Source: Microtetraspora fusca (lineage in GTDB: Bacteria > Actinomycetota > Actinomycetes > Streptosporangiales > Streptosporangiaceae). From it: 50,051 nt of DNA. Every line of letters starts with the position of its first letter. Position 1 is the stretch's first letter. The DNA is taken from the NCBI RefSeq assembly GCF_001570365.1, contig NZ_BBYK01000075.1, positions 35,704 to 85,754 of the forward strand, read 5' to 3'. The notes beneath the pieces are model-generated. The model was not told the DNA's origin. It ran no database searches and saw only the letters and a program-made list of their open reading frames with translations. The translations under genes were made by a program, and so were the position numbers. Below, piece after piece: positions 1 to 50,051 of the stretch.

Positions 1-30
1 CGGGCCCCCCCCCCGGGGGGGGGGGGGGGA
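1..30. repeat. C10-G15 homopolymer at window edge
   Basis: A run of ten C (5-14) is followed directly by a run of fifteen G (15-29), making a near-perfect GC palindrome. Such a run is typical of a contig end or polymerase/assembly artefact. Nothing coding can be read through it. It could also be a real slippage-prone hairpin, but the sequence alone cannot decide this. Confidence 0.6.
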
Positions 31-106
31 GCCGTACTCCGTTCAGGGTGCCGCGATCAGTTCACGCTGATCACGGTTCCGTCAGGGGAGGCGTCGCGCC
101 GAGGTC

Positions 107-347
107 TCACCGGCCGTCGATTCCGATCGCGCGCGCGGTGGCGAGCAGGCTCCCGGCGTTCGGCGACGACGGCCACGCCGTGCGCCCCGGTGTAGTTCAC
201 TCCCAGCCCGACGTCGAAGTAGACGTTCAGGTACATCTGGGCGAGGAAGCCGGCGTTGCGGTGGAAGGAATAGCAGCGCAGCGGCAGCGGGTCGGAGCGG
301 TGCAGGTCGACGTCGCAACCCCCTGGGACACGGGCGAAGATGTTTTG
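107..347 (-). pseudogene. Frameshifted C-terminal gene remnant, unknown family
   Basis: On the minus strand, an open stretch begins after a TAA at 348-350 and reads a protein-like sequence (IFARVPGGCDVDLHRSDPLP ... YLNVYFDVGLGVNYTGAHGV). Near position 165 it continues naturally only after a one-base frame change, ending ATARAIGIDGR and a stop at 107-109. Without the frame change the frame drifts into an arginine-rich tail ending at 57. There is no credible start codon or N-terminus. I do not recognise the family. It is best read as the decayed 3' end of a gene; a sequencing indel next to the low-quality left edge is the alternative explanation for the frame change. Confidence 0.4.
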
Positions 348-462
348 TTAGGACTTCTTAAGCCGGAACTCGTGCTTGGGGACGCGGTGAACAACGACGT
401 CTTGGTGGTGCGAAACGAGGAGTTCTGCCTCGTCTGCGACAGGAAGCTTGGCTCGGCTGGGC

Positions 463-1836
463 TCATCCGGTCAGGAGGGTGAAGGAGCCGCGGATCAGGG
501 CGAGCAGCTCGTTCGCGGCCCGCGCCTCGTCGTAGGCGGCACGGGGGTTGGACGTCAGGGCGGTGACGACGTACGTCCGGCCCTCGGCGGAGCGGGCGAG
601 GAAGCCCATGGTCAGGAGCCCGACCTCGGAGCCGCCCTTGTACCACACCGTGGGCCAGCGCTCGCGGTCCAGGCCCAGACCCGCGTCGTTGGCGGACATG
701 ACCTTGTTGAGCGGCTCGCTGTCCAGCTTTGCGAGGCCGGCGTAGGCGCGGCAGACGTCGCTCGGAGAGCCGAACCACTCCACCGACGTGACGTGGCGGG
801 GCTCGGTCCACTCCTTCAGGCCCTCCAAGGAAGCCTGGGCGACGGTCGTCTCCAGGAAGCGCCGCCGCTGCTCCCCCTTCAGTCCCGCGTAGGTGTCGGC
901 GAGCCTGGGGTAGTCGGCCGCCTTCAGCAGGACGAACTCCCGCGTGGTGAGGAAGGGGATGTTGAGCGAGGCGTGCGTCGACCACTTGCGTACCTGCGCC
1001 TCCACCGCCGCGCGGCCGACCTTCTCCATGAGCAGGTCGGTGGCCGCGTTGTCGCTGATGGAGATCATCAGCTTGGCGGCCTCGCGGAGCGGGACCACGC
1101 TGCCGGCGGGCTTCTCGTAGAGGACGCCGGGCGGGATCCGGACCCGGTCGGTGATCGTGAGCGGGGTGTCCCAGGAGAGCTTCCCGGCGCGGATCCGCTC
1201 CGCGACGGCGCCCAGCACGTACAGCTTGAAGAGCGACCCGGTCGGCCGGGCCACGGCGGGTGAGATCGCGTGCACCGGACGGCAGGAGCCGTCGGCGGTG
1301 ATCTCGGCCGCGAGGAAGCCGACGTCCGGGGCGACGGCACGCAGGCGGGTGTCGATCTCGTCCCAGCTCGCCGGCATGGGAGCGGCGGACGGCTGGTCCG
1401 CGGCCGACAGCAGGAGCTTGTCGATCTTCCCGGCGGAGTCGACGGCGATCGAGAGCGTCAGCGGCTCGCCGTCGACCATCACGCGGCCGACAAGAGAGGT
1501 GGGCTTCACCTCCGTCAGGCGGTCGAGGCGCAACTCGGAGAGCCGTCCGAACAGCTCGTTCAGCTTGTCCGGCGGGACCTGGGAGAGGAAGCCGGCGCTC
1601 AGGTGCGCGGTCAGCTGGTCCTCGGGGATGGGCGGCTTGGCGGCGGCGGCCAGGAACCAGCGGAGCTGGTCGCCCACCGGCGTGGCCGGGATGGCCGCCT
1701 GCGCGGCGGGCGAAGCCGTCGCGGTCGAGGAGGGAGCGGTGCGTTGCCGCTCGGGCGCCGTGCCGCACGCCGCGAGGGCGAGGGTCGCCGCGACGAGCGG
1801 GATCAGAGCGCGCGCCGGACGGGGTCGGATGTGCAT
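463..1836 (-). CDS. Beta-lactamase-fold serine hydrolase lipoprotein (ORF12/LpqF-like)
   Basis: A secreted lipoprotein of about 457 residues. The ATG at 1834-1836 is preferred over the upstream in-frame start because a lipobox signal peptide follows at once (LVAATLALAACG, Cys near residue 24) and GAGG lies about 8 bases upstream. Residues about 55-180 resemble the helical/isomerase-like N-terminal domain of clavam-cluster ORF12 and mycobacterial LpqF. The rest is a class A beta-lactamase-like fold with SLFK (SxxK nucleophile), SDN and a KGG triad in place of KTG. Established knowledge: such proteins act on beta-lactam-like or peptidoglycan-like bonds or have unknown esterase activity. It is transcribed alone and diverges from the kinase gene at 2152. 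The substrate is unknown. Confidence 0.82.
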   Translation of the reverse strand: MHIRPRPARALIPLVAATLALAACGTAPERQRTAPSSTATASPAAQAAIPATPVGDQLRWFLAAAAKPPIPEDQLTAHLSAGFLSQVPPDKLNELFGRLSELRLDRLTEVKPTSLVGRVMVDGEPLTLSIAVDSAGKIDKLLLSAADQPSAAPMPASWDEIDTRLRAVAPDVGFLAAEITADGSCRPVHAISPAVARPTGSLFKLYVLGAVAERIRAGKLSWDTPLTITDRVRIPPGVLYEKPAGSVVPLREAAKLMISISDNAATDLLMEKVGRAAVEAQVRKWSTHASLNIPFLTTREFVLLKAADYPRLADTYAGLKGEQRRRFLETTVAQASLEGLKEWTEPRHVTSVEWFGSPSDVCRAYAGLAKLDSEPLNKVMSANDAGLGLDRERWPTVWYKGGSEVGLLTMGFLARSAEGRTYVVTALTSNPRAAYDEARAANELLALIRGSFTLLTG

Positions 1837-2151
1837 GCGAGAACCTCGGTCTGGGAAAAGGGGACGGGCGCCGTCGCGGCCCCGGTCAGGGGACCGAGAT
1901 CGACGCCTGCCCACCATGCTTCCGGCGGCGGCCCCGGGGTTCCTCGGCTCGCAGATCCATTACGCGGTGCGACTTTCGCCGCGATCATCGGCGCGGAGAC
2001 TACGACGATGGTGGTAGGCGCCCCCTCCGTACCGACGAGCCGGGTGCCGCCCTTCTCCCCCCGTGGAAGGCCCGGTTTCGAGCGCCTTACCAGGGCGGAC
2101 GACGGCTCGAGGGGCGCCCGGACGTGTCCGGAAATATGGAAGTATGACCGG
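1837..2151. other. Divergent intergenic region, 315 bp
   Basis: This lies between the lipoprotein gene (minus) and the kinase gene (plus) and should carry both promoters. I see no convincing -35/-10 pair. A short inverted repeat, CGCCG around CGATCAT then CGGCG, occurs near 1978-1996. Longer open frames crossing the region are GC-rich shadows without domains. Confidence 0.4.
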
Positions 2152-2682
2152 ATGAGCAATCGCGAGCCGTCCCGGGCCTTGCTGATCACGGGAACCGTGG
2201 GCGCGGGCAAGACCTCGGCGGCCGAGGCGGTCGGTGAGCTGCTCGCCGACGCCGGGGTACCCAACGCCGTCGTCGACCTCGACTGGCTCGGCCAGTCCTG
2301 GCCCACCCCTCCGGGCGATCCGTTCAACCTCGAGATGACCGTCCGCAACCTGCGCGCCGTCGCGCGCAACTACTGGGACGCCGGGGTCGAACGGCTCGTC
2401 CTGGCCGGGGTGGCGGAGACCGGGGAGGAGCGTGCGCGGTACCGCGAGGCGGTCGGCGTCGACCTCGCGGTGTGCCGGATCCGCGTCGAGATCCCCGTCG
2501 TCCACCGGCGGCTCGAACGACGCCACGAGGGACAGGAAGCCGATCTGCGCTGGCATCTCGACCGCTCGGGACAGCTCGACCGGATCCTGACCGACGCGCA
2601 GGTCGAGGACGTCGTCGTCGACGCCACCGATCTCGCCGTACCGGACGTGGCGGCCGCCGTGCTCAAGGCGGTCGACTGGTAG
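2152..2682 (+). CDS. Small P-loop NTPase / kinase-like protein
   Basis: A 176-residue cytoplasmic protein. Residues about 11-18 hold a Walker A motif (GTVGAGKT) after a hydrophobic strand (ALLITG). VVDLDWLGQSW follows at about 40-50 and resembles the acidic strand of adenylylsulfate/gluconate-kinase-like P-loop enzymes. VHRRLERRH near residue 120 could be the lid helix with arginines, and a late VDATDLAVPDV stretch matches the C-terminal strand of AAA/zeta-toxin-like kinases. The ATG at 2152 is used because the family motif begins ten residues later; the larger frame upstream has no domain. No Shine-Dalgarno is obvious. The phosphoryl acceptor is unknown. It converges on the S33 peptidase gene with a hairpin between them. 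Confidence 0.75.
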   Translation: MSNREPSRALLITGTVGAGKTSAAEAVGELLADAGVPNAVVDLDWLGQSWPTPPGDPFNLEMTVRNLRAVARNYWDAGVERLVLAGVAETGEERARYREAVGVDLAVCRIRVEIPVVHRRLERRHEGQEADLRWHLDRSGQLDRILTDAQVEDVVVDATDLAVPDVAAAVLKAVDW

Positions 2683-2733
2683 GGCGGGTACGGACCTCAC
2701 CCCCACAGCCGAACGTCCCCGTGACATGACGAC

Positions 2734-2767
2734 GGCCACCACGTGATCGGTGGATCGCGTGGTGGCC
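2734..2767. terminator. Hairpin between convergent genes
   Basis: Arms GGCCACCACGTGATC and GATCGCGTGGTGGCC (15 bp, one G-U or mismatch position) surround a GGTG loop. It sits 50 bases after the kinase stop and 30 bases before the end of the minus-strand S33 gene, so it can serve both directions. There is no U-tract, as is common for high-GC actinomycete terminators. Confidence 0.6.
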
Positions 2768-2799
2768 TGTCCTGCTTCAACGGAGGGGCCGAGGTGATG

Positions 2800-4470
2800 T
2801 CACATGCCCCCCGCGGGTTCCACCTTGGTGACTCCTCCGCTCCCTGAAGGGAGCGGCTTCTCGCTTCCCTCGGCCGAGGTAGGCGACGGACAAGCCCTGC
2901 CCGTTTCGAACAACAGAACCATATCAAGGAAGCGATTCCCCTGCCGGGTAAACCTGGCAGTCCTCTCGCTAGATCTGATGGGCGGGATCCGCTTCAGGCA
3001 GGCGGTCGGTCCGGGGGTTCCCTTGGCGATGAAACCGGCGATGATGCCAGAGACACAGCCGCTGGGGTCCAGGTCGGGGACGTGGCCCAGGTTCGGTACG
3101 GAGATGAGCCTTGATCGCGTGAACCTGCGGGCCACCTTGGCGGCGTCGGAGTCCGGGGTGATCGCGTCCAGGTCGCCGGTGAGCACCAGGGTCGGGACGT
3201 CGGGGAAGTCGTCGCTGACAGGGGAGGGCCGGGTCGCGGTCCCGCGTGGCCACTCCAGGCAGATGTCGCCCGACCAGAAGGTGGCCGCGGCCGAGGCCGC
3301 CGGGCTGAAGGCGCCGAAGTCGGCGGGGTCGGTGCGGGCCAGCGCTTGGTCGTACTGCCGGCGCCGCTGGGCCGGAGAGGCGTCCACGGACCAGGCTCTG
3401 GGGTAGTCGTTGCACGCCACGCTGATGCCCAGGGAGGAGTTCGGCTCCTCCCCTCCGTCCCCGAGCACCTCCTGGACGGCGGCGGTCAGCAGCGTGAAAT
3501 CGCCGCGTGCGGCGTCGTGCAACAGGGCCGGGAAGGCGCCGATCAGCGAGGACGCCCGGGGGTCCGCCCCGGCTCCACTGGTGGAGTTCTGGATGGCCAG
3601 CCGGGTGAGCCACTCCTCGCCGAACTTCACGACGCGCTTCCCGGCACCGACCTTGACCGACAGGGTGACCGGTTCCTTCCTGACCGCGGCGGCGAATGTC
3701 CGCAGGTCACGTACGGCGGCGGCGCCGTCACACGCCTTGCTCCGCTCGCAGATCCGGCGCAGGGTCGTCGTGAAGGCGCGGGCGTTGGGCCGCTGGAAGG
3801 TGTCGAAGTCGAGCGGGAGCACCCCCGACAGCATGATCGACCTGACCTGCCGGGGATGGCGCTGGGCGTAGATCTGCATCAGGTAGGTGCCGTAGGACTC
3901 ACCGACCAGATCGAGCTTGACGGCCCCGAGCCGGGCCCGTACCGCGTCGAGGTCGTCGGCGGTCGCGGCGGAGGTGTAGCCCCCGGCGCGCGGTCCCAGA
4001 CTGCTCCCGCAGCGGGCGACGGCCGTACGCCGCTCCTGGGGTGTGCCCAGGAGGTCGGCGGTGGTGATGCCGCAGTCCAGGGCGCTGGACACGCCCGTAC
4101 CCCGGGGATCGACGAGCAGCAGGTCGTGATCGGCCAGTAGCGGCGTGAGCAGGCCGACGTAGGCCGCGGTGAGGGGGAGCGCCGGGTTGCCGGGACCCCC
4201 GGGGTTGACGGCGATGGTCCCGGTGGCGGGACGGTCCAGCGCGCTGCGCCGTACGACGGCGTAGCCGACCGAGATGGTGCCCAGGTCCGGCCTGTCCGCC
4301 ACCAGCGGGCGGGTGATCGTGTCGCACTCCACCCGGTGTCCGGGGACCTCGGGACACCAGGACTCTGCGGCCGCGGCGGCCGACGGGGCGGCGCCGAGCA
4401 GGGCAACTCCGGTGATGGCCACGGACGCCAGCGCCGTGGTCCGCTTGGTTACTGAACGCATGGCATCCAC
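2800..4470 (-). CDS. Secreted S33-family alpha/beta hydrolase (tripeptidyl aminopeptidase-like), altered C-terminus
   Basis: A 556-residue secreted serine peptidase. It starts GTG at 4470 (ATG at 4461 is an alternative). A signal peptide (ALASVAITGVALLGAAPSAAAAAE) is followed by the alpha/beta-hydrolase core with oxyanion segment NPGGPG, DPRGTG, nucleophile elbow GESYGTY (Ser near residue 192), acid in LTGDLDAITP and histidine in NLGHVPDL. This matches Streptomyces tripeptidyl aminopeptidases that release N-terminal peptides outside the cell. The TAP C-terminal domain ends normally around TACLKRIPPI. The last roughly 55 residues (about 2800-2970) are unlike the family and are rich in Ser, Gly and Pro. 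They are probably read-through into inserted or rearranged DNA. Activity may survive because the catalytic triad is intact. Confidence 0.85.
   Translation of the reverse strand: MDAMRSVTKRTTALASVAITGVALLGAAPSAAAAAESWCPEVPGHRVECDTITRPLVADRPDLGTISVGYAVVRRSALDRPATGTIAVNPGGPGNPALPLTAAYVGLLTPLLADHDLLLVDPRGTGVSSALDCGITTADLLGTPQERRTAVARCGSSLGPRAGGYTSAATADDLDAVRARLGAVKLDLVGESYGTYLMQIYAQRHPRQVRSIMLSGVLPLDFDTFQRPNARAFTTTLRRICERSKACDGAAAVRDLRTFAAAVRKEPVTLSVKVGAGKRVVKFGEEWLTRLAIQNSTSGAGADPRASSLIGAFPALLHDAARGDFTLLTAAVQEVLGDGGEEPNSSLGISVACNDYPRAWSVDASPAQRRRQYDQALARTDPADFGAFSPAASAAATFWSGDICLEWPRGTATRPSPVSDDFPDVPTLVLTGDLDAITPDSDAAKVARRFTRSRLISVPNLGHVPDLDPSGCVSGIIAGFIAKGTPGPTACLKRIPPIRSSERTARFTRQGNRFLDMVLLFETGRACPSPTSAEGSEKPLPSGSGGVTKVEPAGGM
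2837..2856. repeat. Hairpin inside the foreign-looking 3' end of the S33 gene
   Basis: A perfect 8-bp stem, CCGCTCCC / GGGAGCGG, with loop TGAA is followed on the plus strand by CTTCTCGCTTCCC. It lies in the segment where the S33 protein departs from its family. The look is that of the structured end of an IS200/IS605-type element, but no transposase or TnpB is present. The element assignment is inference. Confidence 0.35.
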
Positions 4471-4565
4471 GATCGGGCCTGTCCGGTGTCCGGATCATCC
4501 TGCCAGGGAGCCGAACTCGCGCCCCCTTCTCCTGCAAGGGGCGTAGAACCAGGGGCCGAGTCGCC

Positions 4566-4911
4566 CAGCTCAAGCACCTCGATTCGCGTCTGGTCAGTGA
4601 ATCGAGGATGGACGGGTTTCGGGGGGCGGGGGCGCGGCCGACGAAGTCGGCGATGAGCCGCCGGGTGATCGGCGGCGCCAGGAGCGCCTCTCCTGCCGCG
4701 ACCACCTCGATCGCCGCCACCAGTTCCCGGGGCGGGACGTCCTTGAGCAGGAATCCGGTGGCTCCGGCCCGGAGTCCCGCGTACACGTATTCGTCCAGGT
4801 CGAAGGTGGTCAGGATGAGCACCTTCACCTCGGGGTCGGCCGCGGTGATCCGACCATCCGCAGGCTGGCGCACACCAGCCGTTCGTAGGCGACGACCACC
4901 CGGAGCCTCAC
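4566..4911 (-). pseudogene. Deleted and frameshifted NarL-type response regulator
   Basis: The minus strand begins GTG at 4911 with a response-regulator N-terminus (MRLRVVVAYERLVCASLRMV). It then jumps, in a new frame, to the C-terminal half of the receiver domain (ITAADPEVKVLILTTFDLDE, GATGFLLKD, LVAAIEVVAAGEALLAPPIT). About fifty codons are missing, including the phosphoacceptor Asp and the beta3-beta4 region. At the start of the HTH domain (LDSLTRRE) the natural continuation EVLEL is reached only after a one-base loss, and the rest of the HTH is absent. Upstream, minus-strand sequence reads VRAEATRADPRDGGVV, possibly the remnant end of a partner kinase. This is a dead relic of a two-component pair beside the intact system at 5024-6816. 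Confidence 0.75.
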
Positions 4912-5023
4912 GACACCGCCGTCGCGGGGATCGGCACGAGTGGCCTCGGCTCTGACGGGGAAGGCGCACGAGGACGACCTGGACCGGTGTGGCCGGCTTC
5001 CGGGCGGGTGTCAGAAACGGGGC

Positions 5024-5668
5024 TCATCGGCGGCTGAGGTATGTGAGGACTGCGAGGACGCGGCGGTGGCCGCTGTCGGCCGGCGAAAGGCCGAGCTTGG
5101 TGAAGATGTTGCCGATGTGCTTGTGGACGGCGTTGTCGGTGATGACGAGCCGGGCCGCGATTGTGGCGTTGTCCTTTCCCTCGGCCATCAGGGCGAGCAC
5201 TTGGCGTTCGCGCGGCGTGAGGGCGGCGATCGGGTCGTGGGCGTGCCGCGTGAGGAGTTGCGCGATCACCTCGGGGTCCATGACGGTGCCGCCGGCGGCG
5301 ACCCGCCGCAGGGCGTCGATGAACTCGCTCACCCGGCTCACCCGGTCCTTGAGGAGGTAGCCGACACCGCCGCGTCCATCGGAGATCAGCTCGCCGGCGT
5401 ATTGCTGCTCGACGTACTGGGAGAGGACGAGCACGGGCAGGCCGGCATGCTGGCGGCGGGCGTGGAGTGCGGCGTGGATGCCCTCGTCGCGGAAGGTCGG
5501 CGGTAGTCGTACGTCGACGATGGTGATGTCGGGCCGGTGTTCGGTGACGGCGGTGATGAAGCCGGGGGCGTCCTGGGCTATCGCGGCGACGTGGAAGCCC
5601 TTGGCGGTCAGCAGGAGTTCCAGTCCACTGGACAGCAGGACGTTGTCCTCGGCGATCACGACGCGCAT
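5024..5668 (-). CDS. NarL/LuxR-family response regulator
   Basis: A 214-residue DNA-binding regulator. The receiver domain (about 1-120) has the acidic pair ED at residues 7-8, the phosphoacceptor Asp near residue 52 (TIVDVRLPP) and the conserved Lys in GYLLKDRV. The LuxR-type HTH (about 148-214) includes LTPRERQVLALMAEGKDNATI and recognition helix NAVHKHIGNIFTKLGL. The gene overlaps the end of the histidine kinase gene by 13 bases (5656-5668), so the two form one translationally coupled operon. The likely target is the divergent serine hydrolase at 6924 or an unlinked regulon. This is inference. Confidence 0.92.
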   Translation of the reverse strand: MRVVIAEDNVLLSSGLELLLTAKGFHVAAIAQDAPGFITAVTEHRPDITIVDVRLPPTFRDEGIHAALHARRQHAGLPVLVLSQYVEQQYAGELISDGRGGVGYLLKDRVSRVSEFIDALRRVAAGGTVMDPEVIAQLLTRHAHDPIAALTPRERQVLALMAEGKDNATIAARLVITDNAVHKHIGNIFTKLGLSPADSGHRRVLAVLTYLSRR

Positions 5669-6816
5669 GGCAGGCTCACAGTGATCGTGGTCGGGCCGCC
5701 GGTGGGGCTGTCGATGCGGATGGTGCCGTCGAGTGCCAGGACGCGGTGGCGGATTCCGGCGATGCCGGTGCCCAGCGTCTCGTCGGCGCCGCCGATCCCG
5801 TCGTCGGTGACCTCGATCGACAGCCGGTCACCGACGCGTGCGACGCGGACGGCGGTCCGGGTGGCCTGGCTGTGCTTGGCAGCGTTGGTCAGCGTCTCGG
5901 CGATGGTGAAGTAGGCCACGGCCTCGACCGCGGCGGGGATCGCGCCGAGGTCGCCGATATCGAGGGTGGTGTCGATTGCCGATCGTGCCCCCAGGGAGGT
6001 CAGCGCGCCGGCGAGGCCGCGGTCGGCGAGGATCGGCGGGTAGATCGTCCGGATCACCACACGAAGCTCCGCCATGGCCTCCTCGGCACCCTCATGCGCT
6101 TCCCTCAGGAGTCTGTCCACCGTCTGGGGGTCCTCGCTCAGCGACTCACGGGCCGCGCCCAGCCGCATCGCGATGGCCACCAGCCGAGCCTGGGTGCCGT
6201 CGTGCAGGGCGCGTTCGATCCGGCGGAGTTCCGCGCCGTGCGCGTTCATGGCGCCGGCCCGAGTCTCGGTCAGCGTCTCCACACGCTGCGCCAACCGCTC
6301 GGCGGTCGAGGGGGACAGCAACGCAACACAGATCCGGGCGTGCAGGCGCGCCAGCAGTGGAACCAGCCAGTAGGTCAGGGCCGCGAAGATGAGGAACTGT
6401 ACGGTCCCCAGGGTCAACGCCGTGCCCCACCCGGACAGCGGAACACCGGCGGCGAAGCCGCCCGCAGGGGTGCCGGCGGGCAACGCCCACCACAGGGGCA
6501 CCGTGACGGCCGTGGCCACCGCGTTGCCCGCGCACACCACCACGACGAGCCCGAACGCCAGACTGGTCACGATGCATGTGCACAGCCACCCGAGAACACG
6601 CCACGTACCGACACGGACGGGACCAGAACGCGGAGAAAGCAGCAACCGGTCGGCGCGGCGACGATGCCAGGACGCCCAGGCGCGAGCCATCATCGGGACG
6701 ATGAGTACGGGCAGCGCGAACAGGGCGACCACAGCGGTGAACAGGCTTCCCAGCAGATAGCCCAGGCCGCGCCACATCGCCGAAAGCCGGTTGGCCCCAT
6801 GGTGGTTCATCCGCAC
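5656..6816 (-). CDS. Sensor histidine kinase (HisKA_3 type)
   Basis: A 386-residue membrane kinase that phosphorylates the regulator encoded immediately downstream. Four hydrophobic segments fall within residues about 15-165 with little extracellular sequence, so this is an intramembrane-sensing type. The dimerisation/phosphoacceptor helix contains RRIERALHDGTQARL (His near residue 206). The HATPase region has the N-box NAAKHSQ, DDGIGG and a GTGIAGIRHRV G2 box. The start is GTG 6814-6816, with ATG two codons later also possible. The gene is divergent from the serine hydrolase with about 107 bases between them. The ligand is unknown. Confidence 0.9.
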   Translation of the reverse strand: MRMNHHGANRLSAMWRGLGYLLGSLFTAVVALFALPVLIVPMMARAWASWHRRRADRLLLSPRSGPVRVGTWRVLGWLCTCIVTSLAFGLVVVVCAGNAVATAVTVPLWWALPAGTPAGGFAAGVPLSGWGTALTLGTVQFLIFAALTYWLVPLLARLHARICVALLSPSTAERLAQRVETLTETRAGAMNAHGAELRRIERALHDGTQARLVAIAMRLGAARESLSEDPQTVDRLLREAHEGAEEAMAELRVVIRTIYPPILADRGLAGALTSLGARSAIDTTLDIGDLGAIPAAVEAVAYFTIAETLTNAAKHSQATRTAVRVARVGDRLSIEVTDDGIGGADETLGTGIAGIRHRVLALDGTIRIDSPTGGPTTITVSLPCAS

Positions 6817-6923
6817 AAGTCTGAGCCATGGCGACCGGGCCTGGCACTACAGCCCACTACCCCTTTTTCTCGCTAGTGAGCTGTATCGTCCGCTTCCCCC
6901 CGCCAGACCTAGCGTCAACGCCC

Positions 6924-8156
6924 ATGACGAGTTCACCGATTCATTCACCGCGGCGGCGCGGCCGATCCTTCCCACGGAGCCTGGCTCTGGCCGCCATCGT
7001 GGCCGGAACCCTCTCTACCAGCGTGCCCGGCGCGAGCGCCGCCGGCCAGCGCGACGACCAGGCCCGGATTCAGCGGGACGCCGATGCGATCACCGCACTC
7101 GGCGTGACGGGAGTGCAGGTCCGCCTGGTCACCCCTGGCGGCCGGAACCTGACCGCCACCAGCGGCATCGCCGACCTGAAGACCCGGCGGCCGGTCCCTC
7201 GGAACGGCTACTTCCGGATCGCCAGCGTCACCAAGACGTTCGTGGCTACCGTGATCCTGCAGTTGGCCGGCGACGGCAAGCTCTCCCTGGACGACACGGT
7301 CGAGCGATGGCTGCCCGGTGTGGTGTCCGGAAACGGCAATGACGGCCGCGCGATCACCATCCGCCAACTGCTCCAGCACACCAGCGGCATCCACGACGAC
7401 TACCCCGACTACACCTCGGCGGAGAACTTCTACCAGCACCGATACGACACCTACACACCCGAGCAGACCGTCGCCCGGGCGATGCGCCACCGCCCGGACT
7501 TCCGGCCAGGAAAGGACTGGAGTTACTCCAACACCGGCTACGTCCTGCTCGGCTTGATCATCCAGCGGGTCACCGGGCACCCCTGGCATAAGGAGGTACA
7601 GGATCGGATCGTCCGGCCGCTCGGCCTCGATCACACCTTCTTGCCGGGTACTTCACCCAAGTTGCCCCAGCCACACGCCAAGACCTACCAGAGGTTCCGG
7701 CCCGGCGAACCACTCGTGGACGTCACCGAGCAGGCCAGCCTGGTCAGCAATGGAGAGGCCGGACTCGTCTCCACGACCGCCGACCTCAACCGATTCTTCC
7801 GCGCCCTGCTCGGCGGCCGACTCCTGCCCCCGACGCAGATGGCGCAGATGAAACAGACCATTCCAGTCGGCAAGAAGTTCGAACCGCTCATGCCGGGCGC
7901 ACGTGACGGGCTGGGGGTCTTCTCACGCCCGCTGTCGTGTGGCGGCAGGTACTGGGGCCATGAGGGCGGTGACTCCGGCTGGATCAGCGCCGTCGGTGTC
8001 ACCGCCGACGGCCGGCGCAGCGTCACTGTCTCGTTGTCGGGCGTACTCGCCGAATCGGCGGACCACGTCCTGCGCGTGGAACAGGCCGAGAGCAAGCTGG
8101 TCGACGACGCGCTGTGCACGACCCCGAACGCCGACAGCGGCGCGAGCACCTCCTGA
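6924..8156 (+). CDS. Secreted serine hydrolase (beta-lactamase / D-Ala-D-Ala carboxypeptidase family)
   Basis: A 410-residue exported enzyme. The ATG at 6924 begins MTSSPIHSPRRRGRSFPRS followed by a signal peptide ending ASA|AGQ. The upstream in-frame ATG at 6828 would put 32 extra residues before it. Family motifs are SVTK (SxxK nucleophile) near residue 92, YSNTGY (YxN) near 194, and HEGGDSGW (HxG-like KTG equivalent) near 352. Established knowledge: this class C/S12 family includes DD-peptidases, esterases and beta-lactamases, so the substrate cannot be named. TAGCGT lies 8 bases before the ATG, which suggests a leaderless transcript. It faces the two-component pair, which is its most likely regulator. 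Confidence 0.88.
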   Translation: MTSSPIHSPRRRGRSFPRSLALAAIVAGTLSTSVPGASAAGQRDDQARIQRDADAITALGVTGVQVRLVTPGGRNLTATSGIADLKTRRPVPRNGYFRIASVTKTFVATVILQLAGDGKLSLDDTVERWLPGVVSGNGNDGRAITIRQLLQHTSGIHDDYPDYTSAENFYQHRYDTYTPEQTVARAMRHRPDFRPGKDWSYSNTGYVLLGLIIQRVTGHPWHKEVQDRIVRPLGLDHTFLPGTSPKLPQPHAKTYQRFRPGEPLVDVTEQASLVSNGEAGLVSTTADLNRFFRALLGGRLLPPTQMAQMKQTIPVGKKFEPLMPGARDGLGVFSRPLSCGGRYWGHEGGDSGWISAVGVTADGRRSVTVSLSGVLAESADHVLRVEQAESKLVDDALCTTPNADSGASTS

Positions 8157-8206
8157 GCGCGCGGCGGCTCCAGCGGCCGCAAGTCGATCAGCGTCGAATT
8201 TCCTCC

Positions 8207-8239
8207 GGGGCGGGGCCGATACGGGTTCGGCCCCGCCCC
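8207..8239. terminator. Strong hairpin between convergent genes
   Basis: An 11-bp perfect stem, GGGGCGGGGCC / GGCCCCGCCCC, has an 11-base loop, 50 bases after the serine hydrolase stop. It can terminate both that gene and the PfpI-like operon reading in from the right. Confidence 0.65.
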
Positions 8240-8250
8240 TCGTTCGCGGC

Positions 8251-8281
8251 GCTCCCGGTACGCTCCCGGTACGCTCCCGGT
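8251..8281. repeat. 11-bp tandem repeat, 2.8 copies
   Basis: GCTCCCGGTAC occurs at 8251-8261 and 8262-8272, then GCTCCCGGT at 8273-8281. The last copy abuts the stop codon of the PfpI-like gene. It looks like simple slippage expansion. Confidence 0.8.
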
Positions 8282-8850
8282 CAGCCGGCGGTCACCGGCG
8301 CGTGCTCCCGGAGCAGGGCGATGACCTTGCGCATCCACGCCGGGTGCGCCGGCCAGGCGAGGCCGGAGACGAGGTTGTCGTCGATCACCACCTCGTCGCC
8401 CGAGTACAGGGCCCCGGCGGCCTCCAGGTCGGCCGCGATGGTGGGCCAGCCCGCCGTACGGCGGCCCTTGAGGGCTCCGGTCGCGGCGAGGATCAGCGGA
8501 CCGTGGCACTGGACCGCGATGACCTTCCGCTCGCCGACGAAGTGGTCGACGATGCGCCGCACGTGCGTGTCGTAGCGGAGGTACTCGGGGGCGCGCCCGC
8601 CGGGGATGACGAGGGCGACGTAGTCCTCGGGCCGCACGTCGCAGAGGGCGATGTCGGCGTCCCAGAGGTATCCGGCCTTCTCGGTGTAGGTGTCGAAGCC
8701 CTCCTCGAAGTCGTGGACCACGAGCTGGATCTTCTTCTTGGTGGGGGCGGCGAGGTGGACCTCGTAGCCCTCCTCCAGCAGGCGCTGGTGGGGGTAGACG
8801 GTCTCCAGTGCCTCGGAGGCGTCGCCGGCGATGATGAGCACGCGTGCCAT
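8281..8850 (-). CDS. DJ-1/PfpI-family protein
   Basis: A 189-residue cytoplasmic protein with the flavodoxin-like DJ-1/PfpI fold. It opens ARVLIIAGDASEALET. LVIPGGRAPEYLR lies near residues 80-92. The nucleophile elbow AVQCHGPLIL carries the conserved Cys (near residue 113) followed by His. Family members are proteases, amidases, glyoxalase-III-like deglycases or isonitrile hydratases. It is the last gene of the Rieske oxygenase operon, 55 bases after the RidA-like gene. There it may process a reactive product of the oxygenase or protect against one. The reaction is not known. Confidence 0.85.
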   Translation of the reverse strand: MARVLIIAGDASEALETVYPHQRLLEEGYEVHLAAPTKKKIQLVVHDFEEGFDTYTEKAGYLWDADIALCDVRPEDYVALVIPGGRAPEYLRYDTHVRRIVDHFVGERKVIAVQCHGPLILAATGALKGRRTAGWPTIAADLEAAGALYSGDEVVIDDNLVSGLAWPAHPAWMRKVIALLREHAPVTAG

Positions 8851-8905
8851 GGGTCTCTCCTGCGGGGTGGTGGAAACGGGCCGGGAGGCGCTCCCGGCCC
8901 GGGGG

Positions 8906-9310
8906 TTATCGCCTGACGGCGGTCGCGGTGATCTCGACGAGCTGGCCCGGGTGCAGCAGCCGCTGCACCTGCACCCAGGTCGCCGCCGGTGGCGCCGATC
9001 CGAAACTGGAGCGGAACAGGTCGGCGTGCGCGGTGAGCCCGTCGATGTCGGTGGTGTAGACGGTGACCGACACGACGTCGGCCAGGCTCGCGCCGACCTC
9101 CTCGAGGGAGCGGCGCAGGACGTCCAGCTCGAACTCGGTCTGACCGCGCAGGTCGCCGGGGCAGACGAGTTCGAGGGCGTCCACCTCGCCGCGCAGCGGC
9201 GTCATCCCGGACAGGTGGATCGTGTCGCCGACGACCACGGTCTGGGCGAAGGCGAAGGTGTCGAAGACCGACGTGCCCAGGTAGGCGGGCGCGGGGGGAT
9301 GGGTGGGCAT
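8906..9310 (-). CDS. RidA (YjgF/YER057c/UK114)-like protein lacking the substrate arginine
   Basis: A 134-residue protein of the RidA trimer family. The ATG at 9310 is chosen because AGAAGGG sits six bases upstream; the ATG at 9316 lies on top of it. Family features are VVVGDTIHLSGMTPLRGEV, a LRRSLEEVGASLADVVSVTV helix-strand and the terminal LVEITATAVRR. By eye, aligning PPAATWVQVQRL with PARSCVEVARL of E. coli RidA puts Ala where Arg105 should be. That residue binds the carboxylate of 2-aminoacrylate. This protein is therefore probably not a housekeeping imine deaminase but a pathway-specific paralogue, as found in several aromatic and amine catabolic operons. Confidence 0.85.
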   Translation of the reverse strand: MPTHPPAPAYLGTSVFDTFAFAQTVVVGDTIHLSGMTPLRGEVDALELVCPGDLRGQTEFELDVLRRSLEEVGASLADVVSVTVYTTDIDGLTAHADLFRSSFGSAPPAATWVQVQRLLHPGQLVEITATAVRR

Positions 9311-9438
9311 GAGCATCCCTTCTGTGGTCGCTCGTTGGGTGATGCGTGGGATGGCGGGGTGCCTCCAGCGCGCCTCCACGGCGCGGCTTCACGGCGCGCC
9401 TCGGAGGATGGGCGGGAGCGCGGACCGTCGCCGGTCGG

Positions 9439-10374
9439 TCAGAGGTCGAGGACCAGGCGCGGAGACGCGCAGCGCGAGACGCAGAGCATCATGCTGGCCC
9501 CGGCGGCGCGCTCGTCGGCCGAGAGCACCGAGTCCCGGTGGTCGGGGCTGCCCGCGAGCACCTTCGTCTCGCAGGAGCCGCAGGTGCCCTGGTAGCAGCT
9601 GCCGATGTCGGCCACGCCGGCGTTCTCGACCACGTCGAGGATCGACGTCCCCGCCGGCACGAGGAGCGTGACGCCGGAGCGGGCCAGCTCGACCTCGAAG
9701 TCACGGTCGGCGGCCGGGTCTCCGGCCACCTCCGCGGGGGTGAAACGCTCGACGTGGAGCGTTCCCGACGGCCAGACGGGGCGGTGCCCCTCCACCGCGA
9801 GGATGAGGCCGGGGGGCCCGCAGCAGTACACCACGGTCCCCTCCGCGAGCCCGTCCAGCTCCGCGGCCAGGTCGAGCCGGCCGTACTCGTCCTCTGGGCG
9901 GATCTTGACCCGGTCGCCGTACGCGGCGAGCTCGCCGAGGAACGCCAAGGACGATCGGTGGCGGCCGCCGTAGAGCAGGGTCCACGGCACGCCGGCCCGC
10001 TCCGCGTGGTCGATCATCGGGATCAGGGGGGTCACCCCGATGCCGCCGGCGATGAACAGGTAGCGCGGCGCGGTGACGAGGGCGAAGGCGTTGCGCGGCC
10101 CGCCGACGGGGACCGGCTCGCCGACCCGGAGCGCGTCGTGGACCCACTCCGACCCTCCTCGCCCTCCGGGTTCGCGGAAGACCGCGACGCGCCACTCGTC
10201 GGCGCGGCGCGGGTCTCCGCAGAGCGAGTACTGGCGGACGCCCGCGGGCGTGTGCAGGTCCACGTGCGCGCCCGGCTCCCATGAGGGCAGCGGCGTGCCG
10301 AGGGGGTCGACCAGGGTGACGGAGAGGACGTCGTCGGCCTCCCATCGCATCTGGCGGACGCGTAGCTCCCTCAT
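9439..10374 (-). CDS. Rieske oxygenase reductase (VanB/PDR type, C-terminal 2Fe-2S)
   Basis: A 311-residue electron-transfer protein that passes electrons from NAD(P)H through flavin to a plant-type [2Fe-2S] cluster. The FMN-binding part has RQYSLCGDP, the NAD-binding part LFIAGGIGVTPLIPMI, VYCCGPPGL is the late NAD motif, and the C-terminal ferredoxin shows CYQGTCGSCETKVL then MMLCVSRC (four cluster cysteines). It lies 27 bases downstream of the Rieske oxygenase gene and is clearly its partner. The order flavin-NAD-ferredoxin is that of phthalate dioxygenase reductase and VanB. Confidence 0.93.
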   Translation of the reverse strand: MRELRVRQMRWEADDVLSVTLVDPLGTPLPSWEPGAHVDLHTPAGVRQYSLCGDPRRADEWRVAVFREPGGRGGSEWVHDALRVGEPVPVGGPRNAFALVTAPRYLFIAGGIGVTPLIPMIDHAERAGVPWTLLYGGRHRSSLAFLGELAAYGDRVKIRPEDEYGRLDLAAELDGLAEGTVVYCCGPPGLILAVEGHRPVWPSGTLHVERFTPAEVAGDPAADRDFEVELARSGVTLLVPAGTSILDVVENAGVADIGSCYQGTCGSCETKVLAGSPDHRDSVLSADERAAGASMMLCVSRCASPRLVLDL

Positions 10375-10401
10375 CGCGTCCCTCCGTGCCGGGAAGCGGG
10401 G

Positions 10402-11415
10402 TCAGTTGATGAAGTCACGGGACGGATGCGTCCGCGGGAAGTCGCGGACGTACTGCAGGAACCGGTTGAGCGCCTTGTCGCTGCGGGTGGTGGTGCCCGG
10501 CCGGAAGTGGATCGTGTTCAGCACCGGGCGGTCGTCGTCGACGATGCTCTCCTCGAGGGCCTGGATGGCGTCGAGGAACGCCTCGGTGTCGCCCTGCTCG
10601 GCGTCGGCCTCGCGGGCCGCCAGCACCATGAACGAGGTGATCGCGCCGGGGTAGGGGATGCCGAAGGGCATGATGAACCCGAACCAGCGGCCGTTGACCG
10701 AGCCCGACTGGTAGAAGAGGTTCGTTCCTGTGATGCCGATCTCGTACGAGATGGGGTCGCCCGAGGGCAGCCGCCCCTCGAAGGCGTAGCGGAACGAGTG
10801 GTCGGTCCAGGTGAAGTCGTCGGGGTCGGGGTCCCCGTTGTCGAACGTGATCTTGTGCAGCGCCTTGATGTGCTGGACGTCCGGCGTGTTCGCGCAGAAG
10901 ACCCAGGGATCGACGGGGAAGACGTCGTCCAGCTCCAGGGTCCGTACGGCGAGCTCACCGTCGGGGAACGGGAACTCGGGCAGGTCGAAGGTGGGGGTCT
11001 CGCCGTTGAACGCCCACACCAGCCCGTACCGCTCCTGGACGGGGAAGGAGAAGAGCCGGGCGCGGGGCGGGGCGGGGTCGCCGCACCCGGTGGCCACGCA
11101 CGCGCCCGAGCCGTCGAAGCGCCAGTGGTGGAACGCGCAGCGGAGCTCCCCGTCCTGGACGTCGCCCACCGACAGGTCGGCGCCGAGGTGCGGGCAGTAC
11201 GCGCTCAGCACCCGCGCCGCGCCGTCGGCTCCCCGGTACACGACGACCTTGCCGTCCAGGAAGCCGCGCCCGACGACCTTTCCGGCGGGCACCTCGGAGG
11301 ACATGCAGATCGGGAACCAGGATCGGGAGAATCCGCCCTCTCCCTCCGGGGGGACCGGCGGCGCGAGGACGCGCCGGGCCGGGGAGGCGGAACGCTCGAT
11401 GGGGGCTGCGGACAT
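10402..11415 (-). CDS. Rieske non-heme iron oxygenase, catalytic subunit
   Basis: A 337-residue terminal oxygenase. The Rieske centre is CPHLGA ... CAFHHWRFDG (CxH and CxxH, residues about 73-97). The catalytic domain has the mononuclear-iron helix NTPDVQHIKALH. Length and architecture resemble the KshA/vanillate demethylase-type single-component alpha subunits rather than alpha3beta3 dioxygenases, and no beta subunit is encoded. It probably hydroxylates or demethylates an aromatic, steroid-like or terpenoid substrate; the substrate is unknown. It is the first gene of the operon with reductase, RidA-like and PfpI-like genes, and diverges from the TetR gene across a palindromic operator. Confidence 0.92.
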   Translation of the reverse strand: MSAAPIERSASPARRVLAPPVPPEGEGGFSRSWFPICMSSEVPAGKVVGRGFLDGKVVVYRGADGAARVLSAYCPHLGADLSVGDVQDGELRCAFHHWRFDGSGACVATGCGDPAPPRARLFSFPVQERYGLVWAFNGETPTFDLPEFPFPDGELAVRTLELDDVFPVDPWVFCANTPDVQHIKALHKITFDNGDPDPDDFTWTDHSFRYAFEGRLPSGDPISYEIGITGTNLFYQSGSVNGRWFGFIMPFGIPYPGAITSFMVLAAREADAEQGDTEAFLDAIQALEESIVDDDRPVLNTIHFRPGTTTRSDKALNRFLQYVRDFPRTHPSRDFIN

Positions 11416-11488
11416 GGAGACTCCCTATCCCGCACGAGGGGCGGTCGCAGACGTCCGGGAGACAGGCCGGCTCCCGGAAGGAAGGAGA

Positions 11489-11508
11489 GTTAGAGTAAAA
11501 GCTCTAAC
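11489..11508. promoter_or_regulatory. TetR operator candidate
   Basis: A perfect inverted repeat, GTTAGAG / CTCTAAC, with spacer TAAAAG lies between the divergent Rieske and TetR genes. A second compact copy of the half-site, TTAGCTCTAA, occurs at 11524-11533. The pair spans the region where both promoters must lie, as expected for a TetR repressor that controls itself and the oxygenase operon. Confidence 0.7.
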
Positions 11509-11629
11509 CGCTTGTCTGGAGTATTAGCTCTAAAAGTGGCGCTGTCAACGATGGCGGCGTATCTGTATCCAGGTCCGCGTCCCGGCGAGGCCGGTGACGA
11601 GAAGCGCGATGAGCGGAGGTCAAGGACGG

Positions 11630-12262
11630 ATGGCGGGCACCAAGGAGCGGATCCTCGACGGGAGCCTGGAACTGTTCAACAACAGAGGCGTGCAGGCGGT
11701 GACGACCAACCACATCGCGGACCACCTGAACATGAGCCCGGGGAACCTCTACTACCATTTCCGCAGCAAGGAGCACATCATCCGCTCCCTGTTCGAGCGG
11801 ATCGACGCCGACGCCCGTGCCGTCATGGCCCCCCTGCCGACGCCGGTGAGCCCTCAGCAGTGGGCCGAGGTGTTCCTGCACGGCCTGGACACGGTCTGGC
11901 GGTATCGCTTCTTCTTCGCCAACATCGTCGAGATCGCGGGCCGGGACGACATGCTCGCGTCCCGGCTGCGGGCGCTGACCCGGTGGATCCTCGACTGGAC
12001 GACCGGCGCGATCGACGCCCTGATCGAGCAGGGCTCCATGACGCCCCTCGCCCCCGGCGACCGGCGGCGGCTGGCGGAGAACGTCTTCATCATCATCTGG
12101 AACTGGACCAGCTACGCGGTGGCGTTCCGGGGGGAGAGCCGGCTGCACGAGATCGACGCGCGGGAGGGCGTGCTCCACTCCATGCTGCTGCTCATGCCGT
12201 ACTTCGAGCCCGAGTTCGCCGAGCGGGTACGCGCCGCGATCGACCGGACCACGGTCGGCTGA
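11630..12262 (+). CDS. TetR-family transcriptional regulator
   Basis: A 210-residue repressor with an N-terminal HTH (GTKERILDGSLELFNNRGVQ ... TTNHIADHLNMSPGNLYYHF, residues about 3-50). It has a TetR_C ligand domain with aromatic-rich helices (TVWRYRFFFANIVEIAG, NVFIIIWNWTSYAV). The ATG at 11630 is favoured by GGAGG and AAGGA just upstream; ATG 11609 and GTG 11594 are in frame. It is divergent from the Rieske operon and probably senses that pathway's substrate or product. It ends 53 bases before the convergent aldo-keto reductase gene. Confidence 0.9.
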   Translation: MAGTKERILDGSLELFNNRGVQAVTTNHIADHLNMSPGNLYYHFRSKEHIIRSLFERIDADARAVMAPLPTPVSPQQWAEVFLHGLDTVWRYRFFFANIVEIAGRDDMLASRLRALTRWILDWTTGAIDALIEQGSMTPLAPGDRRRLAENVFIIIWNWTSYAVAFRGESRLHEIDAREGVLHSMLLLMPYFEPEFAERVRAAIDRTTVG

Positions 12263-12281
12263 TCGGTCCGCCGGGGGCGGC

Positions 12282-12309
12282 ACCGGTGCCCGGTCGTCCG
12301 GGCACCGGT
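12282..12309. terminator. Bidirectional terminator hairpin
   Basis: A perfect 12-bp stem, ACCGGTGCCCGG / CCGGGCACCGGT, with loop TCGT lies between the convergent TetR and aldo-keto reductase genes. Confidence 0.7.
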
Positions 12310-12315
12310 ACGCGC

Positions 12316-13290
12316 TCAGGCCTCGACGCTGCTCATGTCCGCGTAGCGCGTGCCGCGCACCGCGTCGGCGGGTACGGCCGACTCCAGCGCGGTGAGCTGG
12401 TCCGGCGTCAGCGTGATGCCGGCGGCCGCGGCGTTCTCCTCCAGGTAGCGGAGCCGCTTGGTGCCCGGGATCGGCACGATGTCGTCACCCTGCGCGAGCA
12501 GCCACGCCAGGGACAACTGGGCCGGGGTGATCCCGGCCGCCTCGGCGATCTTCCGGACCTCGGCGACCAGGGCGGCGTTGTGCGCGGCGTTCTCGCCCTG
12601 GTTGCGCGGTGCCCACTTGCGGAAGTCGTCGTCGGGAAGCTGGTCGGCCGGAGGGACGGTGCCGGTGAGGATGCCGCGGCTGATCGGGGAGTAGGCCACG
12701 AGCCCGACGCCCAGCTCGCGCGCGGTGGGCAGGATCTCCTTCTCCAAACCCCGGGTGAACAGGGAGTACTCGCTCTGCAGGGCGGCGATCGGGTGGACGT
12801 CGTTCGCCCTGCGCAGCGTCTCCGCGCTCACCTCGGACAGGCCGAGATGCCTGACCTTGCCCTGCCGTACGAGCTCGGACATGGCGCCGACGGACTCCTC
12901 GACGGGCACGTCGGGGTTGCGGCGGTGCATGTAGTACAGGTCGATGTGGTCGACGCCGAGCCGCCGGAGGGAGGCGTCGCATGCGGCCCTGATGTACTCG
13001 GGTGTGTTGTCGATGGAACGGACGTTTCCGTCACGCCTGACGCCGAACTTGGTGGCCAGTACGACCTCGTCCCTGCGGTCCCTGACGGCCCGGCCGACGA
13101 GGTCCTCGTTGTGTCCGGTGCCGTACATGTCGGCGGTGTCCAGGAAGTTCATGCCCAGATCGAGTGCCCGGTGGATGACGGCGATCGACTCCTTCTCGTC
13201 GGCCGGGCCGTAGAACTCCGACATGCCCATGCAGCCGAGGCCGAGTGCCGAGACCTCCGGGCCGCCCTTTCCGAGTGTCCGCTTGATCAT
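12316..13290 (-). CDS. Aldo/keto reductase
   Basis: A 324-residue NADPH-dependent oxidoreductase with a TIM barrel. The ATG at 13290 follows GGGAGA five bases upstream. Catalytic tetrad: Asp in FLDTADMYG, Tyr in the same segment (about residue 58), Lys in VLATKFG, His in YYMHRRN. The C-terminal cofactor site reads [18 protein letters not shown]. The gene overlaps the MerR stop codon by four bases (ATGA) and so is its operon partner. It may detoxify aldehydes or quinones sensed by the MerR protein. The substrate is unknown. Confidence 0.92.
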
Positions 13291-13637
13291 GCTGTCTCCC
13301 GGTAAGTTCTGATCTTGTAGTCCAGGGCCGACAGGTCCTGGGTGAGTTCGGCGATCCGGGCCGCGACCTTCTCGCGGTGCCGTTCCAGCATCCGGCGGCG
13401 CTCCCCGGCGGTGTGCGCGCCCGCGCGGAGCAACTGGGCGTAGCGGCACATGTCGGCGATCGACATGCCGGTGGAGCGCAACTTCGTGAGGAAGTCGAGC
13501 CACCCGAGGTCCTGCTCGTCGTAGTCGCGGTGTCCGCTGCCGTTCCTGCCGACGGAGTGGATGAGCCCGATCCGCTCGTAGTAGCGCAGCGTGTGCGCGC
13601 TCAGCCCCGACCTGCGTGCGGCCTCCTGGATCGTCAT
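13287..13637 (-). CDS. MerR-family regulator
   Basis: A 116-residue regulator. The N-terminal winged HTH ([30 protein letters not shown]) is followed by the MerR dimerisation helix ([20 protein letters not shown]). There are no metal-binding cysteines, so a redox or small-molecule signal is more likely than a metal. It is the first gene of a two-gene operon with the aldo/keto reductase; the 4-base overlap makes expression of the two coupled. Confidence 0.92.
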
Positions 13638-13809
13638 GTCTCCAGGGTCGCCCTTAGAGTGCGCTCGAAGTCAAACCGGCACGGCCCCGGCCGCACGTTC
13701 GGTGATTCGCGTGGGGCGTCGCAGGTGATCGCGGAACGTCGTCAGGGGGTCAGGGCCGGCAATTTGGGCCTTGACGGCGAACGGCTCGGGCTGTTCCCTG
13801 GCAATGAAA

Positions 13810-13828
13810 GTTAGGAAGCTTTCCTAAC
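13810..13828. promoter_or_regulatory. Palindromic operator upstream of the CBM35/sugar dehydrogenase gene
   Basis: GTTAGGAA - GCT - TTCCTAAC is a perfect 8-bp inverted repeat with a 3-base centre, 82 bases before the GTG start at 13911. It is much more AT-rich than its surroundings and is the shape of a repressor or activator site for a secreted carbohydrate-active enzyme. No such site precedes the adjacent chitinase gene. Confidence 0.6.
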
Positions 13829-13910
13829 CTTGGTGTCCCGCCATGACCAGCCGGACCTGCGCCCGCGCGGGGGAGCGAAGGCGCGCCGTCCGGCGGAGAG
13901 GGCTGTCACG

Positions 13911-16370
<2,460 letters not shown>

Positions 16371-16379
16371 CGCCCGCCC

Positions 16380-16412
16380 GCGGGTCCCGGACGGAACGCG
16401 TCCGGGACCCGC
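16380..16412 (+). terminator. Hairpin between the two CBM35 genes
   Basis: A 14-bp perfect stem, GCGGGTCCCGGACG / CGTCCGGGACCCGC, with loop GAACG lies ten bases after the dehydrogenase stop. It suggests that the chitinase gene has its own control or only partial read-through. Confidence 0.7.
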
Positions 16413-16441
16413 GCCACCCCCCAACCCAGTAGGAGTGTCAC

Positions 16442-17803
16442 GTGCGCAAGTTGTTCGCATGCGTCCTCGGCGTCGTCCTGGCCGGATCGCTCGGCTCCCT
16501 GGCGTCGCCCGCGCAGGGCGCGTCGACCGTGTACCAGGCGGAGGACGCGACGCTGTCGCAGGCGTCGGTGGCGACGAACCACACCGGGTACACCGGCACC
16601 GGGTTCGTCGACTACGTCAACACCGCCGGCGGTTACGTCCAGTGGACGGTCACCGCCGCGTCCGCGGGGCCGGCGACGCTGACGTTCCGGTACGCCAACG
16701 GCACGACCGCCGACCGGCCGATGGACATCACCGTCAACGGGGCTTCGGCGGGCTCGACGTCCTTCCCGGCCACGGCGAACTGGGACACCTGGGCCGACGC
16801 CTCGGTCTCCGCCACCCTCAACGCCGGCGCCAACACGATCCGGGCCACCGCCACCACGGCGACCGGCGGTCCGAACGTCGACAAGCTCACCGTCGTCACC
16901 TCGGACACGGGCGGCGGCCCCTCCATGGCGGTCGCGCCGTACGAGTACCTCGGATGGGGCAACCCGCAGCCGCCCGCCAGCGTGATGTCGGCGACCGGCA
17001 TCACGTGGTTGACGCTCGCCTTCATGCTCTCCGACGGCACATGCAACCCGAAGTGGGACGGCGCTCGCGCCCTCACCGGAGGGGCCGACCAGACCGCGAT
17101 CAACTCCATCCGTGCGGCCGGCGGCGACATCGTCGTCTCGTTCGGCGGCTGGAGCGGCGCCAAGCTCGGGGAGAAGTGCTCCAGCGCGTCCGCCCTCGCG
17201 GGGGCGTACCAGAAGGTGATCAACGCGTACAAGCTGAAGGTCATCGACATCGACATCGAGGACACCGAGTTCACCACCGCGAGCGTGCGGCAGCGCGTCA
17301 TCGACGCACTGAAGATCGTCAAGACGAACAATCCCGGCATCAAGACGATCATCACGATGGGCACCACGCCGAACGGACCCGATTCGACCGGCGCCGACCT
17401 CATCAACCGCGGCGCGGCGGCCGGTCTGGACAACGACGTCTGGACGATCATGCCGTTCGACTTCGGCGGCCACACCGGCACGATGGGCGCCGCCACCGTC
17501 AGCGCCATGGAGGGCCTGAAGGCCAAGGTCAAGAGCGCGTACGGCTACAGCGACGCGGTCGCCTACACCCGCATCGGCCTCTCCTCGATGAACGGCAAGA
17601 CCGACGAGGCCGACGAGACCGTCACGACGACCGACTTCCAGACCATGCTGTCGTACGCGCGGCAGCACCACATCGGCCGCCTGACCTTCTGGTCGGTCAA
17701 CCGGGACCGGCAGTGCGGCTCCGGCTCCGACGCCGACTCCTGCAGCGGCGTCTCCCAGTCCGCGTACGCCTACACGAAGATCTTCGCCCAGTACACAGGG
17801 TGA
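16442..17803 (+). CDS. Secreted CBM35-GH18 chitinase-like enzyme
   Basis: A 453-residue secreted enzyme. It starts GTG at 16442 with AGGAG six bases upstream. The signal peptide (FACVLGVVLAGSLGSLASPA) ends at QGA|STV. A CBM35 module spans about 28-155. A GH18 domain (about 160-453) opens with MAVAPYEYLGWGN, has the strand IVVSFGGWSG and the catalytic DxDxE as VIDIDIEDTEF, followed by TIMPFDFGG and LTFWSVNRDRQC. It resembles bacterial ChiC/ChiD-type enzymes with a bound glycosidase acid Glu. It hydrolyses chitin or a chitin-like beta-1,4-GlcNAc polymer. The CBM35 is almost identical in DNA to the second CBM of the preceding gene. Confidence 0.9.
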   Translation: MRKLFACVLGVVLAGSLGSLASPAQGASTVYQAEDATLSQASVATNHTGYTGTGFVDYVNTAGGYVQWTVTAASAGPATLTFRYANGTTADRPMDITVNGASAGSTSFPATANWDTWADASVSATLNAGANTIRATATTATGGPNVDKLTVVTSDTGGGPSMAVAPYEYLGWGNPQPPASVMSATGITWLTLAFMLSDGTCNPKWDGARALTGGADQTAINSIRAAGGDIVVSFGGWSGAKLGEKCSSASALAGAYQKVINAYKLKVIDIDIEDTEFTTASVRQRVIDALKIVKTNNPGIKTIITMGTTPNGPDSTGADLINRGAAAGLDNDVWTIMPFDFGGHTGTMGAATVSAMEGLKAKVKSAYGYSDAVAYTRIGLSSMNGKTDEADETVTTTDFQTMLSYARQHHIGRLTFWSVNRDRQCGSGSDADSCSGVSQSAYAYTKIFAQYTG

Positions 17804-17826
17804 GCCGACATCGGCATGAGGTCGCG

Positions 17827-17859
17827 GTGAGGCCACCCGCCCGCAACGGATGGCCTCAC
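17827..17859 (+). terminator. Terminator hairpin after the chitinase gene
   Basis: Arms GTGAGGCCA and TGGCCTCAC (9 bp) are separated by a 15-base loop, 24 bases after the stop. Confidence 0.55.
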
Positions 17860-18010
17860 GGTGCACCTGCTCGGTCCGCGGCTGCTTGATCATTCCCCCG
17901 GCCACAGAACGTCCATCGGGACGGCTCTTCGCGTGCTCCCCCGTGTGGGGGAGGCGAACGGCTCCCGTGGGGGAGGCGGGTGCCGGGTGCCCACCGGAAG
18001 CATCTCGACC

Positions 18011-18037
18011 ATGAACACGGGTTGGACGTATCGGTGA
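18011..18037 (+). CDS. Possible 8-residue leader ORF before the membrane protein gene
   Basis: ATG at 18011 reads MNTGWTYR and its TGA (18035-18037) overlaps the GTG start of the next gene (18034-18036). GGAAG lies about ten bases before this ATG. The arrangement would couple translation of the membrane protein to the mini-ORF. It may equally be chance. Confidence 0.25.
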   Translation: MNTGWTYR

Positions 18038-19008
18038 GCGGCACCGCGACACCGGTTGAGACGGGCCAGATCGGTGCCAAATGGACGGCGGTGCGCGTAG
18101 TGGCCGGCTACGGCGCCGCCCTGTCGCTGTCGCTCTATCTCCTGGTGAAGGTCCTCTGGGTGGTGGCGGCGCTGCTCGGGAGCACGCCGTCCGCCTTCAC
18201 CGATGGCGCCGACTGGGTTCTGTTGAACGCGGTCACCGTCGCCATGTCGGTCGTCGGCGTCGTTCTGGGGCTGGTCCTCGCGCAACGACGGGCACGTCGC
18301 GTCCCGGCGCCACCGCTGGTCTTCTTCGCCTGGATGGCGGCCGGGTTCCTCATACCGATGATCCCCTACATGCTGTTCGGCGCGGTCCTCGGAGGAGGCG
18401 GGGGAGGCGGCGACCCCGGTGGCGGGGATGCCGTCCCGTCCTGGGAGATGGCCTTCATCGGCATCGGATTCGGGGGCATGGCCCTGGGGCTGGCCATAGC
18501 GCTCCCCATCTACATCCGGGAAAGGTGGCCGGCCGCGTTCCTCGGACGCGTCGGTGACCACCGGCCGGTGCCCCTCGGCCGATCCCATCTGCGAGCTCTG
18601 TACATCCTGGTCGCGGCACTGGCCCTCCTCTGGGCGCATTGGGCGGCGGGCGGAACGCTCGGCCTCGCCCCCGCACACCGCGACCTGATGAACGCCGACG
18701 GACGGCTGCTCGCCGGCAACTCCGCGCTCTGGGCCGTCATGGGCGCCGCCGCGATCCGCACGGTCGCGACAGGACGGCCAAGGATGCCCCGGTGGATCCC
18801 CATGGCAGTGGCCTTCACGTCGTCGGGCTCGCTGTTCGCGTGGGCGGCGTGGAAGCTCCCGTGGGCCCTCCTCCGGCCGGGCCGCTACGCGGGCGCCGAA
18901 TATCCGGCCGTTTCCGTCGTCCAGTACGGGCTGAGCATCACCGCCGGAATCGTGATGCTCGCCGCGCTGCTCAAGGTCGCGCGGCCGCGCCGGAGCGGGG
19001 TGCGGTGA
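18034..19008 (+). CDS. Polytopic membrane protein of unknown function
   Basis: About 324 residues from the GTG at 18034; an alternative GTG at 17980 adds 18 polar residues after GGGGAGG. At least seven hydrophobic segments are visible (for example LSLSLYLLVKVLWVVAALLG, MSVVGVVLGLVLA, ITAGIVMLAALLKVA). A glycine-rich loop (GGGGGGGDPGGG) separates the third and fourth segments. No catalytic motif or known transporter signature was found. The middle and end (ADGRLLAGNSALWAVMGAAA, FTSSGSLFAWAAWKLPW) resemble uncharacterised actinobacterial integral membrane proteins. It is monocistronic and convergent with the SMP-30 gene. Confidence 0.8.
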   Translation: MSGTATPVETGQIGAKWTAVRVVAGYGAALSLSLYLLVKVLWVVAALLGSTPSAFTDGADWVLLNAVTVAMSVVGVVLGLVLAQRRARRVPAPPLVFFAWMAAGFLIPMIPYMLFGAVLGGGGGGGDPGGGDAVPSWEMAFIGIGFGGMALGLAIALPIYIRERWPAAFLGRVGDHRPVPLGRSHLRALYILVAALALLWAHWAAGGTLGLAPAHRDLMNADGRLLAGNSALWAVMGAAAIRTVATGRPRMPRWIPMAVAFTSSGSLFAWAAWKLPWALLRPGRYAGAEYPAVSVVQYGLSITAGIVMLAALLKVARPRRSGVR

Positions 19009-19116
19009 TTCGTGATTCGCGTTCGGTCGACGCGCGCCCGTCACCGTCCCCCGCCCCGGCTTCCCCTCCTCGCCACGGGGGTGCCTGGAAGGAGAGTGGG
19101 TCGGGGACCACGTGGT

Positions 19117-19902
19117 TCACCCGGCCCCGGCGAAGGTCACCCGGATCGAGTACAGGTCGCCGCCCGAGCCCGTGATGAACAGGTTGTTGCGCTTGGGGCC
19201 GCCGAAGGTGAGGTTCGAGGCCGACTCGGGGAGGCGGAGGCGGGCGATCAGGGTGCCGTCGGGGTCGTAGCAGTGGAGGCCCTCCATGGCCGCCGCCCAC
19301 ACCCGGCCGTAGCAGTCGAGGCGGATCCCGTCGAACCAGGCCTCGGCGAAGACCTTGCCGCCCGCCAGAGTCCCTTCCGCGGTCACCTCGAACACCCTCA
19401 GCTGCCGCTTGCGGGTGTCCACGATGTACAGCAGCGACTCGTCCGGCGAGAAGGCCAGGCCGTTCGGCCGGACGAAGTCGTCGGCCACGATCGACAGCTC
19501 ACCGGAGGCGGGGTCGAGGCGGTAGACGTGGTCGCCGCCGATCTCGCTCTCGGCCGGGCTGCCCTCGTAGTAGCCGGTGATGCCGTAGCGCGGGTCGGTG
19601 AACCAGATCGTGCCGTCCGAGCGGACCACCACGTCGTTGGGGCTGTTGAGGCGCTTGCCCCGGTAGCGGTCGGCGAGGACGGTGACGGTGCCGTCGTGCT
19701 CGGTCCTGGTGACCCGTCTGGCGCCCTGCTCGCAGGTGATCAGCCGGCCCTCGAGATCGATGGTGTTGCCGTTGGCGTTGCCCGACGGGGTGCGGAAGAC
19801 GCCGACGGCGCCGGTGGTCTCGTCCCAGCGCAGCAGCCGGTCGTTGGGGATGTCGCTCCAGATCAGATAGCGCCCCGCGGGGAAGTAGACGTTGGACGAC
19901 AT
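19117..19902 (-). CDS. SMP-30/gluconolactonase family protein, N-terminally truncated
   Basis: A six-bladed beta-propeller lactonase, 261 residues from the ATG at 19902 (GTG at 19911 possible). Retained: the SDIPNDRLLRWDE blade, NSPNDVVV, the metal-ligand Asn in VRPNGLAFSPD and the metal-ligand Asp in WFDGIRLD. Missing: the usual N-terminal 30-40 residues with the EGP motif whose Glu is the third metal ligand. The frame starts abruptly at SSNVYFPAGRY. Its 5' end overlaps the start of the AsnC gene on the other strand by about 11 bases, leaving no room for promoters. It is probably inactive or weakly active. The truncation is best explained by a deletion that fused two divergent genes. Confidence 0.8.
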   Translation of the reverse strand: MSSNVYFPAGRYLIWSDIPNDRLLRWDETTGAVGVFRTPSGNANGNTIDLEGRLITCEQGARRVTRTEHDGTVTVLADRYRGKRLNSPNDVVVRSDGTIWFTDPRYGITGYYEGSPAESEIGGDHVYRLDPASGELSIVADDFVRPNGLAFSPDESLLYIVDTRKRQLRVFEVTAEGTLAGGKVFAEAWFDGIRLDCYGRVWAAAMEGLHCYDPDGTLIARLRLPESASNLTFGGPKRNNLFITGSGGDLYSIRVTFAGAG

Positions 19903-20326
19903 CGATCGCACGCTCGTGGCCGAGCTGCAGCGCGACGCCGCGCAGTCCTATGCGGCGCTGGGGCGGGCGGTCGGGCTGTCGGGCGGGGCGGTGCACGAGC
20001 GGGTGCGCAAGCTGCGCGAGCGCGGGGTCATCCGGGCGACCACGGTCGAGGTGGATCCCGTGGCGCTGGACCGGCCGGTGCTGGCGTACGTGATGGTCGG
20101 CGCCGACGCGTGGATGGGGGAGTCCGGGGACGCCTTCGCCGGGATCCCGGAGATCATGGAGGCGCACGTGATCGCGGGGGAGGCGTCGGTGCTCGTGAAG
20201 GTGCGTACGGCGACCACCGAGCAGCTCCAGGACGTGCTGCGGCGGATCTACGGCATCCAGGGAGTGGCGAATACCCAGGCGATCGTCGTGCTGGAGACCT
20301 TCTTCGAACGCCCGGTGCGCCCGTGA
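19892..20326 (+). CDS. Lrp/AsnC-family transcriptional regulator
   Basis: A 144-residue regulator with a TTG start at 19892 and GGGGAAG about seven bases upstream. The N-terminal HTH (MDDIDRTLVAELQRDAAQSY, LGRAVGLSGGAVHERVRKL) is followed by the RAM/AsnC ligand domain (LAYVMVGADA, AHVIAGEASVLVKVRT, GVANTQAIVVLETFF). Length is normal or a few residues short. It overlaps the truncated SMP-30 gene head to head, so its natural promoter may have been lost or may lie inside that gene. The family senses amino acids or related small molecules. Confidence 0.88.
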   Translation: MDDIDRTLVAELQRDAAQSYAALGRAVGLSGGAVHERVRKLRERGVIRATTVEVDPVALDRPVLAYVMVGADAWMGESGDAFAGIPEIMEAHVIAGEASVLVKVRTATTEQLQDVLRRIYGIQGVANTQAIVVLETFFERPVRP

Positions 20327-20401
20327 CCGACAAGGCGCGTACGGAAGGGGCCGGCCACACGAAGGTAGGGACCGGCCGTGCCGAAGGTCGGGGAGCGCCC
20401 T

Positions 20402-20417
20402 CCCGATCTTGATCGGG
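20402..20417. promoter_or_regulatory. Short palindrome upstream of a serine hydrolase gene
   Basis: CCCGATC - TT - GATCGGG, a perfect 7-bp inverted repeat, ends 29 bases before the ATG at 20447 and 75 bases after the AsnC stop. It could be an operator (AsnC is the obvious local candidate) or a weak terminator of the AsnC gene. Confidence 0.4.
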
Positions 20418-20446
20418 CGGACGCGGAGCGCCGAGACTCGATCGCC

Positions 20447-21730
20447 ATGAAGGACATGCTCACCGAGGCCGCCCGCCGCCTCGGCGTGACCGGGGCGCAG
20501 GCCGCCGTGATCGCCGGGGGCGAGCTGCGCGTGGCGGCGACCGGGACGGCCAACGCCGAGCTCGGCATCCCGATGGACCCGCGCACCCTGATCCAGATCG
20601 GGTCGACCACGAAACTGCACACGGCGGTGCTGGTGATGACCCTCGTGGACGAGGGCCTGGTGGACCTGGACGCCCCGGTCAGGCGCTACCTGCCGGAGCT
20701 GCGGCTGGCCGACGAGGAAGCCGCCCGGTCGGTGACGCCGCGCCACCTGCTCTCCATGACCAGCGGGATCGACAACGGCCGCTACGACGGCGACCACGAC
20801 GACCCCCTCGGCTACCTCTCGACGTTCGCGGACATGGACATGCTGTTCGCGCCGGGGAACGGCTACTCGTACAGCAACGCCTCGACGGTCGTCTCCGGCG
20901 CGCTGGTCGCCCGGATGACCGGGCTGAGCTGGGACGAGGCGCTGCGGCGCCGCGTGTTCGAGCCGCTCGGCCTGCGAGACCGCCTCACGCTGTGGGAGGA
21001 GCTGCCCTACCACCGGATCGCCGTCGGCCACGCGCCGGACGGCTCGGTGGTGCGGCCGTGGGCACTGGCCCGCGGCTCGGGGCCGGCGGGGAGCACGCTG
21101 TGCTCGACGGCCGCCGACCTCGCCCGGTTCGGCGAGCTGTTCCTGCGCGACGGCGGCGGTGTGCTCTCGCCCGGCGCGTGCGCCGCGATGCAGGTCCCCC
21201 AGGTGGCGCTGCCGACCAGGCGGTTCGCGGACGAGTGGTGCCTGGGGCCGTACCGGCGGGACTTCTCCGGGCTGGAGGTCTTCGGGCACAGCGGGACCAA
21301 CCTCGGCGGCTCCTCGACGCTGCTGTGGGCGCCGTCCACCGGCACCGTCGTCGCGGTGGTGTGCAACACGCCGCACGCCGGTTACCCGCTGGCCGCCGAG
21401 GTGGCCGCCTACGTGCTCGGCTCCGCTCCGGCGGACGTCGAACCGGTCACCCGGCGGACCGCCGACCCCGGCCGGTACGAGGGGCGCTACGCCGCCTGCG
21501 ACCTGCGCTACGACGTGACCTCGGCGGACGGCGTGCTGACCGTGACACTGGAGGAGGCGGCGACCGGGCGGACGAGTCCGCCGGTCGCGCTGCTGCCGCT
21601 GGACGGGGACCGGTTCCTGCCCGAGGTGGACCTGTCGGGCGGCCGGGGCTGGGATCTGGCCTTCGTGGTCGAGGACGGCACCGCCGTACGCCTGGTCAGT
21701 GGGGCGTTCGCCGCCCGCAGGGTCCGGTGA
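20447..21730 (+). CDS. Cytoplasmic serine hydrolase (beta-lactamase family, class C-like)
   Basis: A 427-residue enzyme without a signal peptide. The ATG at 20447 fits the family N-terminus (MKDMLTEAARRLGVTGAQAA); the frame is open further upstream but not conserved-looking. Motifs: SxxK as IGSTTKLH (about residue 63), YxN as YSYSNAS (about 144), and HSGTNLGG as the third motif. The last 100 residues form a separate lipocalin-like/DUF beta domain (GRYEGRYAACDLRYDVTSAD). Homologues include esterases EstB and LovD-like acyltransferases as well as peptidases. It is convergent with the response regulator gene. The substrate is unknown. Confidence 0.87.
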   Translation: MKDMLTEAARRLGVTGAQAAVIAGGELRVAATGTANAELGIPMDPRTLIQIGSTTKLHTAVLVMTLVDEGLVDLDAPVRRYLPELRLADEEAARSVTPRHLLSMTSGIDNGRYDGDHDDPLGYLSTFADMDMLFAPGNGYSYSNASTVVSGALVARMTGLSWDEALRRRVFEPLGLRDRLTLWEELPYHRIAVGHAPDGSVVRPWALARGSGPAGSTLCSTAADLARFGELFLRDGGGVLSPGACAAMQVPQVALPTRRFADEWCLGPYRRDFSGLEVFGHSGTNLGGSSTLLWAPSTGTVVAVVCNTPHAGYPLAAEVAAYVLGSAPADVEPVTRRTADPGRYEGRYAACDLRYDVTSADGVLTVTLEEAATGRTSPPVALLPLDGDRFLPEVDLSGGRGWDLAFVVEDGTAVRLVSGAFAARRVR

Positions 21731-21752
21731 CCCCGCTCAGGGACGGGGCTCA
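21726..21752. terminator. Hairpin between convergent genes
   Basis: GTGACCCCG and CGGGGCTCAC can pair with one bulge around an 8-base loop, at the junction of the serine hydrolase and response-regulator stops. It is weak. Confidence 0.4.
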
Positions 21753-22403
21753 CTCCCGGGAGATCAGGCCGGCGTCGTAGGCCAGCAGCGCGGCCTGGGT
21801 GCGGTTGGCGCAGCCGAGCTTGGCGAGCAGCCGCGAGACGTATCCCTTGACCGTCGTCTCGCTCAGGAACAGCCGGCCCCCGATCCCCGCGTTGGACAGC
21901 CCCTCCGCCAGGCAGGTCAGCACCTCGGTCTCCCGCTCGGAGAGCCCGGCCACCAGCGCCCGCGCGGCGCGCCTGGCCGGCTCGCCGGGTGCGAAGGCCG
22001 AGAACAGCCGCCTCGCCATGGCCGGCGAGATGACCGCGTGGCCCTCGGCGGCGACCCTGACCACGCCGGCGAGGTCCTCGGGGTCGGTGTCCTTGAGCAG
22101 GAAGCCGAACGCGCCCGCGCGCATCGCCCGCACCGCGTACTCGTCGAGGTCGAAGGTGGTCAGCATGATGATCTTCGGCGGGTCGGGCAGCGCGCAGGCG
22201 CGCTCGGTCGCGGCCAGGCCGTCCACGCCGGGCATCCGGATGTCCATCAGCACGACGTCGGGCGACAGCCGGACGATCGCCTCGACGGCCTCGGCGCCGT
22301 CGTAGGCCTCGCCCACCACCTCCAGGTCGTCGGCGCGCGACAGGATCGCGCGCAGGTGGGCGCAGACGATGCGCTCGTCGTCCACCAGCAGCACTCTGAT
22401 CAT
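21750..22403 (-). CDS. NarL/LuxR-family response regulator
   Basis: A 217-residue regulator with a complete receiver domain: acidic DDE at residues 8-10, phosphoacceptor Asp near residue 53 (VVLMDIRMPGVDG) and Lys in FGFLLKDTD. The C-terminal LuxR HTH includes LSERETEVLTCLAEGLSNAG and ETTVKGYVSRLLAKLGC. The ATG (22401-22403) overlaps the TGA of the kinase gene by one base, so the two are coupled. It probably controls the divergent MFS/peptidase/hydrolase operon that starts 134 bases beyond the kinase gene. Confidence 0.93.
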   Translation of the reverse strand: MIRVLLVDDERIVCAHLRAILSRADDLEVVGEAYDGAEAVEAIVRLSPDVVLMDIRMPGVDGLAATERACALPDPPKIIMLTTFDLDEYAVRAMRAGAFGFLLKDTDPEDLAGVVRVAAEGHAVISPAMARRLFSAFAPGEPARRAARALVAGLSERETEVLTCLAEGLSNAGIGGRLFLSETTVKGYVSRLLAKLGCANRTQAALLAYDAGLISRE

Positions 22404-23521
22404 CACGCCTCCCCCTTGCCGGGCAGCGTCGCGAGCAAACGGAAGCCGCCGTCCTCGGTCGGGCCCGCGGAGAACACGCCGCCGACCAACTCCACCCGCT
22501 GTCGCAGCCCGAGCAGCCCGGCACCGGACGGTGGCAGGTCCTCGGGCGGCGGCGCGGCCGCGGCAGGGTTGCTCACCGCGACGCGCACCCCGCTCTCGTG
22601 GCGGCTCAGCCGTACGCGCACGGGGGCGCCGGGGGCGTGCTTGCGCGCGTTGGTCAGCGCCTCCTGCACGACCCGGTACGCGGTGCGGCCGAGCGGCGCC
22701 GACACCTCGATCCCCTCGTCCTGGTGCAGCGACACGCGCAGCCCGGACTCGGCGACGAGCCGGGAGACGTCCAGCAGGCTCGGCGGGGGAGCGAGGTCGG
22801 CGGGCTCGCTGTCGTGCAGCACCCCGACGACCTCGCGCAACTCGCCGAGCGCGCGCCGGCCCGTCGTGCGCAGCTCCTCGGCCGCGGCGCGCACCTCCGG
22901 GGTGGGCGCGGCCATCCGCAGCGACCCCGCCTGCAGGACCATCAGGCTGACGTGGTGGGTGACCACGTCGTGCATCTCGCGGGCGAGCCGGGTGCGCTCC
23001 TCGGCCCTGGCCTGCTCGACCAGCAGCCGCTGCTCGCGCTCGGCGCGCTCGGCCCGCTCGGCGAGCGCCGTGTTGAGCCGCCGCTGGGTGTCGGCGTACA
23101 GGCCGAGCAGCGTGGCGGGCACCACGATCAGGCCGCAGATCGAGACGATCTGCAGCAGCGTGCTCAAGTCGCGGGCTTCCCACAGATGGCACAGCACGAG
23201 CAGCGCCAGCGCGGACACCGCGAGCAGCAGCCGCCGGTCGCCTCGATGGGCGCCGAGCGAGTACAGCGCGAACGGCATGGACAGCGGCACCTCGACATAG
23301 CAGAGCGGGATCGTGGCCAGGACCACTGCGAGGGGGAGGCGCCGCCGCACGAGCAGGAGCGCCGCGCCGGCGATCTGCACCCAGATCCCGTGCCACCGCA
23401 CCTCGGGGACCAGCGCCATCGGCACCGCCCCGTTGATCGCCAGGTCGCTGCCGACGCCCACCACGCCCACCGCCACGGCCAGCGCGACGTCGCCGGCCAG
23501 CCTCCTGACCCCCGCATTCAT
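22403..23521 (-). CDS. Sensor histidine kinase (HisKA_3 type)
   Basis: A kinase of about 372 residues from ATG 23521. Four to six hydrophobic segments fall in residues about 8-150. A charged coiled coil (LNTALAERAERAEREQRLL) leads to the phosphoacceptor helix RLAREMHDVVTHHVSLM. The HATPase has NARKHAPG and a G-box SGAGLLGLRQRV; the D-box region is degenerate (VSNPAAAAPPPE), which is common in this subfamily. TAGCGT lies seven bases before the ATG with no Shine-Dalgarno, suggesting a leaderless mRNA; a GTG about 70 bases upstream is an alternative start. It partners the regulator downstream. Confidence 0.9.
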   Translation of the reverse strand: MNAGVRRLAGDVALAVAVGVVGVGSDLAINGAVPMALVPEVRWHGIWVQIAGAALLLVRRRLPLAVVLATIPLCYVEVPLSMPFALYSLGAHRGDRRLLLAVSALALLVLCHLWEARDLSTLLQIVSICGLIVVPATLLGLYADTQRRLNTALAERAERAEREQRLLVEQARAEERTRLAREMHDVVTHHVSLMVLQAGSLRMAAPTPEVRAAAEELRTTGRRALGELREVVGVLHDSEPADLAPPPSLLDVSRLVAESGLRVSLHQDEGIEVSAPLGRTAYRVVQEALTNARKHAPGAPVRVRLSRHESGVRVAVSNPAAAAPPPEDLPPSGAGLLGLRQRVELVGGVFSAGPTEDGGFRLLATLPGKGEA

Positions 23522-23654
23522 GTAGGAAACGCTACCGGCGCGGGCCGAAGGGCCGGATGCGACGAAAGTAGGTTCCACCCCCCCACCTTTCCCATCGGTC
23601 CGCACCCCAACGGCCCTCGTGCGCCGCCGCCCCGGCACGTGATCATCGTTCGGC

Positions 23655-25052
23655 ATGAACGATCCTTCGCGCTCAGCCGATCCGCTGAGCAGGCAGGACG
23701 CCCGCGCCGTGCTGGGCGTCACCGGCGGGAAGGGCGACACGGCGCCGCTGCTGCGCACACTCAGGGAGCACGGCGTCGGGCTGTCCTTCATGGCGGCGCT
23801 GACCGTGCTCGCGGTCGTGGACAACTTCCAGACCCAGGCGTTCGGCGTGCTCGCACCCGAGGTCGCCGCCTCGTTCGGGATGAACGCCGGCTCCCTGTCG
23901 GGGATCGTCGCCGCCCAGGGCGTGGCGGCGGGGCTGGCGCCGTTCGCGGTGGCGGCGCTCCTGCGCCGCTATCCGCACCGGGTGCGGCTGGCCGTCGGCA
24001 CCGGGTTCGCCTGGAGCCTCACCACGCTGTTCACCGGCTCGGTGGTCGGGCCGATCTCGCTGGCCGCGCTCATGGTGCTGAACGGCGCGAGCACCGGCAC
24101 CGTGGCGCTGCTGCACCCGCCCCTGCTGATGGACGCCTACCCGCCCGCCGCCCGGATGCGGGTGATGTCGCTGTACTCGGCGTCCTCGCCGCTGGCCGGG
24201 ATCCTGGCGCCGCTGGTCATCGCCGGGCTGGTGTCATGGCTCGGCATGGACTGGCGGGCGGTGTTCGCCACGCTGGGCGCCGTGTCGCTGGTGGCCTGCC
24301 TGTACGCGCTGCGGCTGCGCGAGCCGGCGCTCGGCCGCTGGGACGTGGCCGAGCTGCGGGCCAGGTCGCGGACGGCGGCGGAGTCCCCGGCCCAGGAGCA
24401 CCTGCCCGGCTTCTGGGGGACCGTGCGGCGGGTGCTGCGCGTCCCGTCGGTGCGGCGGATGTGCGTCGGCTTCACCGCGATGGGCGCGCTGGCCGTGCCG
24501 TACGGCGTTGTGGTCTCTACGCTCCTGGAGCATGACTACGGCCTGACGCCCGGACAGCGCGGCCTGTTCACCAGCGCGGGCGCCGCGGTGTCGATCGTGG
24601 CGCTCGCGGTCTTCGGCGGCCGGGCGGAGGCGGCTTATCGGGCGGGGCCGGCGCGCTTCATGGCGCTGTCCGGCGGCACGCTCGGGGCGGCCGCGGCGGC
24701 CTTCGGCCTGTCGGCGGTCGTGCCGAACCTGTGGCTGATGCTCACGCTGCTCGCGCTGGGCCAGGCGCTGCTCGCGGTGATCGGGCCGTGCCTGTTCATC
24801 GGCGCGCTCTCGGTCGTACGGCCGGCGGACCGGGCGCACGCGATGGCGGCCCTGGGGCTGATCATCGCGCTGGGCGGGCTGATCGGGGCCGGGCTGCTCG
24901 CCCTGTCCTCGGTGGCGCTCGACCCGCGCGGCGGGCTCCTGCTGCTGCTCGTCCCCGCGGTCGCCGGGGCGTTGTTCGTCGCGACCATCCACAAAACCCT
25001 CATGGGCGATCTCGACGCCCTGATCGATCACGCGATTGGAGAGACCGAATGA
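23655..25052 (+). CDS. MFS transporter
   Basis: A 465-residue membrane transporter with about twelve hydrophobic segments, beginning LSFMAALTVLAVVDNFQTQA. The helix 2-3 region has LLRRYPHRVRLAVG in place of a canonical GxLaDrxGrr motif. A central hydrophilic loop (about residues 225-260, ELRARSRTAAESPAQEH) separates the two halves. It is the first gene of a three-gene operon; its TGA overlaps the next ATG (ATGA at 25049). The intergenic region shared with the divergent kinase gene is 133 bp. It is likely an exporter, or an importer of a peptide-like compound handled by the two downstream hydrolases. Direction is not known. Confidence 0.88.
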   Translation: MNDPSRSADPLSRQDARAVLGVTGGKGDTAPLLRTLREHGVGLSFMAALTVLAVVDNFQTQAFGVLAPEVAASFGMNAGSLSGIVAAQGVAAGLAPFAVAALLRRYPHRVRLAVGTGFAWSLTTLFTGSVVGPISLAALMVLNGASTGTVALLHPPLLMDAYPPAARMRVMSLYSASSPLAGILAPLVIAGLVSWLGMDWRAVFATLGAVSLVACLYALRLREPALGRWDVAELRARSRTAAESPAQEHLPGFWGTVRRVLRVPSVRRMCVGFTAMGALAVPYGVVVSTLLEHDYGLTPGQRGLFTSAGAAVSIVALAVFGGRAEAAYRAGPARFMALSGGTLGAAAAAFGLSAVVPNLWLMLTLLALGQALLAVIGPCLFIGALSVVRPADRAHAMAALGLIIALGGLIGAGLLALSSVALDPRGGLLLLLVPAVAGALFVATIHKTLMGDLDALIDHAIGETE

Positions 25053-27130
25053 TTGAGGCGTATCGCCGTGCCGAGGCGCTGCATCCGTCGCAGGAGCCGA
25101 GGCTCGTGCACCGGGCGGTGATCACCCCGGTCTGGGAGGACGGATCGTTCTCCTACCAGGTGAGCACCCCCGACGGTCCCTCGCTTGTCCGGATATTTCC
25201 GGACAAGCGGGAGCGGGTGGAGGAGGGGGCGCACCCGGCGGCGGAGCCCGTGCTGCCGCCCGAGCTGACCGGCGTCCAGACCTCGCCGGACGGGGGCCAC
25301 GCCGTCTCCGTCGAGGACGGGAACCTCGCGGTGAACGGCGTGCGGATCACCCACGACGGCGCGGAGGGCCACGCGTACGGCCTGCCCAGCGACCAGAACC
25401 GGCTGCCGATCGTGGTCGCCCAGGCGGGCATGACCACGCCGCCGCTGCTCGTCTGGGCCCCGGACGGGCGCAGGTTCGTCACGCTCCGTGTCGACCAGCG
25501 GCACGTGCCCACGCTCACCCTCACCCAGTCCTGCCCGCCGGGCGGAGGGCCCCGGCCGCTCGCGCACACCCTGCACTACGAGATGCCGGGCGACCCGCTC
25601 CCCACCTTCCAGCAGATGATCTTCGACGCGGAGACCGGTGACCGGGTCGACATCGCCATCGAGCCGCTCACCTTCACCCACGACGCGCCGCTCGGCGTCG
25701 GCAGGGTCTGGTGGGAGGACGACGACACGCTCTGGATGCTGTACGGCACCCGCGGCTACCGGGCCGCCGTGCTGTACCGGATCGACGCCAGGACCGGCGA
25801 CGCGACCGTGGTCCTGGAGGAGCGGAGCGAGACGGTGATGTACTCCGCGCCCACCATCGTGGAGGCCCCGCTGGTGCGCACCCTGGGCGACGAGGTGCTC
25901 TGGTACTCCGACCGCTCGGGCTGGGGCCACCTCTACCGGTACGCGGGCGGCGAGCTGAAGAACGCCGTGACCGAAGGCGAGTGGCTGGTACGTGACGTGC
26001 TCCGGGTGGACTGGGACGCCCGCGAGGTGCTCTTCGTGTCCGGCGGACACGGCTCGAACCCGTACGACCGGCGGCTCTGCCGGGCCGGCCTGGACGGCGG
26101 CGGCGTCACCGTGCTCACGCCCGAGGACGGCGACCACCACGTCCAGGTGTCGCCCGACGGCCGCTGGCTGGTCGACACGTACGCCACGCCGGGGACGCCG
26201 AGCGTCACCGTCCTGCGCGACGCCGACGGAGCGGTCGTGATGGAACTGGAGCGCGCCGACCTGAGCGCGCTGGAGAAGGCGGGCTGGCGGGCGCCCGAGC
26301 GGTTCACGGCCAAGGCCGCCGACGGCGTGACCGACGTGTACGGCCTGCTGTTCCTGCCCGGCGACTTCGACCCGTCCCGGCGCTACCCGATCCTCGACTC
26401 GGTCTACAACGGCCCGCAGATCCCCCGGCAGCTCCGCACGACGCTGCGCGGCCACTCGCTCGACCCCTGGCTGCTCGACCCGGCGGCCGGGGCGGCGTCT
26501 CTGGCCGCGCTCGGCCTCGCCGTGGTGGTGCTCGACGGGCGCGGCACGCCGTACCGGGGCAAGGCGTTCCAGGACGCCTCCTACGGGGACCCCGGGGTGT
26601 CGGTGGGGCTCGCCGACCACGTGGCGGCGATCACCCAGCTCGCGGCCGAGCGGCCCTACCTCGACCTGGACCGGGTCGGGATCGCCGGCCACTCGGGCGG
26701 CGGCGCGGCCACGGTCCGGGCGCTGCTGACGCACCCCGAGTTCTTCGGCGTGGGCGTCGCCTCCGCCGGCGACCACGAGCACAGCGGCTACTACGCGATC
26801 TGGGGCGAGACCTACCAGGGGCCGCCGCCGCAGGACTACACCGCCGACTCACTGGTGCCGCACGCCGAGCGGCTGAAGGGCAAACTGCTGATCCTCTTCG
26901 GCGAGATGGACGACAACTGCCATCCCGCCCTGTCGCTGCGCCTCGTCGACGCGTTCATCCGGGCGGACGCCGACTTCGAGATGCTCATGGTGCCCAACGC
27001 CGCGCACGGCTACCTGCACGCCGAGGCGCACGTGCTCCGCCGCCAGTGGGACTTCCTCACCCGCCACCTGATCGGCGCCGAGCCGCCGGCCGGGTACCGG
27101 ATCGACCCGACCTTCGGAGGGGCCGCGTGA
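25049..27130 (+). CDS. S9-family peptidase (dipeptidyl-peptidase IV-like)
   Basis: A 693-residue cytoplasmic serine peptidase; GGAGAG precedes the ATG. Residues about 20-425 form a beta-propeller (repeats such as LYRIDARTGD and HVQVSPDGRWLVDTYATPGT). The C-terminal alpha/beta-hydrolase has the nucleophile GHSGGGAA (Ser near residue 550), the acid in FGEMDDNCHP and the His in NAAHGYLH. LGLAVVVLDGRGTPYRGKAF is the typical S9 oxyanion-strand region. The family releases dipeptides or cleaves short peptides. It is translationally coupled to both the MFS gene before it and the serine hydrolase after it (GTGA overlap), which points to peptide-like substrates for the whole unit. Confidence 0.9.
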   Translation: MIEAYRRAEALHPSQEPRLVHRAVITPVWEDGSFSYQVSTPDGPSLVRIFPDKRERVEEGAHPAAEPVLPPELTGVQTSPDGGHAVSVEDGNLAVNGVRITHDGAEGHAYGLPSDQNRLPIVVAQAGMTTPPLLVWAPDGRRFVTLRVDQRHVPTLTLTQSCPPGGGPRPLAHTLHYEMPGDPLPTFQQMIFDAETGDRVDIAIEPLTFTHDAPLGVGRVWWEDDDTLWMLYGTRGYRAAVLYRIDARTGDATVVLEERSETVMYSAPTIVEAPLVRTLGDEVLWYSDRSGWGHLYRYAGGELKNAVTEGEWLVRDVLRVDWDAREVLFVSGGHGSNPYDRRLCRAGLDGGGVTVLTPEDGDHHVQVSPDGRWLVDTYATPGTPSVTVLRDADGAVVMELERADLSALEKAGWRAPERFTAKAADGVTDVYGLLFLPGDFDPSRRYPILDSVYNGPQIPRQLRTTLRGHSLDPWLLDPAAGAASLAALGLAVVVLDGRGTPYRGKAFQDASYGDPGVSVGLADHVAAITQLAAERPYLDLDRVGIAGHSGGGAATVRALLTHPEFFGVGVASAGDHEHSGYYAIWGETYQGPPPQDYTADSLVPHAERLKGKLLILFGEMDDNCHPALSLRLVDAFIRADADFEMLMVPNAAHGYLHAEAHVLRRQWDFLTRHLIGAEPPAGYRIDPTFGGAA

Positions 27131-28449
27131 CCATCGACCCGCTGGACCCGGACGCCCTGCGTGCCCGCCTGGACGAGCTGGCCCGGGAGCACGGGATCAC
27201 CGGCGTCGCGATCGCCGTCGCCGCCGGAGACCGGACGGCCGAGGCGGCGGCGGGCCTGCTCAACACCCGCACCGGGCGGCCCGCGACCACCGACTCACTC
27301 TTCCAGATCGGCTCGATCGCCAAGGCGTGGACGGCGACCCTGATCCTCCAGCTCGTCGGCGAGGGACGGCTCGACCTCGACCGGACCGCGCAGTCCGTGC
27401 TGCCCGAACTGGGGCTGCCGGAGCCGGTGACGATCAGGCAGCTCCTCGCGCACACCGGCGGCTTCGAGGGTGACGTCTTCGTGGACACCGGCCGGGGCGA
27501 CGACGCGATCGAGAAGCTGGTCGCGCTGCTCAAGGACGTGCCGCGGCTCGCGCCGCCCGGGGCGGTCTGGTCCTACAACAACGCCGGATACGTCGTGCTC
27601 GGCCGGATCGTCGAGGTGCTGCGCGGCGTGCCGTACAACACGGCGCTGCGCACCCACCTGATCGCCCCGCTCGGCCTGACCCACGCCGCGACCTGCGCCG
27701 ACGAGGCGATCCTCCACGACACGGCGGTCGGTCACGCGGACGGCGAGCCGGTGCCGGTCTGGTCGCTGATGCGGTCGAACGACCCGGCCGGGGCCAGCCT
27801 GGCGATGCGGGCCCGCGACCTGCTGGCCTTCGCCCGCGCCCACATGCGCGGGGACCCGGCCGTACTGCCCGCGTCGTTGGGGCGGCTGATGCGGGAGCCG
27901 CAGGTCGCGCTGCCCGATCTCGGCCGTCCGGGCCACTGGGGGCTCGGCTGGGAGCTGCCGCGCTGGACCGGCGGAACGGTGGTCGGGCACGACGGATCCA
28001 CCCCGGGGCAGGCCGCGACGCTGCGGCTGGTACCCGGCGCGGGAGTGGCCGTGGCGCTGCTGACCAACGGCGGCGACCCCGACCCGCTGCGCGCCGGGCT
28101 GGTCGAGCCGATCCTGCGCCGCCTGGCCGGGGTCGTGCCACCGGAGCCGCCGGTGCCCCCGGCCCCTCCGCTGCCGATCGACGTCCCGCGCTACGCCGGC
28201 CGGTACGTTTCGGACGTGATGGCGTGGGAGGTGGCCGGGGACGAGGCCGGACGCCTCTGGGTGACGGCCACGCCGCTCGGCGTGATGGCCGAGCACGGCG
28301 GACCGCAGCGGTTCGAGGTGGTCCGGCTGCGCGGCGACACCTTCGTGTTCGCCGAGGCCCGGGGCGGCGTCCACCCCGTGGTCGCCTTCGTCGGTGACGG
28401 CGACCGGCCGCCCTTCCTGCACACCGGACGGTTGAACGTCCGCATATGA
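27127..28449 (+). CDS. Serine hydrolase (beta-lactamase / DD-peptidase family)
   Basis: A 440-residue enzyme with no signal peptide. It starts GTG at 27127, overlapping the S9 stop. Motifs: SIAK (SxxK) near residue 63, YNNAGY (YxN) near 152, and GHDGSTPGQ as the third motif. A Pro-rich linker (VPPEPPVPPAPPLPIDVP) precedes a small C-terminal beta domain (about 355-440). It is the last gene of the operon and is followed by a 17-bp stem terminator. The combination with an S9 peptidase and an MFS protein suggests hydrolysis of a peptide, peptide-like or beta-lactam compound, but esterase activity is equally possible. Confidence 0.87.
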   Translation: MTIDPLDPDALRARLDELAREHGITGVAIAVAAGDRTAEAAAGLLNTRTGRPATTDSLFQIGSIAKAWTATLILQLVGEGRLDLDRTAQSVLPELGLPEPVTIRQLLAHTGGFEGDVFVDTGRGDDAIEKLVALLKDVPRLAPPGAVWSYNNAGYVVLGRIVEVLRGVPYNTALRTHLIAPLGLTHAATCADEAILHDTAVGHADGEPVPVWSLMRSNDPAGASLAMRARDLLAFARAHMRGDPAVLPASLGRLMREPQVALPDLGRPGHWGLGWELPRWTGGTVVGHDGSTPGQAATLRLVPGAGVAVALLTNGGDPDPLRAGLVEPILRRLAGVVPPEPPVPPAPPLPIDVPRYAGRYVSDVMAWEVAGDEAGRLWVTATPLGVMAEHGGPQRFEVVRLRGDTFVFAEARGGVHPVVAFVGDGDRPPFLHTGRLNVRI

Positions 28450-28454
28450 CGCCA

Positions 28455-28496
28455 CGCCCTGCCCCGCGGCCTGTGGGCGGGCCGCGGGGCAGGGCG
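28455..28496 (+). terminator. Strong terminator of the MFS/S9/hydrolase operon
   Basis: A perfect 17-bp stem, CGCCCTGCCCCGCGGCC / GGCCGCGGGGCAGGGCG, with an 8-base loop lies six bases after the stop codon. Confidence 0.8.
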
Positions 28497-28562
28497 CTCG
28501 GCCGTCCGAGGGGCTGGAGTTCCAGGCGTAGCTTGGAAGTGGAGACGAGGAGGGCGATGGCC

Positions 28563-28997
28563 ATGCCCACTGCTCGAGAGCTCAAGGACGCGCTCTTCGA
28601 GGCGATGAACGCCCACGACCTGGAAAGGGTGCTCGCCTGCTACTGCCCGGACGCCGTCTACGTGACCCCGGCCGGCGTCGCCGAAGGGCACGAGCAGATC
28701 GCCTGGCAGTTCGAGCACCTCTTCAAGGCATTCCCCGACCTGCACATCGCGGCGTGGTACAAGGTCGAATGCGACGATCCCGCGGTCACGGAGTACACGC
28801 TCGTCGGCACCCACACGGGGCCCTTCCTCCTGCCCGACGGCGCCGAGACCGCGGGGACCGGCCGCCGCATCGTCCTCCGCGGCGCCTGCGCGTGCGCGAC
28901 CGAGAACGGCCGGATCATCACCGACCGGGACTACTACGACCAGCTCGAGCTGTACTGCCAGCTCGGCTTCCACCTCGAACCCGGCCCGGCCGCCTGA
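28563..28997 (+). CDS. SnoaL-like/NTF2-fold protein
   Basis: A 144-residue NTF2-like cone-fold protein (ELKDALFEAMNAHDLERVLA, YCPDAVYVTPAGVAEGHEQI, FKAFPDLHI). The ATG at 28563 lies nine bases from AGGAGG; ATG 28557 is only three bases away and less likely. These proteins include polyketide cyclases, limonene-epoxide-hydrolase-like enzymes and many non-enzymatic or unknown members. It is a single-gene unit between two strong hairpins. Its function is not predictable. Confidence 0.8.
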   Translation: MPTARELKDALFEAMNAHDLERVLACYCPDAVYVTPAGVAEGHEQIAWQFEHLFKAFPDLHIAAWYKVECDDPAVTEYTLVGTHTGPFLLPDGAETAGTGRRIVLRGACACATENGRIITDRDYYDQLELYCQLGFHLEPGPAA

Positions 28998-29022
28998 TCC
29001 CGCCGCGCGGCGGGATCAGGCG
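28991..29022. terminator. Bidirectional terminator overlapping a stop codon
   Basis: A perfect 15-bp inverted repeat, CGCCTGATCCCGCCG / CGGCGGGATCAGGCG, with a 2-base centre includes the TGA of the SnoaL-like gene and lies 14 bases from the end of the acyl-CoA synthetase gene on the other strand. Confidence 0.75.
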
Positions 29023-29035
29023 TGACCCGGCGGGC

Positions 29036-30736
29036 TCAGGAGAGGTCGAACTGGTCGTCGCGCCACTCGGCGGCCGGCCGGTCCTGCGCGTGCCGCTCCT
29101 CGCGCTGGCGCAGCTCGACCCGGCGGATCTTGCCGGAGATCGTCTTCGGCAGGTCGTAGAACTCCAGGCGGCGGACCCGGAGGTAGGGCGGCAGGTTCTT
29201 CCTGGCGTAGGCGAGGATCGACCGGGCCGTCTCCTCGTCGGCCACGTGACCCGGGGCCAGGGCCACGTACGCCTTGGGCACCGCCAGCCGGACCGGGTCC
29301 GGCGCGGGGACCACGGCCGCCTCGGCGACGGCCGGGTGCTCGATGAGCACGCTCTCCAGCTCGAACGGGCTGACCTTGTAGTCCGAGGCCTTGAAGACGT
29401 CGTCGGTCCGCCCGATGAACGTGATGTAGCCGTCGGCGTCCCGGGCGGCGACGTCGCCGGTGTGGTAGTAGCCGCCCGCCATCGCCTCGGCGTGGCGCGC
29501 CTCGTCCCCCTGGTATCCGGTCATCAGGCTCAACGGGGCCAGGGACAGGTCGAGGCAGAGCTCGCCTTCCGCCTCGCCGGAGAGCACCGCGCCGGTCACC
29601 GTGTCGACGAGCACGACCGGCACGCCCGGCAGCGGGCGGCCCATGGATCCCGGCTTGAGGCGCTGCCCCGGCGTGTTGCCGACGGACGCGGTGGTCTCGG
29701 TCTGCCCGAACCCGTCCCGGATCGTCAGCCCCCACCTCTTCTCGACCTGGGTGATGACCTCGGGGTTCAACGGCTCTCCCGCCCCGACCGCCTCGCGCAG
29801 CGCCGCCGGGGGCTCGGACAGGTCGGCGTTGATCAGCATCCGCCACACCGTGGGAGGAGCGCAGAACGTGGTCACGTTCTCCGCCCGCAACTGCGCGAGC
29901 AGCCGCAGCGGGTCGAAGCGTGAGTAGTTGTAGACGAACACGGTGGCCTCGGCGAGCCACGGGGCGAAGAAGTTCGACCACGCGTGCTTGGCCCACCCCG
30001 GCGAGGAGATGTTGAGGTGGACGTCCCCGGGCCGCAGCCCCAGCCAGTACATCGTCGACAGGTGACCCACGGGATAGGACACGTGGGTGTGCTCGACGAG
30101 CTTGGGCCTGCTGGTCGTGCCCGAGGTGAAGTAGAGCAGCAGCCGGTCGCCGCTCGCGTTGCCCGGATGCGGCAGCGGCGCGGCCTCCAGTTCGTACGCC
30201 CCGGCGAACTCGCGCCAGCCGTCCACCGCCCCTCCGACGACGACCTTCAGGTACGCCCCGGGGACGGTCGCGAACTTCGGCGCGTCCACGGCGTTGCAGA
30301 CGACCGCCTTCGCGTCGCCGCGCTCGACCCGGTCGGTCAGCTCGGCGGGGCCGACCGCTGTGGTGGTCGGCATGATCACGGCGCCGAGCTTGATGATCGC
30401 GAGCATCGTCACCCACAGCTCGATCTGGTTGCCGAGCATGACGAGGACGCTGTCGCCGCGGCCCACCCCGCCCGCCGCGAGGAAGCGGGCCACCTGGTCG
30501 GAGCGGCGGCACAGCTCGGCGAAGGAGTAGGCGGCCCGGCCGCCGTCCTCCTCGACGATCACCAGACCAGGGCGCTCGTCATCGCGGGCCCAGGTCTCGA
30601 ACCAGTCGTGCGCCCAGTTGAACGTGTCGCCCAGGTCGGGCCACGAGAACGTCGCGACGGCGTCGTCGTAGGCCGTCCGCAGGTCGAGCAGCCGGTCGCG
30701 CGCGGCTCGCAGGGCAGAGGTGGGGTCGGGTGACAT
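29036..30736 (-). CDS. AMP-binding acyl-CoA synthetase
   Basis: A 566-residue ANL-superfamily ligase that activates a carboxylic acid as acyl-AMP, then acyl-CoA. The ATG at 30736 has AAGGAGG five bases upstream. Motifs: P-loop YFTSGTTSRPKLVEHTH (residues about 207-223), DGFGQTETT (A5), YYHTGDVA with FIGRTDDVFKASDYKVSPFE (A7-A8) and the catalytic Lys in PKTISGKIRRVEL. The WAKHAWSNFFAPW segment resembles medium-chain or aryl-acid synthetases. The gene lies directly downstream of a GAF-LuxR regulator gene on the same strand. Between them lie a CCCCC/GGGGG palindrome and a 10-bp repeat array, so the regulator very likely controls it. The acid is unknown. Confidence 0.92.
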   Translation of the reverse strand: MSPDPTSALRAARDRLLDLRTAYDDAVATFSWPDLGDTFNWAHDWFETWARDDERPGLVIVEEDGGRAAYSFAELCRRSDQVARFLAAGGVGRGDSVLVMLGNQIELWVTMLAIIKLGAVIMPTTTAVGPAELTDRVERGDAKAVVCNAVDAPKFATVPGAYLKVVVGGAVDGWREFAGAYELEAAPLPHPGNASGDRLLLYFTSGTTSRPKLVEHTHVSYPVGHLSTMYWLGLRPGDVHLNISSPGWAKHAWSNFFAPWLAEATVFVYNYSRFDPLRLLAQLRAENVTTFCAPPTVWRMLINADLSEPPAALREAVGAGEPLNPEVITQVEKRWGLTIRDGFGQTETTASVGNTPGQRLKPGSMGRPLPGVPVVLVDTVTGAVLSGEAEGELCLDLSLAPLSLMTGYQGDEARHAEAMAGGYYHTGDVAARDADGYITFIGRTDDVFKASDYKVSPFELESVLIEHPAVAEAAVVPAPDPVRLAVPKAYVALAPGHVADEETARSILAYARKNLPPYLRVRRLEFYDLPKTISGKIRRVELRQREERHAQDRPAAEWRDDQFDLS

Positions 30737-30791
30737 CGCGGCCTCCTTGGTCGTCCGCCGCACATCGTGACCGTCGTCACGCCGTCGTGGC

Positions 30792-30807
30792 ACCCCCCGA
30801 TGGGGGT
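30792..30807. promoter_or_regulatory. Palindrome upstream of the acyl-CoA synthetase gene
   Basis: ACCCCC - CGAT - GGGGGT, a perfect inverted repeat, lies 56 bases upstream of the synthetase start, in the position of an activator or repressor site. The GAF-LuxR protein encoded next door is the natural candidate to bind it. Confidence 0.5.
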
Positions 30808-30840
30808 ACGCGGGCGGGGGCCGGGGGATGTAGGCGGATC

Positions 30841-30920
30841 TCAGGGGGTTTCAGAGGACTTCACTGGTCTTCACAGGTCTTAAGCGGACTTGGGAGGGCT
30901 TCGGGGGACTTCAAGGGATG
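30841..30920. repeat. Array of eight degenerate 10-bp direct repeats
   Basis: From 30841 the sequence falls into eight successive decamers: TCAGGGGGTT, TCAGAGGACT, TCACTGGTCT, TCACAGGTCT, TAAGCGGACT, TGGGAGGGCT, TCGGGGGACT, TCAAGGGATG. The consensus is TCAnnGGACT. The period is exactly 10, one helical turn. The array runs into the stop codon of the LuxR gene (30911-30913) and lies upstream of the synthetase promoter region. It is not coding in a consistent frame. Confidence 0.75.
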
Positions 30921-31771
30921 AGGCCGTGGCGGCGCGCGACGACGACGGCCTCGTGCCGGGTGTGCGCGTCCAGCCGGAGGAGGATGTCGCGCATGTAGCT
31001 CTTGACCGTCATGGGAGATATGCCGAGATCGGCCGCCACGCTCGCGTACGTGCGGCCCGTCGCGACCAGCGACAGGACGGCCAGCTCACGGGCGCTGAGC
31101 ACGGGGATCTCGCCGGACACCTGTCCGGACGAGGCCGGCGGGGGCGGTCCGGACGCCTCGTCGAGGAGCGCGGCGATCCGCTCGCGGAGCGCCGCGTCGG
31201 AGGTGCTCCGGTGCAGTGCGTGCAGGCCGGAGTGGACCTTGCGCAGCCGTTCGAGGGCCGTGGCCCGCGTCCGCTCGACGGCCGCGAGGCGGGCGGCCAC
31301 CCGCCGGTCGATCTCGTCCTCGACGGCCAGTTTCCGCGCCAGCGCGCGGGCCGCCGCCGAGGTCGCGATCTTGAGCCGGTCGCCCAGGCCCGGGCTCTCC
31401 CGGACGGCGGCGTAGATCACGCCGCGGACCGTGGCGCCCACGACGACGGGCGCCGCGACCGTGGCGCGGATCCCCTCGGTGAGCACCGGGAGGTCGTAGT
31501 CGTGGGAGATGTCGTGGGCCGTCCGGTAGTCGTCCACGCCGACCACCCGGCGCTCGCCCAGCGCCCGGCCCCCGACGCCGGCGCCGGGCGAGACGGTGAG
31601 CCCGGACAGCAGGCCGGTGCGGGTGCCGTCGAAGTGCTGGAGGCGCAGCCCGCCGTCCATGACAGGGCCGCCGAACGCGATCGGGGCGCCGGTGGCCTCG
31701 CGCAGTGAGCGCAGCTCCTGCCCCCACGCGCGGGGGACGTCCGGGGACGCCTCGCCGTGAAGCGTGACCAT
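30911..31771 (-). CDS. GAF-LuxR transcriptional regulator
   Basis: A 286-residue regulator with an N-terminal GAF-like ligand domain (residues about 15-150; LQHFDGTRTGLLSGLTV, PGAGVGGRAL, TVAAPVVVGATVRGVIYAAV), a helical linker (LAAVERTRATALERLRKVHS) and a C-terminal LuxR HTH (LSARELAVLSLVATGRTYAS, SPMTVKSYMRDILLRLDAHT). It has no receiver domain, so it probably senses a small molecule directly. It reads toward the acyl-CoA synthetase gene, from which it is separated by 174 bp of repeat- and palindrome-containing DNA. Confidence 0.9.
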   Translation of the reverse strand: MVTLHGEASPDVPRAWGQELRSLREATGAPIAFGGPVMDGGLRLQHFDGTRTGLLSGLTVSPGAGVGGRALGERRVVGVDDYRTAHDISHDYDLPVLTEGIRATVAAPVVVGATVRGVIYAAVRESPGLGDRLKIATSAAARALARKLAVEDEIDRRVAARLAAVERTRATALERLRKVHSGLHALHRSTSDAALRERIAALLDEASGPPPPASSGQVSGEIPVLSARELAVLSLVATGRTYASVAADLGISPMTVKSYMRDILLRLDAHTRHEAVVVARRHGLIP

Positions 31772-31901
31772 GCCTCATCTTGCCCCGGTTTGCACGCTGA
31801 CGGAAACCAGGTACCGCCGACATTGGCTGTTCGGGTTTCACCCGCCCCTGCCGTACGGGGGCCGACATAATCGGACGATCCGTACAAACCGAGGAGTTGC
31901 C

Positions 31902-32312
31902 ATGACGACCGCTTCGTACGAGATCAGGCCGATCGGCCACGTCGAATCGTCGATCACCGGCCGCGAGGCCGCGCCCAAGCAGGGGTTCGAGGGAGCGCCG
32001 GACGCGTGGCTGGTCCTCGACGCCGACGTGGCGGAGGGCATCCGCGACCTGGCCGCCGGTGACGAGGTCTTCGTGCTCACCTGGCTCCATCGCGCGCGTC
32101 GCGACGTGCTCGCCGTCCATCCCCGCGATGACCCGCGCAACCCGGAGACGGGAGTGTTCAGCACCCGCTCGCAGGACCGGCCCAACCCGATCGGGCTGCA
32201 CCGGGTCCGGGTCGCCGCCGTCGAGGGCCGCCGCGTGCGCGTACGAGACCTCGAAGCCTTCGACGGGACGCCGATCGTGGACGTCAAACCGGTGATCGCG
32301 GGCGGCAGATGA
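31902..32312 (+). CDS. TrmO/TsaA-like (UPF0066) protein
   Basis: A 136-residue protein with the fold of SAM-dependent tRNA N6-methyltransferase TrmO. The ATG at 31902 has GAGGAG nine bases upstream. Signature segments: IRPIGHVESSITGREAAPKQ at the N-terminus, LTWLHRARRDVLAVHPRDDP, and VFSTRSQDRPNPIGLHRVRV, the family hallmark. In E. coli, TrmO methylates t6A37 of tRNA-Thr. This short form lacks the usual C-terminal extension, and the actinobacterial short proteins are uncharacterised. It is followed by the YchJ-like gene on the same strand. Confidence 0.87.
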   Translation: MTTASYEIRPIGHVESSITGREAAPKQGFEGAPDAWLVLDADVAEGIRDLAAGDEVFVLTWLHRARRDVLAVHPRDDPRNPETGVFSTRSQDRPNPIGLHRVRVAAVEGRRVRVRDLEAFDGTPIVDVKPVIAGGR

Positions 32313-32393
32313 GCGGCCGCCGTGCGTGTGGGACCTCGGAGGCGAGGCAGACGCCCGGCCGTGCCACCGGGGCGCGCCGGGCAGAATGAGGGG

Positions 32394-32807
32394 GTGTCCC
32401 GACGCCACGCCCGCCCCACGCTCCGCTCCGCTCCCACTTCCTCGTGCCCCTGCGGCACGGGCCTGCCGTACCGCGACTGCTGCGGACGGCTGCACCGAGG
32501 GGAGGCCGCAGCACCCACTGCGGAGGCGCTGATGCGGTCGCGGTTCAGCGCGTTCAGCGTCGGGGACGCCGGCTACCTGCTGCGCACCTGGCACCCGTCC
32601 ACCCGTCCCGCCCGGCTCGACCTCGCCGGCGGCCCGCGGTGGGTGCGGCTGGAGATCCTGGGCACCACCGGCGGCAGCGCCTTCCACACCGAGGGCACCG
32701 TGCGGTTCCGGGCCCACTACGAAGATCGCGGGACGCCGGGGGCGATGGAGGAGAACAGCCGCTTCGTCCGCGACGCGGGCGCCTGGACGTACCTCGGGGC
32801 ACTCTGA
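32394..32807 (+). CDS. YchJ-family (UPF0225) zinc-binding protein
   Basis: A 137-residue protein with a GTG start at 32394. The N-terminal SEC-C-type zinc motif CPCGTGLPYRDCC is followed by LHRGEAAAPTAEALMRSRFS, typical of YchJ, then an NTF2-like domain (VRLEILGTTGG, TEGTVRFRAHYEDRG, ENSRFVRDAGAWTY). Function is unknown in all members. SEC-C motifs elsewhere bind SecB or ribosomes. The upstream 32322 start would add a Arg-rich segment with no family match. Confidence 0.85.
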   Translation: MSRRHARPTLRSAPTSSCPCGTGLPYRDCCGRLHRGEAAAPTAEALMRSRFSAFSVGDAGYLLRTWHPSTRPARLDLAGGPRWVRLEILGTTGGSAFHTEGTVRFRAHYEDRGTPGAMEENSRFVRDAGAWTYLGAL

Positions 32808-32927
32808 CGCCACTATGGCTCAAGCGGCCCGGCGGGCCTTCCACAACCGCGGTCGTCGGCCGGCCCCGGCCGCGAGGTCAGCGACGGCGGCGTGTCGAAC
32901 GGCTGGGCCGCCCCCGGAGGAGGTGTC

Positions 32928-34268
32928 ATGGAGGACTACCGCGCGGTCGCCGACGAGGTCGCGGTTGAGATCGCCTCGGGTCGTCTGCGGCCCGGAGACC
33001 GGCTCCCGACGCAGCGCGCCTTCGCCCGGGGGCGCGGCATCGCCAACTCGACCGCCAGCCGCGTCTATCGCGAGCTGGCCCGGCGCGGCCTCGTCGTCGG
33101 TGAGGTCGGCCGTGGCACCTTCGTCCGCGCCGCGCAGCCGCCGCCCGTGCCTGCGCTCGCTGAGCCCTCCGCCGCCGGGATCGACCTCGAACTGAACTAT
33201 CCCGTGGCCCCGGGGCAGCCCACCCTGCTCGCCCGGGGGCTCGGTCCGCTGCTGCGTCCCGACGTGCTCGGCGCCGCGTTGCGCCCGGCCGGCGCGGCCG
33301 GCACCCCGGAGGCGCGGCAGGCCGCGGCCCGGCTGCTCGAAGTGGACGGCCGGCGCCCCGACCCGGCGAGCGTGCTGTTCGCGGGCAACGGGCGGCAGGC
33401 CATCGCCGCCGCCGTCGCCGCGCTGGTGCCGCCCGGTGAGCGCCTCGGGGTGGAGGCCGTCAGCTATCCCGTGGTGAAGGCGGTCGCGCATCGGCTCGGC
33501 GTGACCACCGTCCCCCTGGCCGTGGACGCCGAGGGGCTGTGCCCGGACGCGCTCGCCGCCGCGCACCGTGCCGCCCCGCTGCGCGCGGTCTACCTCCAGC
33601 CCACCCTCCACAACCCGCTCGGAATCACCATGCCGGAGAGCCGGCGCGCCGAGATCGCCCGGACACTGCGCGAGCTGGGGCTGTACGCCGTCGAGGACGC
33701 GGTCTGGGGGTTCCTCGACGACGCCGCGCCGCCGCCGCTCGCCGCGCTCGCCCCGGAGCGCACGATCATGATCGACAGCCTCTCGAAGCGGGTGGCCCCC
33801 GGCCTGACCGTGGGTTTCGCCGTGACACCCCCGGGACTCGCCGATCGTCTCTCCGCCGCCCTGCGCTCCGGGGCGTGGACCCCCTCCCGGTTCGCCCTCG
33901 ACGCCGCCGTCCGGTGGACCGCCGACGGCACCCTGGCCGCCGTCGCCGAAGCCAAGCGGGCCGACGCCGCGGCGCGCCAGCGGATCGCCGCGCAGCGGCT
34001 CGCCGAGTTCACCGTACGGGCCGACCCCCGCGCCTATTACTGCTGGTGGGAGCTGCCGGAGCAGTGGCGGGCCGAGACGTTCGTCGCCGCCGCGGCCCGC
34101 AGGGGGATCGCCGTCACGCCCGCCGCGTCGTTCGTCGTCGGGCCGCGCGGCGCGCCCGGCGCGGTGCGGCTCGGTCTCGCCTCCCCGCCCATGGAGACCC
34201 TGTCGTACGCGCTGGACGTGCTGGCCGGGCTCGCCCGCGCCACCCCCGAGGACGTGGCCGACGACTGA
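32928..34268 (+). CDS. MocR/GntR-family PLP-dependent regulator
   Basis: A 446-residue chimeric regulator. The ATG at 32928 follows GGAGGAGG. The N-terminal GntR winged HTH (IASGRLRPGDRLPTQRAFAR, NSTASRVYRELARRGLVV) is joined to an aminotransferase class I fold domain. The PLP Lys lies in DSLSKRVAPGLTVGF, with AVEDAVWGFLDD as the Asp-containing strand and YYCWWELPEQW near the C-terminus. Such proteins sense PLP together with an amine or amino acid and often regulate vitamin B6, GABA, taurine or transporter genes. No obvious target is adjacent. Confidence 0.9.
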   Translation: MEDYRAVADEVAVEIASGRLRPGDRLPTQRAFARGRGIANSTASRVYRELARRGLVVGEVGRGTFVRAAQPPPVPALAEPSAAGIDLELNYPVAPGQPTLLARGLGPLLRPDVLGAALRPAGAAGTPEARQAAARLLEVDGRRPDPASVLFAGNGRQAIAAAVAALVPPGERLGVEAVSYPVVKAVAHRLGVTTVPLAVDAEGLCPDALAAAHRAAPLRAVYLQPTLHNPLGITMPESRRAEIARTLRELGLYAVEDAVWGFLDDAAPPPLAALAPERTIMIDSLSKRVAPGLTVGFAVTPPGLADRLSAALRSGAWTPSRFALDAAVRWTADGTLAAVAEAKRADAAARQRIAAQRLAEFTVRADPRAYYCWWELPEQWRAETFVAAAARRGIAVTPAASFVVGPRGAPGAVRLGLASPPMETLSYALDVLAGLARATPEDVADD

Positions 34269-34305
34269 GGCAGCACTGAGGACGGAAGACGCCGACCACT
34301 GAGGA

Positions 34306-34337
34306 GCCCGGATCACGGCCCTGGCCCTTCTCCGGGC
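34306..34337. terminator. Weak hairpin after the MocR gene
   Basis: GCCCGGA and TCCGGGC (7 bp) flank an 18-base loop. It is a plausible but weak terminator between MocR and the ligase gene. Confidence 0.3.
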
Positions 34338-34434
34338 GCCCTGCTTCTCCACCCCGCGCCTCTTTCAACGGCGCCGAGACCGGTCGGATGCGTGGCCACG
34401 CGGGATTGTCGGTCGGACCCGGCACTATGTCCTC

Positions 34435-36570
34435 ATGACAGACGCGCTCCACGCCACGCCCCTCGCCGACCAGGTGGAATACGCCGAGGCGGTGCGGGTG
34501 GCGGTCGACGCCGCCGCCGCTTACTACGGCGCGGGCGACTCCGCCCTCGACGACGACGCCTACGACCGCCTGGTGCGTGGCATCGAGGCGTACGAGGCCG
34601 CGCACCCCGACCAGGTGCTTCCGGGCTCGCCCACCGGCAAGGTGGCGGGCGGGGCGGTGACCGGCGACGTGCCGCACACCGTGCCGATGTTGAGCCTGGA
34701 CAACGTGTTCTCCGCCGAGGAGCTGGCCGGGTGGGCGGCCGGGCTGGAGCGGCGGCTCGGCCGCCCGGTCGAGAGGTGGAGCGTCGAACCCAAGCTTGAC
34801 GGGCTCGCGGTGTCGGCCCGCTACCACGGCGGCCGGCTGGTCCAGCTCGTGACCCGCGGCGACGGCGTGGCCGGTGAGGACGTGTCGCACGCGATCGGCA
34901 TGGTCCACGGCCTGCCTGAGGCGTTGTCGGAGCCGGTGACCGTGGAGATCCGCGGCGAGGTGCTGATGACCGCCGCGCAGTTCGAGGAGGCGTGCGCGAA
35001 ACGCACCGCCCACGACGGCACCACGTTCGCCAACCCGCGCAGCGCCGCCGCCGGGACGTTGCGGGCCAAGGACCGGCCGTACCGCTGCGAGATGACGTTC
35101 TTCGGATACGGCGCGCTGCCGCTGCCGCCCGACGACGCGAGCGAGCCGGCCGGGCGGCTGCGCGAGCTGCCGCACAGCGAGATCATGGAGCTGGTCGCCC
35201 GCCTCGGTGTGCAGACCACCGGGGCGACCCCGGTCGGCGTGGTGGCCGTGGCCGCCGTCGAGCAGGTCCAGGCCCGCGTCGAGGAGATCGCCGCGGCGCG
35301 CGCCGGGCTGCCGTTCGGCATCGACGGCATCGTCGTCAAGGCCGATCTCGCCGCCGACCAGGTGCAGGCCGGGTTCAGCTCCCGGGCGCCCCGCTGGGCG
35401 ATCGCGTACAAGCTGCCCGCGGTCGAGAAGATCACCAAGCTGGTGCACGTGGAGTGGAACGTCGGGCGCACCGGCATCATCGCGCCGCGTGCCGTGCTGG
35501 AGCCGGTGCAGCTGGATGGCAGCGTCGTCACCTACGCCACGCTGCACAACCCGGCGGACATCACCCGGCGCGGCCTGATGCTCGGCGACCATGTGACCGT
35601 CTACAAGGCGGGCGACGTGATCCCGAGGGTGGAGGCGCCCGTGGCGCACCTGCGGACCGGGGCCGAGCGGCCGATCGTCTTCCCCGACGTCTGCCCGAGG
35701 TGCGGCGGCGAGATCGACGCGTCCCAGCAGCGCTGGCGGTGCGCCCGGGGCCGGGCCTGCCACGCGGTCGCCTCGGTGAGCTACGCGGTGGGCCGCGACC
35801 AGCTCGACATCGAGGGCCTGGGGGAGACCCGCATCGTGCAGTTGGTCGACGCGGGGCTGATCGCCGACTTCGCCGACCTGTTCACGCTCACCCGCGAGCA
35901 GATCCTCGGCCTGGACCGGATGGGTGAGACCAGCACCGACAACCTGTTGGCGGCGATCGAGCGGGCCAAGGAGAAGCCGCTCAACAAGGTGTTCTGCGCG
36001 CTGGGCGTGCGCGGCACCGGCCGCTCGATGTCCCGGCGGATCGCCCGCCACTTCGCCTCGATGGACGCGATCCGCGCCGCCGACGCCGAGGCGCTGCAGG
36101 CCGTGGACGGCATCGGGCCGGAGAAGGCGGCGGCCCTGGTGGAGGAGCTCACCGAGCTGGGGCCGCTGATCGACCGGCTGGTGGCGGCGGGGGTGACGAT
36201 GACCGAGCCGGGCGTCGCCGGCCCCCGCGCCGCCGGATCCGACGCTCCGGGGTCCGACGCCGCCGGATCGGGGGCGGCGGTACCCGGCTCCCCGGAGGCG
36301 GCCGCCGGGCTCGCCGTGGAGCTGCCACTGGCGGGGATGGCCGTCGTGGTGACCGGCGCGATGAGCGGCCCGCTGGAGACGCTGACCCGCACCGAGATGA
36401 ACGAACTGATCGAACGCGCCGGAGGCCGGGCGTCCTCCAGCGTCTCGGCCCGCACCTCCCTGCTCGTGGCCGGCGAGAAGGCCGGCTCCAAGCGGGACAA
36501 GGCCGCGACGCTCGGCGTGCGGATCGCCACCCCCGAGGAGTTCGCCGCCATGGTGGCCTCGTTCATCTGA
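34435..36570 (+). CDS. ligA: NAD+-dependent DNA ligase, divergent LigA
   Basis: A 711-residue ligase that seals nicks using NAD+. Order: Ia domain (about 1-75), adenylation domain with catalytic Lys in EPKLDGLAV (about 120), [29 protein letters not shown]-fold ([16 protein letters not shown]), four-Cys zinc finger (CPRCGG ... CARGRAC), helix-hairpin-helix ([23 protein letters not shown]) and BRCT ([11 protein letters not shown] ... [12 protein letters not shown]). Odd points: by eye the Ia motif reads [15 protein letters not shown], which puts Tyr where E. coli LigA has His23 of the NMN site. A low-complexity [13 protein letters not shown] linker precedes the BRCT. It may be an accessory ligase rather than the replicative one. 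There is no Shine-Dalgarno, so it may be leaderless. Confidence 0.9.
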
Positions 36571-37280
36571 CCGCTCCGCCCGGCTTGGGAACACTATTGG
36601 TCACACACCACACTGGGACAGAAGTCGGCCAGTGACATGACGGCCCTTCCGCTTCCGTCCGCCCCTGCGCCTCACCTGGGATTGCTTCAGCCGCGAATTT
36701 CTGCTCAGCCGTCGCGGTCCGCAGGTGATGGAAACAGCCGCAGTGCGGACGGAGGCGCGTCGCGGGAAAGGAACGCCCGGCGCTTTCGATATCCCACGAC
36801 GAGGCTGCCTCTTGCCGTGGAACTGATCGATTCCGTCCTCTGGTTCCTGATTGGAAAAGCTGATCGAGTACGGAATACCGATCGCGGTGTGATCTCGCGA
36901 GGGCCGCACGCCGCGCCCGACTCCGAGTCGGAAACCTCCGAAGCGCCGCGAACCGGAAACCTCTGAAGGCGTCCGGAAATCCAGCCGAGGAGCTCGATCC
37001 TCGGGTGCCCACGTGCGGCATATCGAGGGCGCATGCGGTTTTCCGGAGAGGTCGTCATCACCGGCTGGGCCAGGGGGAGGAGACGATCCGAGCGCCGGCG
37101 AAAGCGCCTGGTCAGGGGCGGGATTTCGCAATAAACCGGTGTGTGCGGCCCCGGTCGGCCCGTGTCACTGTTTTTGGGAATGCCGTCCGCGGTAGGCGGA
37201 CGCCGCCGCGTGTCCAAGTGCACGTAGATGCCGGGTTGCGGGTTTTCCTGCATGGGTTCATGGAGCCATGCGGCGGTTCC

Positions 37281-37505
37281 GGATTATCCGCGGTCGTCCG
37301 GAGACGGCGCATGATTTGTGGGGGAGCCTGGTTGCTCCTGGTGGATTGTCTGCCCTCGGTCCGGGGACAGCGCCTGAACCGTGCGGCCGTGGTCCTGGTG
37401 GATTTTCTGCGGTCGTCCGGAAGACGGTGCGTGATTCGTGGGCCGCAGGCGGGTCCGGGCGGATTGTGGGCGGTCGGTTCCCCAAGGCTCATGCTCGTAC
37501 CTGGA
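37281..37505. repeat. Four degenerate ~60-bp tandem repeats
   Basis: Units begin GGATT at 37281, 37343, 37400 and 37461 (spacing 62, 57 and 61). Shared elements are GGATTnTCTGCGGTCGTCCG, then GGAGACGGCGCATGATT or GGAAGACGGTGCGTGATT, then GTGGG and CCTGGT or similar. A weaker fifth copy (GGGTTTTCCTGCATGG) may start near 37240. Spacings are not multiples of three, so the array is probably not a coding repeat as it stands. Minus-strand translation shows an echo of a 19-21-residue motif ending ADNPPG, so a decayed repetitive gene remains possible. Confidence 0.6.
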
Positions 37506-37599
37506 AGCTGCCCGTTTTCCGCCGCATGGTGCCCCTGAGTCGCCTCCACCCGCCGCACACAATCGTCAACAGCACCACTTCAAGCAAGACCAGTCCCAC

Positions 37600-37630
37600 A
37601 CCGTCGCCGACAGCGGCGGTCTTTTCCTTC
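37600..37630 (+). terminator. Intrinsic-type terminator downstream of the repeat array
   Basis: ACCGTCGC / GCGGCGGT (8 bp, one T-G pair) with loop CGACA is followed at once by CTTTTCCTTC. This is one of the few hairpins in the window with a real T-rich tail. It implies a plus-strand transcript ending here, in a region without a gene. Confidence 0.6.
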
Positions 37631-37910
37631 CCATTGCGGCTTTCGCCTTCTTTGGCGCCATTGTGAGCCCGGTGCCTCGCCTGCGGCCGGCACGCCTGTG
37701 TGCCGGTGCGCTGCCGTCTCTCGCGGCCCGAGGTGCCGTCCCAGATGCGGTCGAGGGCGGGTGTGGCTCGGCGCTCCCTTCGCTCGTGCTGTCCGCGGTC
37801 TTGCGCTGTGTCCAAGGAGGGGCGACACGTCCCAAGAGAGTCCGGTTTGGGGCTTGACGACCCATCTGGGGGCCAATACATTCGCCGCATGTTCCCAAAT
37901 GGGAGACGGC

Positions 37911-37927
37911 GTCCTCAATTTGAGGAC
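37911..37927. promoter_or_regulatory. IclR operator candidate
   Basis: GTCCTCAA - T - TTGAGGAC is a perfect 8-bp inverted repeat with a 1-base centre, 15 bases upstream of the IclR start and just before its Shine-Dalgarno AGGAAG. A smaller palindrome, TCCCA-AA-TGGGA, lies at 37893-37904. The position suits autorepression. Confidence 0.65.
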
Positions 37928-37941
37928 AGGAAGAGTGGTCC

Positions 37942-38673
37942 ATGGATGGCATTTCGCGCACGCCGCCCTTGAGCTCCAGCCAGAAGGCCCTGGCGCTTCT
38001 GGAGGCCATCGCGGAGATGCCGACCGCCGTGGGTGTCAGTGAACTCGCCCGGCAGGTCGGCTCGGGGCGGGGCACGGTGCACAAGCAGCTGGTCACGCTT
38101 GTGAGCTCCGGCTGGGTCGAACAGTGCGAGGACGGACGTTACCGGCTCAGCATGCTGGCGACCCGGGTGGGAAACGCGGCGCTGGAGCAGGCGAGCCTCG
38201 GCGAGCGCGTACGTCCGGCCATGCAGCGCCTGGCCGACGAGTGTCGCGAAGCGGTGTCCCTGTCCGTCCTCGAACGCGGTACGGCTCTGATCGTGCAGCG
38301 CGTCGAATCGGAGCAGGTCCTGAACGCCGACCTCAAGGTCGGGACCAGGATGCCGCTGGCGACCAGCGCCTCCGGGCTCGTGTTGACGGCCTTCGCCCTG
38401 CCGGAAGAGCGTGCCCGGCTGGTGGGCCAGGGCGTGGCGCTCGCGTCCGACGAACGCCTTGACGAGGTACGGCGCAGGGAACTGGCCCAGTCGGTGGACG
38501 AGTACATGGTGGGCATCGCGGCGGTCGCGATGCCCATCCAGAACTCGCAGAACCGGGTCGTGGCCGCGCTGAGCGTCGCGGCGCCCAGCATCCGAATGGA
38601 CCTGGCGGGCAGCGAGGCGGCGCTTCGCACCGCGCAACAGATCATCAATCAGCTCGTGTCAGGAGTGAAGTGA
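37942..38673 (+). CDS. IclR-family transcriptional regulator
   Basis: A 243-residue regulator with an N-terminal winged HTH (SSSQKALALLEAIAEMPTAV, VSELARQVGSGRGTVHKQLV) and a C-terminal IclR ligand domain (RPAMQRLADECREAVSLSVL, IVQRVESEQVLN, PLATSASGLVLTAF, VVAALSVAAPSIRM). The ATG at 37942 has AGGAAG upstream. Its TGA overlaps the GTG of the DUF1185 gene. As first gene of the catabolic cluster with a palindrome just before it, it is the likely pathway-specific regulator, responding to the imported compound or a degradation intermediate. Confidence 0.92.
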   Translation: MDGISRTPPLSSSQKALALLEAIAEMPTAVGVSELARQVGSGRGTVHKQLVTLVSSGWVEQCEDGRYRLSMLATRVGNAALEQASLGERVRPAMQRLADECREAVSLSVLERGTALIVQRVESEQVLNADLKVGTRMPLATSASGLVLTAFALPEERARLVGQGVALASDERLDEVRRRELAQSVDEYMVGIAAVAMPIQNSQNRVVAALSVAAPSIRMDLAGSEAALRTAQQIINQLVSGVK

Positions 38674-39242
38674 GCATCGTCATTCGCAAGTGGGTGAGCA
38701 CCGTAGAAGATGTGCTCGTCGAGGCCGGGCGCCCTCTGGAGCGCCCCGCGCGGCGGGTCGTCGTCGGGGCGGTGATCTCCAACCCCTACAGCGGCCGCTA
38801 CTCCGAAGAGCTCACCGAGCTGATCGACGCGGGCGAGACGCTCGGTGCGGAGCTCGTGCGGCGGTGCAAGGAGTTGCTCGGCGATGAGATCGAGGCCTAC
38901 GGCAAGGCCGGCATCGTGGGGGTCAACGGCGAACTGGAGCACGCCTCGGCGGTGCTGCACCCCAAGTTCGGCCCGCCCGTACGCGGTGGTGCCGAAGGCG
39001 TGTCCATCCTTCCCTCGGCGAAGAAGCGCGGCGGACCCGGCACCAAGATCGATGTTCCGGTGCACCACAAGCGCGCGATGCTCATCCGCTCCCACTTCGA
39101 CGCGGTGGAGTTCGGCGTGACCGACGCACCGCTGCCGGACGAGCTCGTCATCGCCCTGGCGGTGACCAACGCGGGGCGCCCCCACGCCCGCGTCGGCGGT
39201 CTCCGGGAGGAAGACGCGATCGGCGAGGACGGTCTGCGCTAG
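38670..39242 (+). CDS. Amino acid synthesis family (DUF1185/PF06684) protein
   Basis: A 190-residue protein starting GTG at 38670 inside the IclR stop. Typical family segments: IRKWVSTVEDVLVEAGRPLE, AAVISNPYSGRY-type sequence (here GAVISNPYSGRYSEELTELI), AYGKAGIVGVNGELEHASAV, KKRGGPGTKIDVPVHHK and IRSHFDAVEFGVTDAPLPDE. Despite the family name, its biochemical role is not established. Members are found beside amidohydrolases, SDRs and ABC importers in catabolic loci, as here. It is probably an enzyme acting on an amide or ring compound. This is inference. Confidence 0.85.
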   Translation: MSIVIRKWVSTVEDVLVEAGRPLERPARRVVVGAVISNPYSGRYSEELTELIDAGETLGAELVRRCKELLGDEIEAYGKAGIVGVNGELEHASAVLHPKFGPPVRGGAEGVSILPSAKKRGGPGTKIDVPVHHKRAMLIRSHFDAVEFGVTDAPLPDELVIALAVTNAGRPHARVGGLREEDAIGEDGLR

Positions 39243-39698
39243 CGCTCTGATCGGGGAAGACCGCCGGGCCGACCACTGCGGTGGCCTCCGCGCTTCTGCC
39301 CCCCGCCAACCCGGCCCCGGTTCCCGGCATCGCGCCGGACCGTATCCGGCGAATGAAGCGTCGCTGCGCGCGGCCCACCCCAGTGCCTCGCCGCAGTTGC
39401 CGCCCCACACACGAAGACACCTCGCCGGCTCGAAGCCTCCGCGGCCTCGGGAACGGAGGCCCGCCCCGGCTTTCTCGACCGCCTGGTGATGCGTCCGTTC
39501 TGGCGATGCGACCGTTCTGGACCGCACTCGCCACGGGCGCATCCAACGGGCACCCCGGCTGCGGACTCCAGCGAACAGCCGCGCCCATCACCGCACCGCC
39601 AAATCACGCCCCAAAAGGACAGCCACGCCCCGTCGCCCCCCAACAGCCGCGACCCCCCTCAACACCCCCCAACTCAGGACCTGAAAGAGGCACGACAC
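39243..39698. promoter_or_regulatory. 456-bp leader/promoter region of the importer operon
   Basis: This contains no supportable gene; the frame running in from 39486 is Pro/Arg-rich. It holds a 19-base palindrome CGCCGGA-CCGTA-TCCGGCG (39333-39351), a GGCCTC/GAGGCC hairpin near 39449-39467, a 17-bp direct repeat (39489-39522) and TCAGG-A-CCTGA (39674-39684) just before the Shine-Dalgarno. It is the likely second promoter of the cluster. Confidence 0.5.
39489..39522. repeat. 17-bp tandem direct repeat upstream of the BMP gene
   Basis: ATGCGTCCGTTCTGGCG (39489-39505) is followed immediately by ATGCGACCGTTCTGGAC (39506-39522), 14 of 17 identical. Direct repeats of CCGTTCTGG spaced 17 bp could be regulator sites for the importer operon. 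Confidence 0.5.
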
Positions 39699-40751
39699 AT
39701 GCACAACAAGCGACTGCTGCGCGTCGCGGCCGCCGGCGTCGGGCTCACGCTCACGCTCGCGCTCGCGACCGCGGCCTGTGGATCGGAAGGGACACCCGCC
39801 GCGTCGGGCGGCAAGCCGGCGGCGAAGAACATGGTGGCGCCGCTGTCCGGGCAGCTCGGCGACAAGAGCTTCATGGACTCGGCGAACCGCGGCTTCAAGC
39901 GTGCGGAGACGGACCTCGGCGTCACCGTCAAGGTGATCGAGGCGTCGACGAACGACGCCCCCGCGTGGGAGCGCAACCTCCGTGAGGCCGCCAAGCGGGA
40001 CGACGTCGGTCTCGTGCTCACCGGCGGCACCGTGGTGGCGAGCACGCTCAAGAAGGTGTCGCCGGCCTTCCCGAACCAGAAGTTCCTCATCTTCGATGCG
40101 CCGAGCCAGGGCCCGAACTCCACGGGCATCACCTACGCCCAGAACGAGGGCGCGTTCCTCGCCGGCGCGCTCGCGGCGTACATCACCAAGAGCCCGGACA
40201 AGTTTCCCAAGGCCAAGGGGTCGATGAAGGTGGGCCTCTGCGCCGGCATGGACATCCCGGTCATCCGGGACTTCATCGTCGGGTTCCAGCAGGGGGTCAA
40301 GACCGTGGACCCCAACGTCACGGTCGACGTGCGGTTCACCGGTGACTTCGTCAGCCCGCAGAAGGGCTTCGACACCGCGAGCGCGATGTTCAAGGACGGC
40401 GCCGACGTCGTCTACCAGGTCGCGGGACCGACGGGCATCGGGATCCTCAAGGCCGCCAAGGAGGCCGGACGCTACGGCATCGGCACCGACTCGAACCAGA
40501 ACGACCTGCACCCCGGTTTCATCGCCGCCAGCGTGATCAAGTCCGTGGACAACACCGTTTATCAGGCGATCAAGGACTTCACCGACGGGAAGCTGACGAT
40601 GGGGGAGACCCGCGTGGGTGACCTGTCCAACGACGGCGTCAGCATCGAGTTCGACGACGCGATCGTCCCGGCCGACGTCCAGAAGCAGATCGGCGACCTC
40701 AAGCAGCAGGTGACCGACGGAAAGATCACCGTCGACACGGCGCTCAAGTAA
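39699..40751 (+). CDS. BMP/PnrA-type substrate-binding lipoprotein
   Basis: A 350-residue lipoprotein; the ATG at 39699 follows AGAGG. Lipobox LATAACGS with Cys near residue 27. The mature part matches the basic membrane protein/PnrA family: MVAPLSGQLGDKSFMDSANRG, a GITYAQNEGAFLAGALAAYI segment, KVGLCAGMDIPVIRDFIVGF and ADVVYQVAGPTGIG. Characterised members bind purine and other nucleosides for the ATP-driven transporter encoded by the next three genes. The conserved Asp in the GDKSFMD loop and the aromatic/acidic pocket residues are present. The exact nucleoside-like ligand is unknown. Confidence 0.92.
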   Translation: MHNKRLLRVAAAGVGLTLTLALATAACGSEGTPAASGGKPAAKNMVAPLSGQLGDKSFMDSANRGFKRAETDLGVTVKVIEASTNDAPAWERNLREAAKRDDVGLVLTGGTVVASTLKKVSPAFPNQKFLIFDAPSQGPNSTGITYAQNEGAFLAGALAAYITKSPDKFPKAKGSMKVGLCAGMDIPVIRDFIVGFQQGVKTVDPNVTVDVRFTGDFVSPQKGFDTASAMFKDGADVVYQVAGPTGIGILKAAKEAGRYGIGTDSNQNDLHPGFIAASVIKSVDNTVYQAIKDFTDGKLTMGETRVGDLSNDGVSIEFDDAIVPADVQKQIGDLKQQVTDGKITVDTALK

Positions 40752-40784
40752 CCGCCGAGCCCCGGCTATCACCGAGCGAGCGAT

Positions 40785-42305
40785 ATGAAACAGACAACCC
40801 CCCTGCTGGAGATGCGCGGCATCACCAAGCGGTTCGGGCCCCTGACCGCGGTCGACGGCGTCGACCTCGACGTGCGTGCCGGCGAGGTCCATGCTCTCCT
40901 CGGCGAGAACGGGGCCGGCAAGTCCACCCTGATGAACTGCCTGTTCGGACTGCAGCAGCCCGACGCGGGAGAGATCCGCATCGAGGGCACCCCGGTGCGC
41001 GTCGACGGACCGCGGGCGGCGCTGCGCCACGGCATCGGCATGGTGCACCAGCATTTCAAGCTGGTGCCCTCGCTCACCGTGGCGGAGAACGTGTTCCTCG
41101 GCCACGAGCGCATGCGCGCCTTCGGTTTCCTCGACAGGGCCGCGCAACGCGCTCGTGTCGCCGAGCTGTCGGAGAGGTACGGCATCGGGGTCGATCCGGA
41201 CGCGAAGGTCAAGGACCTGTCGGTCGGGGCGCAGCAGCGCGTGGAGATCATCCGAGCCCTCTCGGAGGACGTCCGGCTGCTCGTCCTGGACGAACCCACC
41301 GCGGTGCTCACCCCGCAGGAGACCGAGCGGCTCTTCGAGACCCTGCGTGGCTTCGTGGCGGCCGGCCTCGGGGTCGTCCTGATCAGCCACCACCTGTCGG
41401 AGGTCTGCCGGATCGCGGACCGGGTGACCGTGCTGCGGCACGGCCGGCGGGTCGCCGCCGAGCGCGTCGCCGACGTCGACGAGCACCGGCTTGCCGAGCT
41501 GATCGTCGGCAAGGACCTCCCGCGCCAGACCAAGGAGTGGGGGCGGGGCACGCCGGGCGCGCCGAAGCTGGAGGTCCACGGGCTACACGTGCGGGACAGC
41601 CGCGGCGTCGAGCTGATCAAGGGTTTGGATCTCACCGTGCACGCGGGGGAGATCGTCGGGATCGCCGGGGTGGCGGGCAACGGGCAGACGGAGCTGGTGG
41701 AGGCCATCGCCGGCATCCGTCGGCCCGGTGCGGGCTCGATCCGGGTCGCCGGCGTCGAGGTGGCGGGCAGGCGCCCGCGCGCGGCCAGGGTCGCCGGCCT
41801 CGCTCACGTGCCCGAGGACCGGAACACGCGCGGCCTGAGCGTCTGGTCGCCGGTGACCGACAACATCGTCGTCGGCCATCTCGACGACCGGAGCCTGGGC
41901 AGGCCGCTGCTCAAGCCGGCGAGGGTGCGCCGGCTCGCCGAGCGACTGATCGAGCGCTTCGACGTCCGCGTCGCCCACCCCGGGGTGTTCGCCAAGCGGC
42001 TCTCTGGCGGCAACGCGCAGAAGATGGTGCTGGCGCGCGAACTGTCCAGGGAACCCGAGGTCATCGTGTGCTGCGAGCCGGTGCGCGGTCTGGACATCGC
42101 CGCCACCGAGTTCGTGCACCGCCAGCTCGTCGAACACCGCGATCGCGGAGCCGCCGTGCTGCTCGTCTCCACCGAGCTGCCGGAGATCCTGTCGCTCGCC
42201 GACCGCATCCTCGTGATGTTCACGGGTGAGGTCGTCGGGGAGTTCGCCGGTGACCGCCCGTCCGAGTTCGAAGTGGGCCGGCTGATGTTGGGGATGAGCG
42301 CATGA
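40785..42305 (+). CDS. ABC transporter ATPase (two NBDs, nucleoside/sugar type)
   Basis: A 506-residue ATPase with two fused nucleotide-binding domains. The first has Walker A GENGAGKST (about residue 42), signature LSVGAQQRVEI and Walker B LLVLDEPTAVLT. The second has a degenerate Walker A (GVAGNGQTEL), LSGGNAQKMVLA and VIVCCEPVRGLD, with E-to-P-type substitutions typical of this subfamily. It resembles YufO/NupA, the ATPase of BMP-type importers. It starts 33 bases after the binding protein and overlaps the first permease gene by four bases. Confidence 0.93.
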   Translation: MKQTTPLLEMRGITKRFGPLTAVDGVDLDVRAGEVHALLGENGAGKSTLMNCLFGLQQPDAGEIRIEGTPVRVDGPRAALRHGIGMVHQHFKLVPSLTVAENVFLGHERMRAFGFLDRAAQRARVAELSERYGIGVDPDAKVKDLSVGAQQRVEIIRALSEDVRLLVLDEPTAVLTPQETERLFETLRGFVAAGLGVVLISHHLSEVCRIADRVTVLRHGRRVAAERVADVDEHRLAELIVGKDLPRQTKEWGRGTPGAPKLEVHGLHVRDSRGVELIKGLDLTVHAGEIVGIAGVAGNGQTELVEAIAGIRRPGAGSIRVAGVEVAGRRPRAARVAGLAHVPEDRNTRGLSVWSPVTDNIVVGHLDDRSLGRPLLKPARVRRLAERLIERFDVRVAHPGVFAKRLSGGNAQKMVLARELSREPEVIVCCEPVRGLDIAATEFVHRQLVEHRDRGAAVLLVSTELPEILSLADRILVMFTGEVVGEFAGDRPSEFEVGRLMLGMSA

Positions 42306-43366
42306 CCGACACCACCGCCCCCGCGGCGTCACCCGCGCGCGCCCGGCTCAGCGCGCTGCGGCCGTCCCCCGGCCTCCGCCAGTCGCTCATCGCCATCGCG
42401 CTCGGCCTGCTGGCCTCCTTGATCATCATCGCCGTGATCGCGGACGAGCCGATGGCCGCCTTCCGGGCATTCGCCCTCGGGTCGTTCGAGGACGTCTACA
42501 GCTTCGGCACCATGCTGTCGATCGCCACCATCCTGGCGATCACCGGTCTGTCCTCGGCCATCGGGTTCAAGGCCGGCGCCTTCAACATCGGCGGCGAGGG
42601 ACAGTTGTACGCGGGCGGGCTCACTGCCGCCGTCGTGGCGCTGTACATGCCGGGGCCCGGACCGGTCGTCATGGTCACCGCCCTCGTGGCCGCCGCTGTG
42701 GTCGGCGCGGCCTGGATCGCGATCCCCGCCCTGCTGCGGGTCTACTTCGGGGTGACGGAGATCGTCACGACGCTGATGTCCACGTACATCGCGATCGACG
42801 TCACGACGTACCTGGTCAAGGCGTACTTCAAGGATCCGCAGTCCGGCGCTCTGGAAACGCCGCCGATCCCGCAGGAGACCTGGCTGCCCGGCATTCTCAG
42901 CCCGTCCAACGCGAACTACGGCCTGTTCCTGGCGGTCCTCCTGGCGGGGGCGATGGCGCTGTTCCTGGCGCGCACCCGGCTCGGTCTGCGACTCCGGCTC
43001 GTGGGCCTGCAGCCGTCGTTCGCCGAGAACGTGGGCATCGCGTCCGACCGCACGCTGCTCGGCGGCATGCTCACCAGCGGCGCGCTGGCCGGGCTGGCCG
43101 GAGGCGTGGCCATCCTCGGGCTGACGCACAACTTCATCGACAGCTTCTCGCCGCAGTTCGGCTTCCTGGGCATCACCGTGGCCCTCATCGGGCGGCTGTC
43201 GCCGTTCGGGGTTCTCGCCGCCGCGGTGCTGTACGGGTCGCTGATGACCGGCGCGACCTCGATGCAGTCGGTGTCCGACGTGCCGTTCGCCCTCGTCTTC
43301 ATCCTCCAGGGACTCCTCATTTTGCTGATCACCAGTCAGGGCATCCGCCGAAGGGGTGCGATGTGA
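42302..43366 (+). CDS. ABC transporter permease (YufP/NupB type)
   Basis: A 354-residue inner-membrane permease with eight to ten hydrophobic segments (LIAIALGLLASLIIIAVIAD at the start). The BPD_transp_2 core contains SAIGFKAGAFNIGGEGQLYAG and FGVTEIVTTLMSTYIAI, a hallmark of this family. The EAA-like loop region SFAENVGIASDRTLLGGML and GALAGLAGGVAIL follow. It forms a heterodimer with the permease encoded next (GTGA overlap at 43363). Confidence 0.92.
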   Translation: MTDTTAPAASPARARLSALRPSPGLRQSLIAIALGLLASLIIIAVIADEPMAAFRAFALGSFEDVYSFGTMLSIATILAITGLSSAIGFKAGAFNIGGEGQLYAGGLTAAVVALYMPGPGPVVMVTALVAAAVVGAAWIAIPALLRVYFGVTEIVTTLMSTYIAIDVTTYLVKAYFKDPQSGALETPPIPQETWLPGILSPSNANYGLFLAVLLAGAMALFLARTRLGLRLRLVGLQPSFAENVGIASDRTLLGGMLTSGALAGLAGGVAILGLTHNFIDSFSPQFGFLGITVALIGRLSPFGVLAAAVLYGSLMTGATSMQSVSDVPFALVFILQGLLILLITSQGIRRRGAM

Positions 43367-44310
43367 GCGGGCTCGCCAACTTCCTCGCACTCGCCATCAC
43401 GTCGACGATCCCCGTCCTGGCCACCGCCATGGGCGGTGCGATCGCGGAGCGCGCCCGCGCCACCAACATCGCCATGGACGGCTCGATGCTCATCGCGGCG
43501 CTCGTGGCGCTGGGAGTGACCGACAAGACCCAGAACGTGTGGGTCGGCCTCGTGGCGGGCGTCCTCGCCGGCGGTCTGTTCAGCGCTCTGCTGGCGATCG
43601 CCGCCTTCGTCCTGCGCTGCGACATCATCATCGCCGGGATCGCGCTGAACCTGCTGGCCAGCGGCTTGGCCCTGCTGGTCACCGTCGTGGTCTTCCACCA
43701 GCCCGGGACCTATGCGCCCGCCGGGCTGCCGACGCTGCCGCACGTCCCGCTCGGACCGCTCGCGGAGATCCCCGTCCTGGGACCCGCCCTCGACAGGCAG
43801 AGCGTCCTCGTCTACGTCGCCCTGGCCCTCGTCGCGGTGGCCTGGGTCGTCACGCACAAGACCCGCTTCGGGCTGTGGGTGCAGGCCGTCGGCGAGAGCG
43901 ACGAGGCGGCCCTGGCCGCCGGCATCAGCCCGGTCCGGGTGCGCACCACCGCGATCATCGCCAGCGGCCTCACCGCCGGCGTGGGCGGCGCCTTCCTGAC
44001 CATCAGCGTCGTGGGCACGTTCAACACCCAGACGACCAACGGCGCGGGGTTCATCGCGCTCGCCGCGATCATCTTCGGCCGCGCCACGATCCTGGGCTCG
44101 GCGGCCGCGGCGTTCCTCTTCGGCCTGGCGGTCGCCGCGTCGCTGCAGATGCAGGGCGGCGGCGGCCTGCTCGACCCACAGCTCCTGCATGCCCTCCCGT
44201 ACGTGACGACCATCGTCGTACTGGCCGTATACGGAATCCGCCGCCGCCGCGTCGAGCGGTTCGCGGCGTCGGACACCGCGTACGTGCCCGCCATCATCCC
44301 TCGCGACTAG
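43363..44310 (+). CDS. ABC transporter permease (YufQ/NupC type)
   Basis: A 315-residue permease, shorter than its partner as usual, starting GTG at 43363 in the previous stop. Typical segments: TIPVLATAMGGAIAERARAT, NIAMDGSMLIAALVALG (the family's N-x-G-x-E-G equivalent), DIIIAGIALNLLASGLALLV, and GESDEAALAAGISPVRVRTT followed by the conserved GLTAGVGGAFLT. It completes the BMP importer. The nucleoside hydrolase gene begins 14 bases later. Confidence 0.92.
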   Translation: MSGLANFLALAITSTIPVLATAMGGAIAERARATNIAMDGSMLIAALVALGVTDKTQNVWVGLVAGVLAGGLFSALLAIAAFVLRCDIIIAGIALNLLASGLALLVTVVVFHQPGTYAPAGLPTLPHVPLGPLAEIPVLGPALDRQSVLVYVALALVAVAWVVTHKTRFGLWVQAVGESDEAALAAGISPVRVRTTAIIASGLTAGVGGAFLTISVVGTFNTQTTNGAGFIALAAIIFGRATILGSAAAAFLFGLAVAASLQMQGGGGLLDPQLLHALPYVTTIVVLAVYGIRRRRVERFAASDTAYVPAIIPRD

Positions 44311-44323
44311 AAGGACCATCCCC

Positions 44324-45322
44324 ATGCCCAAGAAAGCCACTGTGCTGGTCGACTGCGACACCGGCGTCGACGACGCCATGGCGCTGCTGTACCTGTTGCT
44401 CGACCCGGATGTCGAGGTCTGCGGGCTGACCACGGTGTTCGGCAACATCTCCGCCGAGACGGCGGCCATCAACTGTCTCAGGGTGCTCGAACTCGTCGGG
44501 ATGGAGCACATCCCCGTCGCCAAGGGCGCCGACGTCATGATCCGTGGCGACATCCCCGAGCTGGCACCGCACGTGCACGGCCAGGACGGCCTGGGGAACT
44601 CCAACCTGCCGATGCCCAAGGGCAGCTGGCAGGACGAGACCGCCGCCGAGATGATCGCGCGGATCGCGCGGGAGCGCCCCGGCGAGGTGCACCTGATCGC
44701 CACCGGCCCGCTGACCAACGTCGCGATCGCCTTGGCCATGGAGCCCGAGCTGCCCAAGCTGATCAAGCATGTGACGATCATGGGCGGCGCCGCGGACGCG
44801 CCCGGCAACCAGACGCCCGCGGCGGAGGCGAACATCCTCCACGACCCGGAGGCGGCCCAGGCCGTGCTCAGCGCCGCGTGGAACACCACCCTCGTGCCGC
44901 TCGACGTGACCATGGAAGAGCTGATCACCGAGGAGCACCGCGCCCACTTCGAACGGGTCGCCACGCCGGTGACCTCGTTCGTCGCCCGGATCACCGACCA
45001 CTACTTCGACTTCTTCCACGCCGAGTCGTTCGACGTCCGGTGCTCGCCGTGCCACGACGCGCTGGCGGCGGCCATCGCCGTCGGGGACGTCGAGCCGATC
45101 GAGGCGCCGGTCGTCAACGTCGAGGTGGAGTGCGGTTACGGGCCCGGACGCGGCGCCACGATCTGCGACACGCGCGGGCGCTACCGCGGCCACCCTCCCC
45201 AGGAAGGCGCGCGCTGCCGGGTCGTCCTCAAGACCGACGGCACGTTCGCCGACGTGCTCTCCCGGCGCCTGGAGACCTGGCCGCCGCCGCACGGCCGGCT
45301 CGCGAACGGCGGCGCCCGATGA
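44324..45322 (+). CDS. Inosine-uridine-preferring type nucleoside hydrolase
   Basis: A 332-residue cytoplasmic enzyme that cleaves the N-glycosidic bond of ribonucleosides to give base and ribose. The Ca2+/ribose-binding DxDxGxDD box is VLVDCDTGVDDAMALL (residues about 7-22). HLIATGPLTNVAIAL and VTIMGGAADAPGN form the active-site shell, and CHDALAAAI supplies the late metal-ligand Asp after the catalytic His region. It directly follows the BMP importer genes and so most likely acts on the imported compound. Specificity among purine, pyrimidine, nicotinate riboside or modified nucleosides cannot be read from sequence. Its stop overlaps the SDR start. Confidence 0.92.
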   Translation: MPKKATVLVDCDTGVDDAMALLYLLLDPDVEVCGLTTVFGNISAETAAINCLRVLELVGMEHIPVAKGADVMIRGDIPELAPHVHGQDGLGNSNLPMPKGSWQDETAAEMIARIARERPGEVHLIATGPLTNVAIALAMEPELPKLIKHVTIMGGAADAPGNQTPAAEANILHDPEAAQAVLSAAWNTTLVPLDVTMEELITEEHRAHFERVATPVTSFVARITDHYFDFFHAESFDVRCSPCHDALAAAIAVGDVEPIEAPVVNVEVECGYGPGRGATICDTRGRYRGHPPQEGARCRVVLKTDGTFADVLSRRLETWPPPHGRLANGGAR

Positions 45323-46044
45323 GCACCACGGAACTGCAGGGCCTGCGGCTGGTCGTCGTCGGCGCGGCGTCCGGCATCGGCGAGGCCACCGCGCGGCTCT
45401 GCGAACTGCGCGGCGCGCGGGTCGTCCGCGTCGACCGCGTCGCCTCGCCGCACGTCGACGTTGTCTGCGACATCACGGACGGCGAATCGTGCCACACCGC
45501 CGTCGAACGCGCGGCCGAGCTCATGGCCGGGATCGACGGTGTCGCCGTCACCGCCGGCATGGGCGAGTACGCGACGATCGAGGAGACGACGCCGGAGCTC
45601 TGGGACCTGACGCTCGGCGTCAACCTTCTCGGTCCCAGCCGGATCGCCCGGGCGGCGCTGCCCCACCTGCGCCGATCGCGGAACGCCGCGTTCGTGACGG
45701 TGGCCTCCGCCGCCGGTATCCGCTCCTACCCCAAGTTCACCGCGTACTCCTCGTCCAAGGCCGCCCTGGTGCACTGGACGAAGGTCGCCGCCCGTGAGCT
45801 CGCCCTCGAGGGCGTGCGCGTCAACTGCGTGAGTCCGGGACCCATCGACACGCCCATGCTGCGCTCGAACCAGCCGGACGGGCACACCGTCGGGTCATGG
45901 CTCGTCGAGGTCGCCAAGCACACGGCCATGGAGCGGGTCGGCACGGCGGACGAGGTGGCGGAGGCGATCTCCTTCCTGCTCTCGCCCCGCTCCAGCTACG
46001 TCACCGGCGTCGTCCTGCCGGTGGACGGAGGGGAGGTCGCGTGA
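45319..46044 (+). CDS. Short-chain dehydrogenase/reductase
   Basis: A 241-residue NAD(P)-dependent oxidoreductase. The cofactor motif is VVVGAASGIGEATARLCELR (TGxxxGIG variant). The acidic residue after beta2 (VVRVDRVAS) suggests NAD preference. Catalytic Ser lies in VASAAG, with YSSSKAAL providing Tyr and Lys. The sequence ends with the classical SPRSSYVTGVVLPVDGG. A shorter than usual middle segment replaces the common NNAG with VTAGMGEY. It starts ATG at 45319 inside the nucleoside hydrolase stop. It probably oxidises a sugar-derived or ring alcohol in the pathway. Confidence 0.92.
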   Translation: MSTTELQGLRLVVVGAASGIGEATARLCELRGARVVRVDRVASPHVDVVCDITDGESCHTAVERAAELMAGIDGVAVTAGMGEYATIEETTPELWDLTLGVNLLGPSRIARAALPHLRRSRNAAFVTVASAAGIRSYPKFTAYSSSKAALVHWTKVAARELALEGVRVNCVSPGPIDTPMLRSNQPDGHTVGSWLVEVAKHTAMERVGTADEVAEAISFLLSPRSSYVTGVVLPVDGGEVA

Positions 46045-46100
46045 GCGTCCGCACCCGCGCGCACGAACGTCACCACAACGCGAAGGACTGTTTCCAATGA
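46041..46100 (+). CDS. 19-codon coupling ORF between SDR and VOC-hydrolase genes
   Basis: GTG at 46041 overlaps the SDR stop (GTGA) and reads MSVRTRAHERHHNAKDCFQ to a TGA that overlaps the ATG of the next gene (ATGA at 46097). Both junctions copy the 4-base overlaps used elsewhere in the operon. It may be a real micro-ORF or simply the route by which ribosomes reach the next start. The next gene also has its own GAAGGA site within it. Confidence 0.4.
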   Translation: MSVRTRAHERHHNAKDCFQ

Positions 46101-47224
46101 GGCTGGGACCGCTTGACGAGCGCCGATTCCAGGGGCTGCACCACGTCTGCCTGACCGTCGCGGACCTGGACCGCTCGATCGCCTTCTACGGCGCATTCGG
46201 CTTCCGTGAGATCATGCGGTGGAGTGAGACCCCCGAGGTGTGCGCGGACGGTCTGGGCATCCCCGGCGCGGCGATCGAGCTCGCCCACCTGCGCGGCCAT
46301 GGGATCGTGCTGGAGCTGATGGTCTACTCCGCGCCGCCGGCGGCGAAGGTCGCGCCGTCCCCGGCCGACGTCGGCACCGCGCATCTCGCCCTCGTCGTCG
46401 ACGACATCGACGCCGTGCACGCCGCGGTCACGGCCGCGGGCGCCACGGTGGTCTCCGACCCGGTGCGGGACCCGTCGGCGGATTCGTTCCAGATCGTCGA
46501 CCCGGACGGCATCCGCGTCGAGTTCATCGCCCCCGACCCCGGCGGCGCGCTCCCGCCCACGGCCGTCACGCCGGAAGGGGTCCGCGACGAGGAACTGGAC
46601 TCCTTCTCCGCCCACCGCGTCGAGTCCGACGGCACGCTCCCTCCGCTGGACGGGGCGTCGACCGCCCTGCTCGTGGTGGACATGCTCAACGACTTCTGCT
46701 CCGACGGCGGTGCGATGGTGCTCCCCGGGGCGGACCGGCTCCACGACCCGATCAACCGGCTCGTGGACGCGACCCGTCAGGCCGGCGGGCATGTCGTCTG
46801 GGTGTGCGACAGGCACGACTCGCTCGACGACGAGGAGTTCCGCAAGAGGGCACCGCACTGCCTCGCCGGAACCTGGGGCGCCGAGGTCGTCGACGGGCTG
46901 TCCAAGGCGGACGACGACCACCTGCTCGTGAAGCGGAGGTTCAGCGCGTTCTTCCAGACCGACCTGGACGCGTGGCTGCGCCGGAAGGGCATCACGCGGC
47001 TCATCGTCTGCGGTGTCGTCACGAACATCTGCGTCCGGTCGACGGCGCACGACGGCTTCTTCCTCGGCTACGACGTCCTCGTTCCCCGGGACGCCTGCGC
47101 CGCCACGGGCTCGCGCGAACAGGCGTCCACGCTGTACGACATCGAGACGCACTTCGGCACGGTCGCCGGGACGGACGAGCTGTGCCTCGCCCTCGAGGCG
47201 GCGGCGAAGGGTTCGGTGGCGTGA
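46097..47224 (+). CDS. VOC (glyoxalase-fold) :: isochorismatase-like cysteine hydrolase fusion
   Basis: A 375-residue two-domain protein. Residues about 8-155 form a vicinal-oxygen-chelate module of two beta-alpha-beta-beta-beta units (GLHHVCLTVADLDRSIAFYG with a metal-type His; GTAHLALVVDDIDAV; IVDPDGIRVEFIAPD with the late Glu). Residues about 185-370 form an isochorismatase-fold amidohydrolase with catalytic Asp in LLVVDMLNDFC, Lys in LLVKRRFSAF and Cys in CGVVTNICVRSTAHDGF. The latter family includes nicotinamidase and maleamate and N-carbamoyl amide hydrolases. The fusion suggests consecutive reactions on one intermediate: isomerisation, epimerisation or ring opening, then amide hydrolysis. 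GAAGGA precedes the ATG. Confidence 0.9.
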   Translation: MRLGPLDERRFQGLHHVCLTVADLDRSIAFYGAFGFREIMRWSETPEVCADGLGIPGAAIELAHLRGHGIVLELMVYSAPPAAKVAPSPADVGTAHLALVVDDIDAVHAAVTAAGATVVSDPVRDPSADSFQIVDPDGIRVEFIAPDPGGALPPTAVTPEGVRDEELDSFSAHRVESDGTLPPLDGASTALLVVDMLNDFCSDGGAMVLPGADRLHDPINRLVDATRQAGGHVVWVCDRHDSLDDEEFRKRAPHCLAGTWGAEVVDGLSKADDDHLLVKRRFSAFFQTDLDAWLRRKGITRLIVCGVVTNICVRSTAHDGFFLGYDVLVPRDACAATGSREQASTLYDIETHFGTVAGTDELCLALEAAAKGSVA

Positions 47225-48384
47225 GCGACGACCTGCTCATCACCGGGATCGGCGCCATCGTCTCGGGCGACCTCACGGCACCGATCCTCGCCGGCGACAG
47301 CGTCCTGTGCCGTGACGGGCTCATCGCGGCCGTCGGCCGGCTCGACGACGTGCACCCGGGCGGCACGCCCCGCACCATAGACGCCAACGGCACGACGCTG
47401 GTCCCGGGGCTCATCGACGCGCACACGCACCCCGTGCTCGGCGACTACACGCCGCGCCAGAACACGTCGGGGTGGATCGAGTCCTACGTGCATGGTGGTG
47501 TCACCACGCTCGTGTCGTGCGGCGAGCCGCACACCCCCGGCCGGCCGAGGGACGCCGCGGGGGTGAAGGCGCTGGCGATCCTCGCGCACAAGAGCTTCGC
47601 CACGGTGCGCCCGCTCGGTGCGAAGGTCCATGCCGGGGCCCTGCTTCTCGAACCGGGACTGACCGAGGAGGACTTCGCCGAGGCCGCGGCGGAGGGGTGC
47701 TGGCTGCTGGGGGAGATCGGCATCTCCAGCGTGAGCGACCCGGCCGCCGCCGTGCCGCTGGTCGAGGCCGCCAAGCGGCATGGCTTCCTCGTACCGGTGC
47801 ATGTCGGGGGTGCCTCCGTCCCGGGCTCGACCGTCATCGGAGCCGACATGGTCGTCGCCGTGCAGCCCGACGTCGCCGTGCACTGCAACGGCGGTCCGAC
47901 CGCTCCCAGCCACGACGACGTGGTCCGCATCATCGAGGAGACCGACGCGGCCATCGAGATCGTCCAGGCGGGCAACACCCGCGCGCTGCGCGACGTGGTG
48001 CGCGAGCTCATGCGGCGGGATCTCGTCGACCGGCTGCAGATCGGCAGCGACACCCCGTCGGGCACCGGCGTCATCCCGGTCGGCATCCTGCGCACCATGG
48101 CCTACGCCTCCGCGCTGGCCGGTCTGGAGCCGGAGCTCGCCGTCTGCGCGGCCACCGGTTCGACGGCGCGCCGCTACCGACGGAACACCGGAATCATCGA
48201 GCCCGGCCGCGAGGCGGACCTCGTGTTCCTCTCCACCCCGCGCGGCTCCGCGGCTCCGACCGCGTTGGAGGCGCTGCGGGCGGGGGACATCCCGGCGGTC
48301 TGCGGCGTGATCATCGACGGTGTCGTACGGGTCACCGCCAGCCGAGTGACTCCGCCGCCCGCGCACGCCCCGTCCTTCGGCTGA
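47221..48384 (+). CDS. Amidohydrolase, enamidase-like
   Basis: A 387-residue metal-dependent hydrolase starting GTG in the previous stop. The N-terminal urease-like strand (LLITGIGAIVSGDLTAPILA) leads to the metal box PGLIDAHTHPVLGDYTP (HxH near residue 67). GEIGISSVSD supplies the bridging acid, VPVHVGGASVPGSTV and VHCNGGPTAPS supply His ligands and IGSDTPSGTG supplies the catalytic Asp (about residue 277). The pattern resembles enamidase of anaerobic nicotinate degradation, which opens 6-oxo-tetrahydronicotinate. In this operon it may hydrolyse a cyclic amide or enamide. The family assignment is by recalled pattern, so the specific reaction is uncertain. Confidence 0.85.
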   Translation: MSDDLLITGIGAIVSGDLTAPILAGDSVLCRDGLIAAVGRLDDVHPGGTPRTIDANGTTLVPGLIDAHTHPVLGDYTPRQNTSGWIESYVHGGVTTLVSCGEPHTPGRPRDAAGVKALAILAHKSFATVRPLGAKVHAGALLLEPGLTEEDFAEAAAEGCWLLGEIGISSVSDPAAAVPLVEAAKRHGFLVPVHVGGASVPGSTVIGADMVVAVQPDVAVHCNGGPTAPSHDDVVRIIEETDAAIEIVQAGNTRALRDVVRELMRRDLVDRLQIGSDTPSGTGVIPVGILRTMAYASALAGLEPELAVCAATGSTARRYRRNTGIIEPGREADLVFLSTPRGSAAPTALEALRAGDIPAVCGVIIDGVVRVTASRVTPPPAHAPSFG

Positions 48385-48391
48385 ATCCGGG

Positions 48392-49606
48392 ATGACGGCC
48401 GTCACCGAGCCGGCCGGCGGCACGCGGCGCGATCGGTTCACGATCTCGCTGTATCTGCTGCTGGCCGGCGTCGCCATTCTGCACAGTGGGTTGGGCGCGC
48501 TGCTGCCGTACATGCGGCACGATCTGCGGATGAGTCATGTTGTCGAGAGCGTGCACCTGTCGGCCATGGCCGTGGGAGGTCTCGTCGCGTCGGTCCTGGC
48601 CGAGCCCGTACGCCGCAAGCTGGGCCGAGGCAGGCTGTTGCTCTGCGCCGGGCTCCTCGTGGCCGCGGGCGGGGTGGGCTTCGCGGTCGCCACGACGCCG
48701 ACGATCAGTGTGGCGAGCGCGTTCCTCGTCGGTCTCGGTGGGAGCGTCTGCCTCATCTCCGGGCAGGCGGCGCTCGTCGGACTGCAGGGGCCGCGGTCCG
48801 CCCGCATGATCATCGAACTGAACCTCGCCTACAGCCTCGGCGCCGCTCTGGGAACCGCCGCACTGCCACTCGTCGCGGGCTCCGGGCTTGGTTGGCGGGG
48901 GTTCGGCGGCCTCCACGCGGTGCTTCTGTGTCTGGTCGTCGTGCCGCTGATGCTGGGCACCGCGCGGTCGGCGGACCCACCGGCCGTCCCGCCGCGGCGC
49001 GCCGCGTCAGGGGTACGGCGGGGCCGGCCCGCCTTCGGCGTCGTCGCCGCGGCCCTCAGCGTCGCGGTCGAGTGGTCCTTCGCCCTGTGGGTGGCCACGT
49101 ACCTGCACGACGTCGTGGGACTCGACCGAGCCCAGGCGAGCTGGGGCACGTCGCTGATGCTGACCGGCGTGATCGCCGGTCGCGCCGCGGGCAGCCGGAT
49201 GGTCGCCCGCGTCGCCCCGCAGCACGTCCTGACCGGATCGCTCCTGACGTGCGGTCTCGCCTTCGGCCTGCTGAACGCGTCGCACTCGACGACCGCGGTG
49301 GTCGGCGCGGCGGCGGTCGCCGGCCTCGGAATCGCCAACCTCTATCCGGCGGCGGTGGCGATGGTCATCGGCGGAGACCCGTCGCGGGCCGACACGGCGA
49401 TGGCCCGGTGCTCGCTGGCCACGTCGACGTCACTCATGATCTCGCCGGTCCTGCTCGGCTGGCTCGCCGACTCCGTGGGGCTGGCCCGGGCGTTCACGGT
49501 CGTGCCCGTGTTCGTGGTGGGCGCGCTCGCCGCGATCCGGCTCGCCGGCGGCCCGCGCCCGGCCGCTCGGTCCTCAATGCCGTCAGGCCGGGCCGGCGTG
49601 GGCTGA
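48392..49606 (+). CDS. MFS transporter
   Basis: A 404-residue transporter with twelve hydrophobic segments, seven bases after the amidohydrolase stop and last in the operon. Segments include ISLYLLLAGVAILHSGLGAL, the loop LAEPVRRKLGRGRLLL (GxLaDrxGrr-like region) and VEWSFALWVATYLHDVVGLD. The FucP/YfkF-like architecture fits uptake or export of small organic acids or sugars. It could export an end product or import a second substrate of the pathway. A 16-bp terminator hairpin follows. Confidence 0.88.
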   Translation: MTAVTEPAGGTRRDRFTISLYLLLAGVAILHSGLGALLPYMRHDLRMSHVVESVHLSAMAVGGLVASVLAEPVRRKLGRGRLLLCAGLLVAAGGVGFAVATTPTISVASAFLVGLGGSVCLISGQAALVGLQGPRSARMIIELNLAYSLGAALGTAALPLVAGSGLGWRGFGGLHAVLLCLVVVPLMLGTARSADPPAVPPRRAASGVRRGRPAFGVVAAALSVAVEWSFALWVATYLHDVVGLDRAQASWGTSLMLTGVIAGRAAGSRMVARVAPQHVLTGSLLTCGLAFGLLNASHSTTAVVGAAAVAGLGIANLYPAAVAMVIGGDPSRADTAMARCSLATSTSLMISPVLLGWLADSVGLARAFTVVPVFVVGALAAIRLAGGPRPAARSSMPSGRAGVG

Positions 49607-49616
49607 GCCGTCGGCG

Positions 49617-49664
49617 GCCACCGCTGATCGTCATCCGTGAGGGCGAACGACGATCAGCGGTGGC
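49617..49664 (+). terminator. Terminator of the catabolic operon
   Basis: A perfect 16-bp stem, GCCACCGCTGATCGTC / GACGATCAGCGGTGGC, with a 16-base loop lies ten bases after the MFS stop. The end of the convergent phosphatase gene is 44 bases further on, so it may serve both. Confidence 0.75.
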
Positions 49665-49707
49665 AGCGGACGGTAGGGTCCGGCGCCGCGATCTGGGTGG
49701 GGTTCGG

Positions 49708-50051
49708 TCAGTTCATGGCGAAGGTGGTCAGGACGGCGGCGTGGTCGGAGGTCCAGGCGTTGTCCTTGTGGCCGGGGATCGGGGCCGGGGTGCCCTCGAC
49801 GACGGCCTCGGAGGAGGTCACCTCGATGTCGCCCTTGTAGTGGACGAAGTCGATGCGGTCCTGCGGCTCGGGCTCGCCCTTGTGGGCGTCGTGGCCGTAG
49901 CCACCGGTGAAGGTGGTGTAGATCGGCGACCAGGTGATGCCGGGGGCGGCGACCGGGTCGGGGTGGGCCACCCGGTAGGAGTCCTTCATCCCGGACTGCT
50001 CAGGGGCGACCGAGGTGGGCCAGGGGACGGAGTCGTAGCCGCACTTCTTGG
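49708..50051 (-). CDS. Endonuclease/exonuclease/phosphatase family protein, C-terminal part (cut by window edge)
   Basis: The last 114 codons of a minus-strand gene, running off the right edge. The visible frame reads KKCGYDSVPWPTSVAPEQSG, then MKDSYRVAHPDP, PQDRIDFVHYKGD and WTSDHAAVLTTFAMN. The D-R-I-D-F-V segment and the SDH motif are the two C-terminal landmarks of the DNase I-like metal-dependent fold (the His of SDH is catalytic). The tryptophan-rich loop before it resembles secreted actinobacterial family members. Substrate could be DNA, a sugar phosphate or a phospholipid head group. Confidence 0.82.
   Translation of the reverse strand, partial: KKCGYDSVPWPTSVAPEQSGMKDSYRVAHPDPVAAPGITWSPIYTTFTGGYGHDAHKGEPEPQDRIDFVHYKGDIEVTSSEAVVEGTPAPIPGHKDNAWTSDHAAVLTTFAMN

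Follow-up and report, generated by a model that had tools for sequence, protein, structure and literature searches.

The reductive nicotinate pathway, known from Eubacterium barkeri and Azorhizobium caulinodans, normally has 6-hydroxynicotinate reductase (HNR) acting ahead of enamidase. The locus described here shares the enamidase family with this pathway, together with a nearby DUF1185 gene as in most HNR loci, but its genome has no HNR and the cluster no Mo-hydroxylase, and it adds a BMP importer, a nucleoside hydrolase, an SDR and a cysteine hydrolase. With the PnrA/BMP nucleoside importers it has the same parts in common (PF02608 binding protein, double ATPase, two permeases), although its ligand is only predicted and its binding protein falls far under the sole NCBIfam model that it matches. 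It also shares an isochorismatase-type cysteine hydrolase with the Rut uracil pathway, but unlike RutB this one carries a fused VOC domain and scores far under the RutB cut-off. Judging from the sequence comparisons below, we put at about 0.4 the probability that the cluster serves the catabolism of a nicotinamide-type nucleoside at the reduced-lactam level or one oxidation below it.

Layout of the cluster

The window, by which we mean the whole stretch of 50,051 nucleotides that was analysed, holds eleven intact genes on the plus strand from 37942 to 49606, in the families that the earlier note had named. They begin with an IclR-family regulator (37942..38673; PF01614/PF09339) and a DUF1185 / AA_synth protein (38670..39242; PF06684, 226 bits). 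A spacing of 456 bp, with tandem 17-nt repeats at 39483-39516, leads to the BMP/PnrA-type solute-binding protein (39699..40751; PF02608, 196 bits, a score taken on 39696-40751, one codon longer), whose start is most likely the ATG at 39699 and whose N-terminus resembles a signal peptide, with no match to the strict lipobox pattern. After it come the double ABC ATPase of the importer (40785..42305, by Pfam profile match), permease 1 (42302..43366) and permease 2 (43363..44310), both PF02653; the nucleoside hydrolase (44324..45322; IU_nuc_hydro); a classical SDR oxidoreductase (45319..46044; GxxxGxG, YxxxK); a fusion, recognised by its domain matches, of a VOC domain with the cysteine hydrolase (46097..47224); the enamidase, of the amidohydrolase superfamily (47221..48384); and an MFS transporter (48392..49606; PF07690, 92 bits against a cut-off of 33.4). 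The MFS gene was considered as a fixed partner and set aside, as two Nocardiaceae plasmid loci have no match to it.

Where six 4-base overlaps had been counted, plus one junction through a 19-codon ORF, our recount gives five direct ones (IclR/DUF1185, ATPase/permease 1, permease 1/permease 2, nucleoside hydrolase/SDR, VOC-cysteine hydrolase/enamidase) and seven in all; the 19-codon ORF (46041..46100, plus strand, GTG start, GGAGG upstream) overlaps each of its neighbours, the SDR and the fusion gene, by 4 bases. The enamidase and MFS genes are separated by a 7-base gap. The earlier claim that the products are made together is weakened by the 456 bp between DUF1185 and BMP; IclR-DUF1185 and BMP-to-MFS may be two transcription units. 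The cluster might also extend further, since the contig terminates with the window, 445 bp past the MFS gene.

Directly upstream of the IclR gene lies a perfect 17-bp palindrome, GTCCTCAATTTGAGGAC (37911..37927), which by its sequence is a candidate IclR operator. With up to 2 mismatches allowed, the genome has no second site of this pattern; a reversed control pattern likewise has one site, so that rarity carries no weight alone and was dropped as evidence for an operator. The regulator is 39% identical to the IclR adjoining the enamidase in locus L157, and 40% and 35% identical to those of two Nocardiaceae plasmids.

The enamidase and its genomic company

The term "enamidase-like" in the earlier note turns out to have been too cautious, as the protein is a full-length relative (412.7 bits, residues 6-383) of 2vun, which we take to be the E. 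barkeri enamidase (Ena). Its metal-ligand pattern is that of the HNR-linked enamidases (H68, H70, E165, H194, H221, D277), with HxH, E, H, H and D presumably being the metal ligands of the superfamily. Position 165 is E in every one of the 21 HNR-linked rows, and 32 of the 38 others have K there; two loci (L156, L065), with an HNR that is truncated by the contig end or falls outside the locus, are scored as "other" both here and in the census below. The window enamidase keeps 85 of the 93 positions that are invariant in HNR-linked rows (other rows keep 60-93), and in the tree it falls in a seven-row set with three HNR rows (support 99/95) and in a 32-row group that holds all 23 HNR rows (91/82); the partial enamidase of L088 was left out of both tree and residue comparison. 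Among 24 positions conserved in HNR-linked rows and rare elsewhere it keeps 13, and it deviates at five distinguishing positions between 249 and 285, around D277. The enzyme is predicted to hydrolyse 1,4,5,6-tetrahydro-6-oxonicotinate.

The search for enamidase loci returned at least 80, with 40 weak ones (L092-L131) left out, and the census covers 64: 22 with HNR, five without HNR but with a nucleoside hydrolase and/or a close cysteine hydrolase (at least 150 bits) within 10 kb of the enamidase, and 37 others. Three of 25 plasmid records with an enamidase are in the census, L200 and L201 not being counted, and the sample holds near-duplicates (L049/L083 near-identical, L055/L071 sisters). The five HNR-less loci are those of the window, Kaistia, two Chloroflexota and another actinobacterium. 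In counts that are uncorrected for relatedness, that rest on a small set of five loci with two sisters among them, and in which absence may reflect contig extent (loci span 4-21 kb), none of the 22 HNR loci has a nucleoside hydrolase, SDR, BMP protein or close cysteine hydrolase near the enamidase, against three, four, two and four of the five, respectively. The zero for the cysteine hydrolase hinges on the 150-bit limit because distant isochorismatase-type genes (34-75 bits) occur in HNR loci, as they do in other loci; one HNR cluster (L068) has a relative of 163 bits about 10.3 kb from its enamidase, beyond the 10-kb limit. Within the HNR-less set, L157 lacks a close cysteine hydrolase, and L055 and L071 lack a nucleoside hydrolase.

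HNR was sought with a query that shares 45% identity, across 462 residues, with a RefSeq gene named 6-hydroxynicotinate reductase. None was found in the window genome, where the only match is one of 39 residues and 24 bits, and the genomes of Kaistia, the two Chloroflexota and G923 gave only 21-27-bit matches. The absence counts against a riboside of ordinary nicotinamide or nicotinate, hydroxylated and ring-reduced by HNR-unrelated enzymes encoded elsewhere, a reading that we hold to be unlikely. The cluster itself contains no Mo-type nicotinate dehydrogenase, but this reading can draw on seven Mo-hydroxylase-like matches at about five other places in the genome (30-40% identity), as well as on the neighbours of the cysteine hydrolase relatives given below. 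That the five HNR-less sets all lack a Mo-hydroxylase large subunit at up to 10 kb from the enamidase speaks against it only weakly, as only 10 of the 22 HNR loci have one.

DUF1185 often accompanies the enamidase, lying within 10 kb of it in 21 of 22 loci with HNR, in all 5 of the HNR-less ones and in 25 of the 37 others. Rid proteins have a Bacillus chorismate mutase-like fold. With the predicted model of the window DUF1185 (pLDDT 88.8), Foldseek gave three matches at an E-value of 0.001 or below, each a member of the same family, and no Rid protein in the best 50 of 531; a role as a RidA/RutC-like enamine deaminase was considered and, on this result, is not claimed. A DUF1185 structure has been solved and is likewise Bacillus chorismate mutase-like; for its function the paper goes no further than to suggest some general part in the metabolism of amino acids (PMC2954203).

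Relatives of the set in other phyla

Whether the genes keep company elsewhere had been named beforehand as a point on which the proposal could fall, and the same families are found together in three phyla: no single one of the sets has all parts, but they recur in Kaistia, in Sinorhizobium/Rhizobium, in two Chloroflexota and in a further actinobacterium. Kaistia soli DSM 19436 (L054) has an importer, two nucleoside hydrolases, a cysteine hydrolase, an enamidase and DUF1185, and like the window it has a BMP-type importer and no HNR. It differs in that its two nucleoside hydrolase genes are divergent, MarR takes the place of IclR, a ketopantoate-reductase-type gene is present with no SDR within 6 kb of the enamidase, DUF1185 occurs twice on the opposite strand, and there is no VOC fusion. 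Plasmids of Sinorhizobium medicae and Rhizobium rhododendri (L167, L168) share the BMP importer, nucleoside hydrolase, DUF1185, a nearby SDR and a cysteine hydrolase 52.7-55.9% identical to that of the window; they differ in two nucleoside hydrolase genes, a MarR-type gene and hydantoinase genes nearby, and no enamidase turned up in these loci, nor in a search of the two plasmids at E 1e-40. This recurrence contradicts a chance assembly of unrelated genes, which we regard as most improbable even with the fusion gene in mind: no match to both its domains was found among the matches listed for 344 other genomes of the order, nor among those listed in further searches of relatives at their E-value limits, and the fusion was given up as a conserved unit. 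The predicted structure of the VOC domain was also set aside: its pLDDT is below 50 for residues 1-96, probably because no other alignment row covers the domain.

The importer recurs at moderate identity: 49% and 50% for the double ATPase against Kaistia and Rhizobium (L168), 37-38% for permease 1 against both, and 32% for permease 2 against L168. Its binding protein reaches 61.2 bits with the model of a putative B6 importer, the cut-off being 400. A different kind of gene is shared by L055 and L168, namely a binding protein (47% identity), a TIM-barrel (52%), an epimerase-like gene (37%) and an SDR (48%), with Pfam matches to SBP_bac_1, AP_endonuc_2 and GFO_IDH_MocA. These genes, and the lack of a nucleoside hydrolase in L055 and L071, would suit a lactam N-glycoside that is not a true nucleoside, the base being freed through a sugar-type ABC importer, a xylose-isomerase-like TIM-barrel and a Gfo/Idh oxidoreductase of the Chloroflexota/Rhizobium kind. 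The window cluster has no such sugar genes, and its BMP importer and nucleoside hydrolase suit nucleosides, which makes the glycoside quite unlikely.

The nucleoside hydrolase of the window has the PF01156 domain (291 bits) and DxDxxxDD motif of the IunH family, and is 50% identical to the gene in L157 and 31-34% to those of Kaistia and Rhizobium. Its SDR neighbour is 50% identical to the L157 SDR, which follows the nucleoside hydrolase there with a PfkB-type kinase adjoining, and 28-32% to the SDRs of L055, L071 and L168.

The cysteine hydrolase has the D-x-H...H motif, which we take to be the metal motif, and the Asp/Lys/Cys residues of PncA type, presumably significant in nicotinamidase-type enzymes. 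The motif of the phosphoribosyltransferase-linked relatives is retained in the window, Kaistia and rhizobial proteins, and its D-x-H is missing from those of the two Chloroflexota. RutB is the best NCBIfam model, at 110.5 bits well below its cut-off of 377.95; the nicotinamidase model PRK11609 ranks fourth with 66.1 bits (cut-off 174), which the phosphoribosyltransferase-linked relatives L181 and L186 likewise miss (67.8 and 59.1 bits). Nicotinate phosphoribosyltransferase, at 495 bits against a cut-off of 243 in L181, adjoins the relative in 13 of 19 loci (20 relatives, one without a locus); the relative in L180 has no enamidase or nucleoside hydrolase nearby. What joins the cysteine hydrolase clade first in the tree, with weak support (84/80), is not the phosphoribosyltransferase-linked group but two rows on long branches from the window's own family.

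Were the substrate a pyrimidine or dihydropyrimidine nucleoside, such as dihydrouridine from tRNA, the enamidase homologue would replace dihydropyrimidinase in opening the ring and the cysteine hydrolase would cut the ureide in the manner of RutB. This reading would agree with the RutB rank, with the nucleoside hydrolase being nearest to RihA-type pyrimidine hydrolases (below cut-off as well), with the hydantoinase genes of the rhizobial plasmids, and with the 11 of 24 positions at which the enamidase is unlike the HNR-linked ones. It sits poorly with E165 and the 85 invariant positions, the grouping in the enamidase tree, the DUF1185 of HNR loci and the phosphoribosyltransferase next to the cysteine hydrolase relatives, and we find it unlikely. 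Of the two, a nicotinate-type base is favoured over a pyrimidine by the enamidase tree and the cysteine hydrolase relatives, not decisively in view of the 13 of 24 positions and the RutB model at the top.

A proposed route and its meaning

The earlier scheme of uptake, N-glycoside cleavage, redox step, amide hydrolysis and ring opening fits the recurring sets; the substrate, the order of the steps and the roles of the SDR, VOC, DUF1185 and MFS proteins are what we infer. For a nicotinamide-type nucleoside, the BMP-ABC importer would take up the nucleoside and the nucleoside hydrolase would cut its N-glycosidic bond to give sugar and base. The SDR would then oxidise an alcohol on a ring carbon (a hemiaminal), giving the 6-oxo lactam, although 2-formylglutarate or the sugar could be its substrate instead, and the cysteine-hydrolase domain would strip the carboxamide. 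Enamidase would convert the resulting 1,4,5,6-tetrahydro-6-oxonicotinate to 2-formylglutarate and ammonia, DUF1185 acting next to this step, and IclR would govern the whole set. Such a route would meet the known reductive pathway at enamidase, with neither nicotinate hydroxylase nor HNR, the latter being dispensable because the base of the nucleoside is proposed to arrive partly reduced.

We would also like to mention a more specific version, which we consider doubtful. The cluster might be a bacterial route dedicated to salvaging reduced cofactor that has been damaged. Ribosides of hydrated dihydronicotinamide, derived from NADHX/NADPHX, would enter through the importer and lose their sugar; the SDR would take the C6 hydroxyl straight to the 6-oxo lactam, after which the amide would be removed and enamidase would open the ring. 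The SDR would stand in place of HNR because the hydrated ring already has the reduction level that HNR normally supplies, and a role for the VOC domain could be to convert the R and S hydrates into one another. Our literature search returned no paper tying NADHX degradation to a nucleoside hydrolase, none joining nicotinamide riboside with a BMP family ABC transporter, and none on a nucleoside hydrolase in a nicotinamide riboside catabolism operon.

DUF1185, for its part, is placed by the census in a firm genomic context adjoining enamidase. An enamidase-based route of the kind proposed for a nicotinamide-type nucleoside would do without the two early enzymes of the reductive nicotinate pathway, and would recur in three phyla with different importers. 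If the substrate were indeed hydrated NAD(P)H debris, the cluster would offer a way of degrading a damage product which is discussed in several abstracts as a matter of repair.

Gene set and proposed pathway

As described in the earlier note, eleven intact genes lie on the forward strand of the window at 37942-49606. Their order is IclR, DUF1185 (PF06684), the four genes of a BMP-type ABC importer, a nucleoside hydrolase (NH), an SDR, a gene fusion of a VOC domain with a cysteine hydrolase (CH) of isochorismatase type, an amidohydrolase and MFS; the window ends where the contig ends. The note had counted six 4-base overlaps and a 19-codon ORF. The ORF is present (46041-46100, forward strand), but the direct overlaps number five, with two more joining the ORF to its neighbours, and the remaining four junctions are gaps of 7, 13, 33 and 456 bp. 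The 456-bp gap separates DUF1185 from the BMP gene and weakens the suggestion that all the products are made together; the cluster may consist of two transcription units. Within this gap, two tandem 17-nt direct repeats (39483-39516) might be where a regulator of a second transcription unit binds. Three further BMP-type binding proteins (L001, L003 and L004) are encoded outside the cluster in the M. fusca genome.

Alongside the observed gene families and motifs, the recurrence of the set and the absence of 6-hydroxynicotinate reductase (HNR), we infer a pathway to which we give a probability of roughly 40%: the catabolism of a nicotinamide-type nucleoside, partly reduced so that HNR is not needed. 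The nucleoside would be imported and cleaved by the NH, the SDR would bring the base to the lactam, the CH would remove the amide and the enamidase would open the ring, with DUF1185 acting near that last step. The classical YxxxK motif of the SDR is typical of alcohol/carbonyl chemistry and not of enoyl reduction; it is compatible with hemiaminal oxidation and also with reduction of 2-formylglutarate. On chemical grounds the substrate could also be hydrated dihydronicotinamide (the NADHX ring), scavenged as a damage product, since the hydrated ring is already as reduced as HNR would otherwise make it; we consider this substrate improbable. Several published abstracts present NADHX as a damage product handled by repair enzymes.

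An enamidase related to those of HNR clusters

Judged by its sequence, the amidohydrolase, which the earlier note had called enamidase-like, is an enamidase: its top solved-structure match is the enamidase 2vun (412.7 bits, residues 6-383), and the runner-up scores 27 bits. Enamidase converts 1,4,5,6-tetrahydro-6-oxonicotinate to (S)-2-formylglutarate by hydrolytic opening and deamination (PMC9304392).

In a 64-row tree, the smallest well-supported set around the window enamidase (node supports 99/95) has seven rows: the window, three HNR-linked rows, L157 from another actinobacterium and two plasmid rows. A wider 32-row group takes in all 23 rows labelled HNR-linked, at a support (91/82) under the usual mark; 21 of these have HNR within 10 kb, that of L156 lies just beyond the locus, and the contig edge truncates that of L065. 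Position 165 is E in the window, in 21/21 HNR-linked rows and in 4/4 HNR-less rows with NH or CH, and K in 32/38 of the other rows (E in 6/38). This replacement of E by K marks a large enamidase-like branch, comprising L045-L049 and most other HNR-less rows, whose substrate may differ. The HNR-linked rows have 93 invariant positions, of which the window keeps 85, Kaistia soli DSM 19436 (L054) 92, L157 84, two sister Chloroflexota loci (L055, L071) 81 and 79, and others 60 to 93. At 24 positions the HNR-linked rows conserve residues that are seldom found in the other rows; the window keeps only 13 of these and departs at 249, 250, 280, 282 and 285, and its substrate may not be quite that of the HNR-linked enamidases. 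The 13/24 count makes a nicotinamide-type nucleoside slightly less likely and a pyrimidine or dihydropyrimidine nucleoside slightly more likely, although we still regard the latter as a rather unlikely substrate.

Recurrence of the set without HNR

The species-genome scan gave at least 80 loci, 40 of which (L052-L091) were taken as enamidase relatives; with 7 class loci, 13 phylum regions and 3 of 25 plasmid records, 64 were compared, including the window. The bit limits were 80 for NH, 150 for CH, 60 for SDR and 200 for HNR, with distances to the enamidase of up to 6 kb for SDR and 10 kb for all others. Compared over 462 residues, the HNR query shares 45% identity with a RefSeq-named 6-hydroxynicotinate reductase of Sulfitobacter, whose cluster holds an enamidase, UPF0280 and two DUF1185-type genes.

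Among 22 HNR loci, DUF1185 occurs in 21 and the Mo-hydroxylase large subunit in 10; NH, CH, SDR and BMP occur in none. The five HNR-less loci with NH or CH (the window, L054, L055, L071 and L157) have DUF1185 in all five, CH and SDR in four each, NH in three, BMP in two and Mo-hydroxylase in none. The remaining 37 have DUF1185 in 25, Mo-hydroxylase in six and SDR in two, with no NH, CH or BMP. For SDR (4/5 vs 0/22), Fisher's test by hand gives about 3e-4, as a guide only, since we chose the limits and the loci are related. Isochorismatase-type matches of 34-75 bits also occur in HNR loci L056 and L068 and in L053, L085, L157, L158, L159, L164, L165 and L166; L068 has, in addition, a 163-bit CH match just beyond the distance limit. 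Genome-wide searches found HNR in genomes G904 and G765 and did not find it in M. fusca, Kaistia, both Chloroflexota or G923. Two plasmids, of Rhodococcus and Prescottella (L171, L172), carry the trio IclR-enamidase-MFS, with no match to the window DUF1185, importer or NH genes within 10 kb.

The Kaistia cluster has an importer, two NH, CH, MarR, enamidase and a ketopantoate-reductase-type gene, with two DUF1185 genes on the opposite strand. L157 has an NH and then an SDR (each 50% identical to the window's), a PfkB kinase, an importer of SBP_bac_1/BPD_transp_1 type, IclR (39%), enamidase and two DUF1185 genes, with no close CH in the locus. Plasmids of Sinorhizobium medicae (L167) and Rhizobium rhododendri (L168) carry an importer, two NH, CH, DUF1185 and an SDR nearby, together with hydantoinase genes (both A and B in Rhizobium; in Sinorhizobium, A was the one tested); tblastn gave only short, chance-level enamidase matches at these loci, and neither plasmid is among the plasmid records listed with an enamidase. 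On the enamidase tree the NH/CH label changes four times, but shuffled labels average 4.7 changes and 121/500 change as few times, so that repeated recruitment of NH/CH to enamidase loci is no more than suggested. Around their CH-DUF1185 sets, L055 and L168 have in common genes for a sugar-type binding protein, a TIM-barrel protein resembling xylose isomerase, an epimerase-like protein and an SDR; each also has a Gfo/Idh gene. On a Klebsiella michiganensis plasmid (L169), an NH 48% identical to that of the window adjoins genes annotated as ribokinase and adenosine deaminase.

The cysteine hydrolase and the standing of the set

A CH clade (97/91) unites the window, Kaistia, Sinorhizobium, Rhizobium, the two Chloroflexota, L068 from an HNR cluster, and L180, which has neither enamidase nor NH nearby; judged by eye, the L180 cluster (G654) contains genes of deaminase type among others. 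The next relatives found, by score, are L181-L199 (130-153 bits; other order-level matches reach at most 113), and 13/19 of these loci include a nicotinate phosphoribosyltransferase gene, the L181 neighbour clearing the NCBIfam cut-off (495 vs 243 bits). In the tree, the long-branched L008 and L024 join the clade ahead of this phosphoribosyltransferase-linked group, weakly (84/80). The D-x-H...H motif, known as the metal site of nicotinamidases, is kept in L181-L199, the window, Kaistia, L068 and the rhizobia; it is lost in the Chloroflexota, and L180 has E for D. For the window CH, RutB is the best-scoring named model (110.5 bits), followed by PRK11440, biuret hydrolase and, at 66.1 bits, nicotinamidase; every score is far under the cut-off. 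This ranking does not decide its function, because the phosphoribosyltransferase-linked L181 and L186 likewise score best to biuret hydrolase and RutB.

A literature search of open-licence papers found none describing such a set. Most of the uncertainty lies in the substrate; the catabolic set itself is real and recurring, with a known enzyme, enamidase, at its core and a combination of genes around it that is a new variant.
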